From Larus michahellis (Eukaryota; Chordata; Aves; Charadriiformes; Laridae), in the NCBI RefSeq assembly GCF_964199755.1, contig NC_133917.1, positions 4,221,967 to 4,285,966 of the forward strand: a stretch of 64,000 nt of DNA. The letters run 5' to 3'. Under the pieces are notes generated by a model. It did no database searches, was not told where the DNA came from, and was given only the letters and a program-made list of their open reading frames with translations. The position numbers and the translations under genes are program-made. This document shows, piece by piece, positions 1 through 64,000 of this stretch. Each line of letters opens with the position of its first letter. Position 1 is the stretch's first letter.

Positions 1-345
1 GGATGCTCCATCATGCAGTGGGATGCTCCAACAAGGTGGATGGATGCTCCGGGGTGATGGGATGTTCTGATGAGGTGGTGGGATGCTCTGACGAGTTGGT
101 GGGATGCTTCAAGGTGGAGGGATGCTCCAACAAGGTGGAGGGATGCTCCAAGGTGGAGGGATGCTCCAAGGTGGAGGGATGCTCTGACGAGGTGGTGGGA
201 TGTTCTGCCGAGGTGGAGGGATGCTCCAACAAGGTAGATGGATGCTCCAAGGCGATGGGATGCTCTGATGAGGTGATGGGATGCTCTGACAAGGTGGTGG
301 GATGCTCTGATGAGGTGGTGGGATGCTTCAAGGTGGGGGGGTTTC
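1..345. repeat. 21-bp minisatellite, cut by window edge
   Basis: Head-to-tail copies of a roughly 21-bp unit of the type GGATGCTCYRAYRAGGTGG, with some shortened 15-bp copies. The array enters from the left edge of the window. It is open in several frames, but the predicted peptides only echo the repeat, so no gene is called. Confidence 0.85.
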
Positions 346-699
346 CCTCCCCAGCCCTGCCCATGGGCTCGTCGCCCCCCTCCCTGCCTGGCCCAGGAGC
401 TGATCCAGCTGAAAACGAGCCCAAAAAAACCATCGCATCCCACTCCCCCCAGTGCCACCGGTCCCATCCCCGCAAAAAAGAGTGGGATCAGCACCACATC
501 CCCCCCCCCCCTCCTCCCCAAGACTTTTTTCCATCGGGAAAGGGGAGGTTTAGGCTCAGAAACCACCGTCCCCCCCGCCAACACCCCGTAAAAACCACTA
601 ACTCCCAATCCCTGAGCGCGCAAAAAACAAAACAAAACAAAATAAAACAAAAAAACCCCACCCCAACCCCTTTTTTCCCCATCTTTTCCCCTCTTTTTT
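346..699. other. unique GC/C-run spacer, nothing recognised
   Basis: Mixed sequence with long C and A runs. There is no splice-flanked open frame, RNA gene or known repeat that I can recognise. Confidence 0.5.
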
Positions 700-1010
700 C
701 CCCCTCCGAGCCCGGAAGGAGCTGCCCGCGTGGATGCAGGCGCCAGAGCCCTGTAAATATTCATCAAATTGCTTTTTTTTATTTTCTTTTCGTGTTTAAC
801 GCGGTGGGATGCAAACAGATGGGAGACGAGAGGCCTTTTTACCCAGCCCGGGAGCTGCTGGGGGGGGGACGGGGGGGGGACGACGACACGACACACACAC
901 ACACGACTCAAACCTAATGAATTCCAGCATCGGAGCCGTTTTCCATAAAATCAATAGCGGGATCCGAGGGTGCAAATATTTTATTAGGGGCTGGAAGGGC
1001 TGGGGAGGCT
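700..1010. promoter_or_regulatory. AT-rich unique island, candidate conserved non-coding element
   Basis: Between G-rich spacers sits a unique block with AAATATTCATCAAATTGC-type sequence, CCTAATGAATTCC, a CATAAAATCAATAG stretch and AAATATTTTATTAGG. The composition contrasts sharply with the flanks. The TAAT cores are homeodomain-like, and the block lies on the side of the window where HOXC is expected from synteny. Function is inference only; conservation was not tested. Confidence 0.25.
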
Positions 1011-1324
1011 TTACCGGGCCGGGGGGGGGGCGGGGGAGTGGGATATTGCGTGGGGTGGGAGCAGAGGCCCTCGGTGGAGAGGGGGGGGGGATGTTTTCAT
1101 GGGAAAGGTGGGAAAAAAAAGGGGGGGGAAAGAGGAAGGGAATAAAAGGGGAAAATCCGGATCCTGCGCCCAGCGTTGCTCCGGCGTCGGGAATTCCCAC
1201 CAGCGTTTTGGGGGGGTCCCGAAGCTGGGACCCCCCCCCCTCCCTTTCGTCCCCCCCCACCCACACACACACACCCCCCCGCACCGGCACGGCAAGCGCG
1301 TCCGGCGCGAAAGGCGCTCTCTGC
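1011..1324. other. G-run-rich spacer, nothing recognised
   Basis: Long G and C runs and a short CA-type dinucleotide tract at about 1,260-1,280. No feature is supported. Confidence 0.5.
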
Positions 1325-1500
1325 TCATTTAATATTAACAAATTGAAATGAATTATTTTAATGCCAATTAACTTGTAGCTGTCCCTTATTAATAGTAATT
1401 TAGATTAATATTTCTTGGAAGGGGGAACGCCGGGCACGGGCCTACGTGATTCGAATACCGGAGCGCGGCGGAGCCCGTAGTTATTTTTGAGCTGAATCCT
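1325..1500. promoter_or_regulatory. TAAT-rich unique island, candidate regulatory element
   Basis: A 150-bp AT-rich stretch contains at least five TAAT/ATTA cores (for example TTTAATATTAAC, GAATTATTTTAATGCC, CAATTAACTTG, TTATTAATAGTAAT). It is unique sequence in an otherwise GC-rich, repetitive region. Homeodomain-binding clusters look like this, but no experimental or comparative support is available here. Confidence 0.3.
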
Positions 1501-1883
1501 CCCTTTTTCAACCCAAAATTGGGCCGGAGGCTCTTTTCTTAGCGCGGGGAGGGGGGGGGGGAGGGTGGGTAAGGCAAAAGGGGGTCCCGTTTGAGACGCT
1601 TCCTGAATATCCCATAAAAATCAGATTTTCCGGCTTGGCCCAAGCATCCCCTCGCAGGATCCTGCCAAGGGAAGAGCTCCCCCCCCTCAAATACCCCCAG
1701 TTGGGAGCCCCCCCCCGCACCCCAACCTCGCAGCTCGGCGGGGGGGGATGAGGGAGCACCCCAAAAATAGACTTTTTTACACTGTTTTCTAGAGGGAGAT
1801 GGGGGGGGGGGGAGTGGTGAGAGAAGGGATGGACTCGGGGGGTTAAAGTTTGCTGCTGCCCCATTTCGGGGGGGGGGGGGGGC
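1501..1883. other. unique spacer with G runs, nothing recognised
   Basis: Unique sequence with several runs of 8-14 G. No coding, RNA or repeat feature is supported. Confidence 0.45.
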
Positions 1884-2512
1884 CATGGGGGGAGGAAGAG
1901 GGAAAGAGGGGAGGAATGGAGGGAAGAAAGTGAGAGGAAGGAAGGAAGAAGCAAGGAAGGAAGGAAGGGAAACAGAAAAAAAGAAAAAGAAAAAAAAGAT
2001 AAAAAGGAAAAGAAAAAGCAAAAGCAAAAGAAAAAGAAAAAAGAGGGAAAAAGAAAAAGAAAAAAAACAAAATGAAAAAGAAAATGAAAAAGAAAAAGAA
2101 AAAGAAAAAGAAAAAGAAAAAGAAAAAGAAAAAAGAACAAGAAAAAGAAAAAGAAAAAAGAAGAAGAAGAAAAAGAAAAAGAAGAAAAAGAAGAAAAAGA
2201 AAAAGAAGAAAAAGAAAAAAGAGGGGAAAAGGAAAAAGAAAAAAGGGGCGGAAGGAAGGAAAAGGGAAGAAAAAGTAAGAAAAGGGAGAGAAAAGGGAAA
2301 AAAGGAAGAAAAGTGAAGAAAAAGACAGAAAAAGTAAAGAAAAGGAAGAAAAGGGAACTAGAAAGGAAAAAGAGAACTGCAAATGGAAAAGGGGGAAAGA
2401 AAAAAGGAAAAAGCGGGAAAGAAAAAGGGAAAGAAAAAAAAGGAAGAAAAAGGAAAGAAAAGGAGAGAAAAGAAGCAAAAGAGGAAAAAGAGAGAGGGAA
2501 GGAAAAGGGGCC
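1884..2512. repeat. 630-bp purine tract, (GAAAAA)n/(GGAA)n
   Basis: The plus strand is almost entirely A and G, first GGAA/GAAG units and then GAAAAA-type hexamers, ending at a GC-rich block. Lys/Glu-rich or Phe/Ser-rich frames across it are translations of the simple repeat, not genes. Such mirror-symmetric polypurine tracts can form triplex (H-DNA). Confidence 0.9.
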
Positions 2513-3125
2513 GGGGGGGGCGGACCCCGCTTACCTGCGGCTCCGGGCGCAGCTCCCGACGGGGCGGACGGGCCAGGGGGGAGTCGGGGGGTCCCGGGGG
2601 GAGCTCGGGGGGGTCCCGTCCCGTGGGGGGAGCCGGGCCGGGCGGCGGAGCAGCCCCGTCTCCCTCCGCCCGCTCCGCCCGCCCCGGCCCCGCCGCCCCC
2701 GGGGCCCGTCCCGTCGAGGCCGCCCCGGCCCGCGCCGCCCCCGGCGCCGCCCCCGGCCCAGCCCCGGGGGGGAGAGTTCGCTTTTTCTGCCTTTTTTTTC
2801 CCCGCCCCACCCCACCCCCCCCCAGCCCCGCCGTTCTCGCCCCGAGGCTCCTCCGAGACCCCCCCGGGAACCTCCGTGGGACCCCCCGGGACCTCCCTCC
2901 CAAGGAGCCCCCCGGGACCCCCCCACGGAGCCCCCCCCACGGAGCCCCCCCCCCCGCGCGTCTTCACGCCCACGGGTACCCCCGGCACTCCCACCCCAGA
3001 AGCCCCCCGAGACCCCCCCCGAGACCCCCCCCCGGAGCCGGGTAAAGCCCCCCGAGGCCGGGCTGAGCCCCCCCCGGGACAGGGCTGAGCCCCTCCAGAC
3101 CCCCACCCCCCGGCGCCTCTCAGTG
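2513..3125. other. CpG/C-run-rich block, no gene recognised
   Basis: Very GC-rich sequence, CpG-dense at 2,520-2,780, then degenerate CCCCCGAGACCCC-like short repeats. It could be a CpG island of an unrecognised transcript, but I see no convincing exon or splice pair. Confidence 0.4.
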
Positions 3126-3372
3126 CCTATAGAGGTGCCAGCCCCACACAGGCACCTCTAGCGCCCCATCGCTCCCATAGGCACGGAGCGGGACCCATGG
3201 GGCGCCTATAGCGGCACAGAGTTCCCCCCCCCCCCCCCCATAGATCTATAGGGTCCTGCTGTTACAGTGACACGTGTGGGGCAGAGTCTATGGGGCGCAT
3301 ATGGGCCTGCTCCTGTAATGATGGGGCAGAGCCGGATATATGGGGGGGAATATATATATATATATATATACA
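3126..3372. repeat. degenerate CTATAG-core repeats and (TA)n
   Basis: Several loosely spaced copies of a CCTATAGRGGYRCC-like core (about 3,125-3,300), followed by about ten TA dinucleotides at 3,350-3,370. The CTATAG core also dominates the arrays at 13.7-14.7 kb and 62.4-63.7 kb. Confidence 0.55.
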
Positions 3373-3571
3373 AAAATTATTTTTACATTTTTAACCCATT
3401 TTTAACCCCTCAAAAAGAGATCCCTGCGGAGAGCTGGAAATGAGGGGAGAGACGCGGGAAATCCCGGGATTCCGGGAGCCGGCGCTTGGTGCTGAGGGAA
3501 GAGGGATGAGGGATGAAGGATGAGGGAGGGGAGGGCTCGGGGCGGGGGGGGTGGGTGGGAGGGAGATGGGG
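3373..3571. other. short unique spacer
   Basis: Unique sequence with GATGAGGGATGA duplications near 3,500. Nothing further is recognised. Confidence 0.4.
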
Positions 3572-4058
3572 TTAATGAGGAAGAAATAGAAATAGAAAGA
3601 ATAGAAATAGAAAATATGAACGGAAATGGAAGTGGAAATGGAAATAAATATAGAAGTAGAAATTAGAAATAGAAATAGAAATAGAAATAGAAATAGAAAT
3701 AGAAATAGAAATAGAAATAGAAATAGAAATAGAAATAGAAATAGAAATAGAAATAGAAAGAAATAGAAAGAAATAGAAAGAAATAGAAAGAAATAGAAAT
3801 AGAAATAGAAATAGAAATAGAAATAGAAATAATAGAAATTGAAATAGAAATAATAGAGCTGAAATAGAAACAGAAACAGAAATAGAAATAAATCCAGAAA
3901 TTGAAATAGAAATAATAGGGCTGAAACAGAAATAGAAAACAGAAACAATAGGAAGAGAAATAAGAGAAAACAGAAATAATTGAAATAGAACATAGACACA
4001 ATAGGAAGAGAAATAAGAGAAAATAGAAATAGAAAATAGAAATAATAGGAATAGAAAG
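3572..4058. repeat. (GAAATA)n hexamer array
   Basis: About 490 bp of GAAATA hexamers, nearly perfect between 3,661 and 3,760 and more diverged distally (GAAACA, AATAAT interruptions). A Phe/Tyr-rich reverse frame over it is an artefact of the repeat. Confidence 0.9.
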
Positions 4059-4555
4059 CGGCGGCGCCGCTTCCTTTACGCGTGGGTTGTTAAAATAATG
4101 ACGATGGTAATAATAATAATAATAATAATTAAAAAAAAAAAAAAAGAATAAAATTCAAAATTAAAATTTCAAACCGAAAACTTGAAAATTAGGAAACGGG
4201 AAGGATTTGCCACGGAATCCAGCCGGGCCTTTCGCGACCCCCACCCCCCCCCCACCCCCCCCAACCTCCTTCCTGCCCTTTTGACCCCCCCGTTGGCCCC
4301 CGGGGCCGAGCCTGACCCGGTCGGTGACTCGGGGCCGAGCCGATGGGGCCGGCGGCGGCAGCGCGGGGCACGAAGGTGATTAATGACGGCGCGGAGGGAC
4401 CGGGCGGCTCAGGCCCCCCCCGGGGGGCTGGGAAATGGGAGGAATCCAGATGACTTCATTAATTCAGATATTGGGGGCGGGAGGGGGTGGGGGGGCGGAA
4501 AGCGCGTTCAGGTGGCAAAAAAGAGGCCGGGACGAAAAAAAAAAAATAATTCCGG
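4059..4555. promoter_or_regulatory. unique AT-rich/GC block with TGATTAAT motif
   Basis: After an AT-rich run ((AAT)n and A runs, 4,090-4,190) comes unique sequence with GGTGATTAATGACGG at about 4,375-4,390 and TTCATTAATTCAGATA near 4,460. TGATTAAT is the classic PBX-HOX composite site. Proximity to the expected HOXC side makes a regulatory role plausible but unproven. Confidence 0.25.
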
Positions 4556-5195
4556 TTTAAAACTGTTCGGATGTTAAAATCTTCCGATATCAAAATCTTC
4601 CGATATCGAAATCTTCCGATATCGAAATCTTCCAATATCAAAATCTTCCGGTATCAAAATATTCCGCTATCGAAATCTTCCGATATTTAAATCTTCCGAT
4701 ATCAAAATCTTCCGATATCGAAATCTTCCCATATAAAGGTATTCGGATTTAAAATGATCCGGATATGAAAACATTCAGGTATTAAAGTCTTCGGATCTCA
4801 AAATCTTCCCATATTAAAGTCTTCCCATATTGAAATCTTTCAGCTATAAAGGTGTTCGTCTATAGATTCAGATTTTAAATTATTCAGGCATCGATTCAGA
4901 TTCGTATCGATTCAGATTTTAACTTATTCAGATATTAAAATATCCAGGTATTAAAATATTTGGGTATCGGATATGAAAATCTTCCGATAGGAAAATCTTC
5001 CGATATAAAGGTATTCGGATTTAAAATTATTCAGATGTGAAACCATTCAGCTATTAAAACTATTCAGCTATTAAAATCTTCCGATATAAAGGTATTCGGA
5101 TTTGAAATTATGCAGATTTTCTTAAATTATTCCGATTAAAACCTTCAGCTATAAAGGTGTTCGGATTTACAATTATTCGTATGTAAAGATATTTG
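4556..5195. repeat. 16-20-bp array with GATATC palindromes
   Basis: About 30 degenerate copies of a CTTCCGATATCRAAAT-like unit. The palindrome GATATC recurs through the first third. Copies become more diverged toward 5,190 (GGTATTCGGATTTAAAATTATTCAG forms). Confidence 0.85.
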
Positions 5196-5204
5196 GAGAT
5201 AAAA

Positions 5205-5552
5205 ATATTCTCCTCCTCTTCCTCTTCCTCCTCCTCCTCCTTCCTCCTCCTCCTTCTTCTTCCTCCTCCTCCTCCTCCTTCTTCCTCCGCCTTCCTCCTC
5301 CTCCTCCTCCTCCTCCTTGCCCTCTTCCTTCTTCCTCCTCCTCCTCCTCTTCCTCCTCTTTCTCCTTCTTCCTCCTCCTGTTCCTCCTCCCCCTCCTCCT
5401 CTTCCTCCCCCTCCTCTCCCTCCTCTCCCTCCTCCTCCTCTTCCTCCTCTTCCTCCTCCTTCCTGCTCCTCCTCCTCCTCCTCTTCCTCCTCTTTCTCCT
5501 TCTTCCTCCTCCTGTTCCTCCTCCTCCTCCTCTCCCTCCTCCTCCTCCCCGC
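5205..5552. repeat. (TCC)n/(TTCC)n polypyrimidine tract
   Basis: About 350 bp of almost pure pyrimidine on the plus strand, built of CCT and CTT triplets. An internal segment of about 60 bp (CTCCTCCTCTTCCTCC...) is duplicated near 5,340 and 5,475. Poly-Glu/poly-Ser frames across it are artefacts. Confidence 0.9.
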
Positions 5553-5815
5553 GGGATCGGGCCCGGGGAGGGGCAGGAACCAGCCCCGGGACTCATCACG
5601 AGGGCGATGCCACCCCCCCATTTCCCCATCCCCAAATGGGGCCACCCCCTCTCAGCCCCCCACCCCCCCCCCGCCGCCCCGGGCCCGATCCCCCCAGCTG
5701 ATTTTTGGGTCGGTTTCCCATTTTTTTGGCGCTTTCTGACCTTGGGCCCCCGCAGCAGCGGCTCACCCCGGGGCCCCCAGTTGGGTGCTGGGTTGAGGGG
5801 GGGGAAACCATCCTC
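5553..5815. other. unique spacer
   Basis: Unique GC-rich sequence between two arrays. Nothing is recognised. Confidence 0.4.
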
Positions 5816-6685
5816 CCCGGTGGGTCCAACCCAGTGCTCCCAGTGCTCCCAGTAACCCCAGGACGACCCGCACCAGGGATGGATCCTGTCATGGAGGGGG
5901 GTGACCCTCCCCAGTAGGTACCACCCATCGCTCCCAGTGCTCCCAGTAGCCCTGAGTCTGCCTCCTCCAGTGACGGATCCTGCCATGGGCCGGGGCGGGG
6001 GGGAACGACCCTTCCCAGTAGGTCCAACCCAGTGCTCCCAGTGCTCCCAGTAACGTCAGGTCTACCCCCACCAGGGATGGATCCTGCCATGGCGGCGATC
6101 CCTTCCCAGTGGGTTTCACCCATTGCTCCCAGTGCTCCCAGTAACCCTGAGTCTGCCCCCGCCAGGGACGGATCCTGCCATGGAGGGGGGAGTGGAAACC
6201 CTCCCCACTGGGTCCCACCTATTGCTCCCAGTGCTCCCAGTGCTCCCAGTAACCCTGGGTCTACCTCTGCCGGGGACGGATCCTGCCATGGCGGGGTGGA
6301 GACCCTTCCCACTGGGTCCAACCCATTGCTCCCAGTGCTCCCAGTATCCCTGAGTCTGCCCCCACCAGGGATGGATCCTGCCATGGGGGGGGTGGAAATC
6401 CTCCCCACTGGGTCCCACCTATTGCTCCCAGTGCTCCCAGTGCTCCCAGTACTCTGCCGGGGACAGATCCTGCCATGGCGGGGTGGAGACCCTCCCCACT
6501 GGGTCCAACCCAGTGCTCCCAGTGCTCCCAGTAACCCTGAGTCTGCCCCCACCAGGGACGGATCCTGCCATGGAGCGGGGTGGAAATCCTCCCCACTGGG
6601 TCCCACCTATTGCTCCCAGTGCTCCCAGTGCTCCCAGTAACCCTGAATCTGCCCCCACCAGGGACGGATCCTGCCATGGGAGGGG
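5816..6685. repeat. roughly 98-bp minisatellite, nine copies
   Basis: Each copy carries GTGCTCCCAGT repeats, a CCTGAGTCTGCCYCCRCCAG segment and GGATCCTGCCATGG. The GGATCCTG landmark lies near 5,881, 5,967, 6,079, 6,170, 6,278, 6,371, 6,465 (as AGATCCTG), 6,562 and 6,667. Copies differ in length by the number of internal TGCTCCCAG 9-mers, showing a nested repeat. Confidence 0.9.
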
Positions 6686-6689
6686 GGGG

Positions 6690-7195
6690 GAAGTGATGGG
6701 AGGGGGGGGGCTGTATCCGACCCCATTTTCGGAGCTGTGTGTGGCCAAGCCCCCGGGGGTGGTGGTGGTGGGATGTTTCCCCCCCTCTGATTTCTTTCCT
6801 TGGGCGGAAGATGTGAAAGAAACCACAGAAATTGGGGAAAAAAAAAAAAAGGGGGGGTGTGTGTGGAATTTCGCCCCCCAAAATCCCTCCCGGCGTCTCT
6901 TCTTCCAACCGCCGGGAGATTTACGGGCGCGATGGCTCCCATAAATCACCCCCCGGCCTTTTTTCCCTCCGGCCCCGGCAGAAACGCAAACACCTGCACC
7001 TGATTATTTCTCCTTTAAACCCAAAAACAGGTGCCGACACCACCCCCCCCACCACCACCCCGTGCCCCCACCCCACCTGTAAAAAATAGAAATCCCGATG
7101 GAAATCCCACGGCTGGAGCCGCGCGTCTCCCTGCGGCCACCAAAGAAGACTTTGGAAGCCACCGCGGCTCCGTCCCTGGGGTGGAAATGGGGAGG
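6690..7195. promoter_or_regulatory. unique block with paired CACCTG/CAGGTG E-boxes
   Basis: Non-repetitive sequence between two arrays. CACCTGCACCTGATTATTTC at about 6,990-7,010 is followed 20 bp on by ACAGGTGCCG, giving three Snail/ZEB-type E-boxes, and an ATAAATCACC motif precedes them. The block then runs on to GTAAAAAATAGAAATCCCG. It is a candidate conserved non-coding element; no open frame with splice sites is seen. Confidence 0.25.
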
Positions 7196-7519
7196 GGAGG
7201 GGGGTGATGGATGCAGGATTTGCCCCCACATCCCCTTTGTATCCCCACGCGGACGATTTGGGGAGAAAAATGGGGGTTTTGGGGTCTTCCTGCCTGCGGG
7301 CAGGTGGAAAAAGGGTGTTTTTCTGGGTTGTTTTGGGGGGCGGAGGGGAATCCCCCCCCCCAACACCCCAGGAGTTTGGGGTTGGGGGTTTTTGCTTCAG
7401 GTCAGGCCCTGGTGATGGGGGGGGGTGTCAGCTGGAGCCCCCCAAGTTTGGGGCACTGAACCCCAAAGTGGCTGCGGCTGTTGGAGACGCTTGGATGGAG
7501 CTGCGGAGCAGCGACCCCC
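7196..7519. other. unique G-rich spacer
   Basis: Unique sequence with G runs. Open frames are short and without family resemblance. Nothing is recognised. Confidence 0.4.
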
Positions 7520-8035
7520 CGCCCCAAATCCCCTTCTCCAGCCCCGAATTCCCTCCTCCGGCCCCACATTCCTTTTCCAAGCCCCAAATTCCCTCATCTA
7601 GACCCAAACCCCCTTCCCCAGCCCCAAATTCCCTCCTCCAGCCCCACATACCCTCTTCTCCAGCCCCAAAACCCCTTCCCCAGCCCCACATTCCCTCCTC
7701 CAACCCCAAAATCCCTTCCCAACCCCCAAATCCCCATCCCCAAGTTCCCTCCTCCAGCCCCACATTCCTTTTCCCAGACCCAAATTCCCTCATCTAGACC
7801 CAAACCCCCTCCCTCAGCCCCAAATCCCCTCCTCCAGCCCCAAATTCCCTTCCTCAGCCCCACATTCCTTCCCCAAACCCCTTCTTCCAGCCCCAAACTC
7901 CTTCCTCCAGCCCCACATTCCCTTCCCCAGCCCCAAATCCCCTTCCCAGACCCCACATTCCTTCCCCAAACCCCCTTCTCCAGCCCCAAATTCCCTCCTC
8001 CAGCCCCACATGCCCCCCACCTCCAGTGACCTGGC
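7520..8035. repeat. CCCCAAATTCCCTCCTCCAG minisatellite
   Basis: About 22 copies of a 22-26-bp unit of the type CCCCAAATTCCCTYCYCCAG. Pro/Ser or Gly/Trp-rich frames are repeat artefacts. Confidence 0.9.
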
Positions 8036-8084
8036 ACCAGCCGACCCCTGGGACCGCCGTGACTTCACCAGCCCCAAACCGGGA

Positions 8085-9960
8085 GGTTTTTTCCCCAAAA
8101 ATGGCTTTTTTTCCCCCTCTAAAAGGGCTTTTTTCCTGTCTAAAAGGGCACTTTTTCACCTCTAAAAGGGCTCGTTTTCCCTCAAAAAGGGACTTTTTTC
8201 CCCTTAAAAGGTCTTCTTTCCCCCTAAAAGGGCTTTTACTCCCCTCTCAAAGGGCTGTTTTTTCCCCCTAAAAGGGCTTTTTTCCATCTTAAAGGGCCTT
8301 TTTTTCCCTCTAAAAGGGCTGGGTTTCCCTCTGTAAAGGGCTTTTTTCCCTCAAAATGAGCCTTTTTTCCCCTCTAAAAGGATTGTTTTCCCTCTAACGG
8401 GGCTGATTTTCCCTCTAAAAGGTCACTTTTCTCCCTAAAAGGGCTTTTCCCCCACTTTAAAAGATCAATTTTTCCCCCTAAAAGGGCCTTTTTTCCCTCT
8501 AAAAGGGCTTGTCTCACTCTAAAAGGGCTTTTTCCCCCCTTTTAAAAGGTCCATTTTCACCCCTTAAAGGGACGATTTTCCCCCTAAAGGGGCTTTTTTT
8601 TCTGTCAAAAGGGCTCTTTTTCACCTCGAAAAGAGCTGTTTTCCCTCTAAAAGGGTGTCTTTTCCCCCTAAAGGTCTTTTTTCCCCCCTAAAAGGGCTTT
8701 TATGCCCCTCTAAAAGGTCTTCCCCCCCCACCCCAAAAGGGCTTTCTCCTCTAAAAGGGCTTTTCCTCCCTCCAAAAGGGCTGTTTTTCCCTATGAAAGG
8801 TCTTTTTTCTCTCTAAAAGGGCTTTTTCCCCACCTCTAAAACAGCTTTTTCCCCTCCAAAAAGGCTGGTTTCCCTCTAAAAGGGCTTTTTCCCCTCTAAA
8901 AGGGATGTTTTTCCCTCTAAAAGGTCTTTTTTCCCCCTAAAAGGGCCTTTTTTTTCCCCTCTAAACCATCTTTTTCCCTTCTAGAAGGGCTTTTTCCCTC
9001 TAAAAGGGCTTTTTTTTCCCCTCTAAAATGGCTTTTTCCCCTCCAAAATGTCTCTTTTCCCTCCGAAAGGGCTTTTTCCCCTCCAAAAAGGGCTGGTTTT
9101 CCCCTAAAAAGGGCCTCTTCTCCCCCCACTAAAACGGATTTTCCCCCTCCAAAAGGGCAGTTTTCCCTCCAAAAGGGCAGTTTTCCCTCTAAAAGGGTTT
9201 TTTCCCCCTGCCTAAAATGCCTTTTTCCCCTCCAAAACGGCTTTTCCCCCTCCAAGAGGGCCTTTTCCCCTCTAAAAGGTCTGGTTTTCCCTCGAAAAGG
9301 TCTTTTTTTTTTTCCCCTCAAAGGGCCTTTTTTCCTCCTTCCAGACGGTCTTTTTCCCCTCTAAAGGGCCTTTTTTCCCCTCTAAAAGGGCTGTTCTTCC
9401 CCTAAAAGCCCCTTTTTTTCCCATCTGAAATGCCCTTTTCCCCTCCAAAAGGGATTTTCCCCTCGGAAACGTCTCTTTTCCCTCTAAAAGGACTTTCCCC
9501 CCCCCTCTAAAATGGCTTTTTCCCCTCCGAGAGGGCTGGTTTTCCCTCCAAAAGGGCTGGTTTTCCCTCTAAAAGGGCTCTTTTTCCCTCTAAAAGGTCT
9601 TTTTTCCCCCTCTAAAGCGGCTTTTCCCCCTCTAAACCGGCTTTTTCCCCTCCAAAAGGGCTGGTTTTCCCTCTAAAGGGTCTTATTTTTCCCCTAAAAG
9701 GGCCTTTTTTCCCCCTCTAAACCGGCTTTTTCCCTCCAAAAGGGCTGGTTTTCCCACTAAACCATCTTTTTTTTTCCCCTAAAAGGCCCTTTTCCCCCCT
9801 CTAAAGCAGCTTTTTCCCCTCCAAAAAGACTGTTTTCCCCCCAAAAGGGCCTCTTCTCTCCCTCTAAACCAGCTTTTTCCCCTCCAAAACGCCCTTTCCC
9901 CCTCCAAAAGGGCCTTTTCCCCTCCGAAATGTCTCTTTTCCCTCAAAAAAGGCTTTATTC
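8085..9960. repeat. 21-bp array, TCTAAAAGGGCTTTTTYCCC, about 85 copies
   Basis: Nearly 1.9 kb of head-to-tail 20-23-bp units with alternating T/C-rich and A/G-rich halves. Each unit (CTTTTT...AAAAGGG) has imperfect dyad symmetry. The array is long, homogeneous and ends cleanly at both sides. Confidence 0.92.
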
Positions 9961-10694
9961 CCCCTTTCCCTTCCTCCTCCTTTCCCTCTCCCACCCTTCC
10001 CAGTGCTCCCACCGCAGCCGGAACTGGGAATAAACCCCCCCGGCTCCGGCAAAGCCTCCGCGAGGAGTTGGGCGGGGGGGGGGGGGAATGGGAAAAAAAA
10101 GAGCTGTTTTTTTATTGGGGAAAACAAAAAATGACATTTTTATTGTCTCTTGTATTGCGCTATTTTCTTCTTCTTTTTTTTTTTTATTTTTTATTACCCA
10201 CTTCCAGCTTTATTCGCGCCGGTAACAGAAGGGAAATTATTTTTCCAAGAGGGTTTTTATTTTATTTTTTTATTTTGATTTTATCCCCCCCCCTCCCCCC
10301 CCCCCGCCCTCCTTTTTCATACCCACATTTTCCTTTTTAAACTCTTTGGAAAATCCTGCGGAGCAGCTGGGACGCAGGAGAAGGGGAAGGGGGGGGGGGG
10401 CGAGGGGGGGGAGCGAGCAATAAAACCTAAAAGGAACCGATAAAGATTAATTATCTAATTAAGAGAGACATAAAATATAGAGAGGAAGAAAAAAGCCTCT
10501 TGCCAAAATTTTTTTTTTTTTTGGGGGGGGGCGGGATTTGCAGCCGCGGGGGGGTGGGGAAGGGCTGGGGCGGGGGGGGGTGGGATCTAAACACCCCCCC
10601 CACCCCGTTTTGCCTTTTTCTGCCCCAAAATAGGGGTGGGGAGCGGGGGGGGGGGGGTGGTCCCGGGGTCCCCATGGTGCCAAAGCTGCCGAAT
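9961..10694. promoter_or_regulatory. unique AT-rich block, candidate non-coding element
   Basis: Unique sequence including GAATAAACCCCCCCG, a T-rich stretch (10,120-10,270) with ATGACATTTTTATTGTCTC, and AAAGATTAATTATCTAATTAAGAGAGACATAAAATATAG near 10,443-10,482. The last stretch has several TAAT/ATTA cores. It stands out from the flanking arrays; regulatory function is inferred from composition only. Confidence 0.25.
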
Positions 10695-13430
10695 CCTCAG
10701 CCCTGCGCATCCCAGTCCCAGAATATCCCAGTCCCGCACATCCCATTCCCACACATCCCATTCCCACAGCATCCCAGTCCCGCAGCATCCCAGTCCCAAA
10801 ACATCCCAGTTCCACAGCATCCCATTCCCATGCATCCCAGTCCCAGAACATCCTAGTCCCGCACATCCCGTTCCCACAGCATCCCAGTTCCACAACATCC
10901 CAGTCCCGCATATCCCAGTTCCACAGTATCCCAGTCTCACAGCATCCCATTCCCACACATCCCAGTCCCGCACATCCCAGTCCTGCAACATTCCAGTCCC
11001 GCAGCATCCCAGTCCAGTAGCATCCCAATTCCACACCATCCCAGTCCCGCACATCCCAGTCCCACGCATCCCAGTCCTACACATCCCAGTCCCAGAACAT
11101 CCCAGTCCCACACATCCCATTCCCACAGCGTTACAGTTCCACAGCATCCCAGCCCCAAAACATCCCGGTCCAGCAGCATCCCACTCCCACGCATCCCAGT
11201 CCCAGAACATCCTAGTCCTGCATATCCCATTCCCACAGCATCCCAATTCCACACCATCCCAGTCCCGCACATCCCGGTCCCCCAGCATCCCATTCCTACA
11301 GCAACCCAATTCCACAGCATCCCAGTCCCACAGCATCCCGATTCCAGGGTATCCCAGTCCCACACATCCCACTCCCGCAGCATCCCAACCCTGTCCATCC
11401 CATTCCCACAGCATCCCATTCCCACAGCATCCCATTCCTACAGCATCCCAGTCCAGCAGCATCCGAGTCCTGCAACATCCCTATCTGGCAGCATCCCGAT
11501 TCCACAGCATCCCAGTTCCAGAGTATCCCAGTCCAACACCATCCCAGTCCTGCAGCATCTCAACCCCACAGCATCCCAGTTCCACAGCATCCCAGTCCGG
11601 CAGCATCCCAGTTACACAGCATCCCAGTCCGGCAGCATCCCAGCCCTGAAGTGTCCCAGTCCAACACCATCCCAGTCCGGCAGCATCGCAATTCCAGAGC
11701 ATCCCAGTCCAGCACATCCTCAACCTCACACATCCCATTCCCACAGCATCCCAGTCCAACACCATCCCAGTCCCACAGTATCCCATTCCCACAGCATCCC
11801 ATTCCTACAGTATCCCAGTCTGGCAGCATCCCCGTCCCACAGCATCCCAGTCCGGCAGCATCCCAGTTACACAGCATCCCAGTTCCAGAGTATCCCAGTC
11901 TAACACCATCCCAGTCCCGCAGCATCCCATTCCCACAGCATCCCAATTCCAGGGTATCCCGGTCCCGCACATCCCACTCCCACAGCATCCCAACCCTGTC
12001 CATTCCATTCCCACAGCATCCCGGTTCCACAACATCCCAGTCTGGCAGCATCCCAATTCCACAGCATCCCAGTTCCACAGTATCCCAGTCTCACAGCATC
12101 CCATTCCCACGCATCCCAGCCCCGCACATCCCAGTCCCAGAACATCCCAGTCCTGCAGCATCCCTATCCCACAGCATCCCAATTCCACACCATCCCAGTC
12201 TGGCAGCATCCGAATTCAACAGCATCCAAGTACCATGGCATCCCATTCCCACACATCCCATTCCCACACATCCCATTCCCACACATCCCAGTCCCGCACG
12301 TCCCAGTCCTGCAGCATCTTGATCCCGTACATCCCAACCCCACACGGTCCCATCCCAACCCCATTCATCCCAGTCCTGCCCATCCCTGTCCCAGAACATC
12401 CCAGTCCTGGCCATCCCAGTCCCAGAACATCCCAGTCCTGCAGCATCCCTATCCCACAGCATCCCAATTCCACACCATTCCAGTCCAGCAGCATCCTAAT
12501 TCAACAGCATCCAAGTCCCATGGCATCCCATTCCCACACGTCCCGGTCCTGCACATCCCAAACCTGCAGCATCTTGATCCCGTACATCCCAACCCCACAC
12601 GGTCCCATCCCAACCCCATTCATCCCAGTCCCGCACATCCCAGTCCTGCCCATCCCAGTCCCGCACATCCCAGTCCCAGAACATCCCAGTCCTGCAGCAT
12701 CCGTATCCCACAGCATCTCAATTCCACACCATCCCAGTCCAGCAGCATCCGAATTCAACAGCATCCAAGTCCCACGGCATCCCGTTCCCACACATCCCAT
12801 TCCCACACATCCCAGCCCTGGCCATCCCAGTCCTGCACATCCCAGTCCTGCAGCATCCCTATCCCACAGCATCCCAATTCCACACCATCCCAGTCCGGCA
12901 GCATCCTAATTCAACAGCATCCAAGTCCCACGGCATCCCGTTCCCACACATCCCATTCCCACACATCCCATTCCCACACATCCCAGTCCTGCAGCATCTT
13001 GATCCCGTACATCCCAACCCCACACGGTCCCATCCCAACCCCATTCATCCCAGTCCCGCACATCCCATTCCCACACATCCCAGCCCTGGCCATCCCAGTC
13101 CTGCAACATCCCAGTCCTGCAGCATCCCAGTCCTGCAGCATCCCAGTCCCAGAACATCCCAGTCCTGCAACATCCCAGTCCCAGAACATCCCAGTCCTGC
13201 AGCATCCCTATCCCACAGCATCCCAATTCCACACCATCCCAGTCCGGCAGCGTCCTAATTCAACAGCATCCAAGTCCCATGGCATCCCGTTCCCACACAT
13301 CCCATTCCCACACATCCCAGCCCTGGCCATCCCAGTCCCACAGCATCCCGATTCCAGCGTATCCCAGTCCCGCACAGCCCAGTCCTGTAGCATCCCAAGC
13401 CTGTCCATCCCAGTTCCGCACATCCCAGTC
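10695..13430. repeat. 2.7-kb array of 10-12-bp CATCCCAGTCC units with higher-order blocks
   Basis: Roughly 240 tandem copies of CATCCCAGTCCY. Superimposed is a longer block: a segment starting CAGCATCTTGATCCCGTACA recurs near 12,310, 12,570 and 12,990, showing later segmental duplication inside the array. All long frames here (Trp-Asp-Gly or Pro-Ser-Ile-Pro peptides) are artefacts. Confidence 0.93.
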
Positions 13431-13690
13431 CCGGCTCCGGGGGACCCCTGGGGCCGGTGGCGGGGCCGGGGCCGGTTCGGGGCTGGTGGCGGGGCCGTGG
13501 CGGTGGCGGGGCCGGGGCGGGCTGGCGCCGTGCCCGCAGCTCTCTGCCTCTCTCTAGCGGCTTCTCCCCGCACCGCCGGCGGCCCAGCGCCTCCCAGCAC
13601 AGCCCAGGACCTCCCAGTACTTCCCAGTACAGCCCAGCGCCTCCCAGTACGGCCCAGCGCCTCCCAGTACGGCCCAGGGCCCGGGCCACG
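13431..13690. repeat. GC block with short CCTCCCAGTACGGCCCAG repeats
   Basis: GC-rich junction (GGGGCCGGTGGCGG-like) followed by about five copies of an 18-20-bp unit at 13,585-13,680. Confidence 0.6.
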
Positions 13691-14655
13691 GAGCCTATAG
13701 GGCACCTATATGGTACTCGCAGGGTGTTGGTGGGACCTATAGGGCACCTACATGGTGTTCCCGGGGTGTTCATGGCACCTATAGGGCACCTATATGGTAC
13801 TCATGGGATCTATAGGGCACCTATATGATACCCATAGGGTGTCTGTGGTCCCTATAGGGCACCTACATGGTATTCATGGGACCTATAGGGCATCTATATG
13901 GTTTTCATGGGACCTATAGGGGACCTACGTGGTATTCATGGGATCTATGGGGCACCTATATGGTACCCATAGGGTGTCTGTGGTCCCTACAGGGCACCTA
14001 CATGGTACTCATGGGATCTATAGGGCATCTATATGGTACCCATAGGGTGTCTGTGGTCCCTACAGGGCACCTACATGGTATTCATGAGACCTATAGGGCA
14101 TCTATATGGTACCCATAGGGTGTCTGTGGTCCCTATAGGGCGCCTACATGGTATTCATGGGACCTACAGGGCACCTACATGGTATTCATGGTATCTATGG
14201 GGCACCTTTATGGTTTTCATGGTATCTATGGGGCACCTTTATGGTTTTCATGGGATCTATGGGGCACCTCTATGGTACCCATAGGGTGTCTGTGGTCCCT
14301 ATAGGGCACCTATATGGTATTGATGGGACCTATAGGGCATCCATATGGTACCCATAGGGTGTCTGTGGTCCCTATAGGGCACCTACATGGTACTCATGGG
14401 ACCTATGGGACACCTATATGGTATTGATGGGACCTATGGGGCACCTATATGGTATTGATGGGACCTATAGGGCATCCATATGGTACCCATAGGGTGTCTG
14501 TTGTCCCTATAGGGCACCTATATGGTATTGATGGCACCTATGGGGCACCTATATGGTATTGATGGGACCTATAGGGCATCCATATGGTACCCATAGGGTG
14601 TCTGTGGTCCCTATAGGGCACCTACATGGTACTCATGGGACCTATAGGGCAGCGA
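13690..14655. repeat. CTATAGGGCAC-type array, about 30 copies
   Basis: Units of about 30-36 bp built on CCTATAGGGCACCTAYATGG, alternating with GGTACCCATAGGGTGTCTGTGG. Some copies differ by single substitutions only, so parts are recent. The CTATAG core recurs in the array at 62.4 kb. Confidence 0.9.
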
Positions 14656-15544
14656 GCGGCACCTCCCGCCCCCCACATCCCCATAAACACCCCCCACGGT
14701 CCCGGGAAGGGCCGTAAATCCGCCCCCCGCCACCGGTCAGGAGGAGGAGGAAGAGGAGGAGGAAGGCCGGAGCCGGAGATGCCCATTTATTCCCGGGGAC
14801 AAATCCGGAGCCTTTCCCTTCCCAGAATTTCTCTTCTCTTCGGTTTTCCCCCCCTTTTTTTTTTTTTTCGATTTTATTTAAAGTAATTCAATAAAAAGCG
14901 GAACCTGCCGAGTGGCTCCAGGCGCTGCCGAATCCACCCCCCTCCGGCCACAGGGATCCCAGGAATGAGGGGAGGAAAAGAGGGAATAAACCGGCTGCTT
15001 CCCATCGGGAATGTCCTGTAGGGAGAAGAAAAAAAGGGTGTTTTACCCCAAAGGCAGGCGGGTGGGGACGCGGTGCCGTGTCCGTCTGTCCGTCCGGCGG
15101 GATCTGTCTCTCCCGCTGTTTTATCTTCCCGTCTTTGGGATTATCCCTGTGTTCCGTGGACAGATGGAGACGGGACCGTGGGCCCCGCTCCAGGGCTGCC
15201 GGTGCCGAGACGCCCTGTCCCTGTCCCTGTCCTCGTCCCTGTCCCCTCCTCTCCTGCCCTGTCCCTGCGTGGACGTCCATCCATCTGTCTGGGCATTCCG
15301 TGCATCCATGCATCCATGCCACCTACATATCCATGGTCTGGGTCCCTGCATCCATCCCACTGCACGTCCATGCATCCGTCCCTCCATTCCTCCGTCCATC
15401 TGACCATCCATCCCTCCCTCCCTCCATCTGTCCCTTCCTCCATCCCTCCGTTTTCCCACTCTCCGGATGAGGGTCGGTGCCAAACCCCCTCCCTGGATTC
15501 CACCCGCGCTCCGAGCCAGCCCAGAGCCTGGCGGGAGCCGCTAA
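14656..15544. other. unique spacer with isolated AATAAA and CCATCCAT tracts
   Basis: Unique sequence. A T-rich stretch is followed by AATTCAATAAAAAGC (AATAAA at about 14,890, plus strand), which could be a poly(A) signal, but no upstream exon is identifiable. From 15,270 to 15,440 short CATCCATC/CCTCCCTCC runs lead into the next array. Confidence 0.4.
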
Positions 15545-16705
15545 CGCCCCCCAGCCCTTCCCATCCTCCCTCCAGCCCATTCCACCCCATCCCATCCCCA
15601 TCCCACCATCCCCATCCCATCCCCATTCTATCCCATCCTCCCTCTATCGCATCCCATCCCCACACCATCCCCATCCTTCCTCCATCCCATTCCCATCCCA
15701 CCCTCCCTCCATCCCATTCCTCTATCCCATCCCACATCTCCATCCCATCCTCCCTCCATCCCATTCCACCCCATCCCATCCCCATCCTATTGCTCCATCC
15801 CCTCCCCATCCCCATACCTCCATCCACATCCCATTCCCATCCCTCCATCTACATCCCCATCCCTTCCCATCCCATACTCCCTCCATCCCATCCCATCCCC
15901 ACCCCATCCCCATCCTCCCTCCATCCCATTCCCATCCCCGTCCTCCCTCCATCCCACTCCCATCCCACCCTCCCTCCATCCCATCCCTCTATCCCATCCC
16001 ACGTCTCCATCCCATCCTCCCTTCATCCCATTCCACCCCATCCTATCCCCATCCTATTGCTCCATCCCCACCCCATCCCCGTACCTCCATCCACATCCCA
16101 TTCCCATCCCTCCATCTACATCCCCATCCCTTCCCATCCCATACTCCCTCCATCCCATCCCTTCCTCTCTCCATCCCTTCCTCTCTCCATCCCATCCCAT
16201 CCTTCCTCCATCCCATCCTTCCTCCATCCCATCCCTTCCTCTCTCCATCTCATCCCATCCTTCCTCCATCCCATCCCATCCCATACTCCCTCCATCCCAT
16301 CCCTTCCTCTCTCCATCCCTTCCTCTCTCCATCCCATCCCATCCTTTCTCCATCCCATCCCATCCTCCCTCCATCCCATCCCTTCCTCTCTCCATCCCTT
16401 CCTCTCTCCATCCCTTCCTCTCTCCATGCCATCCCATCCTCCCTCCATCCCATCCCATCCTTTCTCCATCCCATCCCATCCTCCCTCCATCCCATCCCTT
16501 CCTCTCTCCATCCCTTCCTCTCTCCATCCCTTCCTCTCTCCATGCCATCCCATCCTTCCTCCATCCCATCCTTCCTCCATCCCATCCCATCCCATCCCAT
16601 CCCATCCTCCCTCCATCCCATCTCTTCCTCTCTCCATCCCATCCCATCCCATCCCATCCTTCCTCCATCCCATCCCATCCCATCCCATCCCACTCCATCC
16701 CTCCA
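15545..16705. repeat. CCATCCCATCC / CTCTCCATCC array
   Basis: About 1.15 kb of 5-, 10- and 15-bp units (CATCC, CATCCCTTCCTCTCT). Blocks of about 140-180 bp are repeated almost exactly, for example around 15,700-15,890 and 15,950-16,150. Confidence 0.92.
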
Positions 16706-16739
16706 TGGAGGTGCTGTTGGGGGGTTGGTACCCCGGGGA

Positions 16740-17375
16740 GGGGGGGGGGCAGGTGGGTGGCCTTGCCCCCGAGTCCCCCTCCAGGTCCCTGTGTCCCCCC
16801 TGAGCCCCCTTGTCCCCTCCCCCCCTCCAAGCCCCGTGTCCCCCTTGTCCCTCCCCAAAGCTCCCGTGGCCCCTGTGTCCCCCCCTGAGCCCCCGTGTCC
16901 CCCCCTCATAGCCCCCGCGTCCCCCCCCAAAGCTCCCGTGTCCCCTGTGTCACCTCCCCCAAGCCCCCTCGTCCCCTCCTCCAAGCCCCATGTCCCCCTT
17001 GTCCCCCCCTAATAGTCCCCGTGTCCCCTTTGTGTCCCCCCCCAAGCTCCCATGTCCCCTGCGTCCCCCTCTCCAAGCCCCTGTGTCCGCCATGCCCCCT
17101 GTGTCTGTCCCCCCCCACCGTGTCCCCCCCCCCGAGCCCCCAGGTCCCCTCTATCCCCGTGTCCCCCCCCAAGCCCCCGTGTCCCGTCCCTCCCCGCCGT
17201 GTCCCCCGCGTGCACCCCCCCCGAGCCCCCAGGTCCCCTGTGTCCCCCCCCAAGCCCCCCTGTCCCCCCCTCCAAGCCCCTGACTTCCCCTTGTCCCCCC
17301 CCCGAGCCCTCATGTCCCCCCTGTCCCCCCCCATGTCCCCTGTCCCCCCCCCCCCCACCCCGCGCCGTGTCCCCC
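16740..17375. repeat. GTCCCCCCCAAGCCCC array
   Basis: Degenerate 14-20-bp C-rich units (TGTCCCCCCYAAGCCCCC). Pro-rich frames reflect composition. Confidence 0.85.
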
Positions 17376-17450
17376 CTCTTACCGTAAAGCCGCCGTTTCA
17401 TTAACAGCCAAATTAATTACCGGGATCATTAACCGAGGCAGGGAGGGGGG
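17376..17450. promoter_or_regulatory. short TTAAT-rich unique island
   Basis: About 60 bp of unique sequence (GTTTCATTAACAGCC, AAATTAATTACCGGGATC, CATTAACC) has four TTAA/TAAT cores and is isolated between two C-rich arrays. Small, sharply bounded AT islands like this are often deeply conserved elements. Whether this one is conserved could not be tested here. Confidence 0.3.
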
Positions 17451-18180
17451 GGGCAGAAATTCAGCACCCCCCCCCCCACCGCAAGCTGGGGGACAGGGGT
17501 GTCCCCTGGGGGTGACGGGGCCCCCCCCAGGCCCTTTGGAGGACAGGAGAGGGCTGGGGGGGGGGCAATTGGGGGGTGCAGGATGGGGGGGGTTGTCTCC
17601 CTGCACCCCTGAGGTTGCAGCCCCCCCCCCCAGCACCCCCCACCTGGGTCCTCTGGCAGATTTCGGGGTGGGGGGAGAACCCAGGAGCCCCCCCAAAATA
17701 CCCCATGGGGGTTAAACCAGTCCTTGGGGGGCAGGAGGGGTGTAACACTCCCCCCCCGCACCCCCAAACCGGGGTGTAACCCCCCCTCGCCCCCCCAAAA
17801 TCAGAGTGTACCCCCCCCCGCCCCCCCCCAATCTGGTATATTCCCACCTGCACCCCCAAATCCAGCTAAATCCCCCCCCCCCCAAACCGGGGTGTACCCC
17901 CCACCCTGCCCCTCCAAATCAGCGTGTACCCCCCCCCTCCCCAAATCTGACTGTCCCCCCAACCCGCCCCCCCCAAATCCAGTTAATTCCCCCCCTCTGC
18001 CCCCCCCGACCGGGGTGTACCCCCCCCGCCCCCCCAAATCAGGGGGGAACGCCCACCCACCCGCAAATCTGATTATCCCCCCACCCTGCCCCCCCCAAAC
18101 TGGGGTGTACCCCGCCCCCCCCCAATCTGGTTAAATTCCCCCCCCCCCGCACCCCCAAACCCGTGGGTGCCTTGAGCCCA
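17451..18180. repeat. C-run array with AAATCNGGGTGTA units
   Basis: From about 17,740 to 18,165 there are roughly 15 copies of a 25-30-bp unit, CCCCCAAATCNGGGTGTACC. The first part (17,451-17,740) is C/G-run spacer with no recognised feature. Confidence 0.8.
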
Positions 18181-18264
18181 CAGCAAAGACCACCCAGGGG
18201 ACCCCCCCCCCCGGGACGTCACCCCAAGGAGGAGGCGGAGGCCGCGGCCCCGCAGGACGCAGCG

Positions 18265-18270
18265 TTTATT
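18265..18270 (-). terminator. SMUG1: candidate SMUG1 poly(A) signal
   Basis: AATAAA on the minus strand, 1.1 kb downstream of the SMUG1 stop codon and the first canonical signal found there. If used, the whole AAACTGAGGC array lies in the SMUG1 3' UTR. Confidence 0.5.
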
Positions 18271-18279
18271 GCCGGCAGG

Positions 18280-19370
18280 GGAAACTGAGGCACGGGGACA
18301 GGTGCCAGCCCCCCCCCCCCACACACACACTCCCAGGGAGCCCCTGCACGTCCCGTGTCCCCGCCCCCCCCCGGGGGGGACGTCCCCGTGCCTCAGTTTC
18401 CCCTGCCGCCAAGAGCGAGCAGGGCCACTGGGGTTAAATAGCTTAAAAAAAATACCCTAAAAACCCCCAAATGGGCCATTCGAAGGGGAAGAAAAGTGCG
18501 GGGAGCCCCAAAAAGCTGGAGGGGGGGGGGGGAGGAGGGACCGAGCCCGGGGCCCCCAGGCGCCTCGCAGGGGAAACTGAGGCACGGGGCCAACACCCCC
18601 TGCGGGGATGCGGCACCTCGCCTTCCCTGAGAGGCTGCTTAGTGTTAAACTGGTTAAACTGGGGAGACTGGAGGCTGCTGGCGGCCCCCCCCCCCCCCCC
18701 CGGCAGAATCTGCCCCACGGCAAGGGGAAACCGAGGCACAGGGGGGTGGGGGGTGGATGGATCACGCCCCCGTCCCTGCGCGAGGGGACCCCGTTTTGCT
18801 CTCAGTGGGGAAACTGAGGCACGGAGCCGTCCTCCACCTCCTAAAGGTGCCCCAAACCAGTTCCCAACTGGGGAAACTGGGGCACGGATCCATCCGCTCT
18901 TGAAAAATGAGACGCCGGGCTTGGTCCTGGGAGGGGAAACTGAGGCGCGGAGCCATTAACCACCCCCCCCCCAAACACCAGCTTTGCTCTCAGTGGGGGA
19001 AACTGAGGCACGGATCCATTCTCCATCTCATAAAAGTGCCCTAAACCAGCTCCCAACCGGGGAAACTGAGGCACGGATCTATCCTCCACCTCCAAACTGG
19101 GGAAACTGAGGCACGGACCCATTAACCCACCCCCCCAAACCCCAGCCTTGCTCTCAATGGGAGAGACTGAGGCACGGATCCATTCTCCGTCTCATAAAAG
19201 TGCCCTAAACCAGCTCCCAACTGGGGAAACTGAGGCACGGATCCATCCTCCACCTCCTAAAGGTGCCCTAAATCAGCCCCCAACTGGGGAAACTGAGGCA
19301 CGGATCCATTCTCCATCTCATAAAAGTGCCCTAAATCAGCCCCCAACTGGGGAAACCGAGGCACGGCTCC
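18280..19370. repeat. GGGGAAACTGAGGCACGG-bearing array in SMUG1 3' UTR
   Basis: About thirteen copies of the 18-mer GGGGAAACTGAGGCACGG on the plus strand (near 18,287, 18,567, 18,724, 18,807, 18,870, 18,932, 18,997, 19,059, 19,092, 19,165, 19,221, 19,286 and 19,347) lie within 30-65-bp units that add TCCATTCTCCAYCTC and AAAGTGCCCTAAA segments. One inverted copy lies at about 18,379. The same motif in opposite orientation fills the upstream intron (20.1-20.76 kb). Confidence 0.85.
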
Positions 19371-19379
19371 ATCCCCCCC

Positions 19380-21076
19380 TCACTTCCCCCCCCCAGCCGC
19401 CCCCCTCTCCTCCTCCAACAACTCCAGCACCCCCAGTTCACCCAGTCGCGCTTTGGCCAGTTCCTCCCAGCCCCGGTTGGCGCGGGGGTTTCGGGGCGAG
19501 GGATGGGGTAACCCCTCGACGCGGACGGCCAGGCCGGCGCCTGCCAGGGCTCGCCGTGCCCTCCGCTCGGCGTAACGCCCCACGCCCACCACCAGCCCCA
19601 CGCCCAGCAGCCCCACGGCTCGCGCCAGCGCCCAGTCGCAGAGTCCCATCAAACGGTCGCGGGTGGCAGGGGGCAACTCGGTGGGGGGCAAGTTGCGGCC
19701 GCTGGCGGCGAGGAAGAGGAGGGGGCAGTGGTTGTGGACGAAGCAGTGGCGGAAGAAGAGGTGGGGGTCGGGGCAGAGGGTGCGGACCAGCCCCCAGAAG
19801 CGGGCGCCGCTCACCTCGGCTCGGCGGCAGCTCAGGCCCAGCACCGGGCGCTTGGGGTGCTCCGAGGGCGGCTTCTTCACCCCCCCGACGACCCGCAGCC
19901 ATTCCCGCACGTGCCAGGCTTCTCCGAAGGGGACCTGCGAGACGGGGAAAGGGGGTCAGGGTGGGGTTGTTGCTGTCACACACGCACCCCCCCACCACCG
20001 GGTGTGATTTCCCCTCCACTGGAGTTGTGGGGGGGGGTGGTTTGGGGGCACCTTGGGGAATGGTCACCCCAAAACAACCCTGGAGCAAACCCAGCTGTCA
20101 TCGTGCCTCAGTTTCCCTCGCCTGAGGCCCCACGGGGATGGGCTGGGAGCCCCCAGGGTCCCCACAAGCACCCCCGTGCCTCAGTTTCCCTCGCCTGAGG
20201 CCCTACGGGGATGGGCTGAGAGCCCCCAGGGACCCCACGAGCAGCCCCGTGCCTCAGTTTCTCTTGCCTGAGGCCCCACAGGGATGGACTGGGATGCCCT
20301 GTGCACCCCTGTGCCTCAGTTTCCCTCTCCTGAGGCCCCACGGAGATGGACTGGGACCCTGTGGGCACCCCACAAGCACCCCTGTGCCTCAATTTCCCCC
20401 CCTTTAGCTCTGTGGGGGCACACAGGGTGCACAAAGGCAGTCCCCCACTCACAGCCACCCTAAAAACGTACCCAGCCCCATCCCAGCCTCGTCTGTGCCT
20501 CAGTTTCCCTCGTCTGGGGCTCAATGGGGACGGACAGGGACAGCACGCAGTAGCCTCTCGGCACCCCTGTGCCTCAGTTTCCCTCACCCAAGGCCCCATG
20601 GAGGTGGATTGGGAGCCCCTGGGCACCCCACGAGCACCCCCATGCCTCAGTTTCCCCCCCTTTGGTTCTGTGGGGGCACACGGGGTGCACACACCCTGTC
20701 CCCCAGCCACCCTACAAACACCCCCAGCCTCGTCTGTGCCTCAGTTTCCCCCCTGCCGGGCCCCCCCTCGGTGCCGCACCCCGGTCTGGGCCATGCCGAA
20801 GGGGCCGGGGTTCATGCCGAGGAAGAGGACGCGTTTTGGGGTGCGGCAGTAGCGGCGCACGAAGTCGCAGTGGGGCTCCCAGGCGTAGTCCAGGGGGTGG
20901 TAGACGTGGCTGACGGGGTCCCCGAAGGGCGGCAGCTCCCGCAGCAGCGCGTTCTGCTCCCGCTCCAGCCGCAGGAACCGTCCCGCCAGGCCTTCCTCCT
21001 CCTCCTCCTCCTCCTCCTCCTCTTCTTCCTCCTCTGCCACCTGCACCGGCACCGGCTCTGTCACCGTCCCCTCCAT
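19380..21076 (-). CDS. SMUG1: single-strand-selective monofunctional uracil-DNA glycosylase
   Basis: Nuclear base-excision-repair enzyme that removes uracil and oxidised pyrimidines such as 5-hydroxymethyluracil from DNA. Two coding exons on the minus strand, 20780-21076 and 19380-19934, join in phase 0 (CAG ACC GGG | GTC CCC TTC) to give 283 residues; human is 270. The start ATG lies 18 bp inside an exon whose acceptor is at 21,095. Residues about 15-28 are an uninterrupted glutamate run absent from human SMUG1. Family signatures are clear: DYAWEPH, the active-site loop [14 protein letters not shown] (exon A), [31 protein letters not shown], and the second catalytic motif [13 protein letters not shown] near the C-terminus with its histidine. 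No frame breaks. Synteny next to CBX5 supports orthology. A probable non-coding first exon ends at 22,041. Confidence 0.95.
20100..20760. repeat. GTGCCTCAGTTTCCC array in SMUG1 intron
   Basis: Nine units of about 65-75 bp, each with GTGCCTCAGTTTCCC followed by TCGCCTGAGGCCCCAYGG and CCCACRAGCACCCC. The core is the reverse complement of the core in the 3' UTR array across the last exon. Confidence 0.9.
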
Positions 21077-21129
21077 GCTGCCATCGCCTGGTGCCTGCGG
21101 AGGGGAGAGATGGGTGACAGCAGCCCCTA

Positions 21130-21420
21130 GGGGTGACAGGGCCAGTCCGCAGGGGTGACAGGGCAGCCCCCAGGGGTGACACGGCCACTCCCCAGGGGTG
21201 ACAGGGCCAGGCCCTGGGTGGGTGACAGAGCAGCCCCCAGGGGTGACAGGGCCAGGCCCTGGGTGGGTGACAGAGCAGCCCCCAGGTGCTACAGGGCCAG
21301 TCCCTGGGTGGGTGACAGGGCAGCCCCCAAGGGTGACACGGCCAGTCCCCAGGGGTGACAGGGCCAGGCCCTGGGTGGGTGACAGAGCAGCCCCCAGGTG
21401 GGTGACAGGGCCACGCCCCC
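21130..21420. repeat. GGTGACAGGGCCAG minisatellite in SMUG1 first intron
   Basis: About ten units of 23-42 bp: GGGTGACAGRGCAGCCCCCAG alternating with GGGCCAGGCCCTGGGTG. It lies in the intron between the putative non-coding exon and coding exon A. Confidence 0.88.
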
Positions 21421-21985
21421 GGGGAGGGGCCCGTGGCCGGGGTGGAGGTCAGGGGGCGACCTGTGCCGACCCCCCCAGCTCGGAGAGGGGGAAGGAAGAG
21501 TCCCAGCACCACTCTGCCCCATCCCCTGCATCCCCAGGGCCCCCAGCTGCCCCCCCTGCCTGGGCCCTACACCCCCAGACCCCACAATTACCCCCCAGAA
21601 CCCCCTAACCTCCACCCCTACCACAGCCCGGTGCCCCCAGGGCCCCCTAACTTTCTCCCTAACCCTCTCCTACCCCTCCCCGAACCCCTGACTGCCCCGC
21701 AGCACTGTCCTGCCCCTCAGGGCCCCCCAGCTGTGCCCCCCCACCCCAGCCCTGTGCCCCCCAACTGCCCCACAGAGCAGCCCTGCACCCACAGAGCACC
21801 CCAACTGCCCCCCCCAGGGCCCCCTAACCCTGACCTGCCCCCCCCCCCCCGAACCCCTACCTGCCCCACAGCGCGTTCCTGCCCCTCAGGGCCCACCTCG
21901 CCCCCGGCCCTGCCTCCCCCGGGGGCCCCACGCCCGACCCTACCCCCCGGCCCTCACTCCCCCGCCCCACAGCCCCCCCCCCCGC
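21421..21985. other. C-rich spacer in SMUG1 first intron
   Basis: Degenerate CCCCAACTGCCCCMCAGR units without a clear period. Pro-rich frames are compositional. No separate gene is supported. Confidence 0.5.
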
Positions 21986-21989
21986 CCCT

Positions 21990-22020
21990 AATGACGTCAC
22001 TCGACGCCCTATAACGTCAC
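21990..22020. promoter_or_regulatory. CRE palindrome plus half-site
   Basis: A full cAMP-response/ATF palindrome TGACGTCA at 21,992-21,999 and a second TAACGTCA at about 22,012-22,019 lie within 50 bp downstream of the probable SMUG1 non-coding exon. CREs in CpG promoters of this kind are commonly bound by CREB/ATF. Binding here is inferred from sequence alone. Confidence 0.5.
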
Positions 22021-22560
22021 GCCGCCCCTCCTGGGCCTACCTGTGCTCCGCGACGCGCCGGGCCCCACCGCCACACAGCCCCGCCCCCCGACCTCTGACC
22101 CGGCGCGCAGCGCCTGCCGGGAGCTGGAGTCCGCCGGGCCACGCCCCCCTTTCCCGGCGTGCCCCGCGCGCGGGGGTGGGCGGGGCCGGGCCCTTTGTCT
22201 GCGCGAGGCTTCCCACGATGCTTTGCGGTTCCCCCCCCACCCCCTGCGTGTGGGGCGCGAACGCGCGTGGCGCGGGGGGTGTGGCCTCGTGAAACCACGC
22301 CCCCTCCCCGACCACGCCCCCTCCCCGCGCGGGCTGCGGCGGCGCAAGGGCGACCCCTGGCGGGGGCGGTCCCCAATCCCCCCCCCCCGCGGTGTCACCC
22401 CCCCCCCCGGGGTGTGTGTGTGTGTGTGTGTCCCCGCGATGTCGGCCCCCCCCCGCTGCAGCGTCGCCTCGCGCCCACCAGGTGGCGCCAGAGGGGACCC
22501 AGGCGTCCGGGCCCCGCCCACTGCTCGGGGCGGGGGGGCGACAGAGCTGAACCCCCCCCC
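22021..22560 (-). promoter_or_regulatory. SMUG1: SMUG1 CpG-island promoter with probable non-coding exon 1
   Basis: CpG-dense unique sequence between the CBX5 3' end and SMUG1. On the minus strand a good donor (CACAG|GTAGGC) lies at 22,041/22,040, and the next downstream acceptor (CCGCAG at 21,095) precedes the coding ATG, so a 5' UTR exon ending at 22,041 is likely. The exact start site is not resolvable. A short (GT)n lies at about 22,413-22,431. Confidence 0.5.
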
Positions 22561-22737
22561 CCTTTCTTGGGGGGGGGGGGGGCGACACTCCTAGGTCCCC
22601 CTGGAATGTGGGGGCCCCTACCCGAGGTCCCACTCTGAGCCGGTACTGGGGGTGAACTGGGACATACTGGGGACACTGCCCCCCCCCCCATTCACACCCC
22701 CCTCCCCCCCGAAGCGGCAGCTCCTGAAAAGTGACCG

Positions 22738-22743
22738 TTTATT
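22738..22743 (-). terminator. CBX5: CBX5 poly(A) signal
   Basis: AATAAA on the minus strand (CCAATAAACGG), 395 bp downstream of the CBX5 stop codon. The resulting 3' UTR would be about 410 bp, much shorter than the long human CBX5 UTR. It is G/C-run rich and has no recognised element. Confidence 0.65.
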
Positions 22744-23137
22744 GGAAGCAAATACGAGGGGGGGGGGACGGACACGGGATGGGGGGGACGACATGGGGAC
22801 ACGGGGACACCCCCGGGGGGGCCCTGGCTAAAAACACCAAACCTTAGAAAAAACAGCAAAAAAATGGGGCCGCCCTCCCCCCCCCCCCCCCCCCAAAACT
22901 GCCCCACACCCCCCTCAGGGTGGGGGGGGGAATGTGGGGGGCACCCCCCCCTTTAGACCCCCTCAAAGAGAACGTCATGTTCCCCTTCTCCCCCCCCCCC
23001 CCCAGGGCAGGACTGTCCCCTCCCCTGCCCCCAAAGCTGTGGGGAGGGGGCAGGGTGGCCCTTGGGGACATTGAGGGGGGGGGGGGGACACGACACAGGA
23101 TGATGGGGGGGAGGGGGGCTATGTACAGGGGGGGCCC

Positions 23138-26868
<3,731 letters not shown>

Positions 26869-26929
26869 TTATTGGGGACCCCCTGCCACCCGCCACCCCC
26901 CAAACCCTGAAAAACAAGAGATGGCGGGG

Positions 26930-28010
26930 AAGGAGGCAGCGCCTCCCAACGCAATTTGGGTTAAAACGCCGAAAAACGGCAGGGGTTTAGGCACGGGGAA
27001 ATAGAAATTGGGTTAAAACGCCCCCAAATGGTGGGGATTTAGGCACAGAGAAATAGAAATTGGGTTAAAATGCCTCAAAACGGCGAGGGTTTGGGCACGG
27101 GGAAATAGAAATTGGGTTAAAATGCCCCCAAATGGTGGGGATTTAGGCACAGAGAAACAGAAATTGGGTTAAAATGCCTCAAAACGGCGAGGGTTTGGGC
27201 ACAGGGAAATAGAAATTGGGTTAAAATGCCCCCAAATGGTGGGGATTTAGGCACAGGAAAATAGAAATTGGGTTAAAATGCTCAAAAACAGTGGGGATTT
27301 AGGCATATGGGAAATGGAATTTGGGTTAAACCCCCTAATTTAGGCAGAGGGAAATGGCACTTGCGTTAAAACTCCTCAAAATCGGTGAGGGTTTAGGCAC
27401 AGAGAAATGGAACTTGGGTTAAATCCCCTAAAAACGGTGGGGCTTTAGGCACAGGGAAATGGAATTTGGGTTAAAACCCCTAAAAACAGTGGGGCTTTTG
27501 GCACAGGGAAATGGAATTTGGGTTAAACCCCCTGAAAACAGTGAGGATGTAGGCAGAGTGAAACGTAATTTGGATTAAAACTCCTAAAAAACGGGGAGGA
27601 TTTCGGCACAGAGAAATGGAATTTGGGTTAAAACTTCTAAAAACGGTCAGGGTTTAGGCATGGGGAAACGTAGCTTGGATTAACACCCTTAAAATCAGTG
27701 AGGATTTAGGCACAGGGAAATGGAATTTGTGTCAAAATCCCCAAATTTGGGTTAAAACTCCTAAAAACAGTGGGGGTTTAGGCACAGCGAAATGTAATTT
27801 GGGTTAAACCCCCTAAAAATAGTGGGGATTTAGGCAGAGGGAAATGGAATTTGGGTTAAAATCCCTAAAACCAGTAGGGATTTAGGTGCAGGAAAATGGA
27901 ATTTGGGTGAAACCACCTAAAAACGGTGAGGGTTTTGGCACAGGAAAATGGAATTTGGGTTAAAACCCCTAAAAACGGTGCAGACTAGGCACAGGGAAAT
28001 GATTTGGTGG
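26930..28010. repeat. 52-bp array GGCACAGGGAAATRGAAWTTGGGTTAAAA
   Basis: About twenty copies of a 50-54-bp unit containing ATTTAGGCACAGGGAAATG and TTTGGGTTAAAAYCCC. Copies near 27,000-27,250 are almost identical as pairs. It lies in the CBX5 first intron, between the shared promoter and the first coding exon. Confidence 0.92.
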
Positions 28011-28364
28011 AAAAGCCTGTTTTCCCACCAGTTTATAACACGGCGATTAAAGCCTTCCCAACTTTTTAGGGGATTTAAAGGGGAATTAAAAAGGGGTGTG
28101 GGGGGAAAACAAGGGGAGACCCCCCGCTCCCCGTATTTTGGGGTGAGTTTGCTGCTTTACAGCGAAGCCCAGGTTAAAACCCCAGGGGTTTAAAAACATA
28201 ACAGGTTTTAAGGCACACAGCCCAAATGCGTGGTTTTTTAAGCCTTGAGTTTAGCGGGTTTTTTTAAATTCACCCTTAAAAAAAAAACCTGATGGAGCCA
28301 GGAAATTCCTCATCCTCCGCCGTTCCCCGTCAGCGAAGGCCCAAACTGGCGTGATTTATAGGCG

Positions 28365-28905
28365 GTGGTTTTGGGTGTAAAAAGGGAGATTTTGGGTGTA
28401 AAAGGGATGGACTTGGGGGAAAAAGGAGCAGTTTTGAGCGTAAAAAGGAGAAGTTTGGGTGTAAAAAGGATGGGGATGGAGCCCCGGGGCGTTGCATACC
28501 TAAAGCCGCATGTGGGAGCCCGGGAGGAACAAAAGAAAAGCGCCGTTTTGAGATAAAAAGCTCCAGTTTCGAGGGAAAAGGCGCTGTTTTGAGGGGAAAA
28601 GTGCTGGTTCGAGGCAAAAAGTGGCGTTTCGAGGCAAAAAAAAAAGGCTATTTTAAGACAAAAAGCGCCGTTTTGAGGCAAAAGGCGCCGTTGCGAGGCA
28701 AAAAAAAGTGCTCTTTTGAGGCAAAAAGCACCGTTTTGACGCAAAAAAATGCTCTTTTGGGGCAAAAAGCATCGTTTTGAGGCCCAAAAGCTGCTGCCTT
28801 GAGACAAAAAGCGCCGTTTTGACGCCCAAAAACTGCTGTTTTGAGGCAAAAAGCGCCGTTTCGAGGCAAAACCCGCCGTTTCGAGGCAAAAAACCAGCCG
28901 TTTTG
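28365..28905. repeat. 21-bp GCAAAAAGCGCCGTTTTGAG array at promoter edge
   Basis: Starts with looser TGTAAAAAGGAG units (28,365-28,480), then about 17 copies of a 20-22-bp GAGGCAAAAAGCGCCGTTTT unit up to the CpG island. CpG-containing copies adjoin the shared promoter. Confidence 0.9.
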
Positions 28906-30039
28906 GCTCGGAGCGGCCTGTCGCGGCCCCCCCGCCCCGGGGCGCGGATCCCGGTGCCGGTGCCCGGCACTGCCCGGAGGAACGGGCCGCGGAGGCGGGG
29001 CTAGCAGCGCGCCGCTTCTCCTCATTGGCCGGCGGGTTCGCAGCGCCAGCTCGCTGATTGGCTGAGCGCGCCGCCGCTCGCCACCGCCCCTCCTCCTCCC
29101 CCCTCCCGCCGCCGTTGGCCCGCCCGCCCGTCACTCCCCGCGCCGTCCCGCCCCTCCCGCGCCGCTATTGGCCGGCGCGCTTGCCCATCCCGCCCCCCCC
29201 CCCCGCGCCATTCATCCGCCGCCCGCCGCCGTTACCGGGGCGGGGAGCGGCTCCGGCGCGGGCTCGTCCGCCGCGGTCTAGCCGCCCCCTCCGAGCCGCT
29301 GCTCCGCGCTCCGCCCGCCAAAACCGCCCGCAGCGCGCAGGCGCCGACGGCCGCTCTACGCGCATGCGTCCGCCCGCCCTCCTCCTCCTCTCCCCCCTCC
29401 CGCCATTCCCCCACAGCCCCGCGTTGCGCATGCGCCGAGCTAGGCCCACCTTGGGCGCCGGCGGGCGGGCGGCCCTTCCTCGCCGCCGCCACCGGGACTC
29501 GCCGCCGCGGCCCCGCCGCGTCCTGCTGCTGCCGTCCGCCGCTCGCCGCTGGGCCGCGCTGAGGAACGGCCGCGCCAGCCAATGGGAGCGGCCGAGCCGC
29601 GGCGCTAGCCAATGAGAAGGAGGCGTGAGGCGGGACCGCCGGCGGATGAGCCAATCGGAGGAGCGTCGGGGAGTCTCCGGGCCGGAGCGGGAAAAACGGC
29701 GCAGGGCGGGGCCGCGCCGGCCTCACCCAATCAGTGAGGCGCGGAGGCGGGACCTCCCCCGCTCTGGCCAATCGCCGTCGGCAGCGTGGGCGGAGCGTCC
29801 GGGCGCCGCCAATGCGACGGCGCCGCTCGGCCCCACCGCCCAATGGGAGGCGTCGCGGGGGCTGTGGGCGGGCGGGGCCACCCAATGGGAGCGGCCTGGG
29901 GGCGGGCGGACGGCGGGGGCGGCGGAGTGAGGCGGCGGCGCTCGCGTCGCTCGGCCCCTTTCTGTGTCGGCGCCTCGCGGAGGCAGCATCGCGCGCGGAG
30001 CCGCCCGCCGACCCGCCCGCCCAGCCCCGCGCCGCCGCC
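28906..30039. promoter_or_regulatory. CBX5/HNRNPA1 head-to-head CpG-island promoter with CCAAT array
   Basis: Over 1.1 kb of CpG-dense unique DNA between the divergently transcribed CBX5 (-) and HNRNPA1 (+). Eleven CCAAT boxes are visible: three in reverse (ATTGG at 29,034, 29,057 and 29,167) and eight forward (29,579, 29,609, 29,651, 29,727, 29,768, 29,809, 29,840 and 29,882), the last 76 bp upstream of the inferred HNRNPA1 start. No TATA box. NF-Y binding and bidirectional activity are inferred. The paralogous CBX3/HNRNPA2B1 pair has the same arrangement and is the known ubiquitous chromatin-opening element. CBX5's non-coding first exon should lie here but could not be placed. Confidence 0.8.
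29955..29965 (+). promoter_or_regulatory. HNRNPA1: HNRNPA1 start site with 5'TOP-like pyrimidine tract
   Basis: CCCCTTTCTGTG followed by GCCTCGCGG...GCATCG resembles the 5' end of the human HNRNPA1 mRNA (CTTTCTG...GCATCG). A start at the C near 29,957-29,958 would give an 82-nt leader and a terminal oligopyrimidine tract, which would place translation under TOP/mTOR-type control. Confidence 0.45.
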
Positions 30040-36860
<6,821 letters not shown>

Positions 36861-37129
36861 TAATTATTTTTAATTTTTTTAATTTTTTTTTTTTTTTTTT
36901 TTTACTTTATATATATATCTCTCTCTATTTTGCCCCTTTCCGCCGCTCTGGTGTCGGCTGTGGGGGCGCAGACCAGTTCAGGTTCTTCCCCCCCCCACCC
37001 CCCGCCCCCGCCTCCCACCCACAGCCCCGGTTTGCCCTTCATGGGCCCCCCACCCCTCATCGTTTTGGGCTTGGCCACCACCCCCCGCCCCCATAATTGT
37101 CCCCAGGGTGTCCCCTTGGCGTTGGCCCC

Positions 37130-37470
37130 CCCCCAGATCCTCCCCCCTCGCAGCACCACAGAGCGCAGGGCAGGGACACACTAGGTAAGAGCAGCTTCTC
37201 TGTGTGTGTGTGTCCCCAACGTCCCCCCCCGCCCCAAGTCACACACCCCCCCCCGGTCACTAACTCCTGCCTTCGCTTTCGTAGGAGCCAGCGGCAAAGG
37301 GAGAGGAGCCCGCGGGCCACCGGCGGAGGTGAGCGAGGTGGGGGGGGACAATGGTGGCACATGGGGGACATGCACACAGGTGACACCCTCCCCCCCCCGC
37401 TGGCTCTCCCCCCTCCCCGCTGGCACCTGGGAGGTGTCGCTGCCATGGGGCCGGGGGCTTGTAAATAAAA
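37130..37470 (+). other. possible distal HNRNPA1 3' exons and poly(A) site
   Basis: Downstream of the main site, the plus strand has CACTAG|GTAAGAG (donor 37,185), CTTTCGTAG|GAGCC (acceptor 37,284), a 44-bp segment ending GGCGGAG|GTGAGC (37,328) and an AATAAA at 37,464-37,469 followed by a GT-rich stretch. This may be an alternative HNRNPA1 3' end or a separate non-coding transcript. The coding content is nil. Confidence 0.3.
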
Positions 37471-37489
37471 CCAAAGGGTATTTTTGTAA

Positions 37490-39070
37490 GTGTGTCCCGT
37501 CTGTGGGGACAGGGGGGACACACGGATGGGGACGAGGATGGAGGGGACAGGCTGGGGACAAGGGTGGAGCAGCCGTGGAGGGGACAGGAGGGGATGGGGG
37601 ACAGGGTGGCACTGGGACAGGAGAGGGATGGGGCTGGGGACAGGGGGGACGAGGGCAGAGGAGAGGGAGCTGCCGCAGAGGAGATGGGCTGGGGACAGAG
37701 GGGACAAGAGTAGAGAGGATGGAGCAGCCACGGAAGGGACAGGATGGGCTGGGGACAACGGGGATGGAGATGGGGCCCATCTCCATCTGTCCCCAGACAG
37801 GGTGGCACTGGGACAGGATGGGGATGGAGACGGAGGGGACAGGATGGGGACAGAGGGGACAAGGGCAGAGGAGATGGAACTGCCATGGAAGGGATGGGAT
37901 GGGGACAAAGGGGACAAGAGTAGAAAGGATGGAGCAGCCATGGAAGGGACAGGATGGGCTGGGGACAAGGGATGGAGATGGGGCTGGGGGACAAGATGGC
38001 ACTAGGACAGAACAGGGATGGGGCTGGGGACGGTGGGCCCAGAGGGGACAAGGGTAGAGGAGATGGAGCAGCCGTGGAGGGGACAGGATGGGGCTTGGGG
38101 ACAGGGTGGTGCTGGGGACAAAGGGGCTGGAGATGGGGCTGGGGAACAGGGTGGCACTGGGACAGGACAGGGACGGAGATGGAGGGAACAGGGATGGGGA
38201 CAGAGGGGGACAAGAGTAGAGAGGATGGAGCAGCCATGGAGGGACAGGATGGGGCCTTCTCCATCTGTCCCCAGAGAGGGTGACACTGGGATAGGACAGG
38301 GATGGGGACAAGGGTAGAGGGGATGGAGCAGCCATGGAGGGGACAGGAGGGGGCTTGGGGACAGGGCCGTGCTGGGGACAAAGGGGCTGGAGATGGGGCT
38401 GGGGGACAGGGTGGCACTGGGACAGGAGAGGGGATGGGGAAGGGATGGAGATAGAGGGGACAGGGATGGGGACAGAGGGGACAGAGTGGCTGGGGACAGG
38501 GGACAAAAGTAGAGGAGATGGAGCAGCCATAGAGGGGACAGGATGGGGCTGGGGGACAGGGCGGTGCTGGGGACAAAGGGGCTGGAGATGGGGCTGGGGA
38601 ACAGGGTGGCACTGGGACAGGACAGGACAGGGACGGAGATGGGACAGAGATGGGGACAAGATGGGGACGGAGGGGGACAAGAGTAGAGAGGATGGAGCAG
38701 CCACGGAGGGGACAGGATGGGCTGGGGACAAAGGGGATGGAGTTGGGGCTGGGGGACAGGGTGGCACTGGGACAGGAGAGGGGATGGAGATGGAGGGGAC
38801 AGGGATGGGGACAGAGGGGACAGAATGGGCTGGGGACAGGGGACAAGAGTAGAGGAGATGGAGCAGCCATGGAGGGGACAGGATGGGGCCCATCTCCATC
38901 TGTCCCCAGACAGGGTGACACTGGGATAGGACAGGGATGGGGAAGGGATGGAGGGGACAGGGATGGGGACAGAGGGGACAAGGGTAGAGCGGTGGAGCAG
39001 CCATGGAGGGGACAGGATGGGGCTTGGGGACAGAGGATGGCACCGCAGAGCAGGACAGGGCTGGGGAAGT
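37490..39070. repeat. GGGGACAGGATGGGGCTGGGG array
   Basis: About 1.6 kb of 20-45-bp units (GGGGACAGGATGGGGMTGGGGACA, GTGGCACTGGGACAGGA, GTAGAGRGGATGGAGCAGCC). Blocks of about 190-250 bp are repeated with few differences, showing higher-order structure. It lies between HNRNPA1 and NFE2; 39,071-39,390 is GGTGACGGGG-rich spacer. Confidence 0.92.
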
Positions 39071-39390
39071 GACAGGGACGGAGGGGACAGGAGAGGGACA
39101 GGGAAGGGGGGATAAGGTGGGACGAGGCTGACGGGGCTGGGTGACCTCAGTGAAGTGAGGCCAAGGTGTCACCCCGAGGTGACGGGGACAGGAGGTGACA
39201 GTCAGGCGTGGGGCTGATGTGGCGCCCTGGGCTGGGGCGGAATAACGGGGAAGGTGACGTGGGGACACCTCCTCGCCCTGGGGGGACAGAGAGGACGGGA
39301 GGTGGCAGGAATGTGTCACCCCAGGGCGAGGGGACGGGAGGTGACACGGGGTGACAGAGATGACACGGGCGCTGGCCCCTTCCGGGAGGG

Positions 39391-39396
39391 TTTATT
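39391..39396 (-). terminator. NFE2: candidate NFE2 poly(A) signal
   Basis: AATAAA on the minus strand (GACAATAAACCCTCC), 1.46 kb beyond the NFE2 stop and the only canonical signal noticed before the 37-39 kb array. Use of it would place the 39.44-40.84 kb array inside the NFE2 3' UTR. Confidence 0.5.
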
Positions 39397-39439
39397 GTCT
39401 ATTTACAGGGGTGGCAGCGACGGGGTGTCCCCGGGGTGT

Positions 39440-40840
39440 CACCCACCGCCCGGGGAGGGCTGGGGACACCTCAGGGGTGCTGGGGACACCGTGGGGTGCA
39501 GGACCCGTTGCAGGCACCTGGGTGGGCCCTTGGGCTCTGGAGGGGGGTGGGGGGCACCCAAGGGTGCTCTGGGGGGTGCAGGGTGGCGCCGGGGGCACCC
39601 GAGGGCCACATTGCTCCCTAAAGGATGCCGGCGGCACCCAAGGGTGCTGCGGGGCGCAGGGGTCACCCAGACATGCCCTTGGGCTCCATGGGGTGCAGGA
39701 TGGCACCCAAGGGCCTCTTTGGTCCCCGTGGGGTGCAGACATCACCCACGGGTGCCCTTCGGCTCTGGGGGGTGCAGAATGGCTCCCTGAGCACCCAAGG
39801 ACCCCCCTGCTCCCCATGGGTGCTGCGGGGTGCAGGGGTCACCCAGGGGTGCTGTGGGGCTCTGTGGGATGCCAGATGGCACCCCAAGCGCCCAAGGGCT
39901 CCTCCTGCTCCCTAAAGCGTGTGGGGGGGGTCACCCATGGGTGCTGTGGGGCGCAGAATGGCCCCCTGAGCACCCAAGGCCCCACCTGCTGCTCCCTAAG
40001 GGGTGCAGGGGTCACCCAGGGGTGCCCTTGGGCCCTGTGGGGTGCAGGATGGCACCCCGAGCACCCAAGGCCCCCCTTGCTCCCCATGGGGTGCAGGGGT
40101 CACCTAAGCCCACCCCCCAGCTCCCCATGGGGTGCAGGGGTCACCCAAGGGTGCCGTGGGGGCTCCGTGGGATGCAGACGTCACCCATGGGTGCTCTTGG
40201 GCTCCAGGGGGTGCAGGATGGCACGCCGAGCACCCAAGGACCCCCCCTGCTCCCCATGGGTGCAGGGTTCACCCAACACCCCCCCAGCTCCCCATGGGGT
40301 GCAGGGGTCACCCAAGGGTGCCGTGGGGGCTCCGTGGGATGCAGACGTCACCCATGGGTGCTCTTGGGCTCCATGGGGTGCAGGATGGCACCCCGAGCAC
40401 CCAAGGCCCCCCCAGCTCCCCATGGGGTGCAGGGCTCACCCAAGGGTTCTGTGGGGGCTCCGTGGGATGCAGACGTCACCCATGGGTGCTCTTGGGCTCC
40501 ATGGGGTGCAGGATGGCACCCCGAGCACCCAAGGACCCCCCCTGCTCCCCATGGGTGCAGGGCTCACCCAAAGCCCCCCCAGCTCCCCATGGGGTGCAGG
40601 GGTCACCCAAGGGTGCCGTGGGGGCTCCGTGGGATGCAGACGTCACCCATGGGTGCTCTTGGGCTCCAGTGGGTGCAGGATGGCACCCCGAGCACCCAAG
40701 GCCCCCCTAGCTCCCCATGGGGTGCAGGGGTCACCCAAGGGTGCTGTGGGGGCTCCGTGGGATGCAGACGTCACCCATGGGTGCTCTTGGGCTCCAGGGG
40801 GTGCAGGATGACACCCCAAGCACCCAATCCCCCCCCCCCC
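39440..40840. repeat. roughly 42-bp minisatellite with higher-order repeat, probable NFE2 3' UTR
   Basis: Basic units of about 42 bp ([56 protein letters not shown]). In 40,140-40,800 they form longer blocks: the landmark CTCCGTGGGATGCAGACGTC recurs near 40,162, 40,330, 40,458, 40,624 and 40,756, alternating about 168 and 130 bp apart (4 and 3 basic units). Confidence 0.92.
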
Positions 40841-40856
40841 CAGCCAGAGCCCCCCG

Positions 40857-41328
40857 TCACTCCCCCGGCCCCGGGCTCTCCAGGCCGAGCTCCCCGTGGG
40901 GCGCAGGGCGCAGCTCGGGGGGCAGGGGGTGCCCGTCCCCCTCCCGCAGAGCCCCCAGCACCTGGGCCGAGACGATGGCCAGGTCCCTGCGCAGGGTCCC
41001 CAGGGCCCGTTCCGCTTGTCCCCTCGCCCGCAGCAGCCTCTCCCGCTCCCGGCCCAGCCTCCCCAGTTCCGCCTGCAGCCCCGCGATGGCTTCCAGTTTA
41101 CGCCGGCGACATTTTTGCGCCGCCACTTTGTTCTTGCCGCGCCGGCGGATGTCCCGGGCCAAGGCCAGCTCCGGCCCCGACAGCCGCGCCCGGCCCAGCG
41201 CCGCGTTGAAATCCTCCACCGGCAGGTTGACGAGGGCGTCGGGGCCGATGGGCAAGGCCGAGGCCAGCGCCCGGCGGGCGTCAGCCCTGTCCCCCCCGCG
41301 GCGAGGGGCCGGGTGGGCGGGAGGCTCC
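40857..41328 (-). CDS. NFE2: nuclear factor erythroid 2 (p45), C-terminal bZIP part; rest in gap
   Basis: CNC-bZIP transcription factor that pairs with small Maf proteins on MARE/NF-E2 sites to drive erythroid and megakaryocyte genes. Only the end of the last exon is present; it runs into the N gap. About 156 residues are readable: a CNC-domain stretch LPVEDFNAALGRARLSG, then basic region RDIRRRGKNKVAAQKCRRRKLEAI and a leucine zipper ERERLLRARGQAERAL. The invariant basic-region Asn (NKVAA) is kept, but the next Asn before Cys (AAQNC in human NFE2 and other CNC factors, from memory) reads Lys. The C-terminus (LREGDGHPLPPEL...SPGPGE) is short and diverged. Position downstream of HNRNPA1 on the opposite strand fits NFE2 rather than NFE2L1-3. 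The true start is not in the window. Confidence 0.88.
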
Positions 41329-41528
41329 NNNNNNNNNNNNNNNNNNNNNNNNNNNNNNNNNNNNNNNNNNNNNNNNNNNNNNNNNNNNNNNNNNNNNNNN
41401 NNNNNNNNNNNNNNNNNNNNNNNNNNNNNNNNNNNNNNNNNNNNNNNNNNNNNNNNNNNNNNNNNNNNNNNNNNNNNNNNNNNNNNNNNNNNNNNNNNNN
41501 NNNNNNNNNNNNNNNNNNNNNNNNNNNN
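41329..41528. other. assembly gap, 200 N
   Basis: Exactly 200 N, a conventional placeholder length. The left edge is inside NFE2 and the right edge in an ITGA5 intron, so the real missing sequence must be far longer than 200 bp if the join is correct. Confidence 0.98.
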
Positions 41529-41591
41529 TCCATCTCCTGTACCCCCCCCCACCCTGTGCCCCCCCCGTGCCCCCCCCCCCCCAGCACCCAC

Positions 41592-44500
41592 CGTTGTAGC
41601 CGTCCAGGTCCAGGTCTCCCAGGGGGGCGATGGCGCTGCCGAAGCGCCCAAACTCCTGGGGCCCGGTGAGGGCCATGGCGGGGGCGGGTGCCATGGCGGG
41701 GGGGGGGTCGGGCAGGTTCCCCCCCCCCCCGCCGCTGCTGCAGGTACAGGTACACCCTGCCCACCTCCTGCACCCGCCCCCCCCCGCTCCGCGCCATGAA
41801 GAGGGGGGCCCCCACCAGCAGGTCGGCCAGTCTGCGGGCAACGGCCGTCAGAGCCCCCCCGCGACCCACCACCACGACCCCCCCCCCAACACACACACCC
41901 CAGGGGTGGGATGGGGGGGGGGGGCACCCATGGGTGCCCAGAGAGCAGGCATGGGGCCGGGGGGGGCACTCACCCATCATTGTTCACGTCGGTGGCTGCC
42001 ACGGCGTAGCCGAAATAGGCTGCCATCTGATGGGGGGGTCATGGGGGGGTCATGGGGGGGGTCATGGGGGGGGGCCCCCACCCCCCCCCCCCCGCTCAAC
42101 CTGCGTGGGTGCCCCCCACCCCCTGTGGATGCTCCCAATGTGTAGGGGTGCCCCCCCCACCCCCCCTGCTTGGGCACCCCCCCGCCATGCCCAGGTGCCC
42201 CCCCCCCATACATGGGTGCCCCCCGCCATGCCCAGGTGCCCCCCCCCCGAGAAGTGCCCCCCCCCCATCCATGGGTGCCCCCCGCCCAATATATGGGTGC
42301 CCCCACTCTGAGAAGTGTCCCCCCCATACATGGGTGCCCCCCACCATGCCCAGGTGCCCCCCCCCCATACACGGGTGGCCCCCCCCTCCCCCCCAATATA
42401 ACGGGTGCTCCCACCCCCACACATGGTGCCCCCCCCATACATGGGTGCCCCCCACCCTCTGCGGGACGCCCCCCCCCCCCCCCTCCATTGCACCCAGGAC
42501 ACACTGGGGACACCCAGAACCCCAGGTGGGCCCCCCCAACCCTGGCCTGGGACCCCCCCCCCGCCCCCCACCCCAACCTCCACGCCCCCCCCCGCCCCCG
42601 ACCCCCCCCAGGGCCCCCCCCCGGCCCCACCTGCTCCCCCGAGAAGTTGTACAGGGACTTCATGTTGGTGCCATTGAGGATGGTGACCTGGGGACACGGG
42701 GGACAAGGGAGGGGGGGGGACACTGCGGCAGCGGTCAGGGAACCCAGACAGCCAGGCCCCCCCCTCTCCCACCCCCCGCTGCCCCCCCCGACCCCCCCCC
42801 CGGTGTCCCCCCCGTGTCCCCGCAGCCTTACGTAGCCGTAGGTGAGGTTGCCCTTGGGGACACCAGCCACGAAGTCTGCAAGGGACAAAGTGACCCCGTC
42901 AGGGGGTTGCCTGTGACACCCCCCCACCCCCCCCCGCCACGTCACCCTGGTGGCACCCACCTTGCGTCGTGTCCCCGCTGAACTCGCCGACCGCCACCGA
43001 GTAGCCTGGGAGGGGGCAGCGGTGTCACCCGCCTTGTCACCCCGGGCCACTGATGCCACCCCGACTCCCGCCTCCCCAGTGCCATCCTGCCCCCCCCGTG
43101 TCACTGTGCCCCCCCGGCCCTGTCCCCATGTCCCTCCTCCGTGCCCTCCTGCCCCCGTGTCCCTGTCCCCGATGTCCGTGTCTCTCTGTACCCTGTGCCC
43201 CTTTCCCATGTCCCTGTGTCCCCGTGTCCCTGTGTCCCCGTGTCCCCATCACCTCTGTCCCTGTCTCCCTTGTCCCCGTGCCCCCATGCCCCTTGTGTGC
43301 CCCTGTCCCCCCATGTCCCCCGTGCCCCATGTCCCCTGCCCCTCTCCCCGTCCTCCCATGTCCCCATGCCCCATGTCCCCATGCCCCTGTCTCCTGTGTC
43401 CTCATGTCCCCCATGCCCCTGTCCCCCCTTGTCCCCATATCCCCATGCCCTGTCCCCCCATGCCCCTGTCCCCCCTTGTCCCCATATCCCCATGCCCTGT
43501 CCCCCCATGCCCCCATTTCCATCTTCCCTGTGTCCCTGTCCTCCCACGTCCCCGTCCCCAATGTCCTCCATGTCCCCATGCCCGTGTCATCCATGCCCCA
43601 TGTCCCCCTGTCCTGCGTCCCCAGGCAGACCCGTGTAGCTGTCCCTATGTGTCCCCATGCCCGTGTCCCCCCTGTCCCCCTGTCCCCCATCCCCATGCAG
43701 ACCCATGTAGCTGTCCCCAAGTGTCCCCATGTCCCCTGTCCCCCTGTCCCCCGGCAGACCCCTGTAACTGTCCCCACGTGTCCCCATGCCCCGTCCCCCC
43801 TGTCCCCCGTCCCCATGCAGCCCCATGTCCCCTGTCCCCAGGCAGATCCATGTAGCTGTCCCCAAGTGTCCCCATGCCCATGTCCCCCGTCCCCATGCAG
43901 ACCCATGTCCCCCTGTCCCGTGTCCCCAGGCAGACCCATGTAGCTGTCCCCACTTGTCCCCACGTCCACTGTCCCCCCGTCCCCCGTTCCCATGCAGCCC
44001 CATGTAGCTGTCCCCACTTGTCCCCATGTCCCCCTGTCCCCATGCAGCTCCATGTAGCTGTCCCCATGTGTCCCCATGTCCCTTGTCCCCCTGTCCCCAT
44101 GCAGCCGTCCCCATGTGTCCCCTGTCCCCTGTCCCCAGGCAGACCCATGTAGCTGTCCCCACGTGTCCCCATGTCCTCTGTCCCCTGTCTCCATGCAGCC
44201 CCATATAGCTGTCCCCACGTGTCCCCATGTCCCCTGTCTCCATGCAGACCCATGTAGCTGTCCCCATGTGTCCCCATGTCCCCTGTGCCCCTGTCCCCCC
44301 TGTCCCCTGGCAGCCCCATGTCCCCTGTCCCCAGGCAGACCCGTGTAGCTGTCCCCACGTGTCCCCATGTCCTCTGTCCCCTGTCTCCATGCAGCCCCAT
44401 ATAGCTGTCCCCACGTGTCCCCATGTCCCCTGTCCCCATGCAGCCCCATGTAGCTGTCCCCACGTGTCCCCATGTCCCCTGTCTCCATGCAGACCCATGT

Positions 44501-47500
44501 AGCTGTCCCCAAGTGTCCCCTGTCCCCCATCCCCATGCAGACCCATGTAGTGTCCCCATGTGTCCCCATGTCCCCTGTGCCCCTGTCCCCCCTGTCCCCT
44601 GGCAGCCCCATGTCCCCTGTCCCCTGTCCCCAGGCAGACCCATGTTGCTGTCCCCACGTGTCCCCATGTCCCCTGTCCCCCGTCCCCATGCAGCCCCATG
44701 TAGCTGTCCCCACGTGTCCCCATGTCCCCTGTCCCCATGCAGACCCATGTAGCTGTCCCCAAGTGTCCCCTGTCCCCCGTCCCCCATCCCCAAGCAGACC
44801 CATGTAGCTGTCCCCACGTGTCCCCACGTGTCCCCACGTGTCCCCCGTCCCCAGGCAGACCCATGTAGCTGTCGTCGTGGGTGGGGGCCGCCTGGCGCGT
44901 CTGGAGCTGCCCGGCCACCTCCTGGATGAAGTACTCGGGGTAGCTGGAGGCCGCGATCTGCTCCTGCGTCGCCGACATCACCTGCCCTGGGGGCGCGGGT
45001 GGCCCCTCAGCACCCAGGGGTGCTGCCCGCCGCGCCGGCGGGGGGACGGGGGGGGCGAGGGAGGGGGGGACGGGGGCGGGCGGGGGGGTTCAGGGACAAT
45101 CGGGGGAGTTCGGGGACAATGGGGGCAGGTGGGGGTGTCTAGGGACAGGCAGGGGAGTTTGGGGACAAGGAGGGGAGTTTGGGGACAATTGGGGCGGGTG
45201 GGGGTGTCTAGGCAGGGGGGTTTAGGGACAATCAGAGGAGTTTAGGGACAGGCAGCGGAGTTTGGGGACAATCAGGGGAGTTTGGGGACAATCAGGGACG
45301 GGCAGGGACGGGCAGGGGAGTTTGGGGACAATGAGGGGAGTTTGGGGACAATCAGGGACGGGCAGGGACGGGCAGGGGAGTTTGGGGACAATGAGTGGAG
45401 TTTGGGGACAATTGGGGCGGGTGGGGGTGTCTCGGCAGGGGGGTTTAGGGACAATCAGAGGAGTTTAGGGACAATCGGGGCAGGTGGGGGTGTCTAGGGA
45501 CAGGCAGGGGAGTTTGGGGACAATCAGGGGAGTTTGGGGACAATCAGGGACAGGCAGTGGGGTTTAGGGACAATCAGGGCAGGTGGGGGTGTCCGGGGAC
45601 AGACAGGGGAGTTTGGGGACAATCAGGGGATTTTTGGGGACAATCAGGGACAGGCAGGGACGGGCAGGGGAGTTTGGGGACAATGAGGGGAGTTTGGGGA
45701 CAATTGGGGTGGGTGGGGGTGTCTCAGCAGGGGGGTTTAGGGACAATCAGAGGAGTTTAGGGACAATCGGGGCAGGTGGGGGTGTCTAGGGACAGGCAGG
45801 GGAGTTTGGGGACAATGAGGGGAGTTTAGGGACAACCAGGGACAGGCAGCGGCAGGCAGGGGAGTTTGGGGACAATCAGGGGAGTCTGGGGACAATCAGG
45901 GACAGGCAGTGGGTAGGGACAATCGGGGCAGGTGGGGGTGTCCGGGGACAGACAGGGGAGTTTGGGGACAATCAGGGGATTTTGGGGACAATCAGGGACA
46001 GGCAGGGACGGGCAGGGGAGTTTGGGGACAATCAGGGGAGTTTGGGGACAATTGGGGCGGGTGGGGGTGTCTAGGCAGGGGGGTTTAGGGACAATCAGAG
46101 GCGTTTAGGGACAATGAGGGGAGTTTGGGGACAATGAGGGACGGGCAGGGGCTGGGGTCTCACCTTGCCAGAAGTAGCTGCCGGGCCCCCCAGCAGCACC
46201 CGTCCCGTCTGCGGAGAGACCGGGGGGGGGCCCCCCCTCAGCCTGGGGCACCCGCCAGGGCCCCCCGCCCCCACCCCCTATTGCCCCCAGACCCCATTAT
46301 ACCCCCCTACCCCCACATACCGCCCCCCCCCCCCAAACAGTGACCCCCAATATACCCCCCACCACCACCACCCCATTACCCCCCTGGACCCCTGCCCCTC
46401 CACGCCCTCACCCCCCCATCCCCACGGTACCCCCCCATGTCCCCTTATATCCCCCGTGCCCCCCATGCCCCCTGTGCCCCCCCCGTGCCCCCCCGTGCCC
46501 CCACCTGGGTGAACTCGGCGCTGAAGCCCCCCTGGCAGTAGCCCTGCCCGGCCGCGGAGTTCAGGTCTGTGGGGAGAAAGGGGGGGGGGCTGTTGGGGGG
46601 GCTGGGGGGGCCTGGGGTCCCATGGGGGCTGGCTGGGGGGCCAGGGGGGGGTCACCTGCTGGGGCTGCCCAGGGTCCCATGGGTGCTGGCTGGGGGGCTA
46701 TGGGGGGGTCAGGGGTCCCATGGGGGCTGGCTGGGGGGCCATGGGGGGGTCAGCCCCCAGGGTGCCAGGCTGGGGGGTCAGGTGTCCCATGGGGGCTGGC
46801 TGGGGGGCCATGGGGGGGTCACCAGCTGGGGGTGCCTGGCGTCCCATGGGTGCTGGCTGGGGCGCTATGGGGGATCAGGGATCCCATGGGTGCTGCCTGG
46901 GGGGCTATGGGGGGGGTCAGGGGTCCCAGTGTGTCCAGGCAGTGTCCGGGGGGGGGGTCACCCTGGGGTGCTGGGCATGGGGGGGGGGGCGGTGATGCCC
47001 AGGGGCGCCAGGCAGGGGCTTATGGGGGTGCTGGGCCGGGGGCGGGGGGGTATCCAGTGGTGCCACCCGTGGGTGCCGGGCGGGGGGTGCCCAGAGGCTG
47101 CCTGTGGGTCTGGGGGGGGGGGGGGGGGGCGTGGGGGGGGGGTGTCACACCTGAGCGGCACGGCGCGTATTCACGAACTTGGAGAAGTTGCCGATGGAGA
47201 GGAAGCAGGTGCCCACCGGCTCCCGGCCCCCCCCCTCCTCCTTGGGGGGGCTCCAGCTGTACAGCGGGGCGCAGCCTGGGGCGGGGGGGGGGGGGAGGAG
47301 GGGGGGGGCGGGGGGGACACACATGATGACGACGAGATACATGGGGTGGGGGGGGGCACGGGGGAGGTGGGGGGGGTCCACACACAGACCGACCCTCCTG
47401 CTCCCTCCGTGCTCCCCGCTCACCCTCCCCAGTGACCCCCGCCTGCCCCATGAGCAGCCCCCCCCCCCCGTGCCCCCCCCTGTGCCCCCCCTGCCCCGTA

Positions 47501-50500
47501 CCAGGATGGAGGCGTTGTGTGCCCGCACGGTGGCCCCGAACCACTGCAGGGACTTGAACTCGACGGGGTCGGGGGTCTCCGTGTTGTTGCCCCCGAAGTC
47601 GTGGGTGCGGGTCCCTGGGGGGGGGGGCGGGGAAAGCAGGGGTCAGGCCGGCACCCGCTGCCGCAGCACCCATGGGACCCCCCACCCCCCCCCAGCACCC
47701 ACCGCTCCCCCCAGGTTTATCATTAACCAGGCGGTGCCAAGGCCACGGGGGAGGGGGGACACATGGCCATGGGGGACGATGACGTGGGGCTGGGGGGGCT
47801 GCTGGAGGGGTCCGTAGGGGGGGGCCTGGCCCCGGCCATGCTCATCCCTGTCCCGTCCCCACCCATGTCCTCGGCCCTGTCCCCCACCCTTGTCCCCACC
47901 GTGTCCCCATCCTCGTTCCCCACCCGCATCTCTGTCCCCATGCCCGGGGTGGGGGGGGCACATCCCCACCCATGTCCCCGTCCCCCACCCGTGTCCTCGC
48001 TCTGTCCCCACACCCGGGGGGTCCTGTCCCCACTCCTGTCCTCATCCTTGTCCCCCACCCTGTCCCCATGCCCGGGAGGACCGTCCCCACCCTCATCCCC
48101 CACCCGTGTCCCCCACCCTGTCCCCATGCTCAGGGGGGTCCTGTCCCCACTCGTGTCCCCATCCTTGTCCCCCACCCGTGTCCCCCACCCTGTCCCCATG
48201 CTCAGGGGGTCCTGTCCCCACTCGTGTCCCCATCCTTGTCCCCCACCCTGTCCCCATGCCCAGGAGGACTGTCCCCACCTCTATCCTCATCCTGTGTCCC
48301 CCACCCTGTCCCCATGCTCAGGGGGGTCCTGTCCCCACTTGTGTCCCCATCCTTGTCCCCCACCCTGTCCCCATGCCCAGGGGGGGTCCTGACCCCACTT
48401 GTGTCCCCATCCTTGTCCCCTACCTGTGTCCCCCATCCTGTCCCCATGCACAGGGGGGGTCCTGTCCCCACTCGTGTCCCCATCCTTGTCCCCTGCCTGT
48501 GTCCCCCACCCTGTCCCCATGCTCAGGGGGTCCTGTCCCCACTCGTGTCCCCATCCTTGTCCCCCACCCTGTCCCCATGCTCAGGGGGTCCTGTCCCCAC
48601 TCGTGTCCCCATCCTTGTCCCCCACCCTGTCCCCATGCCCAGGAGGACTGTCCCCACCTCTGTCCCCGTCCTCATCCTGTGTCCCCCACCCTGTCCCCAT
48701 GCTCAGGGGGTCCTGTCCCCACTCGTGTCTCCATCCTTGTCCCCTACCTGTGTCCCCCACCCTGTCCCCATGCTCAGGGGCGTACTGTCCCCACTCATGT
48801 CCCCATTCTTGTCCCCCACCCTGTCCCCATGCTCAGGGGGTCCTGTCCCCACTCATGTCCCCATCCTTTCCCCCACCCGTGTCCCCCACCCTGTTCCCAT
48901 GCCCAGGAGGACTGTCCCCACCTGTGTCCCCATCCTTGTCCCCCACCCTGTCCCCATGCCCAGGAGGACTGTCCCCACCTCTGTCCCCATCCTCATCCTG
49001 TGTCCCCCACCCTGTCCCCATGCTCAGGGGGTCCTGACCCCACTTGTGTCCCCATCCTTGTCCCCTACCTGTGTCCCCTATCCTGTCCCCATGCACAGGG
49101 GGGGTCCTGTCCCCACTCGTGTCCCCATCCTTGTCCCCCACCCTGTCCCCATGCTCAGGGGGGTCCTGTCCCCACTTGTGTCCCCATCCTTTCCCCCACC
49201 CGTGTCCCCCACCCTGTTCCCGTGCCCGGGAGGACTGTCCCCACCTGTGTCCCCATCCTTGTCCCCCATCCTTGTCCCCCACCCTGTCCCCATGCTCAGG
49301 GGGGTCCTGTCCCCACTTGTGTCCCCATCCTTTCCCCCACCCGTGTCCCCCACCCTGTTCCCGTGCCCGGGAGGACTGTCCCCACCTGTGTCCCCATCCT
49401 TGTCCCCCACCCGTGTCCCCCACCCTGTCCCCATGCTCGGGGGGGGTCCTGTCCCCACCCGTGTCCCCATCCCCTTACCGATGTGGTCGAAGTCGATGGG
49501 GGTGCATTCGTCACCGGGGGGCCAGGGGCAGTGGTAGACGGCCCCTCCCTGGGTGACATTGGGCTGGCTCGTGTTGGCCTTGGGGGCACCCACCAGGATG
49601 CTGACGCTGTTGGAGGGGGGGGGGGGGGGTGAGTGGGATGCTCGGTGGGGGGACAGGACTGTCCCCATGGGGACACAGTGGCCGTCACCCCCGGGGCACC
49701 CCAGGATGGGGGGGACGCAGGAGCCCTGGAGTGGGGGTGTCCTGGGGCAGCGGGGGACAGGAGGGAAACCTCTGTGGCCCCCCCGCGTGTATGTGTGTCC
49801 CCCCCAACTCAGGCCATGGGGCCGGGCCTGGGTGACCCCTTCCGGCTCCGTGGGGGAGAGGAAGCGCCGAAACCACCCACGGCCGTGGGGTGGTGGTGGG
49901 GCACCCACCATGGGAGCGGGGGGGGAAGGTTGGGGACACCCAGTGGCTCCCAGGACCACCCTATGGGTGCCCCCGGCCCCTCTGCGCCCCCCATCCCCCG
50001 GGGTCCCGGGGGGGGGGACGGGACCCTGGGGTGCAGGTCACGCGTGGGGGTCGGGGGGGGTCGGGGGGGGTAGGGCCGTGCCCGGACGCCTGAGACACCC
50101 CCCCCCGACCCCCCCCCTCCGCCCCCCGGGGGCAGCTCCCGGCTCCGGTTACAGGAAACGCTCCGGCCGGGGGCTACGGGGCCCCGGGACCACCGGCGGG
50201 GGCCGGAGCGGGGCGAGGGGGGAGCCGGGGCTCAAACCCCCCCCCGGTGCCCTCAGCCCCGCCGGAGCCCCCCGGGGCCGGAGTGTTGCCGGTTCCCGTT
50301 ACTTCAACCCGGTTCCCGGGACCGCCCCGTCCCCGCTTCCCGGTTTCTGCCCCGTTCCCGGTTCCCGTTACTCCGTCCCGCTTCCCGTTTCCCATTCCCG
50401 GTCCCGTTTCCCGTCGGTTCCCTTTCCCCATTCCCGATGCCCCGGTCCCGTTACCCCACCCCGCCCCCGGTTCCCGGTCCCCGTTCCCGGTCCTCGTTCC

Positions 50501-50983
50501 CCACCGCCCCCCTCGCCGCCCCCGCCCCGCTCCCGGGGCCGCTCCCCATCCCGCCGGGCCGGTCCCGGGCCCGCCCGTTCCCCGTCCCGCTCCCTCCCGC
50601 GGGGGCTCCGTTCCGTTCCCGGTGTCCGCTCCCGCTCCCCTCCCGCTGCCCGGGGGCCGGTTCCCTGCCCAGTTCCCGGGGCCGCTCCCGGTTGCCCGGA
50701 CCCGTCCCTGTGCCGCTCCCGCTCCCGCTCCCGCTCCCGTCCCGTCCCTGTGCCGCTCCCGGTGCCGTTCCCGGTGTCGCTCCCGGTACCTGCGGGGCCG
50801 GGGCAGGTAAAAGTCCAACGCGAAGCCGAAGAGGGACCCGGGGGCCCCACGAAAGGTGACGGGCCGCGACTCCTCCAGGTTGAAGGCAGCGACGGGCAGC
50901 GGCGGCAGCAGCAGCAGCAGCGGCAGCGGCAGCAGCAGCGGCCGGGGCCGGGGGCGGCGCGGGGGGGCCGCGGCCGGGGCCAT
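41592..50983 (-). CDS. ITGA5: integrin alpha-5 (fibronectin receptor subunit), N-terminal 12 exons
   Basis: Type I membrane receptor subunit that pairs with beta-1 to bind RGD in fibronectin. Exons, 5' to 3': 50790-50983, 49479-49606, 47502-47614, 47151-47275, 46505-46566, 46164-46208, 44861-44986, 42961-43005, 42832-42875, 42631-42687, 41974-42026 and 41592-41831; the rest (transmembrane part included) falls beyond the gap. Exon 1 encodes a Leu/Pro-rich signal peptide and mature FNLEESRPV. The beta-propeller repeats match ITGA5: [128 protein letters not shown]. Exons 4 and 6 appear to lack single bases (two and one) and exon 12 has one base too many in a G12 run, all at or beside runs of the same base. 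Splice phases agree once these are allowed for, so consensus errors are likelier than decay. Alpha-5 rather than alpha-V/8/2b rests on exon 2 and location. Confidence 0.9.
42040..42620. repeat. CCCCATRCATGGGTGCCCCCC array in ITGA5 intron
   Basis: About 20 copies of a 22-26-bp unit (GGGTGCCCCCCRCCATGCCCA). It fills the intron between the LYNFSGEQ and [10 protein letters not shown] exons. Confidence 0.88.
43090..44860. repeat. minisatellite containing copies of an ITGA5 exon end and splice donor
   Basis: Part one (43,090-43,620) is TGTCCCCATGCCCC-type. Part two (43,620-44,860) has 19 units of about 65 bp, each with a minus-strand core matching the end of the adjoining exon plus its donor, GACAGCTACATGGGTCTGC. 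Cores start near 43,626, 43,698, 43,755, 43,843, 43,930, 43,993, 44,043, 44,139, 44,187, 44,246, 44,334, 44,393, 44,440, 44,490, 44,537, 44,636, 44,690, 44,739 and 44,793. About twelve keep GTCTGC; others read GGCTGC or similar. The true junction is at 44,861/44,860. Confidence 0.9.
45070..46150. repeat. 20-bp GTTTGGGGACAATCAGGGGA array in ITGA5 intron
   Basis: About 50 copies of a 20-22-bp unit, with longer blocks of about 150 and 280 bp repeated (GGCGGGTGGGGGTGTCTAGG landmarks). It lies between the TGRVLLGGP and SATQEQ exons and ends next to the exon at 46,164. Confidence 0.92.
46580..47130. repeat. CCATGGGGGCTGGCTGGGGGGC array in ITGA5 intron
   Basis: About twelve units of 35-45 bp (GGGGTCAGGGGTCCCATGGGTGCTGGCTGG), then G-run-rich degenerate copies to 47,130. 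Confidence 0.88.
47780..49470. repeat. GTCCCCATGCTCAGGGGGTCCTGTCCCCACTC array in ITGA5 intron
   Basis: About 1.6 kb of roughly 90-bp composite units built from a TGTCCCCA core. Adjacent blocks are near-identical (for example 48,440-48,620), indicating recent expansion. It starts within the intron after the exon at 47,614 and reaches to 10 bp from the donor of the exon at 49,479. Confidence 0.93.
49620..50279. other. unique GC-rich part of ITGA5 intron 1
   Basis: Non-repetitive sequence with G/C runs. No exon, RNA gene or known element recognised. Confidence 0.45.
50280..50789. repeat. CGGTTCCCGTTCC microsatellite-like array next to ITGA5 exon 1
   Basis: Degenerate 6-12-bp units (GGTTCCCG, CCGCTCCCG) run up to the exon 1 donor at 50,789. 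The array is CpG-rich and so part of the ITGA5 promoter-proximal CpG island. Confidence 0.75.
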
Positions 50984-51139
50984 GGCGGAGCGGGGCTGGC
51001 CGGGCTCGGCGCTGCCTCCCGCTCCCGAGTCCCCTCGGAAAGTGCCCGGGGGGCCCGGCCCGCTCCGCCCCGCCGTGACTCACCGGGGAGGAGCCAGAGC
51101 CCCGCCGGGCACCGGCACCGGCACCGCACCGCGGCGGGA

Positions 51140-52590
51140 CGGGGGAGCCGGGGGCACCGGGACATCCCGCGGGGAGCGGGACACCAGGGGCCGGGACACC
51201 CCCGGGGCATCGGGACATCCCAGGGGGAGTGGGACATCCCAGGGGGAGCAGGACATCCCGGGGGGAGCGGGACACCGGGGACTGGGACACCCCGGGGGCA
51301 CCGGGATATCCCGGGGGGAGCAGGACACCAAGGACTGTGACACCCCGCGACACTGGGACACTCCTGGGGGAGTGGGACACCAGGGGCCGGGACACCCCTG
51401 GAGCACTGGGACATCCCAAGGGGAGGGGGACACCGGGGACTGGCCCCCCCCCGGGGGCACCGGCACACTGAGAGGGCACCGCGACATCCCGGGGGGAGCG
51501 GGACACCAGGGAGCAGGAGATCCTGGGGCCACCAGGACACTCTGGGACACTGGGACACCAGGGACTGGGATACCCCTGGGGCACAGGGACACTCCAGAGG
51601 GACCGGGGCACCAGGGACTGGGACACCCAAGGGACACTGGGACACCCTGGGACACCTGGACATCAGGGATGGGGACATCCCCAGGGCACCAGGACACTCT
51701 GGAGGGACTGGGACACCTGAGGGACACTGGGACACTCAAGGGTCACTGGGACACCCCAGGACATCAGGGATGGGGACACCCTGGGGCACTGAGACATCAG
51801 GGACAGGGACATCCCCGGTGCACCGGGATACCCTGTGGTCACCGGGACACTGGGGACAGGGACACCTGAGGGACACCAGGACACTGGATACTGGTGACCA
51901 GATCACTCAAGGGGCACCAGGACACCGGGAGCAGGGATACCGGGGACTGGGATACGCAAGGGTGACTGGGACACCAGGAACAGGGACACTGCGGGGACAC
52001 TGGTGGGCCCAGGACACCAGGAATTGGGACACCCGAGGGGACCGGGACACTGGGAACAGGGACACCAGGGTCCAGGACACTTGCGGGGGACTGGGACACT
52101 GGGAAGGACTGGGAGAGCAGGAACTGGGAGACTGGGGTCGCACCGAGGGGAAGGGGACACTGTGGGGACATCGAGGGACGGGGGGAGACAGGAACCTGGG
52201 TGGCAACGGGACACCGGGCACTGGGACACTGTGAGGGGGAAAATGGGACACTGTGGGGGGGGGTGAGGGGACACAGGACACCGAGGACACAGGACACCAG
52301 TGAGGGGACTGGGACAGGGGGGTTGAGCCCCCAGGTGACATGGTGGGCAGGACACTGGGGGGTGCTGGGACAACGGGTGGACGAGGGGACACGGGGCATG
52401 GAGGACACGGGGGGACGAGGGGACACGGGGCATGGAGGACACGGGGGGACGAGGGGACACGGAGGACACGGCGGGGGGGGGCACAGGACAGCAGGGCATG
52501 CTGGGACACTGGGACACAGGGGGGACTGGGACACTGAGGACACTGGGACACTGGGAATACTGGGCCACTGAGAGGACAAAGGGACACAGG
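51140..52590. repeat. GGGACACCRGGGACTGGGACAC array upstream of ITGA5
   Basis: Roughly 1.4 kb of 20-45-bp units (CCGGGACACCCCKGGGGCACYGGGACATCCC). 50,984-51,139 is CpG-rich promoter-like sequence of ITGA5. The array begins immediately upstream of it. Confidence 0.9.
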
Positions 52591-53655
52591 ACGCCATGGG
52601 GGGACCCAGGTGGGACAGGCACAAGGTGGGGGGCGGGGAGGGGGGACGGGCATGGGACACAGGACACCAGTGGGACACTGGAGGACATGGGGGGGGGGAC
52701 ACACAGGGCACCGGGGAGGGGCAGCAGGGACACGGCGGACGGGAGTGGGACAGGGCTGGGGACAGCCAGGGGAGGAAGGGGACACGGTGGGGGGGGGGAG
52801 GAAGGGGACACGGCGGGGGTGGGGGGGGGGGTGTCCGGATCCCGCTGCCGCTTCCTGGAAGGAAACAGCGGAAACGGAGCCGGAGCTGGAGCCGTTCCCA
52901 CGCGGCCGGACGGGGGGGGGCCGGGACCCCCACGGGGGCGGGGGGGGGGACGACACACACCGGCACCCCAGGTCCCTGCCCCGGGGCGAGGGGCGGTGGT
53001 GGTGCCCCCCAGGTGTGTGTCCCCCCCCCCCCGCCACCTTTGCTGTCCCCACGCCTGAGTGAAACCGCTGTGTCCGTCCCCCCCCCACCTTCCACGTGCT
53101 CGTGCCCAGGCCGGGACCCCCCTGTCCGGGGTGGGGACAACCCCCCCCCCCCCCCCCGCCATCGTCCCCCGTGCGATAGGGGGTGCCCGGGCGTACGAGG
53201 GGGCCGGGGGGGGGTGGGGGGTGCGGGGGGGGGGGGGCGCCGGGGGCCTCGCACGCCTGCAGCGGGGCGGCCGCATTCCTGCGCCGCTGATGCAATGGCG
53301 GCAGCTGGGCCGGGGGGCTCGGGGGGCTCGGGGGGGGGGGGTCCCGGCGTCCAGGGCCTCCCCCCGGCCCCCCACCCTCGTCCCCTGCCCAGCACCCCGC
53401 CGTGGGTGCTGTGTTGTGTGTCCCCCCCCCCCCGCCCCGGGGTGGGTGGGGGGGGGTCGGCGTGGGAGCCCGCACACGCGTGTGGGTGGGGGGGGGGGGT
53501 GCGTGTTGCCCACCCCCCCACCCCCCCCCGGGGGCGGTGGCCGTGGGGACAATGGGGACGTTTCCGTGGCCTGGGGGAGGGGGGGGGGAAGCGAGGGGCG
53601 GGCAGCGAACAATGCGCTGGCGCCGGGGCCTTTCCTGCCCTCGCACGCTTGGCCC
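52591..53655. other. GC-rich spacer with G/C runs, no gene recognised
   Basis: Contains many homopolymer runs of 8-15 C or G and a CpG-rich part near 52,840-53,400. I looked for splice-flanked open frames on both strands and found none with family resemblance. Confidence 0.4.
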
Positions 53656-54535
53656 CGCGCTGGCACGGCCCCGCGCACACGCGTGTGCCCCGACACCCTC
53701 CCCTCGTGCACACATGTCCTTGACACCCTCCCCTCGTGCCCATGTGTGCCCTGACACCGTCCCCTTACACATGCGTGTGCCCTCGCACTGTCCCCTCGTG
53801 CACGTGTGTGTCCCGACACTGTCCCCTTACACGCGTGTGCCCTGACGCTGTCCCCTTGCGCACACACGTGTGCCCCGACACCCTCCCCTCATGCACACGT
53901 GTCCTGACACCTGGCCCTTACACACACGTGTGCCCTGACACCCTCCCCTCGTGCACGCGTGCGCCCCGGCACCGTCCCCTTGTGCATATGCGTGTGCCCC
54001 GACACCGTCCCCTCGCACACATGTGTCCTGACACCGTCCCCTTGCGCACACGCGTGTGCCCTGACACCCTCCCCTCGTGCCCATGTGTGCCCTGACACCG
54101 TCCCCTTACACACGTGTGTGCCCTCGCACTGTCTCCTTGTGCACGTGTGTCCTGACACTGTCCCCTTACACGCGTGTGCTCTGACGCTGTCCCCTTGCGC
54201 ACACACGTGTGCCCTGACACCCTCCCCTCGTGCACGCATGTGCCCTGGCACCGTCCCCTTGTGCATATGCGTGTGCCCCGACACCGTCCCCTCGCACACA
54301 CGTGTCCTGACACCGTCCCCTTGCGCACACGCGTGTGCCCTGACACCGTCCCCTTGCGCACGCATGTCCTTGACACCCTCCCCTCGTGCACACGCGTGTG
54401 CCCCAACACCCTCCCCTCGCGCACACGTGTGTCCTGACACCGTCCCCTTGAGCACGCGTGTGCCCTGACACCATCTCCTTACACACACGTGTGTCCTTGA
54501 CACCGTCCCCTCGTGCGCACACGGCCTGGCCCTGT
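53656..54535. repeat. CACACGTGTGYCCTGACACCSTCCCCT array, E-box rich
   Basis: About 25 units of 30-40 bp. Each has a GCACACGTGTG or TACACGCGTGTG palindromic half and a TGACACCSTCCCC half. At least ten units hold a perfect CACGTG; others have CACGCGTG. Blocks of about 350 bp (53,750-54,100 and 54,110-54,470) are near copies of one another. Confidence 0.92.
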
Positions 54536-54599
54536 CCCCTCGCTCACACTCCCCCCGGGTCCCATCCCCGTGTCCCCAGGCTGTGCCACTCGTGCCTTC

Positions 54600-55400
54600 G
54601 TGTCCCCCCTGGGCTGGGGGAGCCTGATCCGGGGCCACCCCCTTCCCCGTGGGTGCTGACGCTGTGGCCTGCAACCCGGGGACACCCCACGGTGCTGTCC
54701 CCATGGCCTCCCAGTTCCCACGGTCCCATCCCAGGGACACCCCATGGGTGCCTTCCCCATGGCCCCCCATCCCCGTGGCCACCCCATCCCCACTGTCCCC
54801 ACCCCTGGGACACCCCGTGGGTGCCATCCCCATGGAGCCGTCCCTGGGACACCTCAGGGCCCCCCCCGTCCCCTCTGTCCTCATCCCCATGACACCCCAT
54901 GGGTGCCATCTCCATGGTCACATTCCATGGACACCCCATGGCCCCCCATCCCTGGGACATCCCATGGGTGCCATCCCCATGGACCCCATCCCTGGGACAC
55001 CCCAGGGCCACCCCGTCCCCACTGTCCCCACCCCCAGGACACCCCATGGGTGCCGTCCCCATGGTCCTCCATCCCCACAGCCCCATTCTGGGGACACCCC
55101 ATGGGTGCCACCCCCATGGACCCACCCCCGGGACACCCCATGGGTGCCACCCCCATGGACCCCATCCCTGGGACACCCCAGGGCCCCCCCACCCTTGTGA
55201 CCCCCGTCCCTGGGACACCCCATGGGTGCCGTCCCCATGCTCCCCCATCCCCACAGCCCCATTCTGGGGACATCCCATGGGTGCCACCCCCATGGACCCA
55301 CCCCTGGGACCCTCCACGGCCCCCCCCACCCCCCTGACACCCTATGGGTGCCACCCCCAGGCCCCCCCATCCCCACAGCCCCACCCTGGCTGGGGGGTGC
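54600..55400. repeat. CCATCCCTGGGACACCCCATGGGTGCC array
   Basis: About 18 units of 38-50 bp (GGGACACCCCATGGGTGCCATCCCCATGG). The palindromic CCATGG occurs in most units. Confidence 0.92.
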
Positions 55401-55439
55401 CGGCGCGGGGGGGTCAGGGCTCGGCTGCTCCCGGCTAAG

Positions 55440-55560
55440 TATGGCCAGTGCCGGGGAGCGTCCCTGAGTCACCGGGGGGGCCGGGGGGGCCCCGGGCCTG
55501 ACTCACCAGCGCCGCCAGCCCCTATATAGCCTGGGCCGACAGCGGGGGCCACGTCACCCC
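55440..55560 (+). promoter_or_regulatory. TATA box with two AP-1/NF-E2-like sites
   Basis: TGAGTCA at 55,465-55,471 and TGACTCA at 55,499-55,505 lie upstream of a TATATA at 55,523-55,528 (CCCCTATATAGCC), all in unique sequence between arrays. The spacing suits a plus-strand promoter starting near 55,555. No downstream gene is recognised, so it may drive a non-coding RNA or be an enhancer with TATA-like sequence. TGASTCA is the core bound by AP-1 and by NFE2/small Maf. Confidence 0.35.
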
Positions 55561-56470
55561 CACCCCCCCGGCTGGGGCAGCGCCTGCTGGGGCGGGGGGG
55601 GGGAGGCCACGGTGGGGCACCCCAATGGGTTGGGGGGACGCAGGGTGACAGCGGGGCGGATGACGGGGGGGACACGCACCGGTGACACCGGGGCAGCCCC
55701 GGGGGTGGGGGCGCGGGTGGGACCCTCCGGGTGCCCGGTGGGTGCCAGGCCTCAGTTTCCCCGTGCGGAGGGTGTTGGCGGGAGGCCCCGGGGCTGGCGC
55801 GGGGCCCGGGGACGGATGCGGCCCCGCGCGCCGGCTGCTTCCCAAAAAGGCGCTGGCGGCTGCAGGCGTTGGGGAGCCGGGCACCCGGCCAGCCCCGGGG
55901 GGCCCCTGTGCCGGGGGGGGGGTGGGGGGGTGGTGGCGGGAATGGGGGGGCCGGCAGGGGCACGGGCAGGGCCAGGGGACGGAGGTGGCACCGCTGCGGC
56001 CGACGCAGGCGTGTGCCGGTGGCGCTGTCGGCGCTGGCACTGCCGTGGGCGCTGCAGGGCCGGGGCTGGGCCTGCACACGCGTGTGTAAGCGTGTGTGCG
56101 CACACGTGTTTGGGTGAGCGGACACGTGTGCGTAAACACGCGCACGCTCCTGGGCAGAGCCCCGGGGGGGGTGGGGGGGACCCAGGGGGACCCAGGGACA
56201 GGAACACGGGGACCCACGGCACACGCGTGGTGTGGACACCCCCTTACACGCGTGTGTGTGCACACACGACCCCCCAGCACCCCCCCGTTTGGGTCACAGC
56301 CCCCCTCCCAGGAAGCACGGGGTGGGGGGAGGGGGGCAGGGGGCACCGGGACCATTTCACACCCCCCCCCTCCATTTTTGGCCAGCGTCCCAGGCAGCCT
56401 GGGGACACCCTGACATCACTCGGGGACACCCCGCCGTCACTGGGCTCCCACCCCCTTTTTTGACCCTTTT
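55561..56470. other. unique GC-rich spacer, no gene recognised
   Basis: Non-repetitive apart from CACACGCGTGTG stretches near 56,075-56,150 and 56,245-56,265 and a single CCTCAGTTTCCCC at about 55,750. Several long frames are open by composition only. Confidence 0.4.
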
Positions 56471-57613
56471 CGGTGTCCCAATATGGTGTAAAACACCCCG
56501 TAACGCGGCCGTGATTAACCCAGAATCAAGCGGGGGGGGCCGTTTTGAGGCTAAAACCAGTCGTTTTAGTGCTTGTGTGGCGAGTGGGGGTGGGGGGCCG
56601 GACGCTGCCCAGCCCTCCTCACCCAGCCCCGCTGTTTCTGGGCATTTGTTGTTTTTCCGCTTAATTTCCTGCGGCGACGAGCACACACCCCCCCCCCCCA
56701 TCACCCCGCGGTGCTGGGGACGAACCCAGGAGGTGCCCGCAGTGGGGCAGGATCCGTCCCCCAGTTGAGGGCCTGGGGGGGGGACACACGGCGGGGGCGA
56801 GAGCCAAACCTCGGCGGGAGGGAGGGATCCCCGTGAGCTGCGGAGATAAAAAGCGAAAAAAGTGTAAAGATCTACCCCAAAAAGGCTTCACGGGGTGCGA
56901 TTCCCACCAGGGCAACCCCCCCGGGGCTGGGGTGCTGCTGGGGGGCAGGGAGGGGACGAGGCTTCTCCAAACTGCCCCCCCCCGGTGACGGTGACTTCAA
57001 AGTCCCTGGCGAGTCGAGGCCTCGGCGCAGCCATTTGCCCGCGATGGCCAGACGCTCGCCGGTTCCTGCCCTCTTCCTTTTCCTGCCGCTTTCGGACACA
57101 GTTTGACAGTAAATGTTGTTTTTTTGTTTTTTTTTTTTTTTTTGTGTTTCCCCCACCCCCCCGCCTCCCCCCCTCCCCAGCAGCAGAGCAATGCTGGACG
57201 TTGAATCACAGCTGGTTAAAAACGAGGGGAATTTTGGTGGGGAACTGGTGTGACTGGGGGAGAGCCGGTACTCACGGCTCCACGTGGCACCGGTCACCCC
57301 AGCCCGCGCTGGAGGGGGGGGGTCTGGGGCAGGCGCCCCCGGGTTGCGCGAGGGTAGGGGGGGACACACACGGGATGTTTCATCGCTGCGTGCGGAACAG
57401 AACAGGGAGAAGCGGTTAAAGCACGCGGGGCGAGACCAAAAAGGCCTAAAATCACCCCAAAAAAGCGTAGCGCGGAGAAGCCCCGCGACACGGCGGGACC
57501 TTCCTTGGACGGGGGGGGAGCCAAGAGCCACCGTCCCCAAAGCGTGGCTGTGCCACGGCAGGGCTGGACGCCGCAGGGGACGCTGGAGGTGACATGTAGC
57601 TGTGCCGCCACCA

Positions 57614-57645
<32 letters not shown>

Positions 57646-58760
57646 AAAAGGGCCGGCTTTTCCCTCTTTTTGAAGGAAAAGACCCGATGGCTCGCACCCA
57701 GGGAGGGCTCCGCGCTCTGGGATCCCCGACCGCTCTGGACTGAGAGGGGAAAAAAAAAAACCAAACCAGCAAAAATAGGTGGAAAAAAATGGGGGGAGGG
57801 GGCGGGGCGGGGGGGGCGCACGGGGAAACGCCTGTCGTTTCCCATCCGGAAAATAAAGCAACCTCCAACCTACCCGGCTGGATCCACCCTCCTCCGAGGA
57901 AAAAACTGCCGGCAAAGTGTTGCGAGGCCGTTGTTGGCACGGTTCGAAGCACACATGAAACTGCTCTGGAAACCACAGGGGAGAGATGTCAGGCGAAAGC
58001 CGAAGCAGTCAGAGGCTTTTAAACAAGCTGGAGGCAACAAAGCCGGAGAAATTCCTCCTTAACCCTTTGCGGAGCAAGGCGGGATTGGGATGATTTTCCA
58101 CCTGGGGCGGGGAGGGGTGGGGGGGAAGGAAAGCCGGGGGAAACGTTTTTGGTTTGGCGGCGAAGAGGAAAGCGGGCACCGCTGCGGAATTTGCGGCCGG
58201 GGAGGATGCGCGGAGAAAGCGTTTCACCCAGATAAATGCAACGGGCGTCCCGATTCTCCGCGCTGAGCCAGAGGGGGATAAAACCCCTTTATAAATTCAA
58301 TAAATGGATTTAAAATAGGGTGGGTGGAAAATAAAGCAGCCTCGGGGAAAGGTTAGTGCTCGGGCTGTGGAAGGAGCGGCCGGAGCGAGACGATTCGCGT
58401 TCGGGCTCCGGATTGGAGCTGGAGGGAGGAAAAGCGTCTCCCAGATGGGCCGAGCCCAGGATGCGCGGCTCCTGCCAGATGGACGGGAACGGGAGTTATT
58501 AGTCGCAGGAAAACCGCTCCGCAGCTGCATTTCTGGCACCGGCGCGAGAGGAATTAATTGCAACACCAGATCACTCCTTCTCTGCCCGGCCAGGAGGGAC
58601 CAACGCGACCCCGCCTGCGCATTCCCCCCCCACCGCACCGCCAGCCGCCGCCGGACGGGGAAAAAAATATATATCTGACCTTCCTGTGAACCACTGGGAA
58701 AAAAAAAATAAAAAAAATAAAAAAAAAAAAAGGAGGTTTTACCCCCCCTTCCAAAGTCGG
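56471..58760. promoter_or_regulatory. 2.3-kb unique, low-repeat block, candidate regulatory region
   Basis: The longest non-repetitive, moderately AT-containing stretch between ITGA5 and GTSF1. It includes AACCACAG (RUNX-type) near 57,973, several GATAAA motifs (about 56,845, 58,231 and 58,278), CAGATG/CAGCTG E-boxes at about 58,440-58,520, GAATTAATTGC at about 58,550 and A or T runs at 57,120 and 57,610. No exon is convincing. An enhancer role is inferred from composition only. Confidence 0.25.
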
Positions 58761-59459
58761 CGGGGTGGGGGGGGGAGGCTGGGGAGCGGGGCGGGCAGGG
58801 AGCCCGGCCGGGGATGACACACGCGGTTCCCATTTCCACACGTTACCGCCCCAAATCCGACGCCTCCTCCGAGCTTCTCCGCAGCTCCCGGCGCGGTGGG
58901 GGCGCTGGGGGGCGGGGGTGGTCCCCCCGCACCCAGACACGTCCAGCTGGAAGGAGAAGGGGAGAAGGAATTAACTTGGGGGGGTTGGATTGGGGGATCC
59001 CCCCCCCCACCCCCATTCCCGGCGTGACACTGGGGTTAAGAGCAATTTGGGTGTGACGGGTGTGTGTCACTGCCGGGCTGGCGGGGGGGGTGACACGGGG
59101 AATGGACAGTGTGACACATATTTTGGAGGAATGCAGAGGGCGGGTGGGGGTGGGGGTGGGTAATGAGGCTCCCCCCACCCCGGGTGGGGAACCCACGGCC
59201 CAATGCCCTGCGACACAGCCCGAGCACGAGGCGCCCGCCTTGCGCAAGAGGCACAAAAATAGCCCCTTCTGAGCCCAAAATCTGGGCAGTGCCCGCCTGG
59301 AAACGCCTGTTTTGGTGGGAGAGGGACAGAGCGGGGGGGCACCCCCCCCAGGCACCGGGACCAGGGGGGGTTTGGGGTCACCTTGAGCCGGTTTGGTCAC
59401 ACCGAGTGGTCCCGGTCGTCCTCTTTGTTGCTGTCCCCACCACAGCCTGAGTTTAGGGG
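58761..59459. other. GC-rich spacer, nothing recognised
   Basis: Unique sequence with C/G runs downstream of GTSF1. No feature supported. Confidence 0.4.
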
Positions 59460-59950
59460 TGGTTGGGGGGGGACAGCAGGGCTCCGGGGGCCTGGGGGGA
59501 CGGGGACAGGGCACAGGCAGGGCAGGGGGTTTACGGGGACACACTGGGGGGTGACAGGGACACACTGGGGTGGTACAAGGACATGGGTGAGCCTAGGGGT
59601 GACAGAGACACACTGGGGGGGGGTGACAGGAACAAGGGCTTGACATGGGGGTCTTGGGGATACACTGGGGGGGTTATGGGGACACACTGGGGGCAGTGAC
59701 AGGGACATGGGCTGGCCCAGGGGGTTATGGGGATACACTGGGGGGGTATGGGGACACACTGGGGGGCGTGACAGGGACGTAGGCTGGCCCAGCAGGGATA
59801 CAGGGACATACTGGGAGAATACAGGGTCACGGGTGAGCCGAGGGGTGGTGGGGACCCTCTGTGGGGGGGTGACAGAGACAGGGACTGGCCCAGGGGGTTA
59901 TGAGGACACACTGGAGAGGTTACAGGGACACAGACAGGTCCGGGGGAGGT
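59460..59950. repeat. GGGACACACTGGGGGGGTGACA array
   Basis: About fourteen units of 25-45 bp (GGGGGTTATGGGGACACACTGG, GGTGACAGGGACATGGG) downstream of GTSF1. Confidence 0.88.
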
Positions 59951-60432
59951 GACAGCCCACTGCTCTGGAGCTGTTGCCCCCATCCCCTTCATGGTGTTAG
60001 AGCCCCCTCAGAAGAGGGGGGGGCAACATGCCCTGTCCCCAACCCGTCTGTGCCACAAGGGACGGGGCCAGCGCGGAGGGTGCTGGGAGCGCAGGCAGGG
60101 AGTGTGGGGGGGAGCGGGGCAGGCTGGGCCCCACGCCGTACCCACGCCGGGGGTCCCCACCCCACAGGGTCCCTTCTGGCTTCCCTGGGTGACGAAACAC
60201 CACACACACTCACAGGTATGTGACATGCATTTAAAATTTGTACCGTGCATTTAAAATTTATAATGTGCATATAAAACCCGTGCGTAAAACCCTCCCCCCC
60301 CCAGCAGCAGCAGCCCAGGGGGCCCCGTTTCGCATCCCCCCCCTCCCCAGCACTGCCGTTTTCTGGGTTCTGGGGGAGAAACGAGTTCTGCCCTGGTCCT
60401 GCTGCCACCATCCATGGTCCCTCCTGTGCCCG
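59951..60432 (-). other. GTSF1 3' flank/UTR, poly(A) site unclear
   Basis: Unique sequence. An AT-rich stretch at 60,219-60,285 carries two and a half copies of GTGCATTTAAAATTT. On the minus strand it offers only variant signals (TATAAA), no AATAAA. The GTSF1 transcript probably ends here. Confidence 0.35.
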
Positions 60433-62197
60433 TCACTCCACACCCGCCGCCCGGTGTCCTGCGGCTCTCCCACCTCTGCTCAGGTTCACGGGTGCTGACG
60501 GGGCAGAGCTGGGGGGCAAGAGAGAACCAGGGGTGTTGGTGTGGGCAGCACCCCGGGGGGGGGACACACATCCCTGAATGTGGGCACCCAGGGAGGGGAC
60601 ATCCCCGGCCCTGTGGCCTCCTACCTGTGGCATGGGAGCAGCGGGTTGTTCGGCTTGATGTTGAGGATGAATGGCGGGGCGTCCTCCAGGTTCTCCAGCT
60701 CTGCAAAGGGTGAGGAGTTGGGGACGTGGCAGCCTTGGGGTGACACGGTGGTGGGGAGCACTGCTCGGCACCCCTGGGACACTCACCAGCCTCCCAGTCC
60801 TCCTGGCATGGAGGGGGCTGCCAGGTCGTGGGGACCTCCGTCTGCTTCATCCTGTTGCCGATGGACGCACTCATTTCTGCGGGGACCAAGGGGACAGTTG
60901 TGTCGGGGGGCACAGCGGAGCACAGCCACCAGGGTGGTGAGGGGGGAGGCCCACGCTGTACCATCGGGGAGGTCGAGTTGGAACTTGTTGGGGCAGGAGG
61001 CGACATGGCTTTGCAGCTCGGCCCGGGGCACCCGGTGCGTGGCGTTGAAGGGGCAGGTGGCCAGCGTGCGGGCCACCTGCGGGTTGTTCTGGGGGGGGCG
61101 AGGAGAAGCAAGAGGCGCTGGGTTGCGGGGGGAGGCTCTGCCTCAGAAATGGCTGACCCCTGGTCCCCCAGCGGGCCCCAATCCTGGTCCCCAGTAGGCC
61201 ACAGACCTAGTCCCCAGCAGGTATCAGACCTGGCCCCGGCCACCAGTAGTCCGCAGGCCCCACAGACCCCAACCCCAACCCCCAGCAGTCCCCAAGCCCC
61301 CACAGACCCCAACCCCGACCCCCAACAGTCCCCAAGCCCCCACAGACCCCAACCCCGACCCCCAGCAGTCCCCAAGCCCCCACAGACCCCAACCCCGACC
61401 CCCAGCAGTCCCCAAGCCCCCACAGACCCCAACCCCGACCCCTAGGAGTCCCCAGGCCCTCGCAGATCCCAACCCTGGCCCCCAGCAGTCCCCAAGCCCT
61501 CGCAGATCCCAACCCCGGCCCCCAGCAGTCCCCAGGCCCCCCTAGGTCCCAGCCCCCAGCAGTCCCCAAGCCCCTGTAGGTCCCACTCCCAAATCCAGCA
61601 GGCCCCAGGCCCTTGTAGATCCCAACCCTGGCTCCCAGCAGTACCCAAGCCCCGGCAGATCCCAACCCCAGCCCCCAGAAGGCCCCAAGCCCCTGTAGGT
61701 CCCAGCCCCAGATCCAGCAGCCCCCAGCAGGCCCCAACCCCGGCCCCCATCAGACCCCAACGGCAGCCCCCAGCAGGTCTTGGACCTGGCCCCAACACCC
61801 AGCTCCTTGAAGGTCCCAGCCCCGGCCCCCAGCAGGTCTTGGACCCGGCCCCCAGCCGGTCTCAGACCTGGCCACGGCCCCCAGCAGGCCCCAGCCCCCC
61901 AGTAGGTCCCAGCCCCGGTCCCCCGCAGGGCCCAGGCCCCCACAGGCCCCAGCTCCGGTCCCCCGCAGGCCCCAGTTCCCGGTAGACCCCAACCCCGGCC
62001 CCCATCAGGCCCCGGCTCTGGCCGCCAGCAGGCCCCCAGCAGGCCCCAGGCTCCCGTAGGTCCCGTCCCGTCCCCCCGCAGGCCCCGGCCGCGGCCCCGC
62101 TCACCCGCTGGCACTTGACGAGGTGGTAGGGCAGGCGGGACACGCGAATGAGGTGGCTCCTGTCGTAAGGGCACTGGGCGAGCTGCTCCCGCTCCAT
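60433..62197 (-). CDS. GTSF1: gametocyte-specific factor 1, CHHC zinc-finger piRNA cofactor
   Basis: Small germline protein that binds RNA through CHHC fingers, assists PIWI proteins in piRNA-guided slicing and transcriptional transposon silencing. Exons: 62105-62197, 60962-61088, 60787-60876, 60625-60700 and 60433-60508, giving 153 residues; human is 167. Finger 1 is C9-x5-H15-x9-H25-x3-C29 (CPYDRSH...HLVKC); finger 2 is C43-x5-H49-x9-H59-x3-C63 (CPFNATH...HVASC). Then TTWQPPPCQEDWEAELENLED, matching the human acidic TWQCPPCDEDWD patch, and IKPNNPLLPCHS. The last exon is the least certain: tandem acceptors at 60,509 (used here) and 60,495 give different frames, ending GVE-stop or a longer 209-residue form. 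All other junctions are GT/AG with matching phases. Location beside ITGA5 favours GTSF1 over GTSF1L. Confidence 0.88.
61195..62100. repeat. 41-bp CCCAGCAGTCCCCAAGCCCCC array in GTSF1 intron 1
   Basis: About 21 copies of a 40-42-bp unit (CAGACCCCAACCCCGACCCCCAGCAGTCCCCAAGCCC). It is nearly perfect at 61,260-61,450, more diverged toward the exon 1 donor at 62,104. It fills the intron. Confidence 0.93.
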
Positions 62198-62400
62198 GGC
62201 GAGCCCGGGCCCGGCCACTCGGCGCTGTGCGTGCGGGCTCCCAACGGGTCTCGCGCGACGCCGCGTCGCCACGGCAACGGCGCCCGGCTTCCGGCGCGGC
62301 CTGCGCGGGCCGCCGCGCGCCGCCCTCGCCATGGCAACGGGGCCGGGCGGCCGCGAGGGGCGCCCGCGGAGCGGCCGCGAGGGCCCGGGCGTGCCGTAGG
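62198..62400 (-). promoter_or_regulatory. GTSF1: GTSF1 CpG-rich promoter region
   Basis: CpG-dense unique sequence immediately upstream of the GTSF1 start codon, including CGCCATGGCAACGG and CGCCACGGCAACGG. GYYRYCATGGCAAC resembles an RFX X-box half (GCAAC). The start site is not placed. Germline genes commonly have such methylation-sensitive CpG promoters. Confidence 0.4.
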
Positions 62401-63000
62401 GTGCTATAGGCGTGCTATAGGGTGCTATAGGGGCTCCTAGGAGTGCTATAAGGGTGCTATAGGGGCCGTAGGGGTGCCGTAGGGGCCATAGGGGTGCTAT
62501 AGGGGCCATAGGAGCGCGATAGGGGTGCTGTAGGGTACGATAGGGATGCTATAGGGGCACTACAGGGGCCATAGAGGTGCTATAGGGGTGCTATACGGGT
62601 GCTATAGGGGCCCTGGGGATGGTATAGGAGTGCTATAGGGGTGCTATAGGGGACCAGACGGTGCTGTAGCGGTGCTATAGGGGCCTTGGGGGTGCTGTAG
62701 GGTGCTATAGAGGACATAGGGGTGCTGTGGGGGTGATATAGGACCCATAGGAGTGGTATAGAGATGCTATAGAGGTGCTATAGGGGTGCTATAGGGCCAT
62801 AATGGTGCTATAGGGGCCCTGGGGATACTCTAGGGGCCATAGGGGTGCTATAGGGGCCCTGGGGGTGCTATAGGGGTGCTATGGGGGTGCTATAGGGCCC
62901 ATAGGGGTGCTATAGGGGTCCCTAGGGGTGCTATAGGGGTGCTATAGGGTGCTATAGAGGCCGTGGGGGTGCTACAGGGGCCCTGGGGGTGCTATAGGAG
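62400..63000. repeat. GGGGTGCTATA 10-12-bp array
   Basis: About 45 copies of GGGGTGCTATA with interspersed GGGGCCATA units, starting directly upstream of the GTSF1 CpG island. CTATAG cores link it to the array at 13.7-14.7 kb. Confidence 0.9.
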
Positions 63001-63720
63001 CCCAGACAGTGTTATATGGGCCCCGACAGTGGTATAGGAGCCCTCAGTGGTGCTATATGGGCCCTGGGCAATGCTATAGAGCCCGGGCAGTGTTATATGG
63101 GCCCGGGTGGTGTTATAGGGGCCCCAAGGGGTGCCATGTGGGCCCAGGTGGTGCTACAGGGGCCCTGGGTGGTGCTATAGAGGCCATTGGGTGCTATATG
63201 GGCCAGGGCGGTGCTACAGGAGCCCTAGGCGGTGCTATAGGAGCCCTGGGGGGTGCTATATGGGTCCGGGTGGTGCTATCGGAGCCCAGGCGATCTTATA
63301 TGGGCCCTGGGCAGTCTTATATGAGCCCTGAGCACTGCTATAGGAGCATAGGTGATGTTCTGTGGGCCCTGGGCAGTGCTATAGGGGCCCAGGCAGTTAC
63401 ATAGGCCCCAGGAGATGCTATAGGAGCCTAGGTGGTGGTCTGTGGGCCCTGGGTGGTGCTATAGGGGCTCTGGACATGGTATATGGGCCCAGGCAGTGTT
63501 ACGGGGGCCCTGGGCGGTGCTATATGGGCCCTGGGTGCTGGTGTGTGGGCCTGGACAGGCTTTTATAGGCCCTGGGTGGTGCTATAGGGTCCCGCACCAT
63601 GTTACAGGGTCCTGGGCGGTGGTATAGGGCCTTGGGTGGTGTTAGAGGGTCCTGGGTGCTGTTACAGGGCCCTGCACCATGTTATAGGGCCCAGAACGGT
63701 GTTGTACGGGCCTGGTTGGT
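63000..63720. repeat. GGGCCCTGGGYGGTGCTATA 20-30-bp array
   Basis: About 30 units combining a GTGCTATA piece with RGGGCCCTGGGCG, apparently derived from the preceding simpler array. Confidence 0.9.
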
Positions 63721-64000
63721 GCTGTACGGGTCACGGCATGTGTCGCAGGGCCCTGGGTGCTGTTATAGGGCCATGGCTGGTGCCATATGGCCCTGGCCGG
63801 CATAACATGGCTCTGGCCAGTGCCACATGGCGATGGCCGGTGATCCACGGTCCCGGTGCGGATGGCACGGCTGGGACTGGCGCTGTACGGCTGTGGCTGT
63901 ACGGCTGTGACGGTGTCACCTGCCACAGCCGGCGTCGTATGGCCGTGGCCGGCGTCAGCGGGCCATGGCAAGCGTGGCACGGCCACGGCCGGACCTGCAC
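63720..64000. repeat. ATGGCCSTGGCCGGYRYCA array, runs off window
   Basis: About ten units of 24-30 bp (GGCCATGGCYGGTGYCATATGG). The array reaches the right edge of the window. Confidence 0.85.

Follow-up and report, generated by a model that had tools for sequence, protein, structure and literature searches.

Hron et al. (2026, PMC12954441) described exon stuttering on the dot chromosomes of birds. Their reported cases comprise exon parts of 20-187 nt present in 1-44 copies over spans of 112-23,555 bp, with a screening threshold of an exon match of at least 20 nt and a bit score of at least 42.1, the stated criterion being repetition itself. The article also lists introns heavy in simple repeats beside exons mostly free of them, an ohnolog elsewhere without repeats, and variation of intron length between individuals, and reports that raw nanopore reads confirmed a structure of this kind in chicken PHF8. 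In human IFI6 (6-16), according to a sentence citing Turri et al. 1995, the units of a minisatellite act as multiple splice donors.

The array investigated here lies in intron 7 of ITGA5 of Larus michahellis, in a window of 64,000 nt (the whole stretch of DNA analysed) on a contig of 7.03 Mb. GC content is 64-75% over 42-52 kb of the window, 44% of the window is tandem repeat, and the sequence is interrupted by a 200-N gap at 41,329-41,528. The initial annotation had placed the end of exon 7 and its donor at 44,861/44,860, which was correct: the exon matches integrin alpha-5, exon 8 begins at 43,005, and the reading frame is continuous across the join. The donor (GTCTGC), which had been called weak, is indeed the weakest of 12 ITGA5 donors, both in a weight matrix (0.36 versus 3.98-10.69 for the others) and in U1 pairing energy (-4.0 versus -4.3 to -10.8 kcal/mol). 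With one C-terminal peptide as the sole query, the missing 3′ part of the gene gave three weak matches.

Beyond the real junction, the core GACAGCTACATGG/GTCTGC (slash, exon-intron junction) is repeated 20 times within 1.23 kb, 18 of the copies being full (0-2 mismatches) and two partial (4 and 5 mismatches), with a median spacing of 56 bp and a mean of 61.5 bp. An array of 19 units of about 65 bp had been annotated; the tandem arrangement stood and these figures did not. The accompanying estimate of about twelve copies with GT, the rest mostly GG, came near the count at positions +1/+2, which is 13 of 20 for GT, five for GG and one each for AG and AT. Tandem Repeats Finder (TRF) reported a period of 49 with 18.3 copies over 43906-44835.

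Positions of the ITGA5 features in the window (slash, exon-intron junction or equivalent)
Feature	Position	Strand	Remarks
ITGA5 exon 7, 126 nt	44861..44986	-	phmmer versus human integrin alpha-5, E 4.7e-11; boundaries and frame
Exon part of the repeat, final 13 nt of exon 7	44861-44873	-	
Real donor TGG/GTCTGC	44855..44863	-	intron 7 from 44860; lowest score of 12 ITGA5 donors
Exon-derived array, 20 junction-core copies beyond the real one	43625..44860	-	spacing 33-97 bp; GGGGACA-type spacers
Spacer sites CAC/GTGGGG	44812..44840	-	GT at 44837, 44827 and 44817; score 4.36 each, above real donor
First downstream copy	44794..44812	-	exact, 19/19; GT at 44799
Copy with 27-nt exact match across junction	44131..44157	-	13 exon + 14 intron nt
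Copy with GT lost	44044..44062	-	AG instead
Second copy with 27-nt exact match across junction	43922-43948	-	
Final recognisable copy	43625..43643	-	18/19; GT at 43630
Rest of intron 7, minisatellite	43006..43624	-	20 GGGGACA; AGCTAC and GTCTGC absent
ITGA5 exon 8	42961..43005	-	opens with GYSVAVGEF at 43,005

The copies are confined to this intron. When the whole window was searched for the core at up to 4 mismatches, the minus strand gave 20 matches (including the real junction), all in intron 7 or at its junction, and the plus strand none. AGCTAC and GTCTGC occur 14 times each in intron 7, and neither was found in the ten other ITGA5 introns examined or in the last 619 nt of intron 7. In the 1.4-Gb genome, in a search that leaves out simple repeats and words of very high frequency, the exact 19-mer was found eight times, always at the ITGA5 array and once as the real junction itself, and read backwards it was found nowhere. 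Near copies numbered 18 for the exon 7 donor and zero for every one of the other 11 in ITGA5; among 19 donors checked in two genes, that of exon 7 alone is copied. In the second gene, HNRNPA1, every GT near seven exon ends (those matching structures, the first exon and the last ones being left out) was without a copy at up to 3 mismatches, except for one GT, taken as a non-donor, which had one match at 3 mismatches. The genome also contains an ITGAV-like paralogous exon whose donor falls at the same codon as that of ITGA5 exon 7, and for this one junction of one paralog no second copy was found at up to 4 mismatches in 3,093 bases.

The ITGA5 array is a small case of exon stuttering that lies below the published detection limit. 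Like the cases of Hron et al., it consists of local, imperfect tandem copies of an exon border and splice site in the adjacent intron only, within a GC-rich gene with repeat-filled introns, and its copy number and span fall inside the reported ranges. All 20 copies stand in intron 7 on the same strand, and what was copied comprises 13 exon nt with at least 6 donor nt and up to 14 intron nt. According to TRF, 93% of intron 7 is tandem repeat, compared with 63% of ITGA5 introns overall (0-93% for single introns) and 4% of exons. The difference is the exon part, 13 nt versus the 20-187 nt reported by Hron et al., so that the published screen would miss the array: the best matches of exon 7 are 13 nt long at 26.3 bits, while the maximum in shuffled ITGA5 introns is 34.2 bits. 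Extending the exon 7 query by 20 nt of flanking intron raised the score to 58.0 bits. The name ITGA5 was not found in the main text of PMC12954441, and the gene may already stand in the gene list of its Fig. S5.

Several observations bear on how the array began. The left junction is identical in all 18 full copies, none of which has exon sequence to the left of GACAGC; the letters preceding GACAGC are TGGG in 17 copies and TAGG in one. The background repeat contains the words GACA and ATGGGG (ACATGGGG occurs 27 times in intron 7), and GGGGACA was counted 102 times in intron 7, 93 times in intron 2 and 0-2 times in each of the other nine ITGA5 introns. The common left junction fits a single founding duplication, which would have occurred at GACA microhomology inside a GGGGACA-type minisatellite. 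The origin originally proposed, amplification of an exon-intron boundary, is supported by two copies that match the real junction exactly over 27 nt spanning it. Within the array are exact internal repeats of 91, 74, 61 and 52 bp, the long ones at offsets of 196-292 bp, and mismatches show no detectable gradient with distance (Spearman 0.20, P 0.42, n=18 copies).

Minisatellites can be born through slipped-strand mispairing at short, non-contiguous repeats. The likeness at ITGA5 would lie in the four letters GACA, common to exon and repeat, at which the founder would have been duplicated, a mechanism that we infer from one junction alone. In this GC-rich, minisatellite-filled gene, the intronic GGGGACA-type repeat may have mispaired with the end of exon 7 via GACA, duplicating a founder block that would have run from the final 13 nt of exon 7 through the donor into the beginning of the intron. 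The founder unit could then have been multiplied to about 20 copies, one or several units at a time, by unequal exchange, slippage or gene conversion. We give a probability of about 0.85 to this reading, that is, exon stuttering founded by a GACA-mediated mispairing, followed by block multiplication and without function.

That GGGGACA repeats merely resemble the exon end by composition, with no common origin, is barely conceivable: the background does contain GACA and ATGGGG, yet AGCTAC and GTCTGC are missing from the other introns examined and from the end of intron 7, the 27-nt identity crosses the junction in two copies, the near copies belong to one donor out of 12, and the exact 19-mer has no match away from ITGA5 within the reach of the genome search. 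It is also highly improbable that collapsed or mis-stitched repeat reads made or inflated the array. The 200-N gap and frame breaks in three other ITGA5 exon stretches would be in keeping with such an artefact; against it, the copies differ from one another and sit in varied spacers, and raw nanopore reads are reported to have confirmed a structure of the same kind in chicken PHF8 (PMC12954441), two points that are indirect as regards the present assembly. The frame breaks suggest that G/C runs may contain indel errors, so array unit lengths may be 1-2 bases off.

A bank of functional donors is the remaining alternative, and an unlikely one. On that account the copies would help or vary the weak donor, as U1 landing sites, G-run enhancers or alternative exon 7 ends: G-runs and donor copies may recruit U1 so that a weak exon 7 donor is tolerated, repeat number may tune ITGA5 splicing, and arrays of differing length may lead to differing normal and extended alpha-5 mRNA between individuals. 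The real donor being the weakest of 12 is in line with this, as are the strand of the array, free of TAA, TAG and TGA from 44860 to 43655, and the 186 GGG runs of intron 7 (10.0 per 100 nt, the densest among 11 introns). A precedent is IFI6, where the minisatellite likewise adjoins an exon and its units are said to carry donor-like sequence; its unit is reportedly about 12 bp long with a strong donor consensus. There, splicing reportedly does use downstream units as donors, whereas the ITGA5 copies are putative donors. Against a donor bank, GT is not preferentially retained: positions +1/+2 account for eight of the 15 substitutions in the core, and the ladder of donors envisaged in the initial annotation is unsupported as a maintained feature. 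Selection against decoys is not claimed from this figure (P 5e-5 if the substitutions were independent), since duplicated blocks share changes and by kinds of change the count is 2 of 7 (P 0.16). When donor scores were computed as had been suggested, 10 of the 13 GT copies equalled the real donor in the matrix and three were slightly above it (0.95-1.98), while 14 spacer sites (CAC, CAA or GAC before GTGGGG) beat the real donor as well as the copies, a lead that nearly vanishes in U1 energy (-4.3/-4.4 versus -4.0; two copies reach -5.1). Intron 2 has no exon-derived copies, yet 42 of its GT sites score at least 6. A special decoy role for the copies, as first envisaged, is not borne out by these comparisons; a part in U1 capture or intron definition, also put forward in the initial annotation, is hypothetical. 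In the surrounding 264 kb, an enrichment of donor-like motifs in arrays was rejected, the reversed controls being higher: sites with at least 3 near copies were 37/472 and 81/520 on the two strands versus 118/661 and 293/808 reversed at scores of at least 6, and 15/132 and 12/125 versus 41/172 and 126/271 at scores of at least 8, counts to which the intron 7 copies, scoring below 6, do not contribute.

Use of most GT copies would break the reading frame. Unit lengths such as 49, 55, 56 and 61 bp are not multiples of three and rotate the frames, so that the suggested frame of GDSYMG repeats is rejected; read from exon 7, five of the 13 GT copies would stay in frame, adding 106-410 residues, and eight would shift to a stop in exons 8-11. 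In exon definition, a donor is paired with the upstream acceptor of its own exon. The spliceosome most likely uses the real donor because its partner would be the acceptor of exon 7, 126 nt upstream, and the copies would add at most low-level aberrant transcripts. Nothing in these data shows any sign that the array would have a function. We hold it likelier that cases of exon stuttering with exon parts shorter than 20 nt are frequent and escaped the published screen than that copy number tunes ITGA5.

Since the array is tied to an unusually weak donor, effects on splicing become a testable question. The published screen misses short exon parts, and taking the exon with 20 nt of flank as the query recovers the ITGA5 array. 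In this array a possible beginning of exon stuttering can be read cleanly: one left junction, at which coding sequence and an intronic repeat share a four-base word.

The 3′ end of ITGA5 exon 7 reads GACGACAGCTACATGG and is followed from 44,860 by GTCTGC; exon 8 starts at 43,005 and the reading frame is continuous between them. Exon 7 matched human integrin alpha-5 (E 4.7e-11), additional ITGA5 exons were matched on either side of it, and in this genome an ITGAV-like exon ends at the corresponding codon, with the donor TTGG/GTGCGT. Within 44,860-44,875 the residue preceding the junction is a Met (DSYM), where human alpha-5 and the local alpha-V-like paralog have Leu. The core, a 19-nt word comprising the last 13 nt of exon 7 and the donor GTCTGC, recurs 20 times 3′ of this 44,861/44,860 junction, as 18 full copies (0-2 mismatches) and two partial copies (4 and 5), so that the exon-end and donor copies reported in the initial annotation are real. 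Its 19 units of about 65 bp stand as tandem copies but not in number or period, copy spacing being 33-97 bp with a median of 56, and its "about twelve" copies with an intact GT were counted as 13 of the 20.

With up to four mismatches allowed, the core had no plus-strand match in the window and no minus-strand match outside the exon 7 junction and intron 7, and neither AGCTAC nor GTCTGC was found in the 10 other ITGA5 introns examined. Across the 1.405-Gb genome the exact 19-mer has eight occurrences, every one at this locus, and none when read backwards. Near copies of a donor (at most three mismatches, within 2.5 kb) numbered 18 for exon 7 and zero for each of the 11 other ITGA5 donors (12 tested), zero for all seven HNRNPA1 donors, and zero in the intron 2 array for its own exon's donor. 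Exon-side copies accompanied none of the 11 ITGA5 acceptors; the intron side of one acceptor gave two 3-mismatch matches. Over 264 kb, donor-like sites with at least three near copies were not commoner than in reversed sequence. The array is real and exon-derived.

Features of the window and their positions
Feature	Strand	Position	Remark
HNRNPA1	plus		
Core-copy array, ITGA5 intron 7	minus	43,625-44,860	
ITGA5 intron 2	minus	47,615-49,478	GGGGACA-type array
ITGA5 frame-break regions	minus	47,151-47,614 and 41,592-41,831	
Gap, 200 N		41,329-41,528	interrupts ITGA5 past the exon 12-13 stretch

The window spans 4,221,967-4,285,966 of the 7.03-Mb contig C26 and is consistent with the bird source taken in the initial annotation. 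Its minus strand carries the 5′ part of ITGA5; since the gap is followed at once by a bZIP-coding gene, the 3′ half lies outside the window, and one C-terminal query gave three weak matches elsewhere. The bZIP gene is NFE2-like by eye and on the same strand as ITGA5. On the far side of ITGA5, two of six frames were scanned and a U11-48K-type CHHC zinc finger, as in GTSF1, was found. Tandem repeats (TRF) make up ∼44% of the window (1-64,000; 367 arrays), with long arrays beyond ITGA5, e.g. at 8,087-9,963 and 10,707-13,397. The ITGA5 frame breaks (exon 3-4 join, within exon 4, exon 12-13 stretch) could reflect either indels introduced by the assembly within G/C runs or genuine damage.

Of 15 core substitutions in the 18 full copies, eight fall at +1/+2 and none at +3 to +6; the GT in the copies is therefore without protection. 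By kinds of change the share at +1/+2 is 2/7 (P 0.16), and the substitutions may represent few events, owing to shared block duplications. Use of five of the 13 GT copies would preserve the frame, lengthening the exon by 318, 366, 1101, 1158 and 1230 nt, and the other eight would lead to a stop in exons 8-11, array lengths modulo three being uncertain given possible G/C-run indels. TAA, TAG and TGA are absent from the array strand between 44,860 and 43,655, which is thus open in three frames, a consequence of the makeup of the repeat words.

Donors were scored with a weight matrix and, as a second measure, by U1 pairing energy. The real donor was the weakest of 12 ITGA5 donors by both (0.36 against 3.98-10.69 on the matrix; -4.0 against -4.3 to -10.8), in agreement with its earlier description as weak. 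Ten GT copies have a 9-mer identical to it, and three with an altered -3 base score 0.95-1.98. On the same matrix the 14 spacer sites, GTs lying between copies (11 CAC/GTGGGG, two CAA/GTGGGG, one GAC/GTGGGG), score 3.3-5.4, with U1 energies of -4.3/-4.4, near that of the real donor, and a GT at 43,252, beyond the array, scores 6.16. Because these sites score higher, the strongest competitors by the matrix are other than the exon-derived copies, and a special decoy role for the copies is not supported. In intron 2, 42 GT sites score at least 6 and nine of these equal or exceed that intron's own donor. A splicing role of the copies is unsupported. The decoy-donor idea is already present in Hron et al. 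2026 (PMC12954441), as potential alternatively spliced transcripts, and minisatellite units in human IFI6 reportedly serve as donors.

The exon base 5′ of GACAGC is matched in none of the full copies, which have TGGG there in 17 cases and TAGG in one; most simply, these copies all descend from a single junction formed once. Two copies are identical to the real junction over 27 nt, 14 of them intronic. GACA occurs in the exon (CGACGACA) and in the GGGGACA repeat filling introns 7 and 2 (102 and 93 occurrences), and slippage or template switching at GACA would have been the founding event. Subsequent growth was probably blockwise, since the array contains stretches of 91, 74, 61 and 52 bp that recur without change at offsets of 196-292 bp. 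Copies farther from the exon were not clearly more diverged (Spearman 0.20, P 0.42 for mismatches against distance), which is compatible with ongoing turnover. Since the background repeat contains the word ACATGGG, conversion of the exon 7 end from array sequence is also conceivable.

Hron et al. describe sequence stuttering for the dot chromosomes of birds; in one form of it, exon stuttering, a lateral exon part and its splice donor or acceptor are copied across the neighbouring intron (PMC12954441). In chicken they report exon stuttering for 236 introns of 115 genes and place 190 of these introns on dot chromosomes; the exon part measures 20-187 bp, the copies number 1-44 and the affected stretch covers 112-23,555 bp. 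A literature search for the term returned this paper alone; ITGA5 is not mentioned in its main text, the gene list being in the supplement. The ITGA5 array is built in the same way as these cases, with an exon part of only 13 nt. Under their settings, applied to the gene's plus strand only, exon 7 gave 13 nt and 26.3 bits, below both limits (20 nt and 42.1 bits) and below the maximum from shuffled ITGA5 introns (34.2 bits); with 20 nt of flank added to the query, the same copies reached 58.0 bits. The ITGA5 array is most probably a new, sub-threshold case of exon stuttering.
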